From Paenibacillus sp. FSL M7-0420 (GTDB lineage Bacteria > Bacillota > Bacilli > Paenibacillales > Paenibacillaceae), in NCBI RefSeq assembly GCF_038002345.1, contig NZ_JBBOCJ010000001.1, positions 1,488,001 through 1,552,000 on the forward strand: DNA of 64,000 nucleotides. Direction: 5' to 3'. Shown here piece by piece: positions 1 to 64,000 of this stretch (its first letter is position 1; each line of letters begins with the position of its first letter). The notes beneath the pieces were generated by a model that was not told the origin of the DNA, did not search any database, and worked only from the letters and a program-made list of their open reading frames with translations. Both the position numbers and the translations under genes were made by a program.

Positions 1-342
1 CTGCAGCCGTTCGTGGAGAATTCCATTGTACACGGCTTCAATAAGCAGCGCAGCGGCCATGTGTCGATCTCCTTAACTAAGGTAGAGGAGACGCTGCAGA
101 TTATAATTGATGATAACGGGGCAGGCCTGAAGCAGCCGGAGGCGCGGCCGCACAGGCGGCATACCGGCGGCTATGGCATACGGAATGTGAGAGAGCGGAT
201 TGCCGGATATTTCGGAAAAGACTACGGGGTTACGCTGCAGGAACGTGAAGAGGGAGGGACCCGGGTAGAGATTGTTCTGCCGCTGCTCACAGAGGCTCCG
301 GCACAGATACTGACTGCTTCTCTCGCTGCGAAGGAAGGCTGA
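1..342 (+). CDS. Sensor histidine kinase, YesM-like, C-terminal fragment
   Basis: This is the end of a gene that begins before the window; the frame is open from base 1 and stops at 340-342. The visible 113 residues are the ATP-binding domain of a histidine kinase. The N box reads LQPFVENSIVHG, typical of the LytS/YesM class. DDNGAGL forms the G1 box, and GGYGIRNVRERI, followed by GGTRVEIVLP near the end, completes the HATPase fold. The YesN-like response regulator starts 40 bases downstream on the same strand, so the two form a two-component pair. Such pairs usually control carbohydrate uptake or hydrolase genes in Bacillales. The sensor half lies outside the window, so the ligand cannot be inferred. 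Confidence 0.9.
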   Translation: MQPFVENSIVHGFNKQRSGHVSISLTKVEETLQIIIDDNGAGLKQPEARPHRRHTGGYGIRNVRERIAGYFGKDYGVTLQEREEGGTRVEIVLPLLTEAPAQILTASLAAKEG

Positions 343-381
343 TAAGGCTGCTGCGGGCCAGAGAAGCTTAAGGAGGCAGAC

Positions 382-1989
382 ATGATGTGGAAGATCGCTA
401 TTATTGACGATGAGCGCCAGGTACTTCAAGGGATGAAACGGGCGATTCCATGGGAGGAGCTGGGGGCGGAATGGGCCGGTGAGGCGCTGAACGGGGAAGA
501 TGGTCTGGCGATGATCCGGGCAACCAGCCCGGACATTGTAATCACGGATATCTATATGCCGGTAATGAGCGGCCTGGAGATGATGGAGCAATTAAGGAAC
601 GAGGGCTTCAAGGGCAAAATCATTATTCTGAGCGGTTATTCAGACTTCGAGCATGCCAGACAAGCCCTTCGGCTTCAGGTCAGTGACTATGTCTCCAAGC
701 CGATCAGCCTGCCTACGCTTAGAACGATCCTTCACAAGGTTATTGCAGAGCTGCTCAGAGAGCAGGAGAAGGTGATCAGACAAGGCGAGCTGGAGCTGAA
801 AATGATGCTGTATGAGCCTTTTGTCGAGAAGGAATGGGTCCGGTCCGCTGCGGTCGGCACCCTGGAGCCTTCATACCGGAACAATTCCCATCTTCCGCCT
901 TCGTATCATTATTGGCTGGAAGGCAGGCATGCAAGCATCGGGATCGAGCTGATCCGTGATGACCGGGCCAGTTCCTTCTCGGTCTCGGACTGGAATCTGC
1001 TGCGCTTCGCAGTCAGTAACATTGCCTGTGAGGTTACGCGCAAGCATTACGCTAATATGGAATACACCGAGCTGAACAGCTACCGGGCCTTGCTGATTAT
1101 TCATCCTGAGGCAGAATGCACGCAGCAGCTCGAGGAGCTGGGGACCCGGCTGGTCGACAGCATCCACTCGTATCTCAGGCTGGTAGTCCGCATAGGGATT
1201 GGAGGACTGAAGGATACCTGGACGAAGATTCCAGAATCGACGGAGGAGGCGTTCCGCGCTATGGATCACGGAGCCTTACGGATCAGTCCGGCCTATGAGG
1301 TGTACTGCTACCGGGAGAGCCACAGCAGCGGGCAGGACCGCGGGGTGCTCTTCCCGGTAAAGTTCTCCTACAAGCTGGCCGCCGCGATGAAGGCTTCACA
1401 GGAGGCGGAGGCGCAGCAGCTTGTATACGGATACATTACCGAGCTGCAAGCGCAGCAAGGGGTCTCCGCCAGCTACGTACAGATGCTCGGCAGCGAGCTA
1501 TGGGGCATTATCACCTACTCCCTGTATGAGTCCGGATTCGTGCTTGATGATCTGTTCACCAATGACCAGATTGCCCAGGAGATCGGCAACCTGGCCATAC
1601 CCGACCAGCTGGCAGGCTGGTTGTCCGCCAAAATCACAGCCATCTGTGCCAGCCGCCAATGGAAAGGCAGCAGCAAGCACCGGCAGGTCGTTGATTTCAT
1701 GACGAACTACATTCATGAGCATTATGCCGAGGAGCTTACGCTGGCTGATCTGTCGGATAAAGTGTTCATCTCCCGGAATCATTTGTCGATTATTTTCAAG
1801 AACATTACCGGGGAGACCTTCAACAACTATCTGACCCGGGTACGGATTGAGAAGGCCAGGGAGCTGCTCATGGAACGCAATATGCTGGTCTATGAAGTGG
1901 CGGAGCGGGTTGGCTACAAGAACATTCCTTATTTCAGCACGCTATTCAAGAAGATCACCGGGATGAATCCCACGGAGCTGATCAAATGA
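382..1989 (+). CDS. Response regulator with AraC-type DNA-binding domain, YesN-like
   Basis: This 535-residue protein has an N-terminal receiver domain (about 1-125). Its acidic pair is in IIDDE, the phosphoacceptor Asp is in VITDIYMPVMSG, and the conserved Lys is in VSKPIS. A long linker of unknown fold follows. The last about 100 residues hold two AraC helix-turn-helix motifs, LADLSDKVFISRNHLSIIFK and VAERVGYKNIPYFSTLFKK. This layout is that of YesN regulators paired with YesM kinases, and the kinase end lies directly upstream. An AAGGAGG site at 370-376 serves ATG 382 or the adjacent ATG 385. It probably activates nearby carbohydrate genes; the oxidoreductase gene that follows is a candidate target. 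The target sugar is unknown. Confidence 0.92.
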   Translation: MMWKIAIIDDERQVLQGMKRAIPWEELGAEWAGEALNGEDGLAMIRATSPDIVITDIYMPVMSGLEMMEQLRNEGFKGKIIILSGYSDFEHARQALRLQVSDYVSKPISLPTLRTILHKVIAELLREQEKVIRQGELELKMMLYEPFVEKEWVRSAAVGTLEPSYRNNSHLPPSYHYWLEGRHASIGIELIRDDRASSFSVSDWNLLRFAVSNIACEVTRKHYANMEYTELNSYRALLIIHPEAECTQQLEELGTRLVDSIHSYLRLVVRIGIGGLKDTWTKIPESTEEAFRAMDHGALRISPAYEVYCYRESHSSGQDRGVLFPVKFSYKLAAAMKASQEAEAQQLVYGYITELQAQQGVSASYVQMLGSELWGIITYSLYESGFVLDDLFTNDQIAQEIGNLAIPDQLAGWLSAKITAICASRQWKGSSKHRQVVDFMTNYIHEHYAEELTLADLSDKVFISRNHLSIIFKNITGETFNNYLTRVRIEKARELLMERNMLVYEVAERVGYKNIPYFSTLFKKITGMNPTELIK

Positions 1990-2101
1990 TGACACATATA
2001 ATCCGCTAGAGACAAGTATGATGATAGAAGCCGCGATGACGGAGCAGGGACTTGCGGCTGAGCTGCATCAACATCAATGAGTCATCAAGGAGGACAGGGG
2101 T

Positions 2102-3184
2102 ATGCCCGTTAACTTCAGCATTATCGGCGGAGGGGGATTCCGCGCACAGTATTATTTACGAATTGCCCGGGCCTTGCCGGACCTGTTCCGGATCGGCGGC
2201 CTTGTAGTCAGGGACCGGGCCCAGGGACAGGAGATAGAAACGGCGTGGGGTGTTCAGACATACCGCTCCCTTGACGAGCTGCTGCGCAGTGAGGACCCGG
2301 ATTTCGCAGTAGTCTCCGTCAGCGGCGGGGCGGCAATGAACTATTTGTACCGGCTGGCCGAGATTGGCCTTCCGGCACTTACAGAGACGCCGCCTGCCTC
2401 CAGTCTGGAAGAGCTGGAGCAGCTGCACAAGGAGCTGACCGTGCACGGGGCTTGGATACAGGTCGCAGAGCAGTACCCGTACCATCCGGTTCAAGAAGCA
2501 CGGCTGTCATTGATCCGCTCCGGCAGGCTGGGCAGAATCACCGAGACGACGGTTTCGGTATCCCATCTGTATCATGGGGCAGCCCTGATGCGCAGGATGC
2601 TTGGCATTGGGTTCGGGGAGGCGGTCATCCGGGGGATGCGGTTCGACTCCAGCTGGGTCGGCGGCCCAACCCGCAGCGGCCCTCCGGCTGAAGACAAGCT
2701 GATTCCGCTGCACAGGGAACTGGCCTGGCTGGATTTCGGAGACTGCTTAGGCATTTACGATTTCACCAAGGACCAGCACCGCTCCTGGACGCGCTCGAAT
2801 CATCTTAGCGTGCGCGGAGAACGCGGGGAGATCTTCGACAACCGGGTGCTGATCCAGCAGGAGAATCTGGTGCCTCTGCAAATGGAGCTGAAGCGCATCA
2901 ACCGTGGAGAACAGGAGAATGCCGAAGGCTATTACCTCCAGGGAATTATTTGCGGAGAGCAATGGCACTATACTAATCCGTTCATCCCTGCCCGGCTGTA
3001 CGATGACGAGCTCGCCATTGCGTCCTGTCTGGACAAGATGGCCCTCTATGCGGCTGGCGGCCCCGGCTTCTATGGACTGGAGGAAGCTTCGCAGGATGTA
3101 TACCTCGGCAAGATGATCGAGAAGGCCATAGAGTCCGGCGAAGCCGTAAGAGCAGAGCGGATGTGCTGGGCGGAGGGGAAGTAG
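2102..3184 (+). CDS. Gfo/Idh/MocA family oxidoreductase
   Basis: This 360-residue protein opens with a Rossmann segment containing GGGGFRAQYY, a GxGxxx-type dinucleotide-binding loop. It continues with the fold of the Gfo/Idh/MocA family, which oxidises or reduces sugars and polyols with NAD(P). The usual EKP signature is replaced by TETPPASS near residue 100, which is uncommon but seen in divergent members. The C-terminal half is a predicted alpha/beta substrate domain. A GGAGG site precedes ATG 2102. It follows the YesM/YesN pair by about 110 bases and is probably a regulated or co-transcribed sugar-metabolism gene. The substrate cannot be told from sequence. Confidence 0.82.
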   Translation: MPVNFSIIGGGGFRAQYYLRIARALPDLFRIGGLVVRDRAQGQEIETAWGVQTYRSLDELLRSEDPDFAVVSVSGGAAMNYLYRLAEIGLPALTETPPASSLEELEQLHKELTVHGAWIQVAEQYPYHPVQEARLSLIRSGRLGRITETTVSVSHLYHGAALMRRMLGIGFGEAVIRGMRFDSSWVGGPTRSGPPAEDKLIPLHRELAWLDFGDCLGIYDFTKDQHRSWTRSNHLSVRGERGEIFDNRVLIQQENLVPLQMELKRINRGEQENAEGYYLQGIICGEQWHYTNPFIPARLYDDELAIASCLDKMALYAAGGPGFYGLEEASQDVYLGKMIEKAIESGEAVRAERMCWAEGK

Positions 3185-3279
3185 GGTTGCGGCGGGGAGT
3201 ATAGCTGCTGGTTATGCTGCTATGCTCGCATTACGTCCACATGTATGCCAACTTACACTACCACCGGTGAAGGATGTTA

Positions 3280-3309
3280 TTGACGGTTGCAGTGTGGCGA
3301 TACTATAAT
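3280..3309 (+). promoter_or_regulatory. Sigma-A type promoter close to a terminator
   Basis: TTGACG at 3280-3285 and TATAAT at 3304-3309 are 18 bases apart, a near-consensus vegetative promoter. Transcription would start near 3316, only about 15 bases before the hairpin at 3330-3366. The product may therefore be a very short RNA, or the 3407 gene may be expressed only by read-through. Confidence 0.6.
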
Positions 3310-3329
3310 TTGTAAAACGGATGAAGCAC

Positions 3330-3366
3330 ATCCCGCACCTTGATTGATTGGGTGCGGGATTTTTTG
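3330..3366 (+). terminator. Rho-independent terminator
   Basis: ATCCCGCACC at 3330-3339 pairs perfectly with GGTGCGGGAT at 3351-3360 across an 11-base loop, followed by a run of T. It lies between the oxidoreductase gene and the 3407 gene. Confidence 0.85.
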
Positions 3367-3406
3367 TGCGCGAATATGCCTGATTTTATAGAGGAGGAAG
3401 AGAGAA

Positions 3407-4087
3407 ATGGGATTTGCTGAAGAGCATCAGAGATGGCTGGAGTATCATAAGAAACGCAGGACAGGGGAACGTCTGGACCGGCTGGACCGGGGCCATCGGC
3501 ATGGGGAGCAAATGTTTGTGGAGCGGGTATGGTGGCCGATTTTCGGGAAGTTGGATGATCTTCATCCGGAGTACGAGGTAGCAGACTGGCGGGGCAGGCC
3601 GTATTTTGTGGATTTTGTGTGGAAGCCGGGACAGGTTAAATTCGCTATTGAGATCAAAGGATATGGGCCGCATGTTCAGAACACGGACCGGACCCGCTAC
3701 CGCCAGGAGCTGAACCGGGAGATGTATCTGCAGATTGCCGGATACCGCGTCATCGCCATCCCGTACGATGATCTGGAGTCTGCACCGGAGCAGACCATCT
3801 CCCTGCTGAAAGCTTTGCTAACCCCAAGTTTGTTGAAAACCAGTTCGGAGGGAAGCGGCCAGTTTACGAGGATAGAGCGTGACATGCTGCGGATGGCGAG
3901 CCGGATGAATGGCATGATACGGCCGGTGGATGTGGTGAAGGGGCTTGGTATTGATCCGCGAACGGTGAAGAAAAACTTGAATAGTTTGTGTGACAAAGGC
4001 AAGCTTACGCCTGTCTTGTTACAAGGAAGTAATAGAATCTGCCGGTATGAGCTTGTTCCATCTATTATGGATAATGAGATATGGTAG
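3407..4087 (+). CDS. PD-(D/E)XK-like nuclease-fold protein with C-terminal winged helix
   Basis: This 226-residue protein is not a named family to me. Residues about 35-125 resemble the DUF559/very-short-patch-repair type of restriction-endonuclease fold. An acidic residue in YFVDFVW (D69) is followed by IEIKGYGPH (E82, K84), a D-x12-E-x-K pattern, and then by a helix and a YRVIAIPYDDL strand. Residues about 145-226 look like a winged helix-turn-helix (MIRPVDVVKGLGIDPRTVKK). The combination suggests a DNA-binding protein with a possibly active nuclease core. It starts at ATG 3407 with GAGGAGG upstream. It is immediately followed by the 51-bp repeat array at 4088, which may or may not be functionally linked. 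An inactive nuclease fold used only for binding is equally possible. Confidence 0.65.
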   Translation: MGFAEEHQRWLEYHKKRRTGERLDRLDRGHRHGEQMFVERVWWPIFGKLDDLHPEYEVADWRGRPYFVDFVWKPGQVKFAIEIKGYGPHVQNTDRTRYRQELNREMYLQIAGYRVIAIPYDDLESAPEQTISLLKALLTPSLLKTSSEGSGQFTRIERDMLRMASRMNGMIRPVDVVKGLGIDPRTVKKNLNSLCDKGKLTPVLLQGSNRICRYELVPSIMDNEIW

Positions 4088-4475
4088 ATAGTAACGCCTG
4101 ATCCCGCCAAAAGTGGGCGCGGGGAGGAAACGAGAGGGATAAATCCCTCTGATCCCGCCGAAAGTGGGCGTGGGGAGGAAATGAGAGGGATAAATCCCTC
4201 TGATCCCGCCAAAAGTGGGCGCGGGGAGGAAACGAGAGGGATAAATCCCTCTGATCGCGCCAAAAGTGGGCGTGGGGAGGAAATGAGAGGGATAAATCCC
4301 TCTGATCCCGCCAAAAGTGGGCGTGGGGAGGAAATAGGAGGGATAAATCCCTCTGATCCCGCCGAAAGTGGGCGCGGGGAGGAAATAAGAGGGATAAATC
4401 CCTCTGATCCCGCCAAAAGTGGGCGCGGGGAGGAAATAGGAGGGATAAATCCCTCTGATCCCCCGCAAGCGGCCA
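4088..4475. repeat. 51-bp tandem repeat array, type A
   Basis: Seven complete 51-base units start at 4100, 4151, 4202, 4253, 4304, 4355 and 4406, and a partial unit starts at 4457. Each unit contains the palindrome AGAGGGATAAATCCCTCT (8-base arms around AA), then GATCCCGCC, AAAAGTGGGCG and a purine-rich stretch. Units differ at a few positions only, for example AAAA or GAAA before GTGGGCG. Because 51 is a multiple of three, several frames stay open through the array and create false reading frames on both strands. The array sits between the 3' ends of two convergent genes. Confidence 0.95.
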
Positions 4476-4555
4476 CAAAAGGGCGCACGCCCAACCCCTC
4501 AAGCCGCGCCCCCCGGCGGCCATTCGGTCAGCCGCGCCCCCCGGCCGCCTTCCCC

Positions 4556-5599
4556 TCAAGCCCCGCCTCGCGGCAGCTTGATCGTGAACGCCGAGCCTTG
4601 GCCCGGCTCGCTGCGCACCTCAATGGTGCCTTTGCTCAGGCTGATGATGCGCGCAGCGAGCGGCAGGCCGAGGCCGTTGCCCCCGGCGGCGCGGGCGGGG
4701 TCGCCCTGGTAGAACTTCTCGAAGATGTGCTTGCGCACCTTCGGGGTCATGCCGATGCCGGTGTCCGCGATGACCACCGAGATCCAGGCCCCGTCCGGGT
4801 GGAGCGCGACCGAGATCGTTCCGCCCTCCGGCGTGAACTTGATCGCATTGCCGAGCACATTAAGCCACACCTGCATCATCAGCTCCTCGTTGCCATAATA
4901 CCGCTGCTCATCCAGCTCAATATCCAGATTCAGCTGCTTGGCGGACCAGAGGGATTCCAGCAGCAGCAGGGCCTGGCGGAGCTGCTCGTCCAGCGGATAT
5001 TCGGCCAGTTCGGAGAGCATCTCCTGGTTCTCCAGCTTGGATATCTTGAGGATGTTACCGGACAGGTTGGAGAGCTGCCGTGAGCTTTCAATGATCATTC
5101 CGGTGTATTCGTCATGCTCCTCCTTGCTCAGATTCTCTTCCTGCAGCAGCATGGCGTACCCTTCGATTGCGGCAATGGGCGTCTTGAATTCATGAGACAC
5201 ATTCACGACGAAGTCATTGCGGAGGGTCTCGATGCTGCGTAGCTCCTGAACCATAAGGTTGAAATGATGTGCCACCTCACTGATCTCATTGATCCGGTGG
5301 GACTCATTCAGGTAGATATTGAAGTTGCCGTCTGCAATCTCTTTGGCTGCCTTGCTGAAGTCTGTAATCGGGGCCAGGATCTTCTTGCCTACCAGGATAG
5401 TGATCGTGGTCCCGACGACCAGGCTGAACAGCATCATCGTGAGAACAGGCGGAAACGGATTGCCGTGCTCCCTGGTATGATTGCCCAGCCGGTAATACAA
5501 GAAGGCTGTGATTCCCAGGATGAAGACAAAGAATAGAATGATCACGAACACCATTGAGACGAAATACCACCATAGCCCCCTGTCTCTTCTCCGAATCAT
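4556..5599 (-). CDS. Membrane sensor histidine kinase
   Basis: This 347-residue protein has an N-terminal membrane helix (about 11-35), a short external loop, a second helix (about 52-72), and then a HAMP domain (about 73-125). The phosphoacceptor His lies in NVSHEFKTPIAAIEGY. The ATPase domain shows an N box (MMQVWLNVLGNAIKF), ADTGIGM, and GGNGLGLPLAARI. The start ATG overlaps the stop of the response regulator gene by four bases (ATGA), so the two are translationally coupled. The very short extracellular loop is typical of kinases that sense membrane stress or a partner transporter rather than a soluble ligand. The divergent ABC exporter at 6488 is the obvious partner and target. Confidence 0.92.
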   Translation of the reverse strand: MIRRRDRGLWWYFVSMVFVIILFFVFILGITAFLYYRLGNHTREHGNPFPPVLTMMLFSLVVGTTITILVGKKILAPITDFSKAAKEIADGNFNIYLNESHRINEISEVAHHFNLMVQELRSIETLRNDFVVNVSHEFKTPIAAIEGYAMLLQEENLSKEEHDEYTGMIIESSRQLSNLSGNILKISKLENQEMLSELAEYPLDEQLRQALLLLESLWSAKQLNLDIELDEQRYYGNEELMMQVWLNVLGNAIKFTPEGGTISVALHPDGAWISVVIADTGIGMTPKVRKHIFEKFYQGDPARAAGGNGLGLPLAARIISLSKGTIEVRSEPGQGSAFTIKLPRGGA

Positions 5600-6270
5600 C
5601 CCTGCTTCACCGCCTTATAGCCAAGCCCTCTGACCGTGACGATTTCAAAATCCGGATTGTCCCTGAAACGCTCCCGCAGCCGGTTAATGTGAACCACCAC
5701 CGTATGCTCATCCGACTCGGAGTCCATCCCCCAGATTTCATCCATGAGCTGCTGCTTGGTGAAAATTTTATTCGGATAAGAGATCATTTTATAGAGGAGA
5801 TAGAATTCCTTCTGCGGCAGCACGATGCGCTCTGGCCCCTGAATCACGGTTAACGTATCATAGTCGAGCACCGTTTCTGCCCATTCGATTTTGCGTTCGC
5901 TGATGATTTTGGCCCGGCGCAGCAGCGCCCCGACACGCAGGAGCATCTCATTCACATTGACCGGCTTGACCATATAATCATCAATGCCAACGAGGAAGCC
6001 CTGCTGCTTATCGGCAAAATTCTCCCGCGCCGTCACCATCAGGACCGGAAGCTGACTGTTGTTGTCCCGGATCATCCGTGTCAGCTCGAAGCCGTCCATC
6101 ACGGGCATCATAATATCGCAGATCATCAGATCGATATAATCCTTATCCAGCATCGCCAGCGCATCCTCGCCATTCACAGCCGGAACCGTGCGGTAGCCGT
6201 GTCTGGTCAGTACAGTACAGAAAAGCTGCCGCAGCTTGGCGTCATCCTCCACTACAAGAATAGTAAACAT
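5596..6270 (-). CDS. OmpR/PhoB-family response regulator
   Basis: This 224-residue protein has a receiver domain (1-120) with acidic residues in VVEDD, the phosphoacceptor Asp in MICDIMMPVMDG, and Lys in DYMVKPVN. The C-terminal winged helix (about 130-220) ends with VVHINRLRERFRDNPDFEIVTVRGLGYK, diagnostic of the OmpR/PhoB class. A GGAGGAGA site precedes ATG 6270. It is the first gene of the pair with the kinase and is divergent from the ABC exporter gene across 217 bases. It probably regulates that exporter and possibly itself. Confidence 0.93.
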   Translation of the reverse strand: MFTILVVEDDAKLRQLFCTVLTRHGYRTVPAVNGEDALAMLDKDYIDLMICDIMMPVMDGFELTRMIRDNNSQLPVLMVTARENFADKQQGFLVGIDDYMVKPVNVNEMLLRVGALLRRAKIISERKIEWAETVLDYDTLTVIQGPERIVLPQKEFYLLYKMISYPNKIFTKQQLMDEIWGMDSESDEHTVVVHINRLRERFRDNPDFEIVTVRGLGYKAVKQG

Positions 6271-6487
6271 AGGTTCTCCTCCTGGAACGGTTCCATGTTA
6301 TAGAACGTATAGCCTGTATAGATGTTCTGTGGTTTTTTTTTAAGTATACCTCATCAAGATCAACTTAATCTCAACCGGGAGTTTAGGTTTAGTTTATATT
6401 GGACGATTATACTGGGGAACAGCAGGACAGGAAGTGCGTCGCACCTACAGAGAATAAGAGTATAGGAATGGAAAGGGAGACTGGACA
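6271..6487. promoter_or_regulatory. Divergent control region between two-component genes and ABC exporter
   Basis: The stretch is AT-rich, with a T-run near 6332. TATACT at 6408-6413 is a possible -10 for the exporter, but no good -35 stands 17 bases upstream, which fits activator dependence. The direct repeats GTTTAGG and TTTAGTTTA just before it (about 6381-6397) are a plausible response-regulator site. This is inference from spacing only. Confidence 0.4.
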
Positions 6488-8866
6488 ATGCTGCAATTAA
6501 AAAACATTACCAAGAGCTATAAGACCGGTGAATTCACTCAAGTTGCACTGGATAAAGTAAATCTCAATTTCAGAGAAAGTGAGTTCGTTGCGATTCTGGG
6601 CCAGAGCGGCTCAGGTAAGACCACGCTGCTTAATATCGTCGGCGGACTGGATCAGTATGACAGCGGAGAGCTGATCATTAACGGCCAATCGACGGAGCGC
6701 TTCAAGGACAGCGAGTGGGATGCGTACCGCAATAACAGTGTCGGCTTTATTTTTCAGAGCTATAATCTGATCTCGCACTTAAGCATCACGGACAACGTGG
6801 AGATGGGGATGACACTCAGCGGGGTATCTTCAGCCGAGAAGCACCGCAAGGCGCTGGAGGTACTGGAGAAGGTCGGACTTAAGGATCATGTGCACAAAAA
6901 GCCGAACCAGCTCTCAGGCGGACAGATGCAGCGTGTGGCGATTGCCCGTGCGCTCGCGAACAATCCGGATATTATCCTGGCCGATGAGCCTACCGGAGCT
7001 CTGGATTCGGAGACCAGTGAGCAGATCATGGAGCTGATCAAGTCGATTGCCGAGGATAAGCTCGTCATCATGGTTACCCACAACCCTGAGCTGGCAGAGA
7101 ACTATGCAGACCGCGTGATCCGCTTCTCGGATGGTCATGCGATCTCGGACAGCAATCCGCTGCCTACACAGAAGACCTCAAGTGCTTATAAGCTGAAGCA
7201 GACAAGCATGAGCTTTTTCACAGCCCTCAAATTATCCGGCAAAAACATTGCCACCAAGAAATGGCGCACGGGGTTGACCGCTTTTGCCTCCAGTATCGGA
7301 ATTATCGGTATTGCCCTGATCCTGTCCCTGTCCAATGGCTTCGACAAACAGATCAGCTCCTATGAAACCGGGGCCTTATCCAACTTCCCGATCTCCATCA
7401 ACCAGACGGCAATGAATTTGCAGAATGCAGGTCCTCCAGGGCAGGAAACAACGGAGCTCCCCTCCTATCCGGCTGAGAAAAAGCTGTATCCATACGACCC
7501 TACGGTGAATTCAGCCATCCACACGAACGTGCTGACCAAGGAGTATATCGAGTACCTTGACGGAATCGATCCCAAGCTGATTGACGGCGTCTCTTACACC
7601 CGTACCGTGAATATGAACTGGCTGGTGAAGAATGGGGACAAGGCGTCGGTTCTGGATAAAAGCAAGATCACAGTAGCACCGTATCCAAGCAAACAGGGCA
7701 GTGCCTCGGGCAGCTATCTGGAGCAATACTATGATCTGCTGGAGGGGAAATTCCCGACAGAGAAGACGGATCTTGTGCTGATCGTGGATCAGTACAACCG
7801 TCTGACCGATGGAGCAGTGAATGCGCTTGGACTGGATTATGAAGCAAAGAGTATCAATCTGAGTGATCTGGTCGGAACTCCGCTCAAGCTGGTCATGAAC
7901 AATGATTATTATAAGCAAAATGGTGAACAGTTTGTAGTCAATGCAACCGGAGGAAATCTGAATGACCTCTACAACAGCCCCAAGGCAGTAACACTTAATA
8001 TTGTCGGTGTGCTGCGCGCACAGGAGGGGTCGACAATCTCAACGCTGTCGCCCGGCCTGGTCTACTCCGATGAGCTGGCGGCTTCCTTCATTGCAGATGC
8101 ACAGAAGTCGGAAATTGTACTCGCACAAGAGAAATCCGATATCAATGTATTGACGGGGCAAGCCTTGTCGGAGGGGGTCGCAGGCGGGGGCTCCAGTACC
8201 GGAATGGGCGAGATGCCGCTCGTGAACGCCGGAATGGCAGCGGCAGCCAACATGTCATCCATGACGAAGGAGAATGCCCTTGCAGCGCTGGGGGCCACGG
8301 ATATTCCAAGCGCAGTCTCGCTGTATCCGATTGATTTCAGCGCCAAGGAATCTGTAACGGCTTATCTCGATAAGTGGAATGAAGGCAAAGCGGCGGAGGA
8401 TCAGGTGCAGTACACCGATCTTGCGGCGATTGTGACGAATATTTCCGGCGGAATTATGGACGGGATTACGATGGTGCTGGTTGCTTTTGCGGCGATTTCC
8501 CTGGTGGTCTCCCTGATCATGATTGCGATCATTACTTATATCTCCGTAATGGAACGTACGAAGGAGATCGGCGTACTGCGTGCACTGGGTGCCCGTAAGA
8601 AGGATATCACGCGGGTGTTCAATGCCGAGACCTTCATTATCGGGGCATGCTCGGGGATTCTGGGCATCGGCATCACTTATCTGCTGACCATCCCGGTCAA
8701 TGCAATCCTCTACAACCTGACGGAGCTGAAAAATGTCGCCCAGCTGAATCCGCTCCACGCGCTCATTCTTGGTGTCATCAGCGTCCTGCTCACTATGCTG
8801 GGCGGAGCTATTCCGGCCAAGATGGCGGCGAAGAAGGACCCGGTGACTGCCCTGCGCAGTGAATAA
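6488..8866 (+). CDS. ABC exporter with fused ATPase and FtsX-type permease
   Basis: This 792-residue protein joins an ABC ATPase (about 1-230) to an FtsX/MacB-type permease. Walker A is GQSGSGKT, the signature is [15 protein letters not shown] and Walker B is [12 protein letters not shown]. The first membrane helix is near residues 255-275 ([20 protein letters not shown]). A large extracellular domain (about 285-645) follows. Three C-terminal helices then contain [21 protein letters not shown] and end in DPVTALRSE. Such proteins do not move bulk solutes. They extract peptides or lipid-associated molecules and often give resistance to antimicrobial peptides or export signal peptides. It is divergent from a two-component system with a short sensor loop, an arrangement like Bce-type detoxification modules, although there ATPase and permease are separate. 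Confidence 0.9.
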
Positions 8867-8917
8867 CCAGCCTCAGTCCAGATCCGCCAGATTGAAATAA
8901 TGAAATGACGAAATAAC

Positions 8918-8953
8918 AAAGAACCAAGGGAATCCGTTCCTTTGGTTCTTTCT
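8918..8953 (+). terminator. Rho-independent terminator after the ABC exporter
   Basis: AAAGAACCAA at 8918-8927 pairs with TTGGTTCTTT at 8942-8951; flanking A and T tracts would make it work in both directions. Confidence 0.75.
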
Positions 8954-9061
8954 GCATTTAATTTCCGCATGATAAATTGCCATAGATCACAGACATACAG
9001 GGATATTGTGGGATAAAATAACAGGAAATAGAGATTTAATCATGTATCCAGGAGGGATTAA

Positions 9062-9403
9062 ATGAAGACCAGAGGCAAGTTGCAGGTCGTTGCAGGTTTT
9101 CTTATGCTGGCGGCTATCATTACCTTGCACGATGTGCTGGAGAATCAGACGCTGAGAATCGTATTATCGATCACTGTAGCGGTAGCCGCTGCTTATTTTC
9201 TTTCCAAAATCAGTCTTCCGAAGCAGGTATCCGGCAGAACGATGACAGTAGCGTTAGTATCACTGCTGATATTCACTTGCGCATACCATATCCTTTTGTC
9301 CGTAGTTCTGGAGCAGAGTATATTTGCTAATGGCTTTTGGATGTTCTTATGCGTAATTTATTTGTTAATCTGGATGCGTGTCCGGCTAAGCCTCTCAAGA
9401 TAA
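9062..9403 (+). CDS. Small integral membrane protein of unknown function
   Basis: This 113-residue protein, with an AGGAGG site upstream of ATG 9062, is almost wholly hydrophobic. Four membrane helices are likely at about 8-27, 33-50, 60-83 and 88-108, with short charged turns and a basic C-terminus (RVRLSLSR). I do not recognise a family. It stands alone between the ABC exporter terminator and a convergent small gene. Confidence 0.65.
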   Translation: MKTRGKLQVVAGFLMLAAIITLHDVLENQTLRIVLSITVAVAAAYFLSKISLPKQVSGRTMTVALVSLLIFTCAYHILLSVVLEQSIFANGFWMFLCVIYLLIWMRVRLSLSR

Positions 9404-9447
9404 CGGCAGCCGCTTGCATTGGAAGCAGCCGGAACAGCAGTCTGGGA

Positions 9448-9738
9448 TTACTCCGCAGAAGGCAGCTGGGCGCGTAGCGTTTTCTTTTTGTTAATCTCCT
9501 TGGACAGCTCTAGCTGCTGCTGGGAGATTTTTTTGAGTTCGGCCTGCAGCTTGGTAATGCGGCTCATTTTACTGCTGAGGGAGCTTGGGGATGAGCTTAG
9601 CTTGCAGTCTTTTTCCAGCTGGTAGATCTTGAGCTTGGTCTTGCGGGTCTTCTTCTGCAGCTCTGTAATACCAGCTTCCATCTCTGCGATCTCCTGGTTT
9701 AAACGTTCCAGCACCGGTCTTGTGAAATTAATAGCCAT
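9448..9738 (-). CDS. Small coiled-coil protein of unknown function
   Basis: This 96-residue protein has no recognised family. Residues about 8-50 and 58-90 are rich in Leu, Lys, Glu and Gln with heptad spacing (RLNQEIAEMEAGITELQKK and LQAELKKISQQQLELSKEI). They are separated by a Ser-rich hinge (SSSPSSLSSK), so it is likely a helical hairpin. GAGGTG precedes ATG 9738. It is soluble and may be a scaffolding or spore-related protein, but nothing supports a specific role. Confidence 0.6.
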   Translation of the reverse strand: MAINFTRPVLERLNQEIAEMEAGITELQKKTRKTKLKIYQLEKDCKLSSSPSSLSSKMSRITKLQAELKKISQQQLELSKEINKKKTLRAQLPSAE

Positions 9739-9817
9739 TCGGGCACCTCTTACTTTTCTTAATAATATGCAGTCAGGATATCATTGTACTATAAGCGCTA
9801 CGTATATGCGAGGGTGC

Positions 9818-9857
9818 AGAAGAAGACCCGTGGAGTGCGCTCCGCGGGTCTTCTTCT
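9818..9857 (-). terminator. Long hairpin terminator after the DHA2 exporter
   Basis: An 18-base stem runs from AGAAGAAGACCCG at 9818 to CGGGTCTTCTTCT ending at 9857, closed by GTGGAG-TGCG-CTCCGC. It lies just downstream of the minus-strand exporter gene. Confidence 0.75.
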
Positions 9858-9897
9858 GTCTGCAGCCTCTGAAACAGCACAGCATCAGGTGCTCTCC

Positions 9898-11391
9898 TTA
9901 GACTTCCTCAGCGACAACAATCTTCTGCTTCACACCCGGTTCTTTGGCCTGCCCCACCTGCTTAATGAAGAAGGAGAGGATCAGCCCGATTATTCCGATG
10001 CCCACAATAATCAGATAGGAATCGTTGATGCCCTGGATGGAAGCCTCCATGACCATATGCTGCTGAGTCTCGCCGGCAGCTCCGCCGCTGGCTGCGAGTT
10101 CCTGGAAGTGGGTGGCGGTACGGCTGGTCATCACGGTGACCAGCAGAGAGGTACCTACTGCGCCGGCAACCTGCCTTACGGTATTGGAGATCGCTGTACC
10201 ATGTGAATTCAGCCTGGAGGGCAGCTGATTCAGCCCGAGGGTCTGAATAGGCATCAGCAGCAAGGCCATTCCGATCCGGCGGCCGGTGGACATCAGCATC
10301 AGATAACTGTAGCTTGTCGAGTCTGTAAGATTCACGAAGCTGAGTGTAGTCAGAATCGTGATCGTCAGGCCGATAATGGCGAGCCATTTCGCTCCGAAGC
10401 GGTCGAACAGCTTGCCGGTGACCGGCATCAGCGCCCCCATAATCACCGCGCCGGGCAGCAGCAGCAGGCCGGATTCCATAGCGGTGAAGCCGCGAGCATT
10501 CTGCAGATAGAGCGGCAGCAGCATCATATCCGCATACATCACAATCGTAACCGCCACACTGATGACGGTGGTCAAGGAGAACATATTGTATTGGAAGGCC
10601 CGCAGATCCAGCAGCGGGCTCACGGAGGTGAGCTGCTTCCATATGAATAATCCTAGCGACACGGCGCCGGCGGCCAGCGACAATAGCACCTCTGCGCTGG
10701 ACCAGCCAGCACTGGCTGCCCGGCTGAAGCCGTAGAGCAGGGTGCCGAATCCGATGGTGGACAGGATTACGCTGGTGATATCGATTTTGGGAAAAGAACG
10801 CTCGGCCACATTTCTCAGATAAATAAAACCGCATACGATGACCATAACCGTGAGCGGAAGCATGCCGTAGAACATCATCTCCCAAGAATAACGCTCCATA
10901 ATATATCCGGCCAGCGTAGGGCCGATGGCCGGGGCGAAGATAATAGCCAGCCCGACCATCCCCATGGCGGCGCCTCTTTTCTCACGCGGGAAGAGGGTCA
11001 AAATAACCTGGGTGAGCAGCGGCATGATAATGCCGGCACCGGCAGCCTGAATCATCCGTCCGGTCAGCAGCACCGGGAAGCTTCCCGCGAGCGCCGATAC
11101 AAGGGTACCCGCAAAGAAAATAAACATCGAGGCCTGGAACAGCTCCCGTGTAGTGAAGCGCTGCATCAGATAGGCCGTAATGGGAATCAGCACACCGTTA
11201 ACCAGCATATAGCCGGTAGTGAGCCACTGGGCCGTGGCCGCCGTAATATTGAAGTCATGCATCAGCTCCGGTGTAGCCACGCTCATGATGGTCTGATTTA
11301 GTGTAGCCAGAAAGGCACCCAGAATCATTACGAAAAGAATAGGTCCCTTGGAAATGGATGGGGCTTCTTTGCTTGCTGTCTTGTTACTCAC
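9898..11391 (-). CDS. DHA2-family (EmrB/QacA) multidrug MFS exporter
   Basis: This 497-residue protein has about fourteen hydrophobic segments. Motif A variants typical of the 14-helix DHA2 drug:H+ antiporters are visible, as are LNQTIMSVATPELMHDF near the first helix and the motif C region PAIGPTLAGYIMERYSWEMMF. Start is GTG 11391 with AAGGA nine bases upstream. It exports cationic or lipophilic drugs in characterised homologues such as EmrB, QacA and LmrB. A TetR regulator is divergently transcribed 235 bases away, and paired TTTACA sites lie between them, so drug-inducible derepression is likely. The drug cannot be predicted. Confidence 0.92.
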   Translation of the reverse strand: MSNKTASKEAPSISKGPILFVMILGAFLATLNQTIMSVATPELMHDFNITAATAQWLTTGYMLVNGVLIPITAYLMQRFTTRELFQASMFIFFAGTLVSALAGSFPVLLTGRMIQAAGAGIIMPLLTQVILTLFPREKRGAAMGMVGLAIIFAPAIGPTLAGYIMERYSWEMMFYGMLPLTVMVIVCGFIYLRNVAERSFPKIDITSVILSTIGFGTLLYGFSRAASAGWSSAEVLLSLAAGAVSLGLFIWKQLTSVSPLLDLRAFQYNMFSLTTVISVAVTIVMYADMMLLPLYLQNARGFTAMESGLLLLPGAVIMGALMPVTGKLFDRFGAKWLAIIGLTITILTTLSFVNLTDSTSYSYLMLMSTGRRIGMALLLMPIQTLGLNQLPSRLNSHGTAISNTVRQVAGAVGTSLLVTVMTSRTATHFQELAASGGAAGETQQHMVMEASIQGINDSYLIIVGIGIIGLILSFFIKQVGQAKEPGVKQKIVVAEEV

Positions 11392-11430
11392 TATTCTTCA
11401 TCCTTTCAAACCGCCAACTCATGGACTAAA

Positions 11431-11531
11431 TTTACAATGTGTCGTATAGTTTACAATGTATAAAGTAGATTATAGATGAAAATATCATGTAATCAAGCAA
11501 CGATTTTCGGGAAAATGTAAATTAGTTTACA
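11431..11531. promoter_or_regulatory. Probable TetR operator region
   Basis: TGTAAATTAGTTTACA at 11516-11531 is a perfect inverted repeat (TGTAAA, four bases, TTTACA). Two direct copies of TTTACAATGT start at 11431 and 11450, close to the exporter start. They share the TTTACA half site, so the regulator may bind at several points. This is inferred from position and symmetry. Confidence 0.6.
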
Positions 11532-11626
11532 CTTAGAGGACATGTGTAGTGTATGTAGTAAAAAAACGACACTTTCGAGTGAAATTGTAGCCTGCACTTG
11601 GGCAGCACAGATTGGAGAGAACAGAA

Positions 11627-12208
11627 ATGACGAATTCCGCCGAGCGGACAGATCCGCGTGTCCTTCGTACACGCCAATTTCTTAAAGAGGCTCTAATAGA
11701 GCTGATGGAAGAGATGAGTATTGAGAAAATTACCGTCAACCGCCTTGCGCAGCGGGCCCAAATTAACCGTGTGACCTTCTATCTGCATTACCGGGATATC
11801 CCGGATATGCTGGAGAAAATGGCGGATGATATGGCTGAGGAGGTTCTGGAAGTGGTGAGAGAGGATCCGGACTTTATGGAAGCCGCACAGCAAGAGAAGT
11901 GGCCGATGCTGGAGCACCTGCTTGTGCATATTGCAGAGAACGCCAAATTCTACAAAATCGTACTTACATCGCGGAAGAGCACGATATTTACCGACCGGCT
12001 GTTTAAACTGATGGCAGACATTATTTCTGCACGGGTGGAGAGCAGGGTTAGCGCGCATGACGCTTCTGAAGTAACGGTACAGAAGGACATTGCTGTGTGG
12101 TATGGCTCGGCGGCCCTCATTGGTACCATCATCGCCTGGCTTCGGGAGGATATGCCGTATACGCCGCAGTATCTGGCCAAGCAGATCACTTCGCTACGGG
12201 CGAATTGA
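11627..12208 (+). CDS. TetR/AcrR-family transcriptional repressor
   Basis: This 193-residue protein has an N-terminal helix-turn-helix (about 10-55) with ALIELMEEMSIEKITVNRLAQ and INRVTFYLHYRDIPDMLEKM, the TetR signature. The C-terminal three quarters is an all-helical ligand domain resembling TetR_C_7-type proteins. I place the start at ATG 11627 because GGAGAG stands seven bases upstream; an in-frame TTG at 11612 overlaps that site. It is divergent from the DHA2 exporter and most likely represses it until a drug binds. Confidence 0.9.
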   Translation: MTNSAERTDPRVLRTRQFLKEALIELMEEMSIEKITVNRLAQRAQINRVTFYLHYRDIPDMLEKMADDMAEEVLEVVREDPDFMEAAQQEKWPMLEHLLVHIAENAKFYKIVLTSRKSTIFTDRLFKLMADIISARVESRVSAHDASEVTVQKDIAVWYGSAALIGTIIAWLREDMPYTPQYLAKQITSLRAN

Positions 12209-12327
12209 TTGCCGGAGGCAGATCAGGAAGGCTCCACAGGTCCAAGAGCAGCCAATTCCTCCCGCATATAAATAGTAGAGACTACTATGTATTCTGAAGC
12301 TATTTTGATGAGGTGGGGTGGTGCGAG

Positions 12328-13155
12328 ATGAAGAGACGGGCAAGACCGGCACGGAAGCGGGGGCTTCGCGCCAAGCGGCAGGCTGTACCCGGAGTGAAGC
12401 GCAGAATCAAGGTGCAGACAGTTGAATTTGCGGTGTTTGGTGACAGTCACGTGGGATATGGGAACAGCTTGAGCATCTTTAAGAGTCTTTTGCCTAAGGC
12501 AGTGGGCAGCGGGAACAAACGGTTTATCATCTTCGGGGGAGATAACACCCAGGCGGGGGCGGATCACGGGAATAACGCCGGGACGTACTATAAGGAATTC
12601 AAGGACACCGTTACCAGTACGCTGGGAAGCATCCCTTACAAGGCGTCGATCGGGAATTGGGAGGCCAGCACACGGTCGTTGTTCACCCAGTATTTAGGGG
12701 CGGTGGCCGGACAGATGAATTTCCCGGGAACGCAGGGCAAGGTGAGATATGTATGGCTGGATTGCGCACTGGGGCAATTCACGCCGGCCAGCCTCAATCT
12801 GCTGCGTAATCTGGATGACAGGTATTTCTATATTATTGATTTCCATTGGCCGCTGCGGGTGCAGGGCATTACGGTGGATTCCAGCCATGTGCTCAGCGCG
12901 GCCGAGACCTCCAAGTTCTTCACGGCCATTCCGGCAAAAGCCAGAGAGAAGGTGCTGGCGATCTTCACTCATCACGGGCACAAATTCTACCGGAAGCTGA
13001 ACAACATCTATCCGGGGTACACCAAGACCAAATTCTTCGTCACCGGCTGCTCCGGGGACTACAAATGCAAGCCCGGCGGGAATATGGGCTACTATAACGC
13101 CACATTAACCAGCAGCGGGCCAGGCTATAAAGTTGAGGCTTATATCGCGCACTGA
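12328..13155 (+). CDS. Metallophosphoesterase-fold protein
   Basis: This roughly 275-residue protein starts with a very basic stretch (RRARPARKRGLRAKRQ), then a calcineurin-like phosphoesterase core. The metal motifs are FGDSHVG, FGGDN and THHGH. The usual GNH(E/D) motif reads IGNWE, with Trp in place of the catalytic or metal-binding His. The family hydrolyses phosphodiesters or phosphomonoesters with a two-metal centre; the substitution may alter activity. ATG 12328 is chosen over the upstream in-frame GTG 12313 because the GGTGGGGTGG site fits it. No signal peptide is evident, though the basic N-terminus could contact nucleic acid or the membrane. Confidence 0.75.
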   Translation: MKRRARPARKRGLRAKRQAVPGVKRRIKVQTVEFAVFGDSHVGYGNSLSIFKSLLPKAVGSGNKRFIIFGGDNTQAGADHGNNAGTYYKEFKDTVTSTLGSIPYKASIGNWEASTRSLFTQYLGAVAGQMNFPGTQGKVRYVWLDCALGQFTPASLNLLRNLDDRYFYIIDFHWPLRVQGITVDSSHVLSAAETSKFFTAIPAKAREKVLAIFTHHGHKFYRKLNNIYPGYTKTKFFVTGCSGDYKCKPGGNMGYYNATLTSSGPGYKVEAYIAH

Positions 13156-13184
13156 GGGGCTAAGGGAATGAGACATAGCAGCGG

Positions 13185-13216
13185 GAGAGTGTCGTGAAGA
13201 CATTCTCTTTATTTTT
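13185..13216 (+). terminator. Rho-independent terminator
   Basis: GAGAGTGTC at 13185-13193 pairs with GACATTCTC at 13199-13207 with one G-U pair, followed by TTTATTTTTG. Confidence 0.8.
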
Positions 13217-13239
13217 GGGCGGGCGTCCTGGCGGTAAAC

Positions 13240-13269
13240 TTGACAGCCCTTTCATGGGTTGGGTATGGT
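13240..13269 (+). promoter_or_regulatory. Sigma-A type promoter for the SDR gene
   Basis: TTGACA at 13240-13245 and TATGGT at 13264-13269 are 18 bases apart, about 64 bases before the SDR start. Confidence 0.55.
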
Positions 13270-13332
13270 TTAACAATACCGAATAATAAAAGTCATCAAT
13301 ACAAATAGAATTACGACAGGAGGAACAATACA

Positions 13333-14031
13333 ATGAATATTCTAATTACAGGGGCGGGACGCGGACTGGGCCTTGAATTGGCGGCAGCTGCGCTGGAGCG
13401 TGGACATGCTGTTATTGCCGGGGTGCGGGATCTGACGCGCGGGCAGGCAGCATTAGCTGATCTGGCGGCAGTATACGGGGATAAGCTTACTCTTGTGACG
13501 CTTGATGTGACGGACGAGGCCGGAATAGCAGCGCTTGCTGCCAGCCTGACAGAGCAGGCCCGGACACTCGGCGTCATCATCAATAATGCCGCAGTGCTGA
13601 ATGCCACGGACACCGCACTTGAAGCGCTGGATATGGAAGAGATGCAGCGTGCCATGGATATCAATCTGTACGGGCCGATGCGGGTGGTCAAGCACCTTCT
13701 GCCGCTGCTGACCGGGCCGGATGCTTCAATCATCAATATCTCATCAGAGGCAGGCAGTATCACCAATGCTTACCCGGGCAGCTATCCGTATACGATCTCC
13801 AAGACCGCGCTCAATATGTTCACGCAGAAGCTCCATGTCACGCTGAAGGACCGCGGCATCCATGTGCTCAGCGTCCATCCCGGCTGGATGCCTACCGATA
13901 TGGGCGGAGCTAAGGCACCGCTTCACCCGCGCACCAGTGCCGAAGGCATTCTGGACCTGATCGGGCAGAGAGCCGAGCCGTCCGGCCATTTCAGATTCGT
14001 GGATTACACGGGTGAGGATATGGATATCTAG
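13333..14031 (+). CDS. Short-chain dehydrogenase/reductase
   Basis: This 232-residue protein is a classical SDR. The NAD(P)-binding loop is TGAGRGLG near residue 6, NNAAVL stands near 80, a catalytic Ser in INISSEAGS near 138, and YPYTISK (Tyr and Lys) near 151. The SYPYTISKTALNMF segment and HPGWMPTDMGG are like those of the C-factor/carbonyl reductase-type SDRs. AGGAGG precedes ATG 13333, with its own promoter and a terminator upstream, so it is a single-gene unit. The substrate is unknown. Confidence 0.88.
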   Translation: MNILITGAGRGLGLELAAAALERGHAVIAGVRDLTRGQAALADLAAVYGDKLTLVTLDVTDEAGIAALAASLTEQARTLGVIINNAAVLNATDTALEALDMEEMQRAMDINLYGPMRVVKHLLPLLTGPDASIINISSEAGSITNAYPGSYPYTISKTALNMFTQKLHVTLKDRGIHVLSVHPGWMPTDMGGAKAPLHPRTSAEGILDLIGQRAEPSGHFRFVDYTGEDMDI

Positions 14032-14056
14032 CTGGGCATCTCCAGCACTTCACCTG

Positions 14057-15268
14057 TTAAGAGGCAAGTGGTGTGGTGATTTTCTCGTCCGGTGAGCGGC
14101 GGGGCCAGAGCAGCAATCCCAGTGAGCAGACTACCAGAACTACGCAGAGCAGGTAGGAATGGCGGTATCCTAACCACTGGGCTGCGGCTCCTCCCGCCAG
14201 GCTTCCGGCCAGTCTGCCGATGGTTGTAGCATTGGTATACAGCGTGGAGGCATAGCCGGGAAGGTCCGGCAGCAGATCCTGAATATAGCTGATGCCAATT
14301 GCAGAGATCACAGCGACAAAAAAAGCCAGCAGCACCTGTCCGGCGATGAGCTGCCACAGCTCACCTACTCCGATTACCAGCGCATAATAGATTCCCCCCA
14401 TTGCCATTCCCCAGCCCAGCAGCACCTTGCTGTCGTATTTGGCTGACAGCAGCCCCAGCACCAGCATGAACGGAATTTCCATTAACGCACAGATACTGGC
14501 CACCGAAGCTACATTCTGTGTAGTACCTCCCAGCGTATTGACAATAAACAAGGAGATATTCAGACTATTGGCCCAGTGTCCGGTATAGAGCAGGGTCAGG
14601 ATGAGAAAAGGAACCAGTACCCTGGCGCTGCGTTGCAGCCCGGACGGCTGCTGGATACGTCTGTGGACCTGCTGCTTAGCGGCTGGAGGCCGTACGAAGC
14701 TGAACACCAGAAGGGCATTGAGCAGGAAGATCAGAGTGGTCGATGAGAAGATCCCCTGAAATCCGAAGCGGCTCAGGAGTGCGGCTCCTACCAGCGGACC
14801 GCTGATGAAGCCAAGGGAGAACATCGAGCGCAGAGCCGAGTTAGCCAAGGCATGATCAGGAGAGCTGCTGGCGCTCACAGCTTCTCTGGCACTGGCGAAT
14901 AATTGCGGCATCGCCGGGGCGCCTAATGCGGTGAATATGGTCATATAAGCCAGCAGCGGGTAGAAGTCATGGATGAATATGTATCCGGCAAAAGCAACGG
15001 CGTTGAACATCATACAGATCACCATCAGCCTGCGGCGGTTCAGCCCGGCGTCGGAGCGTTTGGCAATGAACATGCTTAAGGCTACTCCGCTAAGGAGCGT
15101 CACCGCTGTAAATATTCCGAAGGTTCCGGCACTGACACCGAGTTCTTCTGTGAAGTAGACCGCCAGGAATGGAGCGCTGATAGAGATGGCCATTCCCTGG
15201 AACAGCATGCAGAGCAGGAATATAGGGTAGGTTGGAATGAGGAGCAGAGCATAGGTTCTTTTGAGCAT
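14057..15268 (-). CDS. MFS transporter, sugar efflux (SET)-like
   Basis: This 403-residue protein has twelve hydrophobic segments. The first reads IPTYPIFLLCMLFQGMAISI, and FIAKRSDAGLNRRRL forms the loop between helices 2 and 3. The overall pattern resembles SetA/SetB sugar efflux transporters. These export lactose, glucose or glycosides and relieve sugar-phosphate stress in characterised cases. The gene is convergent with the SDR gene and ends 25 bases from it. It is divergent from the GH3 gene, which may hint at handling of glycosides. Drug efflux is an alternative. Confidence 0.8.
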   Translation of the reverse strand: MLKRTYALLLIPTYPIFLLCMLFQGMAISISAPFLAVYFTEELGVSAGTFGIFTAVTLLSGVALSMFIAKRSDAGLNRRRLMVICMMFNAVAFAGYIFIHDFYPLLAYMTIFTALGAPAMPQLFASAREAVSASSSPDHALANSALRSMFSLGFISGPLVGAALLSRFGFQGIFSSTTLIFLLNALLVFSFVRPPAAKQQVHRRIQQPSGLQRSARVLVPFLILTLLYTGHWANSLNISLFIVNTLGGTTQNVASVASICALMEIPFMLVLGLLSAKYDSKVLLGWGMAMGGIYYALVIGVGELWQLIAGQVLLAFFVAVISAIGISYIQDLLPDLPGYASTLYTNATTIGRLAGSLAGGAAAQWLGYRHSYLLCVVLVVCSLGLLLWPRRSPDEKITTPLAS

Positions 15269-15496
15269 AGAGTGTGAGGACTTCCTTTCAGCATCGCTTG
15301 TAGTCTTATCTTTGATTTAATTATAGTATAACGTCAATAGCATATGATGTGTCTGATTAGTATCTTTACCATACGGAATCCCTAATAATGAACTGATTTT
15401 TGGGCCAATTGTTCAGGTGTTATTGTCCGGGAGAATCTTCTAAGATGGAGGAGGATAGGACAGCCGGGCTGTGCGGACGTTCGGTTTGGCTGGAGA

Positions 15497-15510
15497 TGAA
15501 ACCGTTATCA
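15497..15510 (+). promoter_or_regulatory. cre box (catabolite responsive element)
   Basis: TGAAACCGTTATCA matches the Bacillus cre consensus TGWAANCGNTNWCA at every position. It lies 25 bases before the GH3 start, where CcpA binding would normally repress in the presence of preferred sugars. Confidence 0.65.
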
Positions 15511-15534
15511 TGAAGAATGAAGGAGAGATTATAT

Positions 15535-18357
15535 ATGGACGCTGCTATGTATCCTTTTAGACAAATGAAATTGCCATTAGATGAACGTGTTCAGGATCTG
15601 CTCTCCCGGCTGACGCTGGTGGAGAAGGTCAGTCTGATGCCGCAATATCAGGCTGCCATTGAACGGCTGGGTGTAGGCGGTTACAAGCATGGAACGGAGG
15701 GAGCGCACGGGATTTCCTGGCTCGGCAAAGCCACCTCATACCCGCAGCCAAGCGGCCTTGCCTGCACCTGGAACCCGGCGCTGCTGCAAAGAATCGGCTC
15801 GGCGATCGGCGATGAGGCCAGAGCCTTTTACCGTAAGAATCCCACCATTAACGGCTTGACCCTGTGGGCACCGACTGTGGATATGGAGCGGGACCCGCGC
15901 TGGGGGAGAACAGAGGAAGCCTACGGGGAAGACCCTGAGCTGACAGGCCGATTGAGTACAGCGCTTGTTCAAGGAATTCAAGGCGATCACCCGGTGTATC
16001 TGAAAGCGGTCGCAACCCTGAAGCATTTCCTCGGGAACAACAATGAGATTGACCGGGGCGTGGCTTCGTCCAGCATTGACCCGCGCAATATGCGCGAATA
16101 TTATCTGGAAGCGTTCAAGCCTGCCTTCAAGGAAGGCGGCGCACAATCCATGATGACCGCCTACAATTCGGTGAACGGCGTGCCGGTTATCCTCCATCCG
16201 GCGGTGATGGAGATTGTGAAGGGCGAATGGGAGATGGACGGCTTCATTGTCAGCGATGCCGGAGACCTGTTCGGGATTGTGAAGGATCATAAGTATTATG
16301 ATTCCTTCGCCCAGTCTATGGCGGAGTCGATCAAGAACGGCATAGACAGTGTAACTGAAGAGACAGAGGAGACCATTAAGGTCATTCACGAGGCGCTCCG
16401 TGAAGGTTTGCTGACGGAGGAGGATCTGGACCGCGCGCTGGCGAACACCTTCCGCGTCCGCTTCCGGCTCGGTGAGTTCGACCCGGAGGAAGGTAATCCG
16501 TATACGATGATAGACGACTCAGCCATTCTCAGCAAAGCGCATGGCGAGCTGTCACTCGAAGCCGCGAAGGAATCCATCGTGCTGCTGAAGAACGATAACG
16601 CAGCCCTTCCGCTGAATGCAGCCGCGCTCTCCAAGGTGGCTGTGATCGGCACGCTGGGGGACGAAGCATTCAGAGACTGGTATTCCGGTACGCTGCCGTA
16701 TGCGGTGACCCCTATGCAGGGAATCACCAAGAAGCTGTCAGGCAAGCAGGTCACCTTCGAGAGCGGGGATGACCGGATCATTCTGACCTCCGCTGCCAGC
16801 GGACAAGCGGTGGGGTTAACAGGTGAGGACGGACGGCTCGCAGTGCTGCATGATCAGCCGGAGCGGGGAGAGATGTTCCGCCATACGGCGTGGGGCTGGA
16901 CCGCTCATACCCTTGAATCCGCCAGCAGGGGACAATATGTTACCCTGACAGATGCCGGCACACTGACCGCTTCCGCGGATGAAATCTATGGCTGGTATGT
17001 GAAGGAATCGCTGAACATGGTTCAGGAAGGCGAAGGAACTGTCAGCCTGCGCACCTGGAATGATCAGCCGCTTGTTATCAGTGCTGAGGACGGAACCATT
17101 CGCGTTGCTGAAGAAGAAACGTCTGCCGAAGCAGCCCAATTCCATAAGAAAGTTGTCGTGAACGGCGTAGAAGCAGCGGTAGAAGCGGCCCGGGCCGCTG
17201 AGGTTGCCGTTGTCTTCGTCGGTAACCATCCGCTCTTGAACGGCAAGGAGGAGATTGACCGGCCGGATATTGTACTGCCCGTAGAGCAGGAGAATCTGGT
17301 CAAGGCTGTCTATGCCGCCAACCCGAACACCGTCGTGGTGATCGTCGGCAGCTATCCGATTTCCTCCACCTGGATCGACGAGCATATTCCGGCCGTGCTG
17401 TACACCTCGCACAGCGGACAGGAGCTGGGCCATGCCGTCGCAGATGTCCTGTTCGGCGATTACAGCCCGTCCGGCAAGCTGAATATGACCTGGTACCGCA
17501 GTGTCAGCCAGCTGCCTGAATTCATGGACTACGATATTATCAAAGGCAAGAGAACTTATATGTACTTCGACGGTGAACCGCTCTATCCGTTCGGTCACGG
17601 TCTGAGCTATGCGCAGGTGGACTACAACAAGCTGTCCCTGGCAGCAGAGGAAGTGCAGCAGGACGGCACGATCAATCTGAGCGTAGAGCTTGAGAACAGC
17701 GGCGGCGTTGACGGTGACGAGGTAGTCCAACTCTATGTCCAGTGCTTGTCTACCCGGATCAGGCGTCCGCTTAAGCAATTGAAGAGGTTTGACAAAATCC
17801 GGCTGGCTGCCGGACAGAAGCAGACGGTCACATTCACCTTACCGGCCGCTGAACTCTCCTTCTGGGACGTCAGCCGCGAACAGTACTGTGTGGAGGATGG
17901 GGAATACATGCTAATGGCAGGCCGTTCCTCGGGAGATATCCGGCTGTCCGCCACAATCAGGGTGCATGGCGAGACAGTTCCGCCGCGTGATCTGTATACG
18001 CCAGTGAAGGCTGAGAATTACGATGATTACGATAGCGTCTTCCTTGATGAATGCAAGGCAGGCGGCGCTGCGGTGCATCCGGTGAAGGAAGGGGCATGGA
18101 TCGCCTTCCATAATGTCCGTTTTGCAGAGGGTGCAGCAGGTGTCGAGATGCTGGTATCCTCCGTCCAGGGAGGTATGGTTGAAGTCCGGACCGGCAGCCC
18201 GTCCGGCAAGCTGGCGGCTACCCTTACAGTTCCGTCCGGCGGCGTTCAGCAGTGGCACAGCCAGTCCGCTATAGCGAGTGTGGATGCAGGGACCACAGAT
18301 GTATATCTTGTCTTGCGGGGTGAGGTTCTGCTCAGCCGCGTGCAGTTTACGGTGTAA
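15535..18357 (+). CDS. Glycoside hydrolase family 3 protein with C-terminal carbohydrate-binding module
   Basis: This 940-residue enzyme has a GH3 N-terminal barrel (about 15-320) with KHFLGNN and the nucleophile Asp241 in IVSDAGDL. The GH3 C-domain (about 340-720) is interrupted by an insertion (about 410-550) of beta character that is not the familiar PA14 sequence. It ends with YPFGHGLSY, an Fn3-like domain (about 695-770), and a segment (about 815-940) that resembles a CBM6-type jelly roll. There is no signal peptide, so it acts in the cytoplasm on imported oligosaccharides, probably as a beta-glucosidase, beta-xylosidase or similar. Start is ATG 15535, with AAGGAGAG seven bases upstream; the in-frame ATG at 15517 overlaps that site. 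A cre box precedes it. Confidence 0.88.
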   Translation: MDAAMYPFRQMKLPLDERVQDLLSRLTLVEKVSLMPQYQAAIERLGVGGYKHGTEGAHGISWLGKATSYPQPSGLACTWNPALLQRIGSAIGDEARAFYRKNPTINGLTLWAPTVDMERDPRWGRTEEAYGEDPELTGRLSTALVQGIQGDHPVYLKAVATLKHFLGNNNEIDRGVASSSIDPRNMREYYLEAFKPAFKEGGAQSMMTAYNSVNGVPVILHPAVMEIVKGEWEMDGFIVSDAGDLFGIVKDHKYYDSFAQSMAESIKNGIDSVTEETEETIKVIHEALREGLLTEEDLDRALANTFRVRFRLGEFDPEEGNPYTMIDDSAILSKAHGELSLEAAKESIVLLKNDNAALPLNAAALSKVAVIGTLGDEAFRDWYSGTLPYAVTPMQGITKKLSGKQVTFESGDDRIILTSAASGQAVGLTGEDGRLAVLHDQPERGEMFRHTAWGWTAHTLESASRGQYVTLTDAGTLTASADEIYGWYVKESLNMVQEGEGTVSLRTWNDQPLVISAEDGTIRVAEEETSAEAAQFHKKVVVNGVEAAVEAARAAEVAVVFVGNHPLLNGKEEIDRPDIVLPVEQENLVKAVYAANPNTVVVIVGSYPISSTWIDEHIPAVLYTSHSGQELGHAVADVLFGDYSPSGKLNMTWYRSVSQLPEFMDYDIIKGKRTYMYFDGEPLYPFGHGLSYAQVDYNKLSLAAEEVQQDGTINLSVELENSGGVDGDEVVQLYVQCLSTRIRRPLKQLKRFDKIRLAAGQKQTVTFTLPAAELSFWDVSREQYCVEDGEYMLMAGRSSGDIRLSATIRVHGETVPPRDLYTPVKAENYDDYDSVFLDECKAGGAAVHPVKEGAWIAFHNVRFAEGAAGVEMLVSSVQGGMVEVRTGSPSGKLAATLTVPSGGVQQWHSQSAIASVDAGTTDVYLVLRGEVLLSRVQFTV

Positions 18358-18462
18358 AAGTCAGCCCTGTTACTGTTCAAATGTAAATTTCTCGCTGAAA
18401 CGGTACCATCCTTTAAAAGGACGGCAAAGCCGTTTCCACTTGTCCAACATGCAAGAAGCTAA

Positions 18463-18503
18463 CAGAGCAGCGTTTCTCCTGTAACGGGAGAAGCGCTGCT
18501 CTG
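18463..18503. terminator. Bidirectional hairpin between convergent genes
   Basis: CAGAGCAGCGTTTCTCC at 18463-18479 pairs with GGAGAAGCGCTGCTCTG at 18487-18503 with one G-U pair, separating GH3 from the convergent 18529 gene. The T-run is weak. Confidence 0.65.
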
Positions 18504-18528
18504 CTGTGTATCCGGTCCCCGGATAAGT

Positions 18529-18918
18529 CTAGCTTAATTCATCCGTCACATCTGACCATGTGGAATAAGCAGGCAGCTTCTGCAAGCCCCAATAATCCAG
18601 CAGTATACGGATCACGCTGTCCCTGTCAGTCATCTCCCGGGAGAAATGCCTGAAGGACCCGTCTGGATAGCCGAGGCGCAATTCAACGACGATGCTGCGG
18701 GGAGTATGGCGGATAGGGGCGGCCTGCATATACAGACTTCCCTCTACCGGCGTACTGGGATCAATGACGATGAAATCATCCGGATCTTCGGTGAAGCCGT
18801 TAACGATATGGGTGATAAGCGAGGCTTCAATGGCGTAGTTTGCAAAGGTTTCATATTGGGTGCTGATTGTATACGTGACACCGCTGCTGTTATCTTTGCT
18901 GGAGTTTAGCGTTTCCAT
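18529..18918 (-). CDS. Hypothetical protein, 129 residues
   Basis: I do not recognise this soluble protein. It opens with a polar stretch (METLNSSKDNSSG), and the middle has alternating beta-like segments (GSLYMQAAPIRHTPRSIVVELRL). An aromatic-rich end (DYWGLQKLPAYSTW) follows. GAGGAGG lies ten bases before ATG 18918. It follows the AraC gene on the same strand by 27 bases and may be co-transcribed with it. Confidence 0.6.
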   Translation of the reverse strand: METLNSSKDNSSGVTYTISTQYETFANYAIEASLITHIVNGFTEDPDDFIVIDPSTPVEGSLYMQAAPIRHTPRSIVVELRLGYPDGSFRHFSREMTDRDSVIRILLDYWGLQKLPAYSTWSDVTDELS

Positions 18919-18945
18919 GTTCCATTTTCCTCCTCGATATTTAAT

Positions 18946-19857
18946 TCAATACGAACTCAAAGACGAAGCCCCGCCAGATGCCCCCTGCGCCTTGCGGAAT
19001 GCGGAGGGGGACATGCCGCTCTGCTTATTGAAGATGCGGTTGAACTGGGAGAAGCTGTTGAAGCCGCATTGCCCGGCGATGTCGGAGATCTTGTACCGGG
19101 TATGGAGCAGGAGCTGCTGGGCTTTGCGGACGCGGGTCATCTGGATGTACCCGGTCAAGGTGAAGCCGGTGACGGTTCTGAACTGGTGCGATAAATAATA
19201 AGGGCTGATATAGAATTCCTTGGAGATGGAGTCCAGGGACAGCTCGCTGCCGTAATGGCTGTGAATGTGGGCGGTGATTGAATAGATTTTTTGCATCATG
19301 GCATTGCCGATCTCCTCAAGCACGTACGCATTCTTGTCATTCTGCTGGGACAGACTGCATAAGAACTGCTGGAACAGACTGTGAATCAGTACCGGATTCA
19401 GCGGTGAAGTGTTGCGGGAACAGTTGAAAATAGCATTGAGCGGCTCAAACACGGCACTGCGCAGCCCTCCGGTGAACCGGTAGATCGGAACCTCCTCGGC
19501 GAACGGCTGCAGCATTGCATTGTAAGCGGTCTCAAATCCGGGTATATTCCTGGGCAGGTTGAAGTTGATAATTAGTCGCTTATGCGGCGGGCCTGCGGGA
19601 TACTGGGTCATATGCAGCCGGTACGGAGCAAGCAGAACAATGTCATATTGCTGCAGGGCATGTACATTACCTTCAATAATATGAGTAGCGCTGGAATCCA
19701 GCAGAATATGAATCTCATAAAAGTCATGATCGTGCTGGAACTCCATATTGATGTCGTGAGAGCGCTGATCGTAGTCGAAATAGTAAAAGAGCGGATCAGC
19801 CGGGGTATTGATACGTATGCTATATCCTTGGTCATATAACAGGTCGCTGTCAAGCAT
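18946..19857 (-). CDS. AraC-family transcriptional regulator with cupin sensor domain
   Basis: This 303-residue protein has an N-terminal cupin-like arm (about 15-110, HDHDFYEIHILL and LAPYRLHMTQY). It ends in the AraC double helix-turn-helix (LDSISKEFYISPYYLSHQFR and ISDIAGQCGFNSFSQFNRIF). The start is taken as ATG 19857 because AGGAGAG lies just upstream inside a longer open frame. It is divergent from the alpha-mannosidase and GH105 genes, which it probably controls in response to a sugar bound by the cupin domain. Confidence 0.9.
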   Translation of the reverse strand: MLDSDLLYDQGYSIRINTPADPLFYYFDYDQRSHDINMEFQHDHDFYEIHILLDSSATHIIEGNVHALQQYDIVLLAPYRLHMTQYPAGPPHKRLIINFNLPRNIPGFETAYNAMLQPFAEEVPIYRFTGGLRSAVFEPLNAIFNCSRNTSPLNPVLIHSLFQQFLCSLSQQNDKNAYVLEEIGNAMMQKIYSITAHIHSHYGSELSLDSISKEFYISPYYLSHQFRTVTGFTLTGYIQMTRVRKAQQLLLHTRYKISDIAGQCGFNSFSQFNRIFNKQSGMSPSAFRKAQGASGGASSLSSY

Positions 19858-20012
19858 AGCCTCTCTCCTCACCGTTGCCGTTTACTATAGAAGTCCAAGC
19901 CGTTTCCACCTGTATATTATAGGCCCAAAAAAGCAAAATATGCAATGAATAGGGCGGAATACAGCAAGAGTAGGGTAGTTTTTGGAGTGAAAGGTTTGCT
20001 ATAGTGACCATA

Positions 20013-20026
20013 TGAAAGCGGATACA
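20013..20026 (+). promoter_or_regulatory. cre-like site before the alpha-mannosidase gene
   Basis: TGAAAGCGGATACA matches the cre consensus TGWAANCGNTNWCA at 13 of 14 positions and lies 14 bases before the start codon, consistent with CcpA control. Confidence 0.45.
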
Positions 20027-20039
20027 GGGAGTGATAGAG

Positions 20040-23000
20040 ATGTTATTCACAGAAGAAAAGCTGATCAAACGCCAGGCTGAAGTGGAAAAGTATAGATATC
20101 TTAAGGTTCAGGAGCTTACAGAGTTCGCGTTCGCTGAGGATGAGGAAGGGGCTAACGGTGTATACCCGGAGTCGGTCTCCTTTGATGGCATCATCAGGCT
20201 TCAGGAGCATTGGCGCGGGCGGGACCGTTACATCTGGCTGCGCACAGAGATCGTGCTGCCGCCTGGTCAGGCAGGCTTCAAAATTGCCGGCAGATTTGAT
20301 TTTGGCAAAACAGGGGACTTCAATAACTCCGGCTTCGAATCGCTGCTGTTCGTGAACGGATCGCCTTATCAGGGCGTAGATAACAACCATAGAGAGGTAA
20401 TCTTCGGCGATGAATGGGGCGGACAGACGGTAGAGCTGGCCTTCCGGCTATGGTCGGGACTTGAGGGCGGCGGAGTGCCCAGAATTCAGGAGCACCGGCT
20501 CAGCGAAGCGTTCATCGGCTATCTGGACGAGAGCATTGATGACCTGTTCTATATGTCGAAGGCGGCGCTCGACACCTTCCGTTATCTTGGCAGAGACCAG
20601 CCGGAGAAGCAGTGGCTGTTAAGAGCGCTGAACGAAGCCTTCCGTCTGATTGACTGGTCGGAGCCGGGCTCGCCAGAGCATACTGCTTCGCTGTATAAGG
20701 CAGGCGCCAGTCTGAATCAGGCGATAGAGGCGATGCCGCAGACTTTTGACGTAACGCTTACGGCTGTGGGCCATACCCATATTGATGTTGCCTGGTTGTG
20801 GAGGCTGAAGCATACCCGTGAAAAGACAGCCCGTTCCTTCTCCACCGTTCTGCGGCTGATGGAGGAGTTCCCGGAGTACCAGTTCCTGCAGACGCAGCCT
20901 CAATTGTACGCATATCTGGAGCAGGATTATCCGGAGTTGTTCGGGCGGATCACCGAGAAGGTGAAGGAAGGGCGCTGGGAAGCGGAAGGGGCGATGTGGC
21001 TGGAGTCGGATTGTAATATCCCGTCCGGTGAGTCGCTGGTCCGCCAGATTATGCTGGGCAAACGCTATCTCAGTGAACAATTCGGCGTAGAGAGCAAGTA
21101 CCTGTGGCTGCCGGATGTCTTTGGATACAGCTGGGCGTTGCCGCAGATTCTCCGTAAATCGGGCATCGACACGTTCATGACGACCAAAATCAGCTGGAAT
21201 CAGTTCAACCGGATGCCGCATGACACCTTCTGGTGGCGGGGGATGGACGGCTCGGAGGTGCTGACACATTTCATCACGACCTCCGAGAAGGATGGGGCAG
21301 AGTACACGTATAACGGCCGGATGACGGCGGGGCTGCTGCGCGGAATCTGGAATTCCTATCAGGATAAGGAGATCAACGATCACCTGATGTTTGCATACGG
21401 CTGGGGTGACGGAGGCGGCGGGCCGACGCGGGAGATGCTGGAGCTTCGGCGGCGCTTCGACAAGCTTCCGGGCATTCCGAAGATTGAGATGGGCAGTGCC
21501 GGGGAATATTTCACCGGGCTGCATGAACGGATCGGGAAGGCGGAGTCGTTCGTACACACCTGGAACGGGGAGCTGTATTTCGAATGCCACCGGGGTACGT
21601 ATACCTCACAAGCCCGCAACAAGAAATATAACCGCCGCCTGGAGCTGCTGCTGCGCGATGCCGAGTGGCTGCATACGCTGACGGGTGTAAGACAGGGGAA
21701 TCTTGAAACCGCTTATCCTGCGGCTGAACTGACCGGGATCTGGGAGATTCTGCTGCGCAACCAGTTCCATGACATCATTCCCGGTTCGTCGATCGCTGAG
21801 GTCTATGAGGACAGTGATGCTGAATATGCAGAAGGCGAGGCGCGCTCACTGGCTCTGATTAACGGTGTTGTCCAAGAAAAAGCTGACAGCAGGTTCACGC
21901 TGCTGAACAGCTCGAACTGGAACCGTCCGCGTTATGCACTGCTTCCTATAGCTGCAGCAGATTCCGCAAGTGTTCATGACGCAGACGGGAACCGGCTGTG
22001 GCAGCAGCGGACGGCAGACGGGGAAGTGCTGGTCTACGTTCCGTCTGTGCCTGCATTGGGTACGGCGGTGCTGAAGGTAGTTCACGGGCAAGCAGGCAAG
22101 GCTCCTCAGGAGTCACAGGTTCAGCCGCTTGCAGCTGTATCCGGCAACACGCTGAGCACACCGCTTGTGGAAGTGGTGTGGAATGAGCAGGGGCATTTCA
22201 CTTCGATGATCGACCGGAAGAGCGGCCGTGAGCTGCTGGCTCCCGGGCAGCGCGGGAATGTACTACAGGTGTTTGAAGATAAGCCGCTGGATTTCGAAGC
22301 GTGGGATATCGATATTTTCTACCAGGAAAAGATGACCGAGATCTCGCAGCTGACCGGATGTGAGCTGACCGAGAATGGTCCGCTGCGGGCGGTGCTGCGT
22401 ATGACCTGGACCTATCACCGCACAGCGGTTACCCAGGATATCATCTTCTACCGTGATACTGTGCGGATTGACTTCCATACTGAGCTGGATTGGCACGGAC
22501 ATAACCAGCTGCTGAAGGTGGCTTTCCCGGTGGATATTCATGCGCTGGAGGCTACCTATGATATTCAGTTCGGTAACGTGAAGCGTCCTACACACTGGAA
22601 TACGAGCTGGGATTACGCCCGCTTCGAAACGGTGGGCCATCAGTGGGCGGATATCAGCGAGAAGGGGTATGGCATTGCGCTGCTTAATGACTGCAAATAC
22701 GGCTACGATATCAAGGATAGCGTGCTCCGGCTGACGCTGCTGAAATCGGCGGTGCATCCCGATCCGCAGCAGGATCAGGGGCATCATGAATTTACGTATG
22801 CCCTGTACCCGCATACCGGTGATTTCGTCGAAGGCAGGGTGGTCCAGGAGGCGTGGGAGCTGAATAATCCGCTGCGCAGTGTGGCAGGTGAGCTGGAAGG
22901 GAACCCGCTGCTTTATATCGATGGTGCGCATGTGACAGTGGATGCTATCAAACGTTCGGAGGACGGCAAGGATGTGGTGGTGCGCCTGCATGAGTACGCC

Positions 23001-23174
23001 GGTTCCCGGACACAGATTACTGTAGATAGCGCCTATTCTATGGCTTCCTGGCAGGAATGCAACCTGATGGAGGAGCCGCTGGGAGACTGGCAGGAAGCAG
23101 AGGAGCTGAGCTTCCAGGTGAAGCCTTATGAGATCAGAACGTTCAGAATCAAGCTGCGCGGGACGCAGAGCTGA
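20040..23174 (+). CDS. Alpha-mannosidase, glycoside hydrolase family 38
   Basis: This 1044-residue protein has the GH38 catalytic domain at about 235-510. Zinc ligands lie in VGHTHIDVAWLW (H247 and D249 region), the nucleophile Asp324 lies in LESDCNIPSGES, and AYGWGDGGGG carries a further ligand region. A middle helical domain and a large beta C-terminal domain follow, as in bacterial class II alpha-mannosidases. There is no signal peptide, so it removes alpha-mannosyl residues inside the cell. ATG 20040, with CAGGGAG upstream, is preferred to the in-frame GTG 20031. It is followed 16 bases later by the GH105 gene and is divergent from an AraC regulator. Confidence 0.93.
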   Translation: MLFTEEKLIKRQAEVEKYRYLKVQELTEFAFAEDEEGANGVYPESVSFDGIIRLQEHWRGRDRYIWLRTEIVLPPGQAGFKIAGRFDFGKTGDFNNSGFESLLFVNGSPYQGVDNNHREVIFGDEWGGQTVELAFRLWSGLEGGGVPRIQEHRLSEAFIGYLDESIDDLFYMSKAALDTFRYLGRDQPEKQWLLRALNEAFRLIDWSEPGSPEHTASLYKAGASLNQAIEAMPQTFDVTLTAVGHTHIDVAWLWRLKHTREKTARSFSTVLRLMEEFPEYQFLQTQPQLYAYLEQDYPELFGRITEKVKEGRWEAEGAMWLESDCNIPSGESLVRQIMLGKRYLSEQFGVESKYLWLPDVFGYSWALPQILRKSGIDTFMTTKISWNQFNRMPHDTFWWRGMDGSEVLTHFITTSEKDGAEYTYNGRMTAGLLRGIWNSYQDKEINDHLMFAYGWGDGGGGPTREMLELRRRFDKLPGIPKIEMGSAGEYFTGLHERIGKAESFVHTWNGELYFECHRGTYTSQARNKKYNRRLELLLRDAEWLHTLTGVRQGNLETAYPAAELTGIWEILLRNQFHDIIPGSSIAEVYEDSDAEYAEGEARSLALINGVVQEKADSRFTLLNSSNWNRPRYALLPIAAADSASVHDADGNRLWQQRTADGEVLVYVPSVPALGTAVLKVVHGQAGKAPQESQVQPLAAVSGNTLSTPLVEVVWNEQGHFTSMIDRKSGRELLAPGQRGNVLQVFEDKPLDFEAWDIDIFYQEKMTEISQLTGCELTENGPLRAVLRMTWTYHRTAVTQDIIFYRDTVRIDFHTELDWHGHNQLLKVAFPVDIHALEATYDIQFGNVKRPTHWNTSWDYARFETVGHQWADISEKGYGIALLNDCKYGYDIKDSVLRLTLLKSAVHPDPQQDQGHHEFTYALYPHTGDFVEGRVVQEAWELNNPLRSVAGELEGNPLLYIDGAHVTVDAIKRSEDGKDVVVRLHEYAGSRTQITVDSAYSMASWQECNLMEEPLGDWQEAEELSFQVKPYEIRTFRIKLRGTQS

Positions 23175-23190
23175 GAGGAGAGAGGCTAGG

Positions 23191-24330
23191 ATGGGAGCAG
23201 GAGAGAAGCAAGCGGTGCCGGTTAGCTGTGTGAGCAAGGAAGAGGTTATGCAGAAGCTGGACCTGGTCACGAATAAGCTGCTGAAGCTGGGCCGGCCGGA
23301 TAATGAAGCGGAATTGCAGAACCTGGGGGAAGACGCGGGACGCCGGGGGTATTTTGCAAGGGACTTCGGGATGGAAGAGTGGGATTGGCCGCAGGGAGTG
23401 GGGCTGTATGGCCTGCAAAAGCTGGACCGGCATTTCGGGGACGGCCGTTATGCGGCATACACCAAGCCATGGATGGACCGGCAGCTGGAGAAGGGATTGC
23501 CCAGCCGGAATATTAATACGACTGCCCCGATGCTGTCGCTGATGGAGCTGGAAGAGGCCGGAGAGCTGAGTCTCGAATGGATAGAATGGCTGATGCAGGG
23601 GCTACCCCGGACGCTGGAGCAAGGCTATCAGCATGTGACTACAGGGACTCAGAAGCATGAGATTTCGCTCCATGAGAACGAGATCTGGATTGATACGCTG
23701 TTCATGGCGATTCTGTTCACTGCCAAAATGGGGGTGAAGTACGATAACCCGCAGTGGCGCGAGACCTCGCTGCATCAGCTGCTGCTGCACATTAAATATC
23801 TGTATGACAAAAAGACCGGCTTCTTCTTCCATGGCTGGCATTTTGCAGAGCGCCACAACTTCAGCGAAGCTTTCTGGTGCCGTGGCAACGGCTGGTTCGC
23901 GCTCGGTCTGCCGGAATATCTGGAGCTGATGCGGCCCTATCTGGCAGACGGAGTCTTCAGCTATCTCCAGCAGACGCTACAGGCCCAGGCCGAAGCCTTG
24001 CTCGCTTGTCAGAGCGGGGACGGACTATGGCATACCCTGCTGGATGACCCCGGCAGCTATACCGAGACTTCGGGTTCGGCTGCGATTGCCGCCGGAATTC
24101 TGAACAGTGTGCGCCGGGGGCTGCTCCCGGAGGCCTATAGCGAACCTGCACTACGGGCAATCCGCGCCATCCTGGACAGAATTGACGGCGAAGGCACAGT
24201 GCTCGGCGTGTCCGGCGGTACTCCCATCGGCGCAGCCAAGGAGGACTACAAAGGGATCATCATTGCCCCTATGGCCTACGGACAGGCGATGGCGCTGGTC
24301 GCGCTGGGCGAAGCGCTGCATTACTGCTGA
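23191..24330 (+). CDS. Glycoside hydrolase family 105 unsaturated glycuronyl hydrolase
   Basis: This 379-residue protein has the alpha6/alpha6 barrel of GH105 (YteR/YesR). The probable catalytic Asp168 lies in NEIWIDTLFMAILF. Substrate-site motifs FWCRGNGWFALGL (about 230-242) and TSGSAAIAAGI (about 297-307) are characteristic. These enzymes hydrate and release unsaturated uronic acid from the ends of oligosaccharides made by polysaccharide lyases. The AGGAGAG site before ATG 23191 sets the start; the frame is open further upstream but overlaps the mannosidase gene. Pairing with an alpha-mannosidase suggests a target polymer or gum with both mannose and uronic acid. Confidence 0.92.
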   Translation: MGAGEKQAVPVSCVSKEEVMQKLDLVTNKLLKLGRPDNEAELQNLGEDAGRRGYFARDFGMEEWDWPQGVGLYGLQKLDRHFGDGRYAAYTKPWMDRQLEKGLPSRNINTTAPMLSLMELEEAGELSLEWIEWLMQGLPRTLEQGYQHVTTGTQKHEISLHENEIWIDTLFMAILFTAKMGVKYDNPQWRETSLHQLLLHIKYLYDKKTGFFFHGWHFAERHNFSEAFWCRGNGWFALGLPEYLELMRPYLADGVFSYLQQTLQAQAEALLACQSGDGLWHTLLDDPGSYTETSGSAAIAAGILNSVRRGLLPEAYSEPALRAIRAILDRIDGEGTVLGVSGGTPIGAAKEDYKGIIIAPMAYGQAMALVALGEALHYC

Positions 24331-24351
24331 GGGGTCAGGTGTGTGAATTGA

Positions 24352-24398
24352 ACAAGCGGCAGCCAGGGACGAATGATTCGTCTGAGGCTGCCGCTTGT
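24352..24398 (+). terminator. Long hairpin after the GH105 gene
   Basis: ACAAGCGGCAGCC at 24352-24364 pairs with GGCTGCCGCTTGT at 24386-24398, with a second inner stem GACGAA/TTCGTC. A weak T-rich tail follows. Confidence 0.7.
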
Positions 24399-24433
24399 CG
24401 TATTGTTGGGGGAACGCACAGGGGACGGGGGCT

Positions 24434-24764
24434 GGCCTGTATGCGCAAACCGAATACATTTGGTGTTGGCGAGAGTGTGCGGCCGAATGTAATCGGAAAA
24501 CCGATCACAATTGGTGTTGGCGAGAGTGTGCGGCCGAATGTAATCGGAAAACCGATCACAATTGGTGTTGGCGAGAGTGTGTGGCCAAATGTAATCGGAA
24601 AACCGATCACAATTGGTGTTGGCGAGAGCGTGTGGCCGAATGTAATCGGAAAACCGATCACAATTGGTGTTGGCGAGAGCGTATGGCCGAATGTAATCGG
24701 AAAACCGATCACAATTGGTGTTGGCGAGAGCGTATGGCCAAATGTAATCGGAAAACCGATCACA
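24434..24764. repeat. 51-bp tandem repeat array, type B
   Basis: Units beginning GGCC(G/A)AATGTAATCGG start at 24481, 24532, 24583, 24634, 24685 and 24736, exactly 51 bases apart. A divergent copy starts at 24434. Each unit holds a stem-loop with arms TGTAATCGG and CCGATCACA around AAAA, followed by ATTGGTGTTGGCGAGAG. The divergent first copy has TGTATGCG and CGAATACA arms, intermediate towards the type C array at 32852. The array lies between convergent genes and its last base abuts the stop codon of the 24765 gene. Confidence 0.95.
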
Positions 24765-25112
24765 TCAAGTATCCAATCCGTGGTCCTCATCGATACACCA
24801 ATGGAATTCGTCAACAATGGCCATCACCAACCCGGTTATCGCACGCTCCAATGGCTCATCTATCTTAGTTGCTGGCAGAATGACCTCTACCAGGTTCACC
24901 GCTTCAATCCCTTCCAGGGTGTAGTAAGCATAACTGCCATCCGAATTTGCGGAGATTCCCTTTACCCCGATATGTGCTCCATGGAGCGCCTTGGAGAAAG
25001 ATAGAGGACCGATTTTTTCAAACCTCATCGTACTAATAAAAAATCGCTCCAGTACCTCCGTCCTTACCGTCTTGGCGTAGTCCACAGAATGGAGGCTAAT
25101 GTAGTCATACAC
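24765..25112 (-). CDS. Hypothetical protein, about 115 residues
   Basis: I do not recognise this protein. It is soluble and mixed alpha/beta, with an aromatic-acidic end (VDEFHWCIDEDHGLDT). A GTG start at 25112 is chosen because GAGGTGA stands just upstream; other in-frame starts (GTG 25121, TTG 25142) lie near or within the end of the phosphotransferase gene. It follows that gene closely and is likely in the same transcript. Its stop codon touches the type B repeat array, so its last residues could have been reshaped by repeat insertion. Confidence 0.55.
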   Translation of the reverse strand: MYDYISLHSVDYAKTVRTEVLERFFISTMRFEKIGPLSFSKALHGAHIGVKGISANSDGSYAYYTLEGIEAVNLVEVILPATKIDEPLERAITGLVMAIVDEFHWCIDEDHGLDT

Positions 25113-25122
25113 TTCACTCACC

Positions 25123-26070
25123 TCACGTATGCATATACTCAATCTTGCTTCTGTACAGATTCAGAATCCGCACCTGCTCCTCGCTAAGCTCCTCGAAGTT
25201 CCAATACATATGCATCAGGTTGTATTCAAACAGCTCTTTCAGTCTCATAAACAGCGGCAGTTTTCTGGCCATCTCAGCGGAGAGGGGATGCTCTTCCTTA
25301 TATCCGTCCGTGATTGCCTTGGTAATCGTGCGCTTATAGTCCATGAGGTTTTGTCCGCCCGCGAATGAGTACTCCAGCGCAGAATAGATCGGTACAGCTA
25401 AATCGTAGGCATAATAATGTCGCTCACAATCCTGCCAGTCAATCATCGTCAGCGCAGAGTCACTGTCCACCAGGGTATTGTTCAGCCACAGGTCCCCGTG
25501 GATTAACCCGTAGTTCGCCTCATCTTTGGGCAGCATTCGGATCTGCTTGAGCACATCCTTCGCAATATCCCGTATGGCCCGCTCTTCAGCAGGAATGTAC
25601 TTGAGAAAATCATATTCATCGTTATCATACCAATGCGGAATCGGCTGGGCAGCGTCAGACTGCTGATATTCTTTGCTCACCTGATGCATTCTGCCTATTT
25701 GCTGTCCGAGGGTTCTGAGGATGGTTTTGTCCCATTTGGCCCGGGGCAGGTGGATTCCGGCTGCCGCCCGGAACAAGACCACGAACTTCTCTTCTTCATC
25801 CAGCAGCAGGGTGCCGATAAGCGAATTATGTTCAGTAGGTATAACCTCCGGCACCCGTACGCCCCGATTGAACAGATAGGTTGTCCAGTTCACTTCAGCT
25901 AATTGTTCCTCATAGGTCTTATAATTCGTAATTCGGGCGAAAAATGTCTCCTTTCCCGAGTGACAACGGTACATTTCGTTGGTGACCGCCTCCACACTGG
26001 AGAGTTGAACCGGATAGGTAGTATTCAGAAATTGCAATATTTGTGCTTGCATAGGTTGGTTAACCTCCAT
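25123..26070 (-). CDS. APH-family phosphotransferase (aminoglycoside/homoserine kinase-like)
   Basis: This 315-residue protein has a kinase-like fold. The catalytic loop is LIHGDLWLNNTLV (Brenner motif HGD....N, about 190-202) and the metal-binding motif is MIDWQDCE (about 212-219). Members phosphorylate small alcohols such as aminoglycosides, homoserine, choline or ethanolamine; the substrate here is unknown. The start may be ATG 26070, five bases after the GNAT stop, or the in-frame ATG 26052, which has GGAGG 11 bases upstream. Gene order suggests co-transcription with the GNAT gene. Confidence 0.82.
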   Translation of the reverse strand: MEVNQPMQAQILQFLNTTYPVQLSSVEAVTNEMYRCHSGKETFFARITNYKTYEEQLAEVNWTTYLFNRGVRVPEVIPTEHNSLIGTLLLDEEEKFVVLFRAAAGIHLPRAKWDKTILRTLGQQIGRMHQVSKEYQQSDAAQPIPHWYDNDEYDFLKYIPAEERAIRDIAKDVLKQIRMLPKDEANYGLIHGDLWLNNTLVDSDSALTMIDWQDCERHYYAYDLAVPIYSALEYSFAGGQNLMDYKRTITKAITDGYKEEHPLSAEMARKLPLFMRLKELFEYNLMHMYWNFEELSEEQVRILNLYRSKIEYMHT

Positions 26071-26075
26071 TTGAC

Positions 26076-26528
26076 TTACAGATCCTGAGACAGGCGGATC
26101 ATATCCACCACCTGCATCCCGTTCTCATAGATTTCTTCACTATAATGTCTGATGAAAAAGTCCCTGTCGATCCCCGTGATTCTGAATCCGCATTTCTGAT
26201 ACAACGCAAGCTGGCCGATACTAGAGTTGCCTGTGCCGATCTCCAGCGTTTTGAATCCGAGATGCTTAGCCTCCTGAATCGCGTGATTCACCAGTTGCTT
26301 CCCGATCCCCCGGCCTTGGAACTCCTCATCCACTGCAATATTGACCAGCTCGGCGGTCTCCGGTCTGGTAGGCAGTAACACATAGACTCCGACCACTTGT
26401 TGATCCGCCTCAGCAACGAAGCATTGTCCTCTTGCAATATAGTCCTTAACCAGCTTCGGTGCAGGGTCTGCCAATAAAAGCAATCCGGTTGGGGGCGGTT
26501 CATCTGTGTGTAACGCTCTAATTTCCAT
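26076..26528 (-). CDS. GNAT-family N-acetyltransferase
   Basis: This 150-residue protein shows the acetyl-CoA-binding signature EEFQGRGIGKQLVNHAI (about 88-104, R/Q-x-x-G-x-G/A). It also has the LALYQKCGFRITGIDRDFF segment of the family C-terminal part. AAGGAG lies 11 bases before ATG 26528. It resembles small-molecule acetyltransferases of Bacillales, with no clear substrate. It is the first gene of a three-gene unit with the phosphotransferase and the 24765 gene. Confidence 0.85.
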   Translation of the reverse strand: MEIRALHTDEPPPTGLLLLADPAPKLVKDYIARGQCFVAEADQQVVGVYVLLPTRPETAELVNIAVDEEFQGRGIGKQLVNHAIQEAKHLGFKTLEIGTGNSSIGQLALYQKCGFRITGIDRDFFIRHYSEEIYENGMQVVDMIRLSQDL

Positions 26529-26615
26529 TCTAGCATTCGCTCCTTATTCATTAACAGGCCAGATGCAGCCAGTCCGCGATATGAAAGCTACCCTATTAAC
26601 ATTCGTGAAGTCCTG

Positions 26616-27071
26616 TTAGAGTCTCACAAAAGTGATGTAATCAACGGGAGCCGGTTCTGCCGATTCCATCCGAAGGGCCCGGTTGATCTGTCCCCGGTGA
26701 TATTGCCCATGTAAAAGCACCTGCAGCAGGATGTCCCGGACGGAGGTCTGGAACGAGGTTCCATTTTGGCTGCTGTAGCTAATCATCTGATCCAGCGCAG
26801 ATTCTTCCAGCTTGCCGATATAGCTGCGGTATTGCTCAGCATTCTCTTCGAACAGTTGCCGGATTGCCGTCAGGTCTTCCGCTTCTTCCCATAATGCGTA
26901 TTGTGTGCTGCGCTTACCCTGCAAGCGCGACAGCCAGACTTGCTCCGCCACCGCCACATGCCGCACCAGCTTCAGCAGCTCCGCGTCCTTCGTGTGACTC
27001 GCTTCAAGCGCATCCAAAATCCGTCCGTCCGCCCAGTACAGATGGTCCATCATGCGCACGATTGTCTTCAT
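26616..27071 (-). CDS. DinB-family protein
   Basis: This 151-residue four-helix protein has the DinB/YfiT metal-binding layout. A His stands near the N-terminus (MMDHLYWADGRIL), another in LLKLVRHVAVAEQVWLSRL, and a third in LLHGQYHRGQINRAL. Members are often thiol S-transferases using bacillithiol or damage-inducible proteins. AAGGAGGA precedes ATG 27071. It appears to be a single-gene unit. Confidence 0.83.
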   Translation of the reverse strand: MKTIVRMMDHLYWADGRILDALEASHTKDAELLKLVRHVAVAEQVWLSRLQGKRSTQYALWEEAEDLTAIRQLFEENAEQYRSYIGKLEESALDQMISYSSQNGTSFQTSVRDILLQVLLHGQYHRGQINRALRMESAEPAPVDYITFVRL

Positions 27072-27130
27072 TGGAGTTCCTCCTTAGAGTTTTTTAGCTT
27101 ATTTCATCTCATTCAGCCTATACAGACAAG

Positions 27131-27709
27131 CTATTTAGGTAAGCTCCATGAATGAATTAGGGCCCCGTTCTTTTCCAATTGGCTGTAACGTATAGCATTC
27201 CTGTTCTTGAGTTCATCAAATAACTGATAATAGTCCCGTTCCAAGGCTTCCCAATCGCTATAATGTCCATTCCCCGCCGATTCTCCGCTTGGACAGCTGA
27301 CATTGGTCTCATTGTACAGGATGCCATGGGAAGTTTGCCATTCAGGCAGGATGTCCTTCCATTCTCCAAATACATGCCCCCGCCACTGCTCCCCTAAAGC
27401 CGACCGTAACAGATTCTTATTCACAGGATCAACTGCCCTGAACATCTCCAGTCCGGCAGGACCAAGATCCATGAAGAGGTTCCCGCAATTGGAGCACTGG
27501 TAAGCGGATTTGAACAGTCTAGTGATTAAGGATCTAATCCTCATAGCAGCTTCTTCCTTATCCCGCGGCGTCGGACCCGATTTCTCAATAGCATCGTCAA
27601 TCTCATCCATAAGATCATCCTGATCCTGGTCCGCAAGGAAGTATCCTTTATAGGGCAAATAATCCGTATTGTCGTGGATTCGGTGTCCGCATTCACATCT
27701 GAAATTCAT
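27131..27709 (-). CDS. Hypothetical protein with Cys-pair zinc motifs
   Basis: This 192-residue protein begins with FRCECGHRI (C-x-C) and has a C-x-x-C in YQCSNCGNLF near residue 95, a likely zinc ribbon formed by two knuckles. An acidic stretch (DQDQDDLMDEIDDAIE) follows the first pair. The C-terminal half is helical. ATG 27709 is chosen because AGGTGAG stands seven bases upstream. It starts five bases downstream of the GrpB-family stop, so the two are probably an operon. Function unknown. Confidence 0.65.
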   Translation of the reverse strand: MNFRCECGHRIHDNTDYLPYKGYFLADQDQDDLMDEIDDAIEKSGPTPRDKEEAAMRIRSLITRLFKSAYQCSNCGNLFMDLGPAGLEMFRAVDPVNKNLLRSALGEQWRGHVFGEWKDILPEWQTSHGILYNETNVSCPSGESAGNGHYSDWEALERDYYQLFDELKNRNAIRYSQLEKNGALIHSWSLPK

Positions 27710-27713
27710 CGGC

Positions 27714-28238
27714 TCACCTCGCATCAGAACGCAGGCTTGCGTACCAGGAAAGCGCCTGTTGTTCCATCGAGCTCACAAATGCTTTTTTGGCCGGGCCGTA
27801 CTGGCTGGTATCCTCGAAGTGATCCGCTAATTCTTGTTTGAACTGACTGTATCTTGCCGCTTCCGCCGGATGGGCTCTTAAAAAATCTCTGAACACGAGA
27901 TGCCGTTCAATCTGAGGGTTGTCTGCCTGATAACAATGAATATGATGCGTCCTTGCCTCACCGCCTTTTCGGAATAATCTTCTGCCAGGAATTCCCCAAT
28001 CTCCGGCAACATCATATCCGAGCAGTGTCATCTTATCGTTGTACGAGTCGATTTTGCCTATGTCTTTTACAATACACATCATATCAATGACGGGTTTAGC
28101 TTTTAAACCGGGTACTGAGGTGCTGCCAAAATGCTCAAAACGTACAATTTCATCTGTGAAAATAGTAGTTAAAAACTCAGTCTCCTGCTGATAAAGTCTG
28201 ATCCAGTCTGGATTATAGTCGCTAAGTCTGATCTTCAT
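27714..28238 (-). CDS. GrpB/UPF0157 family protein
   Basis: This 174-residue protein has the UPF0157 signature FEHFGSTSVPGLKAKPVIDMM (split here: FGSTSVPG then KPVIDMM), related to the nucleotidyltransferase superfamily. It ends with the YGPAKKAFV segment typical of the family. GGAGGA lies six bases before ATG 28238. The family was linked with dephospho-CoA kinase fusions, but its activity is not established. Confidence 0.88.
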   Translation of the reverse strand: MKIRLSDYNPDWIRLYQQETEFLTTIFTDEIVRFEHFGSTSVPGLKAKPVIDMMCIVKDIGKIDSYNDKMTLLGYDVAGDWGIPGRRLFRKGGEARTHHIHCYQADNPQIERHLVFRDFLRAHPAEAARYSQFKQELADHFEDTSQYGPAKKAFVSSMEQQALSWYASLRSDAR

Positions 28239-28564
28239 CAAATGTCCTCCAGGTTAATGGCGTTTGGGTATCATTTCATGCTAATCAATGGGCGTTAGCT
28301 TATACTTGGAGATCTCTTTCTTCAAATAATAATGAGTATGGCTGCCGGCATTATGTATCGTTCCGAACACTCCTTACCCTTACTTTAAGTAAAATTCCAA
28401 TGCCTGAAAGCTTAGGGTATCTAATTTGATGAAATCGCATTTGGAACACTCCTTCAAGCAAGAGTTATGATAGCTTAAGTGTATCATTGAGTACCCGTAT
28501 TTAGCTGTAAAGAACATTTAAAATTAAGCAATACTGCCCCTGCAACTACGTTTATCAATTCATG
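28239..28564. other. Gene-free stretch with a possible decayed coding remnant
   Basis: No intact gene is visible. On the minus strand, 28373 to 28281 reads as a 30-codon open stretch (starting GVFGTIHNAGSHTHYYLKK) that ends in TAG and is closed upstream by TAA. A second short frame starts near 28450. This could be the frameshifted end of a lost gene, or chance. Confidence 0.3.
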
Positions 28565-29578
28565 CTAAGTTCCTACAGGTTCACCCTCTGCGTTGATGGG
28601 AACAACGGTTTCTCCAGACTGTAAAGCGAAATTTCGGCCCGCCTCACCCTTACAAAAGACCGCCTCCATGAATGCGGTTGCAGCTTCTGCGGTAACGGCA
28701 TGAACGGGAACTGCGTGTTGATCACCGTAATGAAGCGGAATATCCGAAAACGACATGTGCTGAGCCCCTTTTACCCGATAGAAATGGGCATTATTCAGAG
28801 AGTTGAAGGCATAGCGCTGCCCATCGATGTAATCGTATGCAATGGTCTCATTCATTGATGCTGCCATCGCCCGGTACGCCGAAGCTTCTTGCCGCAGCAG
28901 CAAAACTGGAACAGAAGACTGTACGTCTTCGCGGCGTATGAGGTGAAAACTGGGATCGAGCAGGACAGCCGCCTTGATCCGGTGATCCTGCTTGGCGGCC
29001 TCCAGGGAGGCGGCACCTCCGAGCGAATGTCCCAAGACAGCAACCTTATCCAGGTCGAACAGCCCGGCGAGCTCAGCATCATCGGAGCAGTTAAGCGTCT
29101 CAAGAATGTCCATAACTGCGTTTATGTATTGAACCCGGTTGAGGAGCAGACGGGACCAACTGGTGTAGTCGCTGCTTGCCAGCTCCGCCATTTCCGGTGC
29201 CTGCTTGAGATAGCTGCCGTCTGGAAATACGGTGAACACGGACTCATGCGGGGCGCTAATCGTAATTACCACGTAGTTTTTGGAGACTAACTTGGAAATC
29301 ACTCCGAGATACATATCGCGTTCAACACCAAATCCAGGGGAGAAGAGGACGACGGGATACCCTCCCTGTTTTGGAGCTATGGCCCCGTTGGTTGTTACAC
29401 TGGTAATATTTAAGTTGTCCAGATCCACGCCCATCTCTGTCAAAAGCTTAGCTGCCTCAGCCTGGCAAGGTGAGTACAGGTCGATACCCTTCACCGGTTC
29501 TCCCCCGATGGCTGGATGAAAAATACTAATAACGAGTCTGGAACTTCCTTCCAGAACTCTTGTGAATCTCCCGATCAT
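28565..29578 (-). CDS. Alpha/beta hydrolase, PAF-acetylhydrolase-like
   Basis: This 337-residue protein has the lipase nucleophile elbow VLGHSLGGAAS (about 172-182) and the oxyanion region VVLFSPGFGVERDMY (about 75-89). A late His in VKGAQHMSFSD (about 273) probably completes the triad with an Asp in VLLDPSF. This arrangement is like bacterial proteins related to platelet-activating factor acetylhydrolase. There is no signal peptide. GGGGAG precedes ATG 29578. It is followed on the same strand by none of its own kind, and preceded by another hydrolase gene 35 bases upstream, so the two may form an operon. Confidence 0.83.
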   Translation of the reverse strand: MIGRFTRVLEGSSRLVISIFHPAIGGEPVKGIDLYSPCQAEAAKLLTEMGVDLDNLNITSVTTNGAIAPKQGGYPVVLFSPGFGVERDMYLGVISKLVSKNYVVITISAPHESVFTVFPDGSYLKQAPEMAELASSDYTSWSRLLLNRVQYINAVMDILETLNCSDDAELAGLFDLDKVAVLGHSLGGAASLEAAKQDHRIKAAVLLDPSFHLIRREDVQSSVPVLLLRQEASAYRAMAASMNETIAYDYIDGQRYAFNSLNNAHFYRVKGAQHMSFSDIPLHYGDQHAVPVHAVTAEAATAFMEAVFCKGEAGRNFALQSGETVVPINAEGEPVGT

Positions 29579-29613
29579 GTTAGCTCCCCTTTCTTAATGG
29601 ATATATATTCCTA

Positions 29614-30600
29614 CTAAATAGACGCCTGCTTGTCTGTTTGGTTGCGATGATTATCTCTTAATAAACTCAGTACTAAATCTACGACAGCTTGCGGATAATA
29701 TAGTTGAATGGAATGCCAGCTGTCCTCTATCACGATCTGCCGGGTTTTTGCGGTTAACTGGAGGAGCTTCTTCTGCGCTTGTTGCCAATCCTCATTCTGC
29801 CTTCCGGCAGATAATACGATGATTGGTAATTCCGGAACTAAAGGCTCTGACTCTATTAATTGGAGGGCACTTTCTATAGTGCAGAGAGATTCCAGATATG
29901 CCGCTTTATACGCATTATTTCGATATCCGAGTGTATTCACTGTATGTTGAACTGGTGGAGGCAGCCGTTTGGCACCAATAGGTTGTTTTAATAGACGGGG
30001 CAACCCAATAGGGGATAAAAGATAACCCAGTCTTAGCCGTCTCAGGTGCCGCAGCCGTTCTTCATATCTGATTTGATTAAAAGTGGATTCTATGAATCTT
30101 TGCTCATGTGTGGAGTCCACAAGAATAATCCCGGAGACCTCTTCAGGATACTTAGAAGCAAACAGCCGCATGATCATTCCACCATAGGAGTGCCCTACAA
30201 GAATGTATGGGGGTACTAATTCAAGCTGCGTCAATAATTCCCGCAAATCACGAACATAGCCTTCGCAAGTCGGCTCACTTATAGGTGTAGTGCTCCAACC
30301 GAAACCGGCCCGGTCATAGGAGAGGACCTTGGTATGCTTGGCTAATGCGGGCTGAACCAATGACCAATCCAGAGCACAACCGCCCATTCCTGCTTCTAAT
30401 AAAATCGTCGGAAGATTACTTGTGTTATTGCCATCAACAATCGCATGAAGACGGCGTGTTCCCACTGAGATCATTTCTCCTGGAGCCTTATATTTATGTA
30501 GAAGATATTTGGAAAGAGCGGCCTGAATCCATGTGAATGGAAGTCCGATCAGAGAAATAATTACACGAAGCAGGCTTTCGGTAAAATTAATTTTGCTCAT
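29614..30600 (-). CDS. Alpha/beta hydrolase with N-terminal membrane segment
   Basis: This 328-residue protein has an N-terminal hydrophobic stretch (LLRVIISLIGLPFTWIQAAL), then an alpha/beta hydrolase fold. The nucleophile elbow is LVGHSYGGMI, the oxyanion region LLEAGMGGCALDW, and SWHSIQLYYPQAV carries the probable triad His. AAGAGGTG before ATG 30600 sets the start rather than an upstream in-frame ATG at 30648. It is probably anchored to the inner side of the membrane. Substrate unknown. Confidence 0.82.
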   Translation of the reverse strand: MSKINFTESLLRVIISLIGLPFTWIQAALSKYLLHKYKAPGEMISVGTRRLHAIVDGNNTSNLPTILLEAGMGGCALDWSLVQPALAKHTKVLSYDRAGFGWSTTPISEPTCEGYVRDLRELLTQLELVPPYILVGHSYGGMIMRLFASKYPEEVSGIILVDSTHEQRFIESTFNQIRYEERLRHLRRLRLGYLLSPIGLPRLLKQPIGAKRLPPPVQHTVNTLGYRNNAYKAAYLESLCTIESALQLIESEPLVPELPIIVLSAGRQNEDWQQAQKKLLQLTAKTRQIVIEDSWHSIQLYYPQAVVDLVLSLLRDNHRNQTDKQASI

Positions 30601-30734
30601 GAGACAACACCTCTTTTCCTGTTCTAATTTGCATAATATAGGATTCATTTAATTGTTAAAGAGAAATCTCACGGTATCTATTTCCTATTTTATTTCGGCC
30701 TACGCTTATCTGATCTTTTTGAGAAAAGATTTGC

Positions 30735-30787
30735 TTGAAGCTTTCCCGGGCATGAAGTATACTATTCTCGGGAAGGTTAAGCGCTTA
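30735..30787 (+). promoter_or_regulatory. iolG promoter with LacI-type operator
   Basis: TTGAAG at 30735-30740 and TATACT at 30758-30763 are 17 bases apart. TAAGCGCTTA at 30778-30787 is a perfect palindrome overlapping the expected start region. The 19 bases AGGTTAAGCGCTTACCCTC are repeated exactly before iolC, pointing to one repressor, most likely the LacI-family protein encoded at 33230. Confidence 0.75.
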
Positions 30788-30810
30788 CCCTCTGAGGAGG
30801 ATAAGCGAAC

Positions 30811-31860
30811 ATGGTTAAACCGATTGTAGTTGGCATTATCGGAGCGGGAAGAATTGGCCGCCTCCACGCAGACAATCTGCGTGCGATGCCGTCGTTCAAG
30901 CTGAAGTCCATAGCTGAAGCTATGATGAGTGAGGAATTGCTGGCCTGGGCAGAGAGCAGGGGGCTTGGCTCTGTTTTTGCTGCGGGTGAAGATATACTGA
31001 ATGATCCTGAGATTGAAGCGGTGTTCATCTGCACGCCGACTGATTCGCATGCGTCCTGGATTGAGCGGGCTGCGCACGCGGGCAAACATATCTTCTGTGA
31101 GAAGCCGATTAGCCTCTCCTCGGAAGAGACCCAGCGGGCTTTGCAGGCGGCAGAGGACGCTGGTGTGCTGCTGCAAGTCGGCTTCAACCGCCGGATGGAC
31201 CCCAGCTTCCGCAAGCTGAAGCGGCTGGTTCAATCTGGAGAGCTGGGGAATCCGCATATTGTGAAGATTACCTCACGTGACCCGCAGCCTCCCGGTGAGG
31301 CTTATGTGCGGTCCTCGGGCGGGATGTTCATGGATATGACGATTCATGATTTCGATATGGCCCGTTATCTGGTAGGCAGTGAAGTGGCTGAGGTCTACAC
31401 CCGGGGGGCGAACCTGATTGATCCGATGTTCGGCCGTTGCGGGGATGTGGACACTGCCGTCATTACACTGACGTTCGGGAACGGGGCGATCTGCGTGATC
31501 GACAACAGCCGGCAGGCCGTATACGGCTATGATCAACGGGTAGAGGTCTTCGGAACGCTGGGTTCGGCGACGGCAGACAACTGCCGCCCGACAACAGTGG
31601 AGGTATCCACCGCGGCTTCGGTTACCCGCGATCAGCCGGAGCATTTCTTCCTGGAGCGCTATAACCAGGCATTCACGGAGGAGGTTGCTGCGTTTGCCCG
31701 TTCGGTAAGGCTACAGGAGCCGGTGATCTGCAGCGGCCGTGACGGCGAAGCCGCACAGCTCATTGCTGAAGCAGCCAGAGAATCGTATCTGAGCGGACTT
31801 CCCGTCAAGCTGTCTGTAACTGCTGCGGAAGCAGGATTTTCTGAACTGCAGGCCTTGTAA
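30811..31860 (+). CDS. iolG: Inositol 2-dehydrogenase
   Basis: This 349-residue protein of the Gfo/Idh/MocA family has GIIGAGRIG near residue 8, the signature CEKPISL near 96, and the catalytic segment MDMTIHDFDMARYLVG with the conserved D-x-x-x-H type pair. IolG oxidises myo-inositol to 2-keto-myo-inositol with NAD. The inositol assignment rests on the family features together with the adjacent iolB and the iolCADE genes; other Gfo members look alike. GAGGAGG lies ten bases before ATG 30811, and a palindromic operator precedes it. Confidence 0.85.
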   Translation: MVKPIVVGIIGAGRIGRLHADNLRAMPSFKLKSIAEAMMSEELLAWAESRGLGSVFAAGEDILNDPEIEAVFICTPTDSHASWIERAAHAGKHIFCEKPISLSSEETQRALQAAEDAGVLLQVGFNRRMDPSFRKLKRLVQSGELGNPHIVKITSRDPQPPGEAYVRSSGGMFMDMTIHDFDMARYLVGSEVAEVYTRGANLIDPMFGRCGDVDTAVITLTFGNGAICVIDNSRQAVYGYDQRVEVFGTLGSATADNCRPTTVEVSTAASVTRDQPEHFFLERYNQAFTEEVAAFARSVRLQEPVICSGRDGEAAQLIAEAARESYLSGLPVKLSVTAAEAGFSELQAL

Positions 31861-31899
31861 GCGGATACAGATTCTGAAGACAGAGGAGGTTGAACGAGG

Positions 31900-32739
31900 A
31901 TGTCTGATCTACTGATTAAGGCCGGAGCGCCGGATAAGGATGGCTGTATCGCTGCGGTCAGCCCCGAGAGTGCCGGATGGAAGTATGTCGGGTTCGAGGT
32001 GTACCAATTGCAAGCTGGGGCTACCCTGGAGCGTGATAGCGAAGAGAATGAAGTCTGTTTGGTACTGCTGGCGGGCAAAGCAGATATAGAGGTGGATGGC
32101 GAGCGGTTCGCCGATATCGGCGGACGCATGTCAGTCTTTGAAGATATGGCTCCTTATGCTGTGTATGTTCCGGCGGGAGCGCATTATGAGGTTACTGCAC
32201 TGACAGAGCTGGAGCTTGGAGTCTGTCTTGCTCCGGGAAGCGGCAAATATCCGGCACGGCTGATTACCCCGTCAGATGCGGCAATCGAGGATCGCGGCTA
32301 TGGCAGTATGTCACGCAAGGTTGTTAATATCCTGCCTGAGCAGAGTGTGGCCGAGAGCCTGCTGGTGGTCGAGGTGCGCACGGGCGGCGGCAATTGGTCC
32401 AGCTATCCGCCGCACAAGCATGACCAGGATAACCTGCCGGCCGAATCCTATCTGGAGGAGACGTACTATCACCGGGTCAATCCCGCCCACGGCTTCGTGG
32501 TGCAGCGGGTCTATAATGATGACCGCAGTCTCGACGAGACTATTGCTGTTCCGGATAAGAGCATTGTGCTTGTGCCGGAGGGCTATCATCCTGTCTCAGC
32601 ACCGCCGGGATATGATTCGTATTATCTTAACGTGATGGCCGGACCGGTGCGCACATGGGTGTTCCACAATGATCCCGATCATGAGTGGCTGTTCAAGCCG
32701 GGACAGAGCGTGCCTGCGGCTGCGTCAGCAGCAGAGTGA
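31900..32739 (+). CDS. iolB: 5-deoxy-glucuronate isomerase
   Basis: This 279-residue bicupin has the metal motif YPPHKHDQDNLPAESYLEETYYHR (cited in parts: PPHKHD and YLEETYYH) at about 165-188 and HPVSAPPGYDSYYLNVMAG near 230. These are specific for IolB. It converts 5-deoxy-D-glucuronate to 2-deoxy-5-keto-D-gluconate, the step after IolD. It follows iolG by 39 bases with AGAGGAGG upstream, so the two form one transcript. The type C repeat array begins about 110 bases downstream. Confidence 0.95.
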   Translation: MSDLLIKAGAPDKDGCIAAVSPESAGWKYVGFEVYQLQAGATLERDSEENEVCLVLLAGKADIEVDGERFADIGGRMSVFEDMAPYAVYVPAGAHYEVTALTELELGVCLAPGSGKYPARLITPSDAAIEDRGYGSMSRKVVNILPEQSVAESLLVVEVRTGGGNWSSYPPHKHDQDNLPAESYLEETYYHRVNPAHGFVVQRVYNDDRSLDETIAVPDKSIVLVPEGYHPVSAPPGYDSYYLNVMAGPVRTWVFHNDPDHEWLFKPGQSVPAAASAAE

Positions 32740-32851
32740 ATAGAGTCGATTAGGGTAGAAGGTTATCCAGCTTGGCAGACAAGTGAATGGATGATTATGG
32801 GGCTTCCGCGCAGCGGGAGCCTTATTTAGTATAGAGGAAATTGTGGATAAG

Positions 32852-33118
32852 TGGCGCGCAGGCGTGTAGCTCGAATATATGCGGAAAACAGCATACATTT
32901 GCTGGCGCGCAGGCGTGTGGCCCGAATGTATGTGAAAAACAGCATATATTTGCTGGTACGCAGGCATGTGGCCCGAATGTATGTGAAAAACAGCATATAT
33001 TTGCTGGCGCGCAGGCGTGTGGCCCGAATGTATGTGAAAAACAGCATACATTTGCTGGTACGCGCAGGCGTGTGGCCCGAATGTATGCGGAAAACAGCAT
33101 ACATTTGCTTGCGCGTAG
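32852..33118. repeat. 51-bp tandem repeat array, type C
   Basis: Units beginning TGG(C/T)RCGC start at 32852, 32903, 32954, 33005 and 33056, 51 bases apart; the last unit carries a two-base insertion. Each unit reads through GTGTGGCCCGAATG into a stem-loop whose best copies have arms ATGTATGC and GCATACAT around GGAAAACA, then TTTGC. Some copies have weaker arms (TATGTG, CATATA). The array occupies the gap between iolB and the LacI gene. The remaining sequence up to 33229 shows nothing else clear. Confidence 0.95.
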
Positions 33119-33229
33119 GTAATCTCATTCACCTGTAAGGGTTAATTAATAGCTGCGTTGGAGAAGACACACATACCCGATAGATAGACAGCATGGGAGG
33201 ACTTCCTTATAATCGAAGGATAAGAAGGC

Positions 33230-34267
33230 ATGAACGCAAAGGCGGGCTTAATAACGATGAAACCTACGATCTATGATGTGGCACGGGAAGCAGGCGTCTC
33301 TATCGCTACGGTGTCCAAGGTATTGAATAAGAGCGGCCGGATCAGCGACAAGACGCGGGAAAAGGTAGGGCGGGTCATGGAGGAGCTGAACTACCAGCCC
33401 AGTCTGGTAGCCTCTGCCCTGACCAGCCGCCGGACGGGAACCATCGGACTGATGATCCCCGATATTGCCAATCCGTTCTTTGCGGAGACGGCCCGCGGCA
33501 TCGAGGATTACGCCCAGGAGCAGGGCAGCGACTTAATCGTATGCAGTACGGACCGCAGCGATGAGAAGGCGGCCCGGTACATCTCGCTGCTGCTGCGCAA
33601 ACGGGTCGATGGCCTGATTATTGCCTCACATACGGGGAATCCTGAGCTGATTCGCGGAATGGTGGCTGATCATGTGCCGCTTGTGCTGTTCTCAGCCGAT
33701 ATCCGTATGCTGGAGGGCAACAGCGTCACCGTCGATGATTACAAAGGCGGCTATCAGGCCACGGAATATTTGCTGTCCCTCGGTCACCGCAGGCTGGGAG
33801 TGATCTCTGACAATCTGCCGGGGAGCAGGCTGCGGGTGGAGGGATTCCTGGATGCGCTGAAGGCGGCGGGGATTTCTTTTGACAATCCGGCGAATATGAT
33901 CCACACCTCGGCAACGCTGGAGAACGGGCGTACGGCAGCAGCAGAAATGTTGAACCAGGCACAGAACATACGCCCGACCGCCATCTTTGGCTGCAATGAT
34001 CTACTGGCGATCGGGGTGCTCAAGGAGGCGCGCAGTGCGGGCCTGTCCATTCCCCGCGACCTGTCCGTAGTCGGCTTCGACAATACGATGCTGGCAGAAA
34101 TCTGCCATCCCTCGCTGACCAGTATCGCCCAGCCTCTGCGCGAGATGACCGAGCAGGCGATGCTTCTGCTGAATGAATCGATCAGTAACCCCACCAGCCC
34201 CAAGCGCAAAATCATGCTGATGCCCGAGCTGGTCATCCGCCATTCGACGGGTCCGGTTCCGCACTAA
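33230..34267 (+). CDS. LacI-family transcriptional regulator, probable inositol repressor
   Basis: This protein of up to 345 residues has the LacI helix-turn-helix TIYDVAREAGVSIATVSKVL and hinge (NYQPSLVASALTSRRT). A periplasmic-binding-protein-like sensor domain follows (IGLMIPDIANPFFAETARGI through FGCNDLLAIGVL). ATG 33257 (MKPTIYDVA) is an equally likely start. It lies between the iolGB and iolCADE units, each of which has the same 10-base palindrome TAAGCGCTTA of the type bound by LacI/GalR proteins. I infer that it represses both. Bacillus subtilis uses a DeoR-type IolR instead, so this is a different control design. Confidence 0.9.
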   Translation: MNAKAGLITMKPTIYDVAREAGVSIATVSKVLNKSGRISDKTREKVGRVMEELNYQPSLVASALTSRRTGTIGLMIPDIANPFFAETARGIEDYAQEQGSDLIVCSTDRSDEKAARYISLLLRKRVDGLIIASHTGNPELIRGMVADHVPLVLFSADIRMLEGNSVTVDDYKGGYQATEYLLSLGHRRLGVISDNLPGSRLRVEGFLDALKAAGISFDNPANMIHTSATLENGRTAAAEMLNQAQNIRPTAIFGCNDLLAIGVLKEARSAGLSIPRDLSVVGFDNTMLAEICHPSLTSIAQPLREMTEQAMLLLNESISNPTSPKRKIMLMPELVIRHSTGPVPH

Positions 34268-34284
34268 CCACACACTATCTATTC

Positions 34285-34323
34285 AAGACCTGTTCCGGCT
34301 GCGGCTGGGAGCGGGTCTTTTTT
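34285..34323 (+). terminator. Rho-independent terminator after the LacI gene
   Basis: AAGACCTGTTCC at 34285-34296 pairs with GGAGCGGGTCTT at 34308-34319 with two G-U pairs, followed by TTTTTT. Confidence 0.8.
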
Positions 34324-34344
34324 GCGTGCTACAGTGGGGCGAAG

Positions 34345-34400
34345 AGCCAGTGTGTGGGGACGCGGGCCGGATGTATGCGAAAAACCGAACACATTGGGCT
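34345..34400. repeat. Solitary degenerate copy of the type B/C repeat
   Basis: GTGTGTGGGGACGCGGGCC followed by GGATGTATGCGAAAAACCGA and ACACATTGGGC keeps the order of elements seen in types B and C, with decayed arms (TGTATGCG and CGAACACA). The rest of the gap to 34688 holds no gene I can support. Confidence 0.6.
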
Positions 34401-34688
34401 AACCCAGTCTCCCCGTTTAGCGGCAGAGTGTGCTAAGTGGATTTACTACAGCTACTGGCGAACGATTGCCCGCCGGAGGAGTAGTAGTTGGAAAAATGGC
34501 ACTTAAATAATCCCGACATCCACCTTGGCTGCAAAATCAATCACGGTAGTTGCTTTTTTTCCACTTGCTTGCTCCTAAGTGTCAAAAAACGAGGAATTAA
34601 GCTACGTTTTCCCACCTGTTTTTCCGGGGGGAAATGTTCCCCTTCAATTCATTCTACCGGCTTGTTGAGATCGCTTTCAAATTGAGGA

Positions 34689-34744
34689 TTGCCAAAAGCG
34701 CGCTTCTAAACTATACTAAAGTAGAAAATTAGGTTAAGCGCTTA
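34689..34744 (+). promoter_or_regulatory. iolC operon promoter with LacI-type operator
   Basis: TTGCCA at 34689-34694 and TATACT at 34712-34717 are 17 bases apart. The palindrome TAAGCGCTTA at 34735-34744 lies just beyond the start point, within the same 19 bases found before iolG. Confidence 0.78.
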
Positions 34745-35014
34745 CCCTCCCCCCAGAGATGAAATGAAACATTCTGATCCAAAGGCAACAATCAATCGTT
34801 GAAATACTCAACCTACACGCCAAGTTATACGCCAAATGACTCTTACAGCAGCATATCAATCTAACCTTACGTTAATGCGATGTATAGCTTCATTGTACGA
34901 ATTACAACTTTACTGTGTAATTTACAGCCTCACTGTCCAATTGACGACGATTTACAGCCATTCGTATTACCGAACGAACTACCTTTTCCCTAGCTTGATC
35001 AAGGAGGCATCACT
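34745..35014 (+). other. Long untranslated leader of iolC
   Basis: About 270 bases separate the operator from the iolC start. The stretch is AT-rich, with repeated short TTTACA/ATTTACAG-like words near 34912-34955 but no riboswitch or terminator that I recognise. GGAGG at the end serves iolC. Confidence 0.4.
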
Positions 35015-36025
35015 ATGAACGGTTTACAGTTCGACCCTGACCGGCGGCTGGATGTAGTTGCTGTTGGCCGGTTGTGTATTGATTTGAACGCTAATGAGAC
35101 CGGGCGGCCGATGGAAGAGACGATGACCTTCACCAAATATGTCGGCGGCTCTCCGGCCAATATTATCATTGGTGCAGCGCGGCTCGGGATGCGTACCGGC
35201 TTCATCGGCAAGCTGGCCGACGACCAGATGGGCAGGTTCATCCGCAGCTATCTGCGCAAGGATGGCATTGACGACAGCCAGGTGTGCGTGGACCGGACGG
35301 GTGCGGTGACGGGGCTGGCTTTTACCGAAATTAAGAGCCCGCAGGAGTGCAGCATTCTAATGTACCGCGACCATGTGGCCGATCTGCTGCTGAACACGGA
35401 GGAGATCTCGGAGGATTACATTGCCAGCTCCAAGGCGCTGCTCATCTCCGGTACGGCGCTGGCGCAGAGCCCCTCGCGTGAAGCAGTGTTCCTGGCACTG
35501 GAGTTTGCCCGCAAGCATAATGTGACCGTGTTCTTCGATCTCGATTACCGCCCTTATACCTGGACATCAGCCGCTGAAACGGCGGTCTACTATAACCTCG
35601 CAGCCGAGAAAAGCCACTGCATCATCGGCACGCGCGAAGAATTCGACATGATGGAGAATCTGTACAATCTGGCTGGCGCTGATGATCAGGCCACGGCAGC
35701 CCGCTGGTTCTCGCATCAGGCAGAGCTGGTGGTCATCAAGCACGGCGGCAGCGGTTCGATCGGCTATACAGCGGATGGGCAGAGCCACCGGAGCGGGATT
35801 TTCCCGGCAAAAGTGCTCAAGACGTTCGGCGCAGGCGATTCCTATGCGTCAGCCTTCATCCACAGTCTGATGAGCGGGCACAGTGTCAGTGAGGCGATGC
35901 GGCGCGGCAGTGCCTCGGCCTCGATTGTCATCTCCCGCCACAGCTGCTCCGATGCTATGCCAACCCTGGAGGAGCTGGAGGATTTCCTGCGAACGAACGA
36001 GGAGGTTCCAGCAGGAGCGCAATAA
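35015..36025 (+). CDS. iolC: 5-dehydro-2-deoxygluconokinase
   Basis: This 336-residue PfkB-family kinase begins with DVVAVGRLCIDLNANE, the IolC form of the family N-terminus, and has KYVGGSPANIIIGAARLG near 45. It ends with the PfkB signature FGAGDSYASAFIHSLM (about 272-287), whose Asp is the catalytic base. It phosphorylates 2-deoxy-5-keto-D-gluconate at position 6. It is first of four genes, iolC-iolA-iolD-iolE, and has CAAGGAGG upstream. Confidence 0.94.
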   Translation: MNGLQFDPDRRLDVVAVGRLCIDLNANETGRPMEETMTFTKYVGGSPANIIIGAARLGMRTGFIGKLADDQMGRFIRSYLRKDGIDDSQVCVDRTGAVTGLAFTEIKSPQECSILMYRDHVADLLLNTEEISEDYIASSKALLISGTALAQSPSREAVFLALEFARKHNVTVFFDLDYRPYTWTSAAETAVYYNLAAEKSHCIIGTREEFDMMENLYNLAGADDQATAARWFSHQAELVVIKHGGSGSIGYTADGQSHRSGIFPAKVLKTFGAGDSYASAFIHSLMSGHSVSEAMRRGSASASIVISRHSCSDAMPTLEELEDFLRTNEEVPAGAQ

Positions 36026-36073
36026 GTAAGGTTAGTCAGCAGACTTTATATAGAACAGAAGGAGTGGACATAA

Positions 36074-37534
36074 ATGACAGAGCAAACGGCACAAGTATTG
36101 AAAAACTATATCGGCGGGCAATGGGTAACAGCCGATACGGCACAGACGGAGCCGGTAGTGAACCCGGCCACAGGTGAGCTGCTGGGCAGAACGCCTCTAT
36201 CCGGCAGAGCGGATGTAGACCGGGCGGTGGCGGCGGCTAAGGCCGCTTTTGCAGGCTGGTCCGCAACACCGGTGCCGCGCAGAGCACGGATTCTGTTCAA
36301 ATATCAGCAGCTGCTGGTCGAGAATTGGGAGAAGCTTGCGAAGATCATCACTCTGGAGAACGGAAAAAGCTTCAAAGAAGCCTACGGCGAGGTTCAGCGC
36401 GGCATTGAATGCGTAGAATTCGCGGCAGGTGCTCCGACACTGATGATGGGCCGGCAGCTGCCGGATATTGCGACTGGTATCGAATCAGGGATGTACCGTT
36501 ATCCGATTGGGGTGGTCGGCGGGATTACCCCGTTCAATTTCCCGATGATGGTGCCGTGCTGGATGTTCCCGCTGGCGATTGCCTGCGGCAACACCTTTGT
36601 GCTGAAGCCTTCGGAGCGTACACCGCTGCTGGCGGCCCGCCTTGCGGAACTGCTGGAGGAAGCCGGACTGCCTAACGGTGTGCTGAATGTGGTGAACGGC
36701 GCGCATGAGGTGGTGAACGGGCTGCTGGAGCACCCGGATGTGAAGGCGATTTCTTTTGTCGGATCGCAGCCGGTGGCGGAATATGTGTACAAAAAAGGAA
36801 CAGACCACCTGAAGCGTGTCCAGGCGCTGGCCGGAGCGAAGAACCACTCCATCGTGCTGGCGGACGCGAACCTGGAAGCCTCAGCCTCCCAGATTGTGAA
36901 TGCGGCCTTCGGCTCTGCCGGGGAACGCTGCATGGCCTGCTCAGTGGTAACGGTTCAGGAGGAAGTGGCCGATGAGCTGATCTCCATTCTGCTGCGGGAG
37001 TGCAACAGCATGACCATCGGGAATGGGCTGGAGGAGGATACGTTCCTGGGGCCGGTGATCCGTCAAGGCCATAAAGAGCGGACAGTTAGCTACATTGAAC
37101 AGGGGATCGCCGAAGGCGCGAAGCTGCTCAGGGATGGCCGTGAGGATGCGGCGGTACAGGGAGACGGTTATTTCATCGGACCTACGCTGTTCGACGGGGT
37201 GACAGAGGAGATGAAGATCTGGCAGGAGGAGATTTTTGCGCCGGTGCTGTCGGTGATCCGGGTGAAGGATGTAGCCCAGGCGGTGGAGATTGCGAATCGC
37301 TCGCGGTTTGCGAACGGAGCTTGTATCTTCACCAATGATGGCGGTAAAGTCCGTTACTTCCGCGAACATATCGAGTCCGGCATGCTGGGAGTCAATGTTG
37401 GAGTGCCTGCACCAATGGCCTTCTTCCCGTTCTCGGGCTGGAAGGATTCGTTCTACGGCGATCTTCATGCGAACGGAAGCGACGGGGTGGAATTCTATAC
37501 GCGCAAAAAAGTCGTCACTGCCCGCTGGCAGTAG
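36074..37534 (+). CDS. iolA: Methylmalonate-semialdehyde/malonate-semialdehyde dehydrogenase (acylating)
   Basis: This 486-residue aldehyde dehydrogenase has the NAD-binding [20 protein letters not shown] segment (about 155-175), [13 protein letters not shown], and the nucleophile Cys286 in [10 protein letters not shown]. The lack of the usual catalytic Glu and the CoA-type MMSDH segments mark it as the CoA-acylating MmsA/IolA class. In inositol catabolism it converts malonic semialdehyde to acetyl-CoA and CO2. It follows iolC by 48 bases. Confidence 0.93.
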
Positions 37535-37557
37535 ACAAGGCGAAGGGAGGACATGAA

Positions 37558-39504
37558 GTGGAACGTATCCGATTAACGACAGCGCAGGCGCTGGTTAAAT
37601 TTCTGAATCAGCAGTATGTGGATTACGGCGGCGGGCCGGAACGCTTCGTGCACGGGGTATTCACCGTGTTCGGGCATGGCAATGTACTTGGATTGGGGCA
37701 GGCACTGCAGGAGGCACCGGGAGAGCTGACGGTCTACCAGGGACGCAATGAGCAAGGGATGGTTCACGCGGCAACCGCATTTGCCAAGCAGAGCCGCAGA
37801 CGGAAGATTATGGCCTGTACAGCTTCAGTAGGGCCGGGGGCTGCTAACATGCTGACGGCTGCTGCAACAGCAACGGCGAATCAGATTCCTGTGCTGCTGC
37901 TGCCGGGAGATACCTTCGCTACCCGCCAGCCTGACCCGGTGCTCCAGCAGATGGAGCATACGTATAATCTGTCGATCACGGTCAATGACGCCTTCAAGGC
38001 GGTCAGCAAATACTGGGACCGTGTCACCCGGCCGGAGCAGCTAATGTCGGCCATGCTGAACGCGATGCGGGTGCTGACTGATCCGGGAGATACCGGGGCA
38101 GTTACGATTGCGCTGCCGCAGGATGTGCAGGGCGAAGCCTGGGAGTATCCGGCTGATTTCTTCCGCAAGCGGATTCACCGGGTCATCGCCCGGCTGCCTC
38201 ATCCGCAGGAGATCGCGGCTGCAGCTGAGCTGATCGCCGGCAAGCAGCGGCCGCTGCTGGTCTGCGGCGGGGGCGTCCGGTATGGGGATGCCGGAGCGGC
38301 GCTGCGTGCTTTTGCCGAGAAATTCGCCATTCCGTTCGGAGAGACCCAGGCCGGCAAAAGCGCCGTAGCCAGCAGCTTCGAGTACAACCTCGGCGGCATC
38401 GGCGTCACCGGCAACGGCTGCGCGAATGCGCTGGCCCCGGAGGCCGATCTGGTGATCGGCGTCGGCACCCGGTTCACGGACTTCACCACCGCCTCGAAGA
38501 GTCTGTTCAGTCATCCTGAGGTGGAATTCCTGACGCTGAACGCTTCGCCATATCATGCGGCCAAGCTGGATGCGCTGGCGGTGGTCTGCGATGCTGCCGA
38601 AGGCTTGAACGCCTTAGCCGCAGCGCTGGAAGAGCGGGGATACCGCTCTGCATATACGGATGAGATCACCCGGGCGAAGAAATCGTGGGCTGCGGAGCGG
38701 GAACGCCTGGCTGGTGTGGAGTATCCGGCAAACACCGGCAACACAGGTGCGTTCACCCCGGAGGTAGCCGGTCATCTCGATGAGAAGCTCCCGGAATATG
38801 CAGAGGTGCTAGGCACTTCGCTGACCCAGACGCAGGTGCTGGGGATCATTAATGAAGCTATTCCGCAGGATGCGATTGTCATCGGAGCGGCGGGTAGTCT
38901 GCCGGGAGATATGCAGCGGATGTGGAACTCGGAGGTGCCGGATACCTATCATATGGAATACGGCTTCTCGTGTATGGGCTATGAGATTGCCGGGGCGCTG
39001 GGCATCAAGCTGGCTGAGCCGGGGCGTGAAGTCTACGCGCTGGTCGGGGACGGCAGCTACCAGATGCTGCATTCCGAGCTGGTAACCAGCTTACAGGAGA
39101 ACCGGAAGATCAACGTTCTTCTGCTGGATAATGCAGGCTTCGGCTGTATCAATAACCTGCAGATGGAGCAGGGAATGGACAGCATGGCCACAGAATTCCG
39201 CCACCGGGGTACGGACGGCCAGCTCAGCGGTGAGCTGATGCGGATCGACTATGCGGCGAGTGCGGCCGGTTATGGGGTGCAGACCTTCCGCGCGTCTACA
39301 GTTGAGGAGCTTCGCACGGCCCTGGCGGCGGCCCGCCAGTCGGACCGCTCCACGCTGATCGACATCAAAGTGCTGCCGAAGACGATGACCCACGGCTATG
39401 GGGCCTGGTGGAATGTCGGGGTTGCGGAAGTGTCCGGCCAGGAAGCGGTGCAGGAGGCTTACGACCGGAAGCGCAGCGGACTTAAGACAGCCCGGAGCTA
39501 CTGA
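37558..39504 (+). CDS. iolD: 3D-(3,5/4)-trihydroxycyclohexane-1,2-dione acylhydrolase
   Basis: This 648-residue thiamine-diphosphate enzyme has the N-terminal pyrimidine-binding domain ([21 protein letters not shown], with [10 protein letters not shown]). A central domain follows ([14 protein letters not shown]). The pyrophosphate-binding motif is [20 protein letters not shown]. It opens the ring of the diketo intermediate to give 5-deoxy-glucuronate, the substrate of IolB. Start is GTG 37558 with GGGAGG upstream, 23 bases after iolA. Confidence 0.95.
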
Positions 39505-39592
39505 GCGGGCGCTGAATGTGCGCGAAGCAGGGCAGACGGCGCACAGTGAATCAAGGATTATGCCACACTTGGGATAGTGGAAGGGGTAGAAC

Positions 39593-40495
39593 ATGAGCAT
39601 GTTCAGAGACAATGCCGTCCGGCTGGCGATCGCTCCGATTGCCTGGACGAATGACGATATGCCTGAGCTGGGGGGCGGCAATACGTTCGAGCAATGTATC
39701 AGCGAGATGGCGCTTGCCGGATATGAGGGCAGCGAGGTGGGCAACAAGTATCCGCGTTCCCCGGAGCGGCTGCACAGGGCACTGGAGCTGCGCGGTCTGA
39801 GTATCGCCAGTGCCTGGTTCAGCGCCTTCCTGACGGTGCGCCCATATGAGGAGACAGCGGAAGCCTTCCGTGCGCACCGGGATTTCCTGCATGAGATGGG
39901 CGCCAAGGTCATTGTCGTATCCGAGCAGGGCCGGAGCATTCAGGGGCAGATGGATACGCCGTTGTTCGCTGATAAGCCGGTATTCACCGATAGCGAATGG
40001 ACCACGCTCGCAGAGGGTCTGGGCGGACTCGGGCGGCTGGCGGCAGAGAAGGGCATGACGCTGGTGTATCACCATCACATGGGCACCGGGGTGCAGACCG
40101 CAGCGGAGATTGCCCGGCTGATGGAGCTTACAGATTCTAATGAAGTATCACTGCTATACGATACGGGACATCTGGCCTTCTCCGGCGAGAATCCTCTGGA
40201 GGTGCTGCGTGAGCATCTGCCGCGGATTAAGCATGTTCATCTGAAGGACATCCGGCCGGAGGTAGTCGAGCGGGTGAAGGCAGAGAACCTAAGCTTCCTT
40301 CAGGCGGTAAAAGCGGGAGCCTTCACTGTACCGGGGGATGGCTGCCTCGCGTTCGGAGAGATTTTTGCCGAACTGGCTGCCTCGCCCTATACGGGATGGT
40401 TCGTTGTTGAAGCGGAGCAGGACCCGGCGCTGGCCGATCCGCTGGAATATGCAATCAAGGCGCGGCGGTATATCCGGGAGCATAGCGGTTTGTAG
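39593..40495 (+). CDS. iolE: Inosose dehydratase
   Basis: This 300-residue TIM-barrel protein of the AP-endonuclease-2/sugar isomerase fold opens with [21 protein letters not shown], written here in parts as [12 protein letters not shown] and LGGGN, which is specific to IolE. Metal-binding residues are visible in [21 protein letters not shown] and [11 protein letters not shown]. It dehydrates 2-keto-myo-inositol to the trihydroxycyclohexanedione that IolD opens. It is last in the operon and is followed by a terminator. The aldolase gene iolJ and an inositol transporter are not in the window. Confidence 0.95.
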
Positions 40496-40560
40496 CCTGC
40501 GGGTTTAGGGTGACCGCCTTAGGATAGTTGATGTATAAAAGAGTATATGGTTTGAACATC

Positions 40561-40580
40561 TCACCCTTCGGGGTGATTTT
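40561..40580 (+). terminator. UUCG tetraloop terminator of the iol operon
   Basis: TCACCC and GGGTGA flank TTCG at 40561-40576 and are followed by TTTTGTTATT. Confidence 0.7.
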
Positions 40581-40640
40581 GTTATTGTACGGGCTGCGGG
40601 TGGAATGACTTTATCTGGTTAGCTGGAGGGGAAGCGCATG

Positions 40641-40649
40641 TGCTATAAT
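40641..40649 (+). promoter_or_regulatory. Extended -10 promoter of the AraC sensor gene
   Basis: TGCTATAAT has the TGn extension plus a perfect TATAAT. No strong -35 stands upstream. It is about 150 bases before the 40800 start. The rest of the 40496-40799 gap shows only the iol terminator. Confidence 0.5.
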
Positions 40650-40799
40650 GGCAGGAATTCGAACGGCGGTTAGTTCTGCCAGTTGCACAGTTGAAATAGG
40701 CCTGATGTCCAGGATTGCCGCAGAGCACCTTTGGATGACGGGTGTTTGAAGCGGCCGGATACGGCCGGGTATCCTGATGGTTGTGGAGGAGGTTGACGA

Positions 40800-43067
40800 A
40801 TGTCCCGTTCCTGGTATCGCCGGTTGCTGCTGTCTTATTTCCCTATATTTCTGCTGACGGTGACGATTCTGATCTTTGCCTCATTTGTGTTCATTAATGA
40901 TATCTCCCGGACGGGGACGAAGAAGGCAGACCGCATCTCCGCCAGCTATCTCAGGGATAGTGTAGACCGGACGATCAAAGAAGCCGAGCTGTCGGTGCTG
41001 GATGCGGTAGAGCGGAGCGAGGTCTACAAACGTTATTTCAATACGCAGAGCCAGCCGGACCAGGCGACGATCTATGCGGTTGCCCAGAGTCTGCGCAATC
41101 TGATACAAGAATCCTCATATATCCAGTCAGTCTATTTGTATGACCGGGTGCGTGGAAGCGTTCTAACCGATACGGGGCTGAAGGAGCTGGAGGGATTCGC
41201 CGATGAGGACTGGATCAGGGCCATGACTTCGACTCCGGCAGTACCGGAAGGCTGGCAACCGGTCAGGGATTATCATTCGGGTCTGTCCCAGCGTACAGAA
41301 ATTCGCGTACTGACTACCAATAAAGCAATGCCGCTTCCTTTCGGCTCCGGGGGGATACTGGTCATCAATATCAAAATGAGTGCCCTGGAGCAGCTCATCG
41401 ACAGCATGGTTAACCAGCAGCTCTCGTTCATGACTATTCTGGACGGCAATGGCAACACCGTATACCAGGCTCATTCCGATACAGAAGGTGCTGCTGACGG
41501 CAAGGTGCTGAACACACTTAAGCTGGAGAGAAACGGCTGGACGTTCGCAAGTGGAATCAAGGCGGGGAATCTGTTCAGCTGGGTCTCTGTGATCTCTTAT
41601 CTCTGGGTAGCGATTGCGGTGGGGACCGTGGTCTGTGCGGTATTGTATCTGATCTATGTCACCCGGCGCAATTATAAGCCGATCCAGGTGATTATGAACC
41701 GGATTGAGGGCCATCAGATCCGCACGATGGATCAGTCTACCGACAGGCCGGACGAGATGATGCTGATAGACGGCGTGCTGGAGAATCTGATTAACCACAT
41801 GACCGATTATGATACCAAAACCAGGGAGAACCTGCTGCTGCAGCGCAGCAAGCTGTTCACCGATCTGCTGCACAGCGAGCGGCTGGAGCAGGTGACCCGG
41901 CGGCTGGAGGAGCTGTCTCCGCTTACCGGTGCGAATGCTTCCTCGCGCTTCATCGTTGTGCTTGGGGAGATTAACCGCTATGAGCAGGTATTCGAGGACC
42001 GGTATACCCGGGGGGATCAGAATACGCTGAAGTTTGCCCTGATGAATGTATTTCAGGAATTGGCACGGAATGCGGAGCTGCAGGGATGGGCAGAATGGGT
42101 GGGAACCGAACGTGCAGCGATTCTGTTCCTGGCGACCGGCAGCGATCAGGAGATGGAGACCAAGCTCCGGGTCTTCGCGGAGGATTGCCGCTCCTGGGTC
42201 GAGCAGAATCTGCGGATCTCGCTCAGCTTCGGCATCGGCTCCGCTGCCGCCGGACCGGGGATGATCCGGGAGTCTTATGCGGCAGCCGAATATGTAATGC
42301 AGCACAAGCTGCTGATTCATGAGGATATTGTCCTGGCAGGCAGCGGCGAAGCGCGCCAGCCGCTGCTTGAGACGTATAAATATCTGCAGATGATTGCTGA
42401 ATTCGTGAAGTATTTCCGCATGTCGAGCGGCCAGTGGCGGGAGCAGCTGGAACGGATCTTCGAGGCGTTTGAACAGGATTTCCTGAAGGACGAGGAGATC
42501 CGTTCCCTGATCCAGGCTATGCTGCAGATGCTGAGCCGGGAAGTGGCGGTGATGTCTGAGCAGCTGCAGGACGAGCTGTCGGCAGAGAATGCCGAGGTCC
42601 GGCTGAAGCAATTGGAGGAGGCCGAGGCGCTCCATGAAGTGAAGACGGTTCTATTCGAATATGTCACCGATTTATTCCGCACCTATGTCTCTGCCAGCGA
42701 GACGAAGAGCTACCGGGCCATGGTCAATGAGATGAAGGATTATATCGAAGAGAATTTCACTAATCCCGATCTCTCGCTGAAGCATCTGAGCGACCGGTTC
42801 CAGGTCTCCGGCAAATACGCCAGCTATCTGTTCAAGACCGAATTCAAAATGAAGTTCGTGGATTTCCTCACCGAGCTGCGGATGAAGGAAGCGGAGCAGC
42901 TGCTGATAGATACGGATTGTTCCCTCCAGGATATCGCACTTCAAGTAGGGTATGCGAATGCCATTTCATTCGGAAGAGTCTTCAAGCGGATTGCCGGCAT
43001 CACGCCGGGTGATTACCGCTCCTCCAGACGCCGCGAAGCAGCCTCCAGATTGGAGCCGCAGGACTAG
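40800..43067 (+). CDS. Membrane-anchored AraC-family sensor-regulator
   Basis: This 755-residue protein has a membrane helix at about 9-31 (LLSYFPIFLLTVTILIFASF) and an extracellular Cache-like sensor region (about 35-265). A second helix at about 270-292 follows (SVISYLWVAIAVGTVVCAVLYLIYV), cited in part. A cytoplasmic linker then leads to the double AraC helix-turn-helix at the end (LKHLSDRFQVSGKYASYLF and LQDIALQVGYANAISFGRVF). Such one-protein sensors sit beside LplA/YtcQ-type oligosaccharide importers in Paenibacillus and activate them. The importer lipoprotein begins 410 bases downstream, so that is the likely target. Confidence 0.92.
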   Translation: MSRSWYRRLLLSYFPIFLLTVTILIFASFVFINDISRTGTKKADRISASYLRDSVDRTIKEAELSVLDAVERSEVYKRYFNTQSQPDQATIYAVAQSLRNLIQESSYIQSVYLYDRVRGSVLTDTGLKELEGFADEDWIRAMTSTPAVPEGWQPVRDYHSGLSQRTEIRVLTTNKAMPLPFGSGGILVINIKMSALEQLIDSMVNQQLSFMTILDGNGNTVYQAHSDTEGAADGKVLNTLKLERNGWTFASGIKAGNLFSWVSVISYLWVAIAVGTVVCAVLYLIYVTRRNYKPIQVIMNRIEGHQIRTMDQSTDRPDEMMLIDGVLENLINHMTDYDTKTRENLLLQRSKLFTDLLHSERLEQVTRRLEELSPLTGANASSRFIVVLGEINRYEQVFEDRYTRGDQNTLKFALMNVFQELARNAELQGWAEWVGTERAAILFLATGSDQEMETKLRVFAEDCRSWVEQNLRISLSFGIGSAAAGPGMIRESYAAAEYVMQHKLLIHEDIVLAGSGEARQPLLETYKYLQMIAEFVKYFRMSSGQWREQLERIFEAFEQDFLKDEEIRSLIQAMLQMLSREVAVMSEQLQDELSAENAEVRLKQLEEAEALHEVKTVLFEYVTDLFRTYVSASETKSYRAMVNEMKDYIEENFTNPDLSLKHLSDRFQVSGKYASYLFKTEFKMKFVDFLTELRMKEAEQLLIDTDCSLQDIALQVGYANAISFGRVFKRIAGITPGDYRSSRRREAASRLEPQD

Positions 43068-43141
43068 AGTGAGCTGGGGCAATGAAGAAATTCCGTTTGA
43101 TGGTGAAGCATGGGATTCATCTGCCGCATTCGTGTAAGGTC

Positions 43142-43207
43142 CAGGCCGCATTTCTCTTACGCCAACCTCTGAACAAGGGGGCGAATAGCGATGCGGCCTG
43201 TATTTTT
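43142..43207 (+). terminator. Hairpin terminator or attenuator after the AraC gene
   Basis: CAGGCCGCAT at 43142-43151 pairs with ATGCGGCCTG at 43191-43200 across a 39-base loop and is followed by TATTTTT. Confidence 0.65.
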
Positions 43208-43300
43208 GCCGATATGAAAGCGGTTTATTGTACGAAAATCGTTGGTCGGATAAACCGGATGTCCGAATTCAGGCGCTTTACCGCATCCGAAACAGGTTTA

Positions 43301-43330
43301 TTGTCAGACCTGCGAAAGTTATGGAATACT
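43301..43330 (+). promoter_or_regulatory. Promoter of the sugar ABC importer operon
   Basis: TTGTCA at 43301-43306 and AATACT at 43325-43330 are 18 bases apart, in the 410-base gap between the AraC gene and the lipoprotein gene; no other gene is supported there. Confidence 0.45.
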
Positions 43331-43477
43331 GTGGTCATCCCGCAGCAGCAAGCAGCTTTGAAACACTGGGGCCAGCCTACATGAACGGGATGAACGAATA
43401 AGAAATACGGGCATCATCAAGCTCGGGGGTATCATGAAGTCACCATTATAGCCTGCTAAGGCGAGGGAGATGGAACA

Positions 43478-45091
43478 ATGACAGTGAACGTAAACCAAAG
43501 AGTTCTGAAGAAGGCAATCGGCATCGGCTTGACCGCAGTAATGGGAGCTACTCTGCTTGCAGGCTGTTCCTCGGACGGTAAATCGAATTCGGCAGCCGGA
43601 GGTACAGACGCACCCGGGAAGAGCGCAGAACGCGTAACCTTGAAGGTGGAGATCTTCGACCGCGGTAAAACGCCGAAGCAATACACCATTACCAATAACT
43701 TCATGTCCCAGATGATTCAGAAAAATTTCGGTGATCCGAATAATATCAATGTAGAATTCGTCCCGGTGCAGCGTTCGGAGGAAGTGACCAAGCTGAACGT
43801 GCTGATGGCCAGTAATACGGATGTGCCGGATATTGTCTTCACTTATGATTCCAGTGTCTTCTACCGTTACGCCCAGCAGGGCGGGTTGACCGACGTGGGC
43901 TCCTTATTAGAGGAGCACGGCCAGACGCTGAAGAAATTCATTGGTGACGAGACGATGGCCTTCGGCCAGCTCGACGGCAAGCAGTTCGCGATCCCGGGTA
44001 AACGGGCGATTACAGGCCGCTACGCTTCATACATCCGCCAGGACTGGCTGGATAAGCTGGGGCTGCCGGTACCGAAGAACACCGATGAGCTGTACACTAC
44101 TTTGAAAGCGTTTAAAGAGAAGGACCCGGGCGGTCTTGGCAGCAAAACCATTCCGATGGGCATGTCCCTCGGCTCCGCTCAGCTGGAAACCCTGATCTAC
44201 TCCTTCATCAAGCCGATCAGCGGCGACCTTACTTACAGCCAGCGCTACGAGCTGCCGCTGCATGAGGGCTTCAAGGATGCGGCACAGTTCCTCAACAAGC
44301 TCTACAATGAAGGGCTGGTCAGCAAGGACTTCAGTCTGGATGAAGACAAAGCCCAGGTATCCAAGGATATTCAGAACGGCAACGTCGGCTTCTGGTCGGA
44401 GGATGTGGATAGTATGTTTTATGCAGATGGCACTCTTGATAATCTCTACAAGAATGTGCCGGGCAGCAAGGTGCTGCCGGCGGATATCCTCACCAATGCC
44501 AAGGTGGACAATAAATATATCAAATCCCGCTATGCCTCGAACGGCATGTACATCATGATCCCTAAGAGCAGCAAGCGTGCGGTGGAAGCGGTGAAATATC
44601 TCGATTGGATGGCGACTGGCAACAACCTGATCGACATCTACAACGGCGTTGAAGGCGAGAACTATGATATGGTGGACGGCATCCCTGTCGTTAAGGCTGA
44701 TGTGTCCCAGGAATTCCAAGACCGTCTGTTCACTTCCGGGGACACCGCGATCATCTCTAACGGTAAGAACCTCGGCGATCAGGCTACCAATGAGAAAGCC
44801 TGGATTCTGGGCTTCCCTGCCAACAACCAGGAGGCGCTGAAGCAGTCGATTGACATTGCCAACACGGATACTGTGGGCCCTATCGTCTTCGGCAAGCCGA
44901 TTGAATCGGAATCGAAATACGGCACTACGCTCAGCGACAAGCTTAACGTGATTATCGTGAAGACTGCGATGGCGAAGCCGGATCAATTCGATACTATTTT
45001 CGAACAGGAAATGAAGGACTACATGTCTCTGGGCGGAGACAAGCTGAAAGCGGAGCTGGAGCAGGCGCTTACAGAGATTTCAGCCAAATAA
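43478..45091 (+). CDS. Extracellular solute-binding lipoprotein of a sugar ABC importer
   Basis: This 537-residue protein has a lipoprotein signal peptide. The lipobox is LLAGC, with the lipidated Cys near residue 29, followed by a Ser/Gly/Asp-rich tether. The body is of the family 1 type (LplA/YtcQ) with DIVFTYDSSVFYRYAQQGG near 125 and IMIPKSSKRAVEAVKYLDWM near 365. These large binding proteins capture oligosaccharides such as those from pectin or hemicellulose. AGGGAG precedes ATG 43478. Two permeases follow; no ATPase is present, so a shared ATPase such as MsmX encoded elsewhere is expected. Confidence 0.93.
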   Translation: MTVNVNQRVLKKAIGIGLTAVMGATLLAGCSSDGKSNSAAGGTDAPGKSAERVTLKVEIFDRGKTPKQYTITNNFMSQMIQKNFGDPNNINVEFVPVQRSEEVTKLNVLMASNTDVPDIVFTYDSSVFYRYAQQGGLTDVGSLLEEHGQTLKKFIGDETMAFGQLDGKQFAIPGKRAITGRYASYIRQDWLDKLGLPVPKNTDELYTTLKAFKEKDPGGLGSKTIPMGMSLGSAQLETLIYSFIKPISGDLTYSQRYELPLHEGFKDAAQFLNKLYNEGLVSKDFSLDEDKAQVSKDIQNGNVGFWSEDVDSMFYADGTLDNLYKNVPGSKVLPADILTNAKVDNKYIKSRYASNGMYIMIPKSSKRAVEAVKYLDWMATGNNLIDIYNGVEGENYDMVDGIPVVKADVSQEFQDRLFTSGDTAIISNGKNLGDQATNEKAWILGFPANNQEALKQSIDIANTDTVGPIVFGKPIESESKYGTTLSDKLNVIIVKTAMAKPDQFDTIFEQEMKDYMSLGGDKLKAELEQALTEISAK

Positions 45092-45104
45092 ACTAAAAAA
45101 AGTG

Positions 45105-45146
45105 AAAACCGGGGGGAGCTGGCATGCTGCTCTGCCCGGTTTTTTC
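45105..45146 (+). terminator. Intra-operon terminator after the binding protein
   Basis: AAAACCGGG at 45105-45113 pairs with CCCGGTTTT at 45135-45143, followed by a T-run. Partial termination here would keep binding protein levels above permease levels. Confidence 0.75.
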
Positions 45147-45165
45147 TCCATAGGAGGAGAGGAAC

Positions 45166-46068
45166 TTGAGCAAAGCGTCTTACATCAGAAGGTACTGGCA
45201 ACTATACGCGCTGCTTTCACTGCCCATTATGTATTTCCTGATTTTCCGCTACGGCCCGATGTACGGGGTGCAGATTGCCTTTAAGGATTTCAACCTGTTC
45301 CAGGGCATCAACGGCAGTGAGTGGATCGGCCTCGATGCATTCCGCGAAGTGTTTGGCATGAAGGAGTTTTACAGCAGTCTGCGCAATACGTTTATGCTGA
45401 ATTTTCTCGATTTGATCGTGTCTTTCCCGGCCCCGATTATTCTGGCTATTATGCTGTATGAAGTGAAGTCGGTATGGTTCAAAAAAATATCACAGACCCT
45501 CCTCTACATTCCCCATTTCATTTCCTGGGTGATTATCGGGGGGATCGTCTATCAATTGTTCGGCAACCAATCCGGTATGGTAAACGGTGTGCTGGAGAGC
45601 ATGGGGCTGAACCCTATTCCTTTTTTGACCGAAAAAAATCCATGGCTGATTACCTACCTGTTCACGGGTGTCTGGCAAAGTGCCGGCTGGGGGACCATCC
45701 TGTATCTGGCGGCGCTTACCGGTGTCAACCGCGAGCTGTTCGAGGCTGCTGAAGTGGATGGGGCTACCCGGATGAAGAAGATCTTCTACATTACGCTCCC
45801 GAGTATCAAACCAACCATTATTACCCTGCTCATTCTCAACCTGGGGAAAATGGTCAGCATCGGCTTCGATCGTCCTTACATCATCGGGAATACGGCAGTG
45901 CGCGAATACTCCGATGTGCTTAGTACCTTCGTCTACCGGATTGGTCTGGAGTCGGGCCAGTATACGCTGGCAACTGTAGTTGGATTGTTCCAGGCGGTGG
46001 TTGGACTGGTGTTCATCCTTGGTTCCAATTATATATCGAAAAAAGTGACCGGCGACGGCATTCTATGA
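45166..46068 (+). CDS. ABC sugar importer permease, LplB-like
   Basis: This 300-residue protein has six membrane segments, the first at about 14-32 (LYALLSLPIMYFLIFRYGPM). The ATPase-contact EAA loop reads EAAEVDGATRMKKIFYITLPSI (quoted in parts: EAAEVDGATR and FYITLPSI). The start is TTG 45166 with AGGAGAGG upstream. It is the first of the two permeases that form the membrane channel for the upstream binding protein. Confidence 0.93.
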   Translation: MSKASYIRRYWQLYALLSLPIMYFLIFRYGPMYGVQIAFKDFNLFQGINGSEWIGLDAFREVFGMKEFYSSLRNTFMLNFLDLIVSFPAPIILAIMLYEVKSVWFKKISQTLLYIPHFISWVIIGGIVYQLFGNQSGMVNGVLESMGLNPIPFLTEKNPWLITYLFTGVWQSAGWGTILYLAALTGVNRELFEAAEVDGATRMKKIFYITLPSIKPTIITLLILNLGKMVSIGFDRPYIIGNTAVREYSDVLSTFVYRIGLESGQYTLATVVGLFQAVVGLVFILGSNYISKKVTGDGIL

Positions 46069-46093
46069 TTATACAGAAAGGAGGCGGAGTACG

Positions 46094-46966
46094 ATGAGTG
46101 AACGTACCTCTAACCGGATATTCGATATCGTTAACGTTACCTTTATTGCGCTGTTCGTGCTGTTCTGCCTGGCTCCGTTTATACACGTTATTGCGGTGTC
46201 CCTCAGCTCCACGCGGGCTATTACTTCCGGGGAAGTTACGATTTTCCCGATTGAGCTGAACTGGAAGGCGTATGTGCAGGTCTTCACCGACAATGCGATG
46301 ATCCGCTCGCTGATCTTCACCATTATTTTGACGATTGCGACTACGGTATTATGTATGCTTTTCACCGTTGCAGCTGCTTACCCGCTGACCAAAAGCAAGC
46401 TGAAGGGCCGTACGATGTTCATGTACCTGATCATCATCACCATGTTCTTCAGCGGCGGTATTATTCCTGAATATCTGCTGATCCGTGATCTGCATATGAT
46501 CGATTCCGTGTGGTCGCTGATTCTGCCCGGTCTGGTCAGCCCGTTCAACCTGATTATCCTGATCTCCTTCTTCCGCAGCATTCCGCCGAGTCTGGAAGAG
46601 TCCGCAGAGATTGACGGCAGCTCGCATTTCCGCACCCTCATGAAAATTGTTCTGCCATTATCCATGCCGGTTATGGCTACACTCGCGCTCTTCTATGCGG
46701 TGGGACGCTGGAACGGATTCCAGGATTCCCTGATGTATATCAATAATCCCGATCTGTATCCGCTTCAGCTGAAGCTTTTCCAGATGGTTCAGAACAATAT
46801 GATCACTGAGCTGACGAATCTGGAGGGGGCGGCCCGCACCAAGCTTCCGCCGGAGAGCCTCAAGGCCGCTACTGTCGTCTTCGCCACGGTACCGATTCTG
46901 GTCGTCTATCCTTGGCTGCAGAAATATTTCGTCAGCGGTGTTATGCTGGGAGCTGTGAAGGGCTAA
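46094..46966 (+). CDS. ABC sugar importer permease, YtcP/LplC-like
   Basis: This 290-residue protein has six membrane segments. SAEIDGSSHFRTLMKIVLPLS serves as the EAA loop (key residues E, D, G and the LPLS end). The typical YtcP C-terminus is PILVVYPWLQKYFVSGVMLGAVKG, of which the last six residues are VMLGAVKG in part. AAAGGAGG precedes ATG 46094, 26 bases after the first permease, with which it forms a heterodimer. Confidence 0.93.
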   Translation: MSERTSNRIFDIVNVTFIALFVLFCLAPFIHVIAVSLSSTRAITSGEVTIFPIELNWKAYVQVFTDNAMIRSLIFTIILTIATTVLCMLFTVAAAYPLTKSKLKGRTMFMYLIIITMFFSGGIIPEYLLIRDLHMIDSVWSLILPGLVSPFNLIILISFFRSIPPSLEESAEIDGSSHFRTLMKIVLPLSMPVMATLALFYAVGRWNGFQDSLMYINNPDLYPLQLKLFQMVQNNMITELTNLEGAARTKLPPESLKAATVVFATVPILVVYPWLQKYFVSGVMLGAVKG

Positions 46967-47003
46967 TTCAACATACTTAAGCGTTGCGAGAGGAGACACG
47001 GTC

Positions 47004-47948
47004 ATGGAGGATAAGGGAGAATTCTCCTTCTCCACCTGCTGGAATATGAGACGTCATTCTACAGGTGATGGATTACTTAATGAGATCCGGGAGCTGGGGT
47101 TCCGCAGGGTGGAGCTGAATTATAATGTGACGGAGGCAATGCTGGTTACCATCGAGCCGATGATTGAACGCGGGGAGATCGGCATATCGAGCGTTCATAA
47201 TACGTTCCCCCATGTCCCGGACCCTGACTACGGCACGGATTCGGTCCTGCTGGGCTTCGAGGACAAGGAGAAACGGAAGCGGGCGATAGACCTGCTGGTC
47301 CGCTCGGCAGAGTACGCTCAGCGTTACGGCGGCGAAGCTGTGGTAGTGCATCCGGGCGAGGTACCGTTCCCGTATGATATCTCCGGGGAGCTGGAGCAGA
47401 TCTACGAGGGGCAGGGCAGGGATTCGGCGGCTTACCGCAGCAAGTGGGCGGAGCTGATGGAGCGGCGTGAAGCGTACAGTGCAGGCTATGTACAGACCAT
47501 TATCGAGAGTCTGGACGAGGTGTGTAACCGCGCGGTGTCCAAGGGGCTGAATATCCGCTTCGGCATCGAGACCCGCTCCAAGCCGCAGCAGATTCCAACG
47601 CTCGCCGAAGCGAAGACGATCATCAATGCGTTAAAAGGAGCGCCGGTCGGCATTTGGTATGATACCGGCCATGCCATTATGATGGACCGTCTGGGCCTGT
47701 ACGACAGTATCGGGGAAATGGAAGGGCTGATGGATGATATCGTCGGCGTCCATATTCATGAGACGATCGGCCTCTCCGACCACTGGTGCCCTTATGTGAA
47801 CAGCGGAGATCCGGATTTCTACGATGCCTATCTGCCGATGATTGAACGGGCGCAGGTCAAGGTGTACGAGCTGAAGGCTGCCTGCCGCCCGGAAGAGATA
47901 CATGAGAGCCACCGTCTGCTTACAGCCAAGCTGGCGCGCAGGGGATAG
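47004..47948 (+). CDS. TIM-barrel sugar isomerase/epimerase-like protein
   Basis: This 314-residue protein has the xylose isomerase-like/AP-endonuclease-2 barrel. Conserved metal residues appear in SSVHNTFPH, VVVHPGEVP, FGIETRSKP, IWYDTGHAIMMDRLG and VGVHIHETIGLSDHWCP. The His and Glu ligand spacing fits an active metalloenzyme that isomerises or epimerises a keto-sugar or related acid. AGAGGAGA lies before ATG 47004, and the gene follows the permeases by 37 bases, so it should act on an imported sugar or its derivative. Confidence 0.8.
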   Translation: MEDKGEFSFSTCWNMRRHSTGDGLLNEIRELGFRRVELNYNVTEAMLVTIEPMIERGEIGISSVHNTFPHVPDPDYGTDSVLLGFEDKEKRKRAIDLLVRSAEYAQRYGGEAVVVHPGEVPFPYDISGELEQIYEGQGRDSAAYRSKWAELMERREAYSAGYVQTIIESLDEVCNRAVSKGLNIRFGIETRSKPQQIPTLAEAKTIINALKGAPVGIWYDTGHAIMMDRLGLYDSIGEMEGLMDDIVGVHIHETIGLSDHWCPYVNSGDPDFYDAYLPMIERAQVKVYELKAACRPEEIHESHRLLTAKLARRG

Positions 47949-48022
47949 GGCAGAAGGCTGATTGGCATCAGAGGAATCAGAGAAATTAGCCAGAGAGCTT
48001 CGAGCAAGGAGGAAGAACCCTA

Positions 48023-49801
48023 ATGTATAAGCAACTGGTGGATAGCAATGACAAGGCTGTAGAGCTGGGGATTCCCCGGCAGGTGCTGGATCAGAGCAAC
48101 CTGTATTATGGAGGAACCCTCGATCCCCACACGGGCATTGCCTGGGTGAATCACACCACCGGTACCCCGACGGATATGTGTTACTGGGGTGCGGCGCTGG
48201 TGAACCCGGATTCGAAGTATTACCGGGATGAGGAGCTGCTGGACCGGCTGAAGCTGGCGACAGAGTTCGTGCTGCGCTTCCAGCATCAGGACGGCTCCAT
48301 CTCCCCGGGCTGGACGAATTATCATTCGCCGCCGGATACGGCCTTCGTTGTGGTTGGCTACGCGCAGTTATATCAGCTGCTGGCGAAGCAGGAGTGGCCG
48401 CCGCTTCAGCCGGTGCTGGACAACATGCTCCTGTTCCTGGAGCAGTCCCTCCCCGTTATACTTACGGGCGGGGTCCATACGCCGAATCACCGCTGGGTGA
48501 TGTGCGCGGCGCTTGGGTTTCTCTATGAGCTGTTCGGCAGAGAAGAGGCCCGGCAGCGGGCGGATGAATGGCTGGCGGAAGGAATGGATATTACACCGGA
48601 CGGGGAATGGACCGAGCGGAGCAACGGCATCTACAGCGCTGTAAGTGATATTATGCTGATTCATGCCGCCCGGCTGCTGGATAAGCCGGAGCTGCTGGAC
48701 CCGGTGCGCCGGAACCTGCACATGATGGTCTACCTTGTTCACCCGTCCGGTGAAGTCGTGACCGATTATTCCGGGCGGCAGGATCTGGGAGTGCTCCATG
48801 ATCTGTCTCCTTATTATCTGCCGTATGCGATTCTTGCCCGTTCGGACAAGGATGCCGTGCTGGCGGGTATGGCAGAATGGGCTGGACGCTCCCTTTCGAA
48901 TCCGGGTGTCTGCTCGGTGAACGCCCTCGTACGGATGCTGCTGGAGCCGGAGCTGCAGCAGCCGCCGGAGGTTACAGCAGAGCTGCCTGTGCAGTATGAG
49001 CAAATCCTGAACGGTGATTTCCTGCGGGAAGGCTATCTGCAAAGAATGGAGTCGGTTGGTCACCAGGGGCGGATCTACCACAGCCGGCTGCATACCGACT
49101 TCGGGGCGCCTGTGGCCCGGCTCAGAGACGGGGCGACCAGCGTGACGCTGATCACGGAGACGCCTTCGTTCTTCGCGATGCGTCACGGTGCTGTAAGGCT
49201 GCTGGCCGTGCAGCTGAATACCAGCTTCTACCCCGGATTCGTGCCGATGCAGGAGATGACCCGGCTGCCGGAGGGCTACTTGCTGAAGGGCGTGCAGAAG
49301 AAGGGCTACTACGGTCCGGTGGAGGGTGCGCTTCTCCCGCCGGAAGCGGGTACGGCTGTCAGTCCGTGGTATCTTTTGCCGCATCAGAGCCGTCCGCTGA
49401 CCCATGAACAGACGTTGTCTGTGGAGACAGAGGTACACCGTACGGAGACGGGCTGGACGATCCGGCTGCACTGCGCGGAGCCTGCCCAGGTCCTGGCTCA
49501 GTTGTCCTTCAAATTCGGCTGGGAAGGCAACTTCGCTTCCGGTGAGCTGGAGCCAGCGGATCAGAACAACTTCACGCTGGGAGAACTGCAGTCCGTGGAC
49601 GAGGATCACTTCCTGTGGAGCGGCGGGCAGATTCGTTACACTTCTGGTGGGGAATGGATCGACCTGACGGGTGGAGAGATGGCTCATTTCGGCAGAACAG
49701 CCCCGGAACCCGGCCCGCCAAGGAGCTACAAAACCGTGCAGGTTAACCTAGTGACCCCGTTTGACAAGACATTTACGCTTACGCTGTCTCCTGCGCAGTA
49801 G
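48023..49801 (+). CDS. Alpha/alpha-toroid carbohydrate-active protein of unrecognised family
   Basis: This 592-residue cytoplasmic protein has an N-terminal half (about 30-320) rich in paired helices with aromatic and His residues (GWTNYHSPPDTAFVVVGYA, GVHTPNHRWVMCAALGFL, LHDLSPYYLPYAIL). That pattern is like six-hairpin glycosidases and polysaccharide lyases with an alpha/alpha toroid. The C-terminal half (about 330-590) is beta-rich, similar to the sheet domains of heparinase II/III or PL8-like lyases. I cannot name the family. Position at the end of a sugar importer operon suggests it degrades the imported oligosaccharide. The conserved H/Y/N pattern favours a lyase, but a hydrolase is also possible. 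Confidence 0.65.
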   Translation: MYKQLVDSNDKAVELGIPRQVLDQSNLYYGGTLDPHTGIAWVNHTTGTPTDMCYWGAALVNPDSKYYRDEELLDRLKLATEFVLRFQHQDGSISPGWTNYHSPPDTAFVVVGYAQLYQLLAKQEWPPLQPVLDNMLLFLEQSLPVILTGGVHTPNHRWVMCAALGFLYELFGREEARQRADEWLAEGMDITPDGEWTERSNGIYSAVSDIMLIHAARLLDKPELLDPVRRNLHMMVYLVHPSGEVVTDYSGRQDLGVLHDLSPYYLPYAILARSDKDAVLAGMAEWAGRSLSNPGVCSVNALVRMLLEPELQQPPEVTAELPVQYEQILNGDFLREGYLQRMESVGHQGRIYHSRLHTDFGAPVARLRDGATSVTLITETPSFFAMRHGAVRLLAVQLNTSFYPGFVPMQEMTRLPEGYLLKGVQKKGYYGPVEGALLPPEAGTAVSPWYLLPHQSRPLTHEQTLSVETEVHRTETGWTIRLHCAEPAQVLAQLSFKFGWEGNFASGELEPADQNNFTLGELQSVDEDHFLWSGGQIRYTSGGEWIDLTGGEMAHFGRTAPEPGPPRSYKTVQVNLVTPFDKTFTLTLSPAQ

Positions 49802-49863
49802 AGTTGGCTGGATTTTGAGATAGGATTGTGTGGGCGCTGTCATGTTCGCTTGGACATGCGCAG

Positions 49864-49896
49864 AGACACCAGCATCTTCGGAGGCTGGTGTCTTTG
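49864..49896 (+). terminator. Terminator of the sugar importer operon
   Basis: AGACACCAGC at 49864-49873 pairs with GCTGGTGTCT at 49884-49893, followed by TTGG; the T-run is weak. Confidence 0.55.
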
Positions 49897-49937
49897 GCGT
49901 GGAGGGAGGCGGATGCGGGAGTCTGGTCAACAGGAGA

Positions 49938-50205
49938 GGGAATAATCCCGTTGAATCTGGAGGAAATGGGTGGGGCGGTGTGATCAGAGGGATAAATCCA
50001 TTTGAATCCGTTGGAAGCGGGCGCTACGGTTGAAATGGAAGGGATAAATCCCTTTGAATCTAGAGGAAGTGACTGAAATGGAGGGGAAAGAGGGATAAAT
50101 CCCTCAGAATTCCTAGAGTTTGATGGTGATGAAGAGTAATGAGGAGCACTAGTGCACCTGATTTCGGAAGAAGTGGGCGGGATGGGCGAATGAGGAGCAC
50201 TATTG
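49938..50205. repeat. 51-bp repeats, type A units passing into type D units
   Basis: Type A cores (GGGATAAATCC or variants) start at 49938, 49989, 50041 and 50092, spaced 51, 52 and 51 bases. The next core, 53 bases on by centre, is the type D palindrome GCACTAGTGC at 50146-50155. A further D core (GCACTATTG) follows 51 bases later and is cut by the insertion sequence. Between cores the scaffold CCTGATTTCGG...AAGTGGGCGG matches type A position by position. Confidence 0.9.
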
Positions 50206-50375
50206 CCAATGTCATTAAGATAAGTTCAAAGATAAGTTTGGAATTAATAAAGAGAATCCAAAACGGTATGGGGAAACGTCCTATGCCGTTTGTTTTTGGT
50301 GTAAGGAAGGAAAAAAGCGCATAGCAAACAAAGCGGATGGAAGATCCACTTAAAAAAATGTTCATGCGAACCGAA

Positions 50376-51698
50376 TTATGCTACTCTGTAGACGAAGCTA
50401 ATGGCGGATTTGCTACGTATTCTGCGTGTATTCCTTTGCCCAGGACGGGTGAGACGAATCGGCAACATATTTTTGCGAATCAAAGCTTCCACATCAGGCG
50501 GGGGTCCATCGCCCTTGGAGCGCAGGAAATGTCTACAGACGTGAACGGCCACCGTGAAGTTGACTTGGTAGAGGTGCCGTTTATCCTTTTGGGAAATGAC
50601 TACGTGCGAGGTAATCATTTCAGCGAAATTGTAGAGGATCATTCTTGCGAATATCTCTTGGGTAATGGACTCTTGCTTCTTTGCGTGAAAATGGGTCAGA
50701 CCGATGGTGTATTTTAAGGCCCGGAAAGAGGTCTCAATCCCCCATCGCAGGTGATACAGTTCCCGGAGTTCATCCGGTGAGAATTCAGCAGCCGGTAGAT
50801 TGGTAATGACGGTTTCATAATCGCCACTGGGCAGGAGGAAACGAACCACCCGAAAGGAAATCGGGTAAAACAGGTTCTTTTGCATGTCCAGAAAATCAAA
50901 GCTAGAGGTGGCCGGAAGAATTTTATAGATTTCGGGGTGATCCCTGAACGCTTTCGTTCGTTTTTTAGTCAGCGTCAGGTGAATCTCCTGATCAAACGCC
51001 CCTTCAAAGGTCAAGTGCAAGCCCGAAAGAATGCCATTCGAATGCAAATCCTTGACCCGTATGACGTACTTCCATCCTTTCCGTTCCAGATGCGCGAACG
51101 TATTGTAGCTTTCCAATCCTCGATCCGCCAACACAATGACGTTCCCCTGAATAGGGGACCGATCCACCATCGTGGACAGCGCCCTTCCTTCGTTGCGCAG
51201 CTTTCGAGGTTGAAGGATGGCGTCCACGTAAAGCCGGTTACAGAGGTCATAAGCAGCGTTCAAGTGCAGAAGGTTAAAGCCTTTCGAGTGGGGCTGACTT
51301 TGAGAATAGGTCAACGGGTCCGCAGGATCTGTTGCAATATGCAGATCGGAACCGTCAATGGCCAATAATCGATAGCCTCGATAATCCTTGAATTCCGTAT
51401 GGGACGCGGTAAAGGTGTGAAACAAAGATTCGACCGCAGACGGCAAAATTTTATTTCTTTGCTGAACAAAAGCAGAAGAAGTTGCGGTGTTAACGTCATA
51501 GCCCTGCGATTCCAACAGTTCCTTATAGAGGCTGTTGCCGCCCATAAAGATCAGGGTTTGCATAACCATTTCAAAGGGTAGTTTTTTCGTTCGGGTAAAA
51601 TCCTTTCCCGGGTTTCTGACGTAAGGCGCGGGGGCAGCCGCCATCTCACGGATGAGAGATGTCAGTCTGTCTTTCAGCGAATTTGCATAAGCATTCAT
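50376..51698 (-). CDS. IS4-family DDE transposase
   Basis: This 440-residue transposase has the RNase H-like core with Asp in LAIDGSDLHI (about 115), Asp in VIVLADRGLES (about 192), and the YREK signature YHLRWGIETSFRALK (about 318-332) that supplies the catalytic Glu. The frame is unbroken and GAGGAGG lies nine bases before ATG 51698, so the element may still be active. The subgroup was not determined; an 8-base duplication is compatible with several IS4 subgroups. Confidence 0.95.
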   Translation of the reverse strand: MNAYANSLKDRLTSLIREMAAAPAPYVRNPGKDFTRTKKLPFEMVMQTLIFMGGNSLYKELLESQGYDVNTATSSAFVQQRNKILPSAVESLFHTFTASHTEFKDYRGYRLLAIDGSDLHIATDPADPLTYSQSQPHSKGFNLLHLNAAYDLCNRLYVDAILQPRKLRNEGRALSTMVDRSPIQGNVIVLADRGLESYNTFAHLERKGWKYVIRVKDLHSNGILSGLHLTFEGAFDQEIHLTLTKKRTKAFRDHPEIYKILPATSSFDFLDMQKNLFYPISFRVVRFLLPSGDYETVITNLPAAEFSPDELRELYHLRWGIETSFRALKYTIGLTHFHAKKQESITQEIFARMILYNFAEMITSHVVISQKDKRHLYQVNFTVAVHVCRHFLRSKGDGPPPDVEALIRKNMLPIRLTRPGQRNTRRIRSKSAISFVYRVA

Positions 51699-51770
51699 TG
51701 GCGTAACCTCCTCGTTTTTTCAAGGGGCTTCGCCACACGTTTTCTACGGATTGTCAAGATTTTTTTGTGC

Positions 51771-51810
51771 AAAAAAAGAGCAGGCTATCTTTTCGATAAC
51801 CTGCCTTTTT
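51771..51810. terminator. Hairpin inside the right end of the insertion sequence
   Basis: GCAGGCTATC at 51780-51789 pairs with GATAACCTGC at 51795-51804 with one G-U-type mismatch, flanked by an A-run on one side and a T-run on the other. Lying upstream of the transposase start, it should protect against transcription entering from outside. Confidence 0.75.
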
Positions 51811-51848
51811 CTTGTTTTTGGCTCTATATCTTAACTTAATGACATTGG

Positions 51849-51985
51849 CATTATTGCACCTGATTTCGGAGAAAGTCGGCGGAATGAGCGAATGAGGAGC
51901 ATTAGTGCACCTGATTTCGGGGAAAGTGGGCGGAATGAGCGAATGAGGAGCACTAGTGCACCTGATTTCGGAGAAAGTTGGCGGC
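51849..51985. repeat. 51-bp repeats, type D, continuation beyond the insertion sequence
   Basis: Cores lie at 51849-51857 (CATTATTGC, completing the unit split by the element), 51899-51908 (GCATTAGTGC) and 51950-51959 (GCACTAGTGC), 51 bases apart. Each is followed by ACCTGATTTCGG, AAAGT and GGCGG. Removing the element and one duplication restores a continuous array with the units to the left. Confidence 0.9.
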
Positions 51986-52176
51986 AGGTGCGGTTAACCG
52001 CTTCTATCTACTTATTGCAAGAGTAATTGGAAACTTCTATTTTCCTGCTTTTTATATCATTTAATAGATTATTTCCTATTTTATGACTTTTATCATAGTT
52101 GTCCATCAGGAAAAGTTTTACATTATTTACAAGTTAGTAAATGCAACTCTATCAGTCCTGAGGAGGAAGAGGGCGT
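51986..52176 (+). other. AT-rich leader of the RiPP cluster
   Basis: The stretch from the repeats to the first radical SAM gene is visibly AT-rich compared with the neighbourhood. I found no consensus promoter that I would defend; candidate -10-like words are TATCAT near 52091 and TACATT near 52119. GAGGAGGAAGAGGG ends the region. Confidence 0.35.
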
Positions 52177-53559
52177 ATGAGAGTGTCTAAGTATAACTTC
52201 AAACACAGATTAAGCGATGATGTTCTGCTGATCATGAATACATTAACCGGAGCTGTAGACTTGGTTGAGCCCAAGGTAGCCCGTGTTCTTTTTAATAGAA
52301 GCTCCGATACATTTGCATTAAACGATCTGGACCCGGAAACGCGTACCCTGCTTAAGAGCAGAGGGTACCTCACGGACATGAACGAAGAACAATATGTCCG
52401 TGAATCACTAGAAACCTACTACCGCTCTCATCCGGCCTTACAATTCACAATCTGCCCCACCTACAAATGCAACCTCGCCTGCCCTTATTGCTTCCAATCG
52501 GACATTCACCAGGACTCGCCGACGCTTGACCTTGCACAGATTAATGAGATATTTCAGGCGATGGATCAGATGGTCTATCAGCAGCCTGAGGCGGCCGTCC
52601 AGTTCGAGCTGTTCGGCGGCGAGCCCTTCCTGGCCCGTAATCAATCTCAGGTGGAGTATATTTTACAGCAGGCTATTGAGCGGAGTTGGCCTATTCTCTC
52701 CATTACGAACGGTACCGAGCTCGGTGCGTATTTCCCTTTTCTGCAGAAGCATTCGGCGCATTTCCGCCATATGCAAATCACACTGGACGGCCCGAAGGAG
52801 ATCCACGACCAGCTGCGTAAATACAGGAACAACAGCGGCAGCTATGATCTTATCTGCTCGAACATTACTTTTCTTCTGGAGCACCATATACCCGTAACCG
52901 TCCGAATCAACACAGGCCGGGAGAATGTCCGGCATTTGCCGGAGATGTTCGCCGGGTTCGAGCGGCTTCAGTGGACAAGCTCACCGGATTTCTCCTGCCA
53001 GATTGCCCCGATCAATGATAATTTCAATACGGGGAAGGTTGCCGGCTTCCAGCCTGAATCTGATCTTCTGAAGCAGCTTCATGTACTCTTCCCGGATTGG
53101 GAAGCCACCCGGCGCAGGTATAAGGTCAGCCTGGGGTATTTCATGGAGAAGAAGCTGCGGATACTCCGCAAAGCTATGTTTGACACAGACGATGACCACT
53201 ATTACTTCGATCTGTCCGGCTGCAGTGCTTCAAAGCGTCATAATCTCGTATTTGGTGCAGACGGGCGGCTGTATCCTTGTGTAGAAACCGTCGGATTCCC
53301 GGATTATTCGATTGGAAGCTACCTTCAAGGGCTGCAATTGGATGAAGAGAAGTGGCAGAGATGGCACCGGGATATCGTGGTGAATGACAAATGCAGTCAC
53401 TGTAATCTTGCGCCTCTCTGCGGGGGCGGCTGCGTACTGAAAGGAAGCAGAGACGGGGAATTAAGAGATTTCGAATCGAACTGCAGCGATACAAGGCAAT
53501 ATCTGAAGACCTATCTCGATCTTCACCGGGACCGTCTGCTCGAAAGCTATTGCCAGTGA
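52177..53559 (+). CDS. Radical SAM/SPASM peptide maturase (first paralogue)
   Basis: This 460-residue protein has three parts. Residues about 1-80 form a small N-terminal domain (FKHRLSDDVLLIMNTLTGAV) resembling the recognition domain at the start of many peptide maturases. The radical SAM barrel has its cluster motif C98-x3-C102-x2-C105 (CNLACPYC) and FELFGGEPF. A C-terminal SPASM region holds two auxiliary Fe-S clusters (C in GCSASK, LYPC, C406 and C409 in KCSHC, C415 and C419 in LCGGGC, C436). Such enzymes form thioether or carbon-carbon crosslinks, or epimerise, in precursor peptides. The 44-residue precursor gene starts 70 bases downstream. It is paralogous to the enzyme at 53841, with cluster cysteines at identical residue numbers. 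Confidence 0.93.
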   Translation: MRVSKYNFKHRLSDDVLLIMNTLTGAVDLVEPKVARVLFNRSSDTFALNDLDPETRTLLKSRGYLTDMNEEQYVRESLETYYRSHPALQFTICPTYKCNLACPYCFQSDIHQDSPTLDLAQINEIFQAMDQMVYQQPEAAVQFELFGGEPFLARNQSQVEYILQQAIERSWPILSITNGTELGAYFPFLQKHSAHFRHMQITLDGPKEIHDQLRKYRNNSGSYDLICSNITFLLEHHIPVTVRINTGRENVRHLPEMFAGFERLQWTSSPDFSCQIAPINDNFNTGKVAGFQPESDLLKQLHVLFPDWEATRRRYKVSLGYFMEKKLRILRKAMFDTDDDHYYFDLSGCSASKRHNLVFGADGRLYPCVETVGFPDYSIGSYLQGLQLDEEKWQRWHRDIVVNDKCSHCNLAPLCGGGCVLKGSRDGELRDFESNCSDTRQYLKTYLDLHRDRLLESYCQ

Positions 53560-53628
53560 ACTCCATTACCCTGATGTCAAGGTATTTACCTTGCCATAAA
53601 TATTCTTAGAGGAGAGGAGGTAATGTAC

Positions 53629-53763
53629 ATGAAATCACTGACGAAGAACAAGGATCTCTGGACGAATCTCTCAGCCAAAGACCTTGAAGAAATTACGGTT
53701 CCAATGGCATGTTGCCAGAAAGCATCCATTCAAATCAACAATCCTGCCAAAAAAGCCATCTAA
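53629..53763 (+). CDS. RiPP precursor peptide, 44 residues
   Basis: A short frame encodes a peptide starting MKSLTKNKDLWTNLSAKD and continuing LEEITVPMACCQKAS, then IQINNPAKKAI and stop. The AGGAGG at 53615-53620 lies eight bases before ATG 53629; an in-frame ATG at 53623 is too close to it. The first about 22 residues are charged and helical, with LSAKDLEEI, like leader peptides of modified peptides. The tail has vicinal Cys28 and Cys29, a hydrophobic and Asn-rich stretch and a basic end, so the core is probably about residues 24-44. It lies between two radical SAM/SPASM genes and before a stable hairpin, the classic place for a precursor. The product class (sactipeptide, ranthipeptide or other) cannot be fixed from sequence. 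Confidence 0.85.
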   Translation: MKSLTKNKDLWTNLSAKDLEEITVPMACCQKASIQINNPAKKAI

Positions 53764-53786
53764 CAGCATCCTTATATTTGGGAAAT

Positions 53787-53817
53787 AGCGGGAAGCGCAT
53801 CCTTATGCCTTCCCGCT
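53787..53817 (+). terminator. Hairpin downstream of the precursor gene
   Basis: AGCGGGAAG at 53787-53795 pairs with CTTCCCGCT at 53809-53817, and an inner GCAT/ATGC extends the stem. Only a short GTTC follows, so it may be a partial terminator or an mRNA stabiliser that raises precursor output relative to the enzymes. Confidence 0.6.
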
Positions 53818-53840
53818 GTTCATACCAGGGGGGATAGACA

Positions 53841-55211
53841 TTGTATATTTCAGAATATATTCTTACGTATCGCTTAAGAAACAGACGTCATCTTATCTTC
53901 AATTCCTTGTCAGGCGCAATGGATATTGTGGAAGAGCATATCAGCCGGTTCCTCCAGAAACAACAGCCTGCTGCCTATTCTCTCACCGCTGAAGAAGAAC
54001 AGTTTCTGGCCGGCAGAGGTTATCTGTACAGGGAGCGTGAAGAGGAGCAAGCTCTGATCCGCCGGTACCAAGAATACCAGGATCAGCATGGATCAGGTGA
54101 CATTTCCTTTGTGTTCTGCCCTTCCATGACCTGTAATTTGAAATGTGTCTACTGCTTTGAGCCCCAAGAGATCCGCTCCAGCCATGAACGGATGACTGAA
54201 GATCAGGTGCAGGCTGCCTTCCTGGCCATGGATCAAATCATGCAGCAGCAGCAGTCTACCCGGCATCATTTTGTTATTTTTGGCGGAGAACCGCTCCTGC
54301 CCCTGAACCGCTCCATCGTCAGGCTTATTCTTGAGCAGGCCCAAGCAAGGGGAATCACAGGAACGGTCATATCAAATGGGGGGTTCCTGTCACATTATCA
54401 GGAATTGCTAGAGCCTTACAAGGACATGCTCAGAATCCAGTTAACCATAGACGGCCCCCAGGCGGTCCATGACCGGCGGCGGATCACCCGGGCCAATGAG
54501 GGAACCTTTATGAAAATAACCGCTCAGATTGACTCCTTCCTGGAGCATGATTTCGACATCGCTATTCGTGTCAATCTGGATGGTGAGAATATAGAGCATC
54601 TGAATGAACTTCTGGATTTCTTCCAGGAACGGCAATGGAATGCTTACCCTAACTTCTCGGTTTCACTGTCTCCCGTTGAGAATTATGCAGGGAATTCCGC
54701 CCCGGGCCTGCTGCCCAGCTATCAGCTCACGGAATTTATCAAAGCGCATGTGCCAAACGATAAACTACAAAGGCTAAATACCACGTTAAACAGTGATCTA
54801 ACCAGACTCTCCCTGCCATTTGAGAACGTGCTGGGAACAGGTCTCGCTAAAGATAGCTATTTCCCTAACTGTTACTTTTGCGAGGCGGCCGGAGGCAGAA
54901 CATTCACCTTCTCGCCGGACCACCAGGTCTACCCTTGCACCAGTATTATAGGGGATCAAAAATGGAGTCTCGGAACGTATTACCCTCAGCTTGAGCTGGA
55001 TGAACAGAAGCTGGCGCTCTGGAAGGAACGCCATGTCTTGAATCAGCCGGAGTGTAAAGCGTGCAATATCGCTTTTCTATGCTCCGGGAATTGTCCGGTT
55101 CAAGCCGGCCGAACCACCGGTTCGATCTTAGGCGCCTACTGCGGAAATGTGAAGCGTGACCTTGACAGCCATCTGGAGCTGCTGAATGATTCATTCACCG
55201 CCTTAAGTTAA
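53841..55211 (+). CDS. Radical SAM/SPASM peptide maturase (second paralogue)
   Basis: This 456-residue paralogue of the 52177 enzyme has the same layout. Its N-terminal domain contains LTYRLRNRRHLIFNSLSGAM. The SAM cluster motif is C98-x3-C102-x2-C105 (CNLKCVYC), followed by FVIFGGEPLLP. The SPASM cysteines lie in NCYFCEAAG, VYPC, ECKAC, LCSGNC and AYCGN. The only usable start is TTG 53841 behind a G-rich site, which predicts weak translation. Having two maturases for one precursor suggests each acts on a different residue or they act in sequence, as with TrnC and TrnD in thuricin CD, although there two precursors exist. Confidence 0.92.
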   Translation: MYISEYILTYRLRNRRHLIFNSLSGAMDIVEEHISRFLQKQQPAAYSLTAEEEQFLAGRGYLYREREEEQALIRRYQEYQDQHGSGDISFVFCPSMTCNLKCVYCFEPQEIRSSHERMTEDQVQAAFLAMDQIMQQQQSTRHHFVIFGGEPLLPLNRSIVRLILEQAQARGITGTVISNGGFLSHYQELLEPYKDMLRIQLTIDGPQAVHDRRRITRANEGTFMKITAQIDSFLEHDFDIAIRVNLDGENIEHLNELLDFFQERQWNAYPNFSVSLSPVENYAGNSAPGLLPSYQLTEFIKAHVPNDKLQRLNTTLNSDLTRLSLPFENVLGTGLAKDSYFPNCYFCEAAGGRTFTFSPDHQVYPCTSIIGDQKWSLGTYYPQLELDEQKLALWKERHVLNQPECKACNIAFLCSGNCPVQAGRTTGSILGAYCGNVKRDLDSHLELLNDSFTALS

Positions 55212-55238
55212 ATCTTCTCTTACGTGAGGTGTTGGGAA

Positions 55239-57194
55239 ATGATCCAATTGATATGTCCGCCCTATAATGCAGCTGTGGATACCGTTGATCCCCCGCTTAA
55301 TCTGCTTGTGCTCGGCGCTGCACTTCTTGAAGCGGGGTACGGGGTGTGTCTCACCGATCTGGCATTACTCTATTCAGGCACCAGCCATTTCGATGCAGCA
55401 GCCCTTGCCGGTATTGCCCGGTTAATCATCGGCAAGCCATCCAGAGTGCTCGGATTCACGGCGATGTGCGGCAATTATTCGATCGCGCTGAGAATTGCGG
55501 AGGAATGCAAACGGCTGGACCCGGACAGAATCATTATTCTTGGCGGCCCCCATGCGAGCTTCGTAGCGGCCGAAACCTTGACCCATTTCCCGGCGATAGA
55601 CTATATCGTTGCCGGAGAAGGCGAGCTGACGCTGCCGGAGCTGATTGCAGCCCTGGAGTCGGGCCAACCGCTCTCAGAGGTTGAAGGAATCTGCTTCCGT
55701 GAAGAGGGGACCATCCGCACCAATCCGCCGCGGCCGATTCTGAGGAATCTCGATGATACGCCTTTCCCCGCCTTTCATCTAATAGAGGATATTGAAGCCT
55801 ATTTTACCACTCCGGAGAGCCGTTTCTTTCCGGTTGAGGCGGGGCGAGGCTGTCCTTTTAACTGCAGCTTTTGCAGTACCTCCACCTTCTTTTCACGAAA
55901 ATACAGAACCAAAAGTCCTGCCCGGATCATCGCCGAGATGAGATACGTCAGGGATCGTTGGGGAATCACCCATTTCAGCTTAACGCATGATAATTTCACG
56001 GTTAATCAGAAGTTTGTCAGACAATTCTGCCGGGAGCTGCTGGATTGCAGCGAGCCCTTCACCTGGAGCTGTTCCTCCCGGACAGACCACGTCAATAAAG
56101 AACTGTTTGAGGTGATGATGCAGGCGGGGTGTAATGGCGTTTTCTTCGGGATTGAGAGCGGCAGCCAGCCCATACAGCAGGTCATTGGCAAAAAGCTCGA
56201 TCTGAACCAGGCCTACGAACTTCTCCGCGAGCTACACCGGCTGGGTCTGTCATGTACGGCTTCATTTATTACCGGATTTCCCGAAGAGACAACCGAAGAC
56301 CTGAATCAGACGCTGGATATGATTGTCCGGCTGCTCTCCATAGGAATAGCGGATGTGCAGCTGCATCAGCTGTCCCTTTTTCCCGGGACCCAATTATTTG
56401 ACGCAGCGAAGGACAGCCTGGTGCTGGACGGGCAGTTCTGGAGCACGAACGATATGAACAGTGATTTCCAGCTATCCGGCACTGAAAAGAACTGGATTGC
56501 CAGCTACCCGCAAATCTTCAGCAACTATTACTCCTTGCGGTCTGTGGATACACATACGCTGCACAGGATCAGAAAGCTCTACTACCCGCTGGCTCGTTCG
56601 TTCTTCCGCACCTTGTATTATCTCAATCATCTGGCGGCTGTATCATACACCCGTACAATCGATTATGTCTCAACCAGGCTGGATATCCATGGGGCAATGC
56701 CCCAAGAAGCGGAGCTGGCCCTCATTCTTGATGAGCTGGTGCAGGGTCTTGTGCCGGAAACCGGGCGGGTCCTTAAGGACTTCCTGTCTTATGAGCGTGC
56801 GGTGATGGAATTGATGCAGCAGGATACAGCACCGCAGGACACAACTGCTATGAAGCCTGTCAAAGTGATGCAGCCGCACTATTCCATCCCTGCGCTGAAG
56901 CTGCACAGTCCCCTTCCGGCAGAGCTTGAGCTTGCGGAAGGGCATGAAGATTGGATTCTGCTGGTGCTGGAGAGCGCACCGGCTCTTGAAGGGCGCAGGC
57001 GCTACGTCCGGGTGATGAGCATGGACCCTTTAAGCATTGCCATTATTCAACAGATGGAGGGCGGGAGCGACTTCCGGACGGTTGTACACAACCTGGCGTT
57101 AGAGAATCCTTTTGCTGCCAGCGAACAGGATCGGCAGGAATGGATCAGCCGGGTGTACGACCATTTCCATACGCATGAATTGCTGACTTCCTAG
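55239..57194 (+). CDS. Cobalamin-binding-domain radical SAM enzyme with PqqD-like C-terminus
   Basis: This 651-residue protein has an N-terminal B12-binding fold (about 1-145, IQLICPPYNAAVD and IIILGGPHASFVA). The radical SAM core has C205-x3-C209-x2-C212 (GCPFNCSFC) and the GVFFGIESGS and SFITGFPEET strands. A helical region follows. The last about 65 residues (DPLSIAIIQQMEGGSDFRTV through YDHFHTHELL, cited in parts) read like a PqqD-type peptide recognition domain. Class B enzymes of this kind methylate unactivated carbons or rearrange peptide side chains. ATG 55239 is taken as start with GAGGTG seven bases upstream; a GTG at 55224 is in frame. The recognition-like end supports action on the precursor at 53629. 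Confidence 0.87.
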   Translation: MIQLICPPYNAAVDTVDPPLNLLVLGAALLEAGYGVCLTDLALLYSGTSHFDAAALAGIARLIIGKPSRVLGFTAMCGNYSIALRIAEECKRLDPDRIIILGGPHASFVAAETLTHFPAIDYIVAGEGELTLPELIAALESGQPLSEVEGICFREEGTIRTNPPRPILRNLDDTPFPAFHLIEDIEAYFTTPESRFFPVEAGRGCPFNCSFCSTSTFFSRKYRTKSPARIIAEMRYVRDRWGITHFSLTHDNFTVNQKFVRQFCRELLDCSEPFTWSCSSRTDHVNKELFEVMMQAGCNGVFFGIESGSQPIQQVIGKKLDLNQAYELLRELHRLGLSCTASFITGFPEETTEDLNQTLDMIVRLLSIGIADVQLHQLSLFPGTQLFDAAKDSLVLDGQFWSTNDMNSDFQLSGTEKNWIASYPQIFSNYYSLRSVDTHTLHRIRKLYYPLARSFFRTLYYLNHLAAVSYTRTIDYVSTRLDIHGAMPQEAELALILDELVQGLVPETGRVLKDFLSYERAVMELMQQDTAPQDTTAMKPVKVMQPHYSIPALKLHSPLPAELELAEGHEDWILLVLESAPALEGRRRYVRVMSMDPLSIAIIQQMEGGSDFRTVVHNLALENPFAASEQDRQEWISRVYDHFHTHELLTS

Positions 57195-57226
57195 GGTGAC
57201 AATACCGAAAGAGAGGGGGCCTTGCT

Positions 57227-58483
57227 TTGTGGAGTATGCTGAAGAACGGAGTGTTCCGCCGGTTATGGTGCACGCAGACCTTATCCTCTGTAGGAGATGA
57301 GATCAGGAACTGGGCCATCCTGTTCTGGGTATTTGCGGAAGCGGATCAAGCTGTCTTTTACCGGACGGCTCTTTTGTTTGCCCAGATGCTCCCGGTCTTT
57401 ATCATGGCTCCTCTTGCCGGAACATGGGTTGACCGCAGGAAACCAAAGAAGGTGCTGCAGGCGACACTGGTGATCCGGGCTGCGATGTCTTTTGTACTGG
57501 CCGGATTAATCTGGATGGAGCAGGTGCCGCTTTTGCTGGTCATGCTGGCCTTCACGTGTACGGTTCAGCAATTTTTTCAGCCCGCCATCAGTAAATTGAC
57601 GGTTACGGCCGTGGACAACGAGGATTACGGTACAGCCAGTTCCTCAGTGAAGACGGTTGATACGCTGATCAGTCTTGCCGGTCCTGCGATCGGAGCCTTT
57701 GTCTATGAGTGGTGGGGGGCCTCTACTTCTTTAATTGTGGACGGCTTTTGTTTCATCGCTGGCAGCCTGTTCATTCTGAGTCTTAAGGTGAGCCCGGCCC
57801 CCCTGGCAGCACCCTCCGGTTCCGGTCCGGCAACCTCCTTTTGGGTGGATGTCCTGGAAGGCTTCCGGTATATCTTCGCTTCTGCGCTCACCAAACGCTT
57901 ATTTATCATGTTGGCGGTAATGGGGGCGTGCACAGGGGCGATTAATCTGTTAAACATCTATTTCGTGGTGAAAGAGCTGCATTTAGACCAGAATTACTTA
58001 GCCTGGGCAAGCACCGCCGGGGGCATCGGTATGTTCGCGGGGGCGCTCGGTCTGAACCTGCTTGGGGCGAAATTCAAAAATTATGTGCGAATTAACATTT
58101 GGGGAGCAGCGGTCATGACGCTGGGACTGTTGCTGCTCACGCTCTCCTTCGGCTCCTGGTCGATGCTGCTCAGCCGTGTCATTATCGGGATTGGCATCTC
58201 CCTGCTGAGCATTACGCTGTCGACTCTGTTAATGACCTATGTTCCTGAGAACCTGCTCGGCCGCGTCGGTTCCGTGTTTGAAGGCGGCCCGCTGGCGACC
58301 AATATGTTGTCTTATCTGTTCTTCGGATGGTTGTATGTGTACACTGGCGCCAGATGGATCTTCGGTATCTCCACTATGCTATTCTTCATGGCGTTTCTGC
58401 TGGCCCTTAGCCTTCAGTCTGTACTCTCCCCGGCCCGGAGAGTCCGTGCCGAACAGCAGGAGTTCATCAGCCCGTCCCAGTAA
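57227..58483 (+). CDS. MFS exporter of the RiPP cluster
   Basis: This 418-residue protein has twelve hydrophobic segments, with loop AGTWVDRRKPKKVLQATLVIRA (motif A region) between helices 2 and 3. It resembles the MFS_3/enterobactin-macrolide exporter class. It is the last gene of the cluster, 32 bases after the cobalamin-type enzyme. Start is TTG 57227 behind GAGAGGGGG, or the in-frame ATG 57236. It probably exports the mature peptide and may give self-protection. No dedicated protease gene is visible, so leader removal may use a housekeeping protease. Confidence 0.88.
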   Translation: MWSMLKNGVFRRLWCTQTLSSVGDEIRNWAILFWVFAEADQAVFYRTALLFAQMLPVFIMAPLAGTWVDRRKPKKVLQATLVIRAAMSFVLAGLIWMEQVPLLLVMLAFTCTVQQFFQPAISKLTVTAVDNEDYGTASSSVKTVDTLISLAGPAIGAFVYEWWGASTSLIVDGFCFIAGSLFILSLKVSPAPLAAPSGSGPATSFWVDVLEGFRYIFASALTKRLFIMLAVMGACTGAINLLNIYFVVKELHLDQNYLAWASTAGGIGMFAGALGLNLLGAKFKNYVRINIWGAAVMTLGLLLLTLSFGSWSMLLSRVIIGIGISLLSITLSTLLMTYVPENLLGRVGSVFEGGPLATNMLSYLFFGWLYVYTGARWIFGISTMLFFMAFLLALSLQSVLSPARRVRAEQQEFISPSQ

Positions 58484-58501
58484 CAACCTAACCCGGGATG
58501 C

Positions 58502-58565
58502 ACCGGCGGGATGAGCAAATGAGGGGCATAAGTGCACCTGATTTCGGGGAAAGTTGGCGGAATGA
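58502..58565. repeat. Solitary 51-bp repeat, type D, right of the RiPP cluster
   Basis: GCATAAGTGC at 58526-58535 is preceded by GGGATGAGCAAATGAGG and followed by ACCTGATTTCGGGGAAAGT and TGGCGGAATGAG. It is the same unit as at 51849-51985, so the cluster 52177-58483 is bracketed by type D copies in the same orientation. Confidence 0.85.
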
Positions 58566-58594
58566 GGTGAAAACTATCGCTACATGAGATGAGC

Positions 58595-58625
58595 CCCCAG
58601 GCTGCTGAACTACAACAGCCTGGGG
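58595..58625. terminator. Hairpin between convergent genes
   Basis: CCCCAGGCTG at 58595-58604 pairs perfectly with CAGCCTGGGG at 58616-58625. It lies downstream of the exporter and of the minus-strand 58644 gene. No long T-run is present. Confidence 0.65.
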
Positions 58626-58643
58626 ACTCTAATGTCAATTGTA

Positions 58644-59030
58644 TCAGTCTCCACCGCCACCGCCGCCGCCAGAATCTCCACCGCCGGAATCCCCGCCGCC
58701 CCCGAAATCGCCGCCTCCATGGCTGCTGTGACCGCCGCTGTCCCAGCCCCCGTGGCTGCCGTGATGATGATCAGGGGTATGATTCCCGTGGTGGTGGCCA
58801 TGATGATGGCTGGCGCTGCTGTGTCCGTCCGAGTCCGGATGAATTTTGTGGCGGCTGTCTTCGTTGAAGCTTCCCGCATCGGCTCCCGTACCTGCGATGA
58901 AATAATGATCCCCCGAGTGAGAACGGGTTCTATTGCCGTAATTTTTGTACCGGGCATTACGATTGCTTCGATTAATAGCCATCACCGCAACGAATATAAC
59001 TGCTACTACGAATATTAAGCTTCCCATCAT
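58644..59030 (-). CDS. Membrane-anchored His/Gly/Asp-rich protein
   Basis: This 128-residue protein starts with one membrane helix (about 3-20, SLIFVVAVIFVAVMAI), then a basic Asn/Arg linker. A His-rich stretch (about 75-95, with HHHGHHHGNH and DHHHGSHGG) and a Gly/Asp/Ser tail ending in seven Gly residues follow. Low complexity makes family assignment unsafe; the His clusters could bind metal ions. AAAGGAGAGG before ATG 59030 is a good initiation site, which favours a real gene over the opposite-strand frame. Orientation in the membrane is not clear. Confidence 0.65.
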   Translation of the reverse strand: MMGSLIFVVAVIFVAVMAINRSNRNARYKNYGNRTRSHSGDHYFIAGTGADAGSFNEDSRHKIHPDSDGHSSASHHHGHHHGNHTPDHHHGSHGGWDSGGHSSHGGGDFGGGGDSGGGDSGGGGGGGD

Positions 59031-59097
59031 GCAGAACCTCTCCTTTAACCAAATGTAGGATTGCCCTCATAGCAGAATCATACCATAATTCTGGAAA

Positions 59098-60462
59098 CTA
59101 CTTGGAGTGCTGCTTGAATTGTCTCGGGGTGAGGCCGGTATACTTCTTGAATACTTTGGTAAAATAGCTCTGGTCGTTAAAATGCAGACGGGTAGCAATA
59201 TCCGACAGCGTGATACCGGGCAGCTGGATCAGACGCTTGGCTTCTTCGACCCGCTGCTGCTGGATATAGTCGCTGATGGCGGTGCCGGTTTCTTTTTTGA
59301 ACAGCTGGGACAGGTAACTGGCGCTCATTCCGGCGTATTCAGCCAGCCTGCCGAGTGGCAACTCCTCATACAGATGATTGTAAATATAATTCCGGCACCG
59401 GTCGGAGATGCGGGAATGTCTTGCGCTGCGGCTGTCCTCTACCTGATCGGCAAAGTCACAGAGCGCAGCCAGCATAGCCCGGTCCACCGCCGGAATATCG
59501 CGGAGCTCCTCAATATACTGGATATGGAAGTCGCTTAGCGTATAGGCAATCTCCCAGAACAGCCCGCCTTCAATCGCCGCGCGGGTGGCCAGCGTGATGG
59601 AGGAGACGGCCAGATTTTTTTTGCTGCGCAGCTGGCTTTTGCGGGACAACCTTCCGTAGCTCTCTTCGGCAAAAGAAGCATGGGTCCGCAGCAGCCCCGC
59701 CTTGTCCCCATTGGTAATATAGCGGAACATTTCGCGTTCCTGCATCGGGTCATGGTGCAGCCAAGTATGCTCGCGGCGGTAGGACAAGTCCAGATCCGGG
59801 CTGTCGTCCGCCGGATGCTGCGGTTCCGCCAGCGTACCCGCCGCCAGCAGCAGCTCCGTTACGGATAATGCCTGCCCGGTGACAAGCGTGTAGAGCAGCA
59901 GCGCCGCATGATACCAGCGCCTCCGGCTAATTATAGGCAGGTTGCCGTAATACTCTAGCCAGCTTGCCTGCTGCCCGGGCGGGATGTTGTGGTCGCGCAG
60001 CAGGCTGGCTGCATTATCACCGGTAACAGGTGCATTCAGCGCAGGGCCGGTGACGATGGCCCCTTCAGCGCCGGGAAGCTGGAGAATAATGAAATTCTCC
60101 AGGAAGCCAGTCGTGTACAGACGCGGTAACGCGGGTGCGGCCGCAGCAGCAGTTCTGTCCGTCAACGCGTTAAGCGTCCCGCCTTCAGCTGCTGTCCTGC
60201 TGCTAACCGTACTATACGACTCGTCCGTCTCCACATTGAGCGTCCTGCCCGCTGCCGCTCCTCCGTGCCCCCGGACTAGCTCCATCACCTCAACCGGCAG
60301 GCCGCCCGTTCCCTGCACGGCTGGCCGGTCCACGACAGCCGGTCCCAGGGCTAGACGGGGCGCAGCCGCTTCATCAAGCCACAAGACCGGGACCCGGTAA
60401 GCTTCGTAGATCAGCTTGCAGATGTATTGTATACCTTCGTCATTCCCGATTCCCTTCGCCAT
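59098..60462 (-). CDS. AraC-family transcriptional regulator
   Basis: This 454-residue protein has a long N-terminal half resembling the YsiA/PocR-like sensory segments seen in some Paenibacillus regulators (LIYEAYRVPVLWLDEAA, ENFIILQLPGAEGAIVTGPAL). It ends with the AraC double helix-turn-helix (LGRLAEYAGMSASYLSQLFK and LSDIATRLHFNDQSYFTKVF). A long Ala/Thr-rich low-complexity stretch (about 60-115) is probably disordered. It is divergent from the GH3 gene at 60579 across 116 bases and likely controls it. Confidence 0.9.
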   Translation of the reverse strand: MAKGIGNDEGIQYICKLIYEAYRVPVLWLDEAAAPRLALGPAVVDRPAVQGTGGLPVEVMELVRGHGGAAAGRTLNVETDESYSTVSSRTAAEGGTLNALTDRTAAAAAPALPRLYTTGFLENFIILQLPGAEGAIVTGPALNAPVTGDNAASLLRDHNIPPGQQASWLEYYGNLPIISRRRWYHAALLLYTLVTGQALSVTELLLAAGTLAEPQHPADDSPDLDLSYRREHTWLHHDPMQEREMFRYITNGDKAGLLRTHASFAEESYGRLSRKSQLRSKKNLAVSSITLATRAAIEGGLFWEIAYTLSDFHIQYIEELRDIPAVDRAMLAALCDFADQVEDSRSARHSRISDRCRNYIYNHLYEELPLGRLAEYAGMSASYLSQLFKKETGTAISDYIQQQRVEEAKRLIQLPGITLSDIATRLHFNDQSYFTKVFKKYTGLTPRQFKQHSK

Positions 60463-60578
60463 AGGCCGCCCCCTCTATTCTCTACTTAGAATACCAAAAA
60501 TCGAATGAAACTACCATAATTGGCCGGAACAGTCCTATAGAATGGAGTCAAGAAACCGTATTCATAGGAGGCTATATA

Positions 60579-62858
60579 ATGGCAAAGGACGTAACAGAGC
60601 TTCAAAAGCTCATTTCGCAAATGACACTGGAAGAGAAGGCCGGACTCTGCTCCGGGCTGGATTTCTGGAACACCAAAGGCATTGAACGTCTGGGTATCCC
60701 CTCAGTGATGGTAACAGACGGTCCCCACGGTCTCCGCAAGCAGCAGGGTGACGCAGACCATCTTGGATTGAATAACAGTGTACCGGCAACCTGTTTTCCG
60801 TCAGCGGCCGGACTGGCCTCCTCGTGGGACCGCGATCTGATCTTCCGGGTGGGCGAGGCGCTGGGAACGGAATGCCAGGTGGAGAATGTCGCCGTTCTGC
60901 TTGGACCAGGCAATAATATCAAGCGCTCTCCGTTGAATGGGCGGAACTTTGAATATTTCTCGGAGGACCCGTTCCTGGCCTCAGAGATGGCTGCGAATCA
61001 TGTGAAGGGTGTGCAGAGCCAGGGAGTGGGGACGTCGCTGAAGCATTTTGCCGCCAATAACCAGGAACACCGCCGCATGTCAGTGGATGCGGTTATTGAT
61101 GAGCGGACGCTCCGCGAGATTTATCTAGCCAGCTTCGAAGGCACCGTGAAGCAGAGCCAGCCGTGGAGTGTGATGTGCTCGTACAATCAGGTGAATGGAG
61201 AGTATGCTTCCGAGAGCTATGAGCTGCTGACCAAGGTGCTGCGCGAGGAATGGGGCTTCGAAGGCTTCGTCGTGTCCGACTGGGGAGCTGTCAATGAGCG
61301 GGTAAAGGCACTGGCAGCAGGGCTGGAGCTGGAAATGCCGTCAAGCGCAGGAATCGGAGACGCCAAGATTGTAGCGGCTGTGAAGAGTGGAGAATTGGCT
61401 ATGGAGACGCTGGATCTCGCTGTAGAACGGATACTGGCCTTTATCTTCAAAAGTGTCGAAAACCGCAACCCGCACGCGGTCTTCGACCCGGAGAAGCATC
61501 ATCAGCTTGCGCGCGAAGTGGCCCGGGAGAGTATGGTGCTGCTGAAGAACGAAGGCGGGATTCTGCCACTTGTGAAGAGCGGCCGGATCGCCGTGATCGG
61601 TGAATTCGCCAAGCAGCCGCGCTATCAGGGCGGGGGCAGCTCGCATGTGAATCCATCCCGGATGGATGATGCCTTCGTTGAATTGCAAGCCGTTGCCGGG
61701 GATGCGGCCAGCTTCCTGTACGCACAGGGCTATGAGCTGGAGAGCGATGACATCAATGCTGATCTGCTGCGCGAAGCCTGTGATACAGCAGCTAAGGCGG
61801 ATGCAGCTGTGCTGTTCCTTGGTCTGCCTGACCGCTACGAATCGGAGGGCTATGACCGTAGCCATCTGCTGCTTCCTGCGAGCCATAAGGCGCTGATTGA
61901 AGCGGTGGCCGAGGTTCAGAGCGAAATTATTGTAGTGCTGAGCAACGGCGCGCCGGTCGAGATGCCTTGGCTGCATAGGGCGAAGGCGGTGCTTGAAGGC
62001 TACCTGGGCGGTCAGGCTTTTGGCGGTGCGGTTGCGGATCTGTTGTTCGGCGAAGTGAGCCCGAGCGGCAAGCTGGCGGAGACCTTCCCGATGAAGCTGA
62101 GCGACAATCCGTCCTTCCTGAACTTCCCCGGTGAAGGCGATACGGTGGAGTACAAGGAAGGCTTGTTCGTAGGCTACCGCTATTATGATAAAAAAGAAAT
62201 CGAGCCGCTGTTCCCCTTCGGCTTCGGACTAAGCTACACGGAATTTGAGTACAGCAACCTGGTGCTGGATCAGACCCGCATTCAGGATACAGACACTGTG
62301 CAGGTATCGGTCACCGTTAAGAATACCGGCAGCAGAACAGGCAAGGAAGTTGTGCAGCTGTATGTCAGTGATATGGAGAGCAGTATGATCCGTCCGCTGC
62401 AGGAGCTGAAGGGCTTCGCCAAGATCGAGCTGCAGCCTGGGGAAGAACGCATCGTAACCTTCACCTTGGATAAGCGTTCTTTTGCCTACTACAATGTGAA
62501 GCTGGCTGACTGGCATGTAGAGAGCGGGATGTTCACAATCTCTGTCGGATCTTCGTCACGCGATATCCGTCTGAGCACGCAGCTTGAGCTGGAGTCCACC
62601 GTGAAGCTGTCCGGCCGCTTCCACCGCAACACCACAGTCGGCGATCTGCTCGCCAATCCGCTGACGGAGGAGAAGGCGAAGAGCTTCAGCAGCGTGTTCG
62701 GGCTGGAGGATGTGCTTGGCGACAATCCGGAGATGCTGCTGGCCATGATGAAATATATGCCGCTGCGCGCCATGATCGGATTCGGCCAGGGCAAGTATAC
62801 CGAGGCGGATCTGGAAGCGGATCTGCAGGAGCTGAACAGGCTGGCCGGACAGGAGTAA
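60579..62858 (+). CDS. Glycoside hydrolase family 3 beta-glucosidase
   Basis: This 759-residue enzyme has the standard GH3 domains. The barrel (about 1-290) has [33 protein letters not shown] (key part NGRNFEY), KHFAANNQE and the nucleophile Asp234 in FVVSDWGAV. The C-domain has [12 protein letters not shown], a part of the acid/base region, and [14 protein letters not shown] [13 protein letters not shown]. An Fn3-like domain stands near 590-670. There is no signal peptide, so it is cytoplasmic and acts on imported beta-glucosides or related oligosaccharides. AGGAGG lies before ATG 60579. The AraC regulator upstream is divergent. Confidence 0.92.
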
Positions 62859-62914
62859 GAGATGCAGGGGTTGCATTCCGCAGCGTAGTTTGCTAACATA
62901 CGGTGTAAGTTCAT

Positions 62915-63032
62915 AAGCAGTTAATAGTTCTCTAGGGTTCCGCAGCAGGTACACACCGCTGGCCTGGTCCGAGGGAGAACACACGGATGAAGCCAATCCG
63001 TGTATACACGGAGGGACAAAAGCCCGGGAGGT
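62915..63032 (+). ncRNA. Guanidine-I riboswitch (ykkC aptamer)
   Basis: The sequence CTAGGGTTCCG at 62932-62942, CTGGTCCGAGGGAG near 62964 and ACGGAGGGACAAAAGCCCGG at 63008-63027 are the conserved elements of the guanidine-I class in the right order. The ACACGGAT/AATCCGTGT hairpin stands between them. It senses free guanidinium and turns on downstream export genes. It precedes the ykkC-ykkD pair directly, as in Bacillus subtilis. Confidence 0.93.
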
Positions 63033-63070
63033 ATCGTCAATAATGACGATAACCTTCCGGGCTTATTTTA
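63021..63070 (+). terminator. Riboswitch expression platform terminator
   Basis: AGCCCGGGAGGTATCGTCA at 63021-63039 pairs with the complementary arm at 63044-63063 with one bulge, followed by TATTTTA. Its 5' arm overlaps the conserved AGCCCGGGAG end of the aptamer, so guanidinium binding would block the terminator and allow transcription of ykkC. Confidence 0.85.
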
Positions 63071-63090
63071 TGAAACAGGAGGCAGGAGAA

Positions 63091-63450
63091 ATGAAGAAGA
63101 GCACTAAGAGCTGGATCATGATTGCAGGCGCTGCTTGCTTTGAAGTGGTATGGGTCATCGGGCTGAAGCATGCCTCCGCTCCATGGGAATGGGCGGTTAC
63201 GGCAGCGGCGATACTGATCAGCTTCTACGCCCTCATCTGGGCCAGCGGCAGGCTGCCGGTCGGGACGGTCTATGCTGTATTTGTCGGACTTGGAACCGCA
63301 GGTACCGTTCTTGCGGGCGGAGTCCTGTTCGGTGAACCGCTGCGGCCGCTGAAGCTGCTGCTGATTGGCCTGCTGCTGGCAGGGGTCGTCGGACTGAAGC
63401 TGGTTACCCCGGCTCAGGCTGAATCTGAACAGACAAAGGGGCTGAACTGA
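63091..63450 (+). CDS. ykkC: SMR-family guanidinium exporter subunit
   Basis: This 119-residue small multidrug resistance protein has four membrane helices. The essential proton-coupling Glu is in [14 protein letters not shown] of helix 1, and [20 protein letters not shown] gives helix 3. It closely resembles Bacillus subtilis YkkC, including the [18 protein letters not shown] end. With YkkD it forms a heterodimeric exporter; the riboswitch makes guanidinium the expected substrate. ATG 63091 behind AGGAGGCAGGAG is the start; an upstream in-frame ATG at 63043 lies inside the terminator stem. Confidence 0.92.
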
Positions 63451-63451
63451 T

Positions 63452-63766
63452 ATGGCATGGGTTATGCTGATTGCCGCCGGTATATGTGAAATGTTCGGGG
63501 TTGCCATGATTGGCAAGCTGCACAAGGACCGCAACTGGCAGTCTGTCTGCCTTCTGATTCTAGGCTTCGGGGCAAGCTTCCTGCTGCTGTCTCTGGCGAT
63601 GGAAAGTCTGCCGATGGGAATTGCCTATGCGATCTGGACAGGGATTGGAGCGTCAGGGGCAGCGGTTATGGGCATGTTGTTCTACGGTGAAGCCCGCGAT
63701 CCGCGGCGGATCTTCTGCATCGTGCTGATTCTGGGAGCCGTAGCCGGCTTGAAGCTGATTGGCTGA
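63452..63766 (+). CDS. ykkD: SMR-family guanidinium exporter partner subunit
   Basis: This 104-residue protein has four helices, with the conserved Glu in AAGICEMFGVAMI and LPMGIAYAIWTGIGASGAAV in helix 3. It ends in LILGAVAGLKLIG and resembles Bacillus subtilis YkkD. It starts one base after the ykkC stop, so translation is coupled. The two subunits insert with opposite orientation and act together. Confidence 0.92.
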   Translation: MAWVMLIAAGICEMFGVAMIGKLHKDRNWQSVCLLILGFGASFLLLSLAMESLPMGIAYAIWTGIGASGAAVMGMLFYGEARDPRRIFCIVLILGAVAGLKLIG

Positions 63767-63877
63767 GAATTCCGCTGAAACGTTACGGAGTTGGACACTT
63801 AACGGATGTTTCGCTGCCCCGGTTATGGTAAGTATAGTTAGTAAGAACATTATTCTTAATAAGGAGACTTATCACAT

Positions 63878-64000
63878 ATGAGCAGACCTGTATCTGAGAA
63901 TATCCGCCTGAAGGACGGAGCTGTGCTGCCCAGACTGGGGCAGGGAACGTGGAGGATTGGCGACCAGCCGGCGAACCGGGCAGAAGAGATTGCTGCGCTT
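63878..64000 (+). CDS. Aldo/keto reductase, N-terminal fragment
   Basis: The window ends 41 codons into this gene. The visible part starts MSRPVSENIRLKDGAVLPRL and continues GQGTWRIGDQPANRAEEI, the first strands and the G-x-G-T-W segment of the aldo/keto reductase barrel. AAGGAG lies 11 bases before ATG 63878. The catalytic Tyr and Lys lie outside the window. The upstream 110 bases show no clear link to ykkD. Confidence 0.85.
   Translation, partial: MSRPVSENIRLKDGAVLPRLGQGTWRIGDQPANRAEEIAAL

Follow-up and report, generated by a model that had tools for sequence, protein, structure and literature searches.

The window, i.e. the whole stretch of 64,000 nucleotides analysed here, belongs to a Paenibacillus genome of 7.67 Mb and carries five open reading frames that were confirmed on the plus strand at 52177-53559, 53623-53763, 53841-55211, 55224-57194 and 57227-58483. 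The first gene, mat1 (52177-53559, plus strand), encodes a radical SAM/SPASM peptide maturase of 460 aa with a CX3CX2C motif at residue 98 and a seven-cysteine SPASM domain. It is followed, on the same strand, by a gene for a short precursor peptide (53629-53763) and by mat2 (53841-55211), encoding a second radical SAM/SPASM peptide maturase of 456 aa with a radical SAM core and seven SPASM cysteines. Further downstream lie a B12-binding radical SAM enzyme of 651 aa (55239-57194, plus strand) and a predicted exporter of 418 aa (57227-58483, plus strand). A previous sequence-only reading had described five adjacent same-strand genes ending in an MFS protein; all five were indeed recovered, and the NCBIfam and Pfam profile scans both identified the last one as MFS. 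The interpretation of the cluster given there is supported in outline. Just upstream of the cassette, a 440-aa open reading frame on the minus strand (50376-51698) by eye resembles a DDE transposase, and 51830-51990 holds short, nearly identical repeats between genes. In the case of locus L001, this transposase-like frame is absent from the corresponding upstream position.

The precursor gene encodes the peptide MKSLTKNKDLWTNLSAKDLEEITVPMACCQKASIQINNPAKKAI, as given in the aligned peptides. Translation more likely begins at the second ATG (53629), giving 44 aa, than at the ATG at 53623, which would give 46 aa. This is because the ribosome-binding site AGGAGGT (53615-53621, plus strand, read directly) lies 1 nt from the first ATG and 7 nt from the second, and because residue 2 is variable and the homologue in genome G080 begins at that Met. 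Across the cassettes, the peptides (40-44 aa) share the motif MKxL...[LI]W[TS]xLSxK in the leader and ACCx[KN][AV][STK][IV] in the core, whereas the length of the tail varies. Identity to the window peptide is 93-100% in close copies, 61% in Paenibacillus sp. HW567, 40-44% in G080 and 48% in G618, and the motifs are kept although the three enzymes drop to 37-44% identity. The core of the window peptide contains no aromatic residue, neither Tyr nor Phe.

The peptide is under purifying selection, the codon pattern giving pS 0.29/pN 0.03 between the window and locus L002 and pS 0.47/pN 0.22 between the window and locus L003. A short Cys-containing peptide between the maturases had been proposed from the window only, with the proviso that homologous clusters lacking such a peptide would speak against it; in all nine cassettes found, the peptide was kept at this position. 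A chance open reading frame was rejected on the grounds of this conservation, of the selection and of the exact co-occurrence with the enzymes. No NCBIfam or Pfam model matched the cassette peptides (n=3), and the other peptides scanned gave weak matches, the best of them between FlaF and a second-family peptide (E 0.0009; this family is described below). A protein search with the peptide among 5.8 billion proteins returned two relatives. In the precursor records P0001 and P0002, the frame shifts after ...NPTKK, as if an A6 run were short of one A, which could be either a sequencing error or genuine variation in tail length.

Between the precursor gene and mat2, a stable hairpin was predicted (53784-53820, plus strand; z -4.2 for 53764-53841). 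The same position is occupied by a hairpin in the five relatives that were folded. Values of z ranged from -3.5 to -4.3 in the window, L001, L002 and L003, and were -4.1 and -4.0 in G080 and G618, where the hairpin has a different sequence. An Rfam scan matched nothing. The element is probably a partial terminator or an mRNA stabiliser, and the order of precursor and then hairpin is what one would expect if more precursor than enzyme is produced.

To describe the distribution of the cassette, we refer to the genus, family, order, class and phylum genomes searched, the order, class and phylum sets being samples. At E <= 1e-40, mat2 matched in 13 of 100 genus genomes. Eight of them (G000, G043, G046, G050, G055, G080, G084 and G086) carry the mat1 and mat2 cassette, and the remaining five carry other SPASM enzymes only. 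Searching with the peptide alone (E <= 0.01) found exactly the same eight genomes. Seven of these eight cassettes consist of the same five genes, as do those of three named relatives, P. silagei, P. piscarius and Paenibacillus sp. HW567, which are probably among the eight. Among 394 family genomes, 18 matched mat2, and the five additional ones carry other SPASM systems. The B12 enzyme matched in 7 of 392 order, 2 of 398 class and 1 of 398 phylum genomes, the window's own genome being counted each time; neither the order nor the phylum search added a genome to those known from the genus. G080 is missing from the order matches though its B12 enzyme is above the threshold, probably because it was not drawn in the sample. 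The second class match, G618, comes from another family and is the ninth cassette.

These two divergent cassettes, G080 (L033) and G618 (L077), share the order mat1, peptide, mat2, TPR-type protein, B12 enzyme, CPBP (Rce1-like) membrane protein and MFS protein, the domain names TPR and CPBP being taken from the G080 proteins. Identity to the window is 43% for mat1, 44% for mat2, 40% for the B12 enzyme and 39% for the MFS protein in G080, and 41%, 37%, 38% and 29%, respectively, in G618; between the two cassettes, the TPR-type proteins match at 28% and those of the CPBP type at 34%. Both maturase genes occur together in 9/9 cassettes, and so does the MFS gene. The window, HW567 and G080 have different flanks. 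Because the divergent cassettes carry extra genes and the flanks are variable, the five genes are, on this comparison, the conserved core of the unit. In the case of P. piscarius (L046), the flanking genes are the same by eye and the cassette is turned round relative to the window and L042-L045.

Both maturases, of about 460 aa each, show CX3CX2C and the seven SPASM cysteines in the alignment, and both exceed the cut-off of 27 bits for the SPASM domain TIGR04085 (51.1 and 47.7 bits), so that the two SPASM maturases proposed earlier could be confirmed. Only this general domain passes: among the best 25 families per protein, no maturase family reached its NCBIfam cut-off, the best scores being 121.1 of 400 for mat1 and 137.5 of 525 for mat2, with TIGR04463, TIGR04280, NF038107, PapB and SCIFF among the families below cut-off. 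Consequently, mat1 and mat2 were assigned to no named maturase family. The predicted N-terminal domain of mat2 consists of three strands and three helices and may be RRE-like. In a fold search with mat2, CteB (5wgg/5why) gave the highest Z, covering nearly the whole protein at about 20% identity; SuiB and anSME followed closely, and the structural Z of TglHI was weak. A PDB sequence search with P0034 matched radical SAM parts only. Searching plasmids with mat2 gave 133 records, with identity below 30% in the 20 of 133 listed.

In the case of the third enzyme, the B12-binding domain (PF02310, 54 bits) precedes the radical SAM core (PF04055, 90.5 bits), both above cut-off and in agreement with the predicted fold. 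Its start is most likely at 55239, giving 651 aa; the GTG at 55224 would give 656 aa. The best-scoring model is ApyD (NF050148), which spans residues 20-439 counted from 55224 and misses its cut-off (338.7 of 750 bits), and no B12-enzyme family among the best 25 families reaches its NCBIfam cut-off. A relative, P0020, is found in Brevibacillus laterosporus (42% over 80% of the query). The sequence-only reading had proposed a cobalamin-type radical SAM enzyme ending in a PqqD-like domain. The first part holds, while Pfam detected no PqqD-like domain at the C-terminus of the window protein, and a PDB sequence search with this part gave two chance-level matches. Based on the relatives and the predicted fold, the C-terminal part (about residues 438-651) is nevertheless probably RRE/PqqD-like.

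Adjacent SPASM pairs were also found in G039, G084, G144, G283 and G284. By comparing small open reading frames, the precursors of a second paired-SPASM family were identified, with loci L034 (7068-14696), L035, L056, L057 and L058 in genomes of the same taxonomic family. Like the window peptide, they show a LWTxL leader and vicinal cysteines, here near the C-terminus (e.g. CCWNCCFQI, CIDCCFQI), and the peptide gene lies outside the SPASM pair. In G039 (L034), the pair is followed by a protease resembling the daptide HExxH type (108.1 of 300 bits) and, by eye, by ABC genes. Unlike in the window, no B12-enzyme match was seen in the annotated loci L034, L035, L056 and L057. Thus both families have a SPASM pair, the LWTxL leader and Cys-Cys in common, whereas, of the two, only the first shows the B12 enzyme and an [AV]x[IV] stretch. 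In G184, a second-family-type peptide occurs with one SPASM enzyme detected. Locus L059 has a second-family peptide at 9536-9691 (LWTEL ... CCFQPWTCC) with one SPASM gene detected alongside; its partner SPASM gene may have been lost, and a transposase-like frame is seen upstream by eye.

Single-SPASM genes provide a further comparison. In L038 (9635-10235), L039 (10006-10550) and L040 (9530-10131), such a gene is followed by three small Cys-rich open reading frames each, mostly with good ribosome-binding sites and with a shared ...ELxER... leader. Cys-Cys and the Trp motif are both missing from all nine. Two observations point the other way: near the single SPASM gene of L060, a small open reading frame contains Cys-Cys but lacks the Trp motif, and no Cys-rich open reading frame was seen at L036.

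To place the two maturases relative to the second family, trees were built with 11 (larger) and 4 (smaller) of 32 listed homologues; near-identical cassettes and the G284 pair were not included. In the larger tree, mat1 and mat2 each form a single clade (100/100). Next to this, mat1 joins enzyme B of the second family, with 92/92 support in the larger tree, where this grouping first showed up, and 96/96 in the smaller one, for which it was therefore not named blind. Holding mat1 and mat2 as one clade gave p-AU 0.010, and a placement of mat2 with enzyme A was not rejected (p-AU 0.146). This disfavours a recent tandem duplication of one maturase and supports the view that mat1 and mat2 would be old, separate enzyme lineages. 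In the five cassettes sampled for the smaller tree, 10/10 maturases keep the radical SAM and SPASM cysteines. A further candidate, in which the maturases would act on a full-length protein elsewhere, found no support, only the peptide lying between them in the nine cassettes.

The cassette is almost certainly a RiPP biosynthetic unit. Its gene set, conservation, purifying selection and cofactor motifs are direct observations, and the folds are predictions. As the best overall explanation, in which we have moderate confidence, the SPASM pair would work on Cys-Cys, the B12 enzyme would methylate and the MFS protein would export the product. The leader would comprise about residues 1-24, its MKxL..LWTxLSxK motif being recognised by RRE-type domains in the modifying enzymes; a short core would lie around ACCQKASIQINN. 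Because the SPASM pair, LWTxL and Cys-Cys are shared by both families, and the B12 enzyme and [AV]x[IV] occur in one only, the invariant dyad is probably the target of the pair, which would act as a complex or in sequence. By the same contrast, we infer that the B12 enzyme targets an aliphatic residue; its methylating the peptide is rather probable, most likely as C-methylation of one conserved aliphatic residue. A host protease would cut off the leader, the five-gene form having no protease gene, and export by the MFS protein is likely.

The chemistry on the dyad is supported moderately, compared to the strong RiPP reading. As the likeliest product, we would expect thioethers from the dyad cysteines to the downstream [AV] and [IV] of the core motif, a reading derived from CteB as the highest-Z fold neighbour and from the strictness of Cys-Cys. 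The structural neighbours leave this chemistry unsettled, and a thioether, as opposed to another bond, has in our judgement slightly less than an even chance. The closeness of SuiB and anSME to CteB in Z, the L060 frame and the weak Z of TglHI count slightly against the dyad, the thioethers, the whole reading and the superfamily reading that follows, and the carbon-carbon alternative given below gains slightly. More tentatively, and somewhat doubtfully, the cassette could represent one branch, the one with a B12 enzyme, of a RiPP superfamily yet to be described, in which an obligate SPASM duo recognises an LWTxL leader and acts on vicinal cysteines to form adjacent thioether rings, the B12 enzyme C-methylating the residue by which one ring is closed. 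If true, such adjacent rings, which may differ from each other (alpha- and beta/gamma-), would be without precedent.

Alternative readings, which are not mutually exclusive, bear on each of these steps. One SPASM enzyme might catalyse crosslinking and the other serve as leader-binding helper, giving one kind of crosslink; this is unlikely, although TrnD largely helps TrnC in thuricin CD (excerpts of PMC12093266) and mat1 and mat2 occur together in all nine cassettes. The cysteines kept in both enzymes in five cassettes and the separate orthologous clades argue against a helper, but TrnD is itself an active radical SAM enzyme, so that conserved cysteines would be compatible with such a role. 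Similarly improbable is that the B12 enzyme forms a C-C or C-S crosslink, or is an electron or structural partner. PbsB crosslinks ortho-tyrosines (from the part of PMC12257519 available), and the passages available from PMC10635010 and PMC13331322 list C-S bond formation and cyclisation among the reactions of the enzyme class; however, the nearest named relative, ApyD, methylates C-beta (PMC10635010), TmoD also methylates (PMC11002830), and the window core offers neither Tyr nor Phe. In comparison, we give still less weight to carbon-carbon bonds made by the SPASM enzymes on Val/Ile (cyclopropylglycine, TvgB) with cysteines left free, in a disulfide or metal-bound, as Cys-Cys is invariant and recurs in the second family, whose cores are without the same Val/Ile pattern, and no aromatic residue for a cyclophane is present in the window core. 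A carrier or cofactor precursor of the PQQ or mycofactocin kind instead of an exported product, as the suggested PqqD-type domain and a small peptide with few modifiable residues might imply, is very improbable given the sporadic occurrence (8/100 genus genomes), the movable cassette with variable flanks, the constant MFS gene and the lack of a dehydrogenase among the cassette proteins.

The novelty suggested earlier for two SPASM maturases plus a B12 enzyme on one small peptide has to be qualified somewhat, since pathways with two radical SAM enzymes are already known. The ruminococcin C pathway reportedly has RumMC1 and RumMC2. In thuricin CD, TrnC and TrnD act together, as a complex, on each precursor, and this system and thuricin Z resemble the window in two maturases per pathway and short Cys-containing precursors (excerpts of PMC12093266). 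The window differs in one precursor, vicinal cysteines, a third, B12 enzyme and an MFS exporter, with no family model reached. Bicyclostreptin likewise combines two radical SAM enzymes, HghB and HghC, with one precursor, HghA, but has a His-Gly-His core, and the available excerpts name neither a B12 enzyme nor a Cys-Cys motif (PMC11002830). ‘Cluster 115’ of the SPASM network, compared by its description, has 3 to 5 radical SAM enzymes and a precursor with conserved cysteines; unlike the window, it shows an Asp-Cys motif, at least three cysteines, a peptidase and a hydrolase, and the excerpts mention no B12 (PMC9062424). ApyD is, as the window enzyme would be, a B12 radical SAM protein with a fused RRE that acts on a RiPP precursor (excerpts of PMC10635010), whereas no MNIO, P450 or separate methyltransferase of the aminopyruvatide type is among the five cassette proteins. 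Lastly, CteB-type ranthipeptide maturases are fold neighbours of mat2, but the window precursor is not of the SCIFF type.

What stands of the novelty claim is the combination: searches of open-licence PMC literature turned up no description of a single Cys-Cys peptide served by both a SPASM pair and a B12 enzyme. Together with NCBIfam and Pfam, which have no model for the peptide, this gives good prospects of an undescribed RiPP class among the radical SAM RiPPs, whose enzymes form bonds that are hard for chemists. A 44-aa peptide that offers few candidate residues seems to be the common target of three enzymes from different lineages, so that the division of labour could be read by omitting one enzyme at a time, and setting the cassette against the B12-free second family predicts where each enzyme acts. 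In addition, LWTxL plus Cys-Cys gives a handle for finding further clusters in Paenibacillus and relatives.

Elsewhere in the same genome, five radical SAM matches lie within 10 kb (L004, G000:C1:1018000-1034500). By eye, three of these proteins are HemN-like and two have B12-type N-termini. The regular repeats adjoining this locus look like a CRISPR array.
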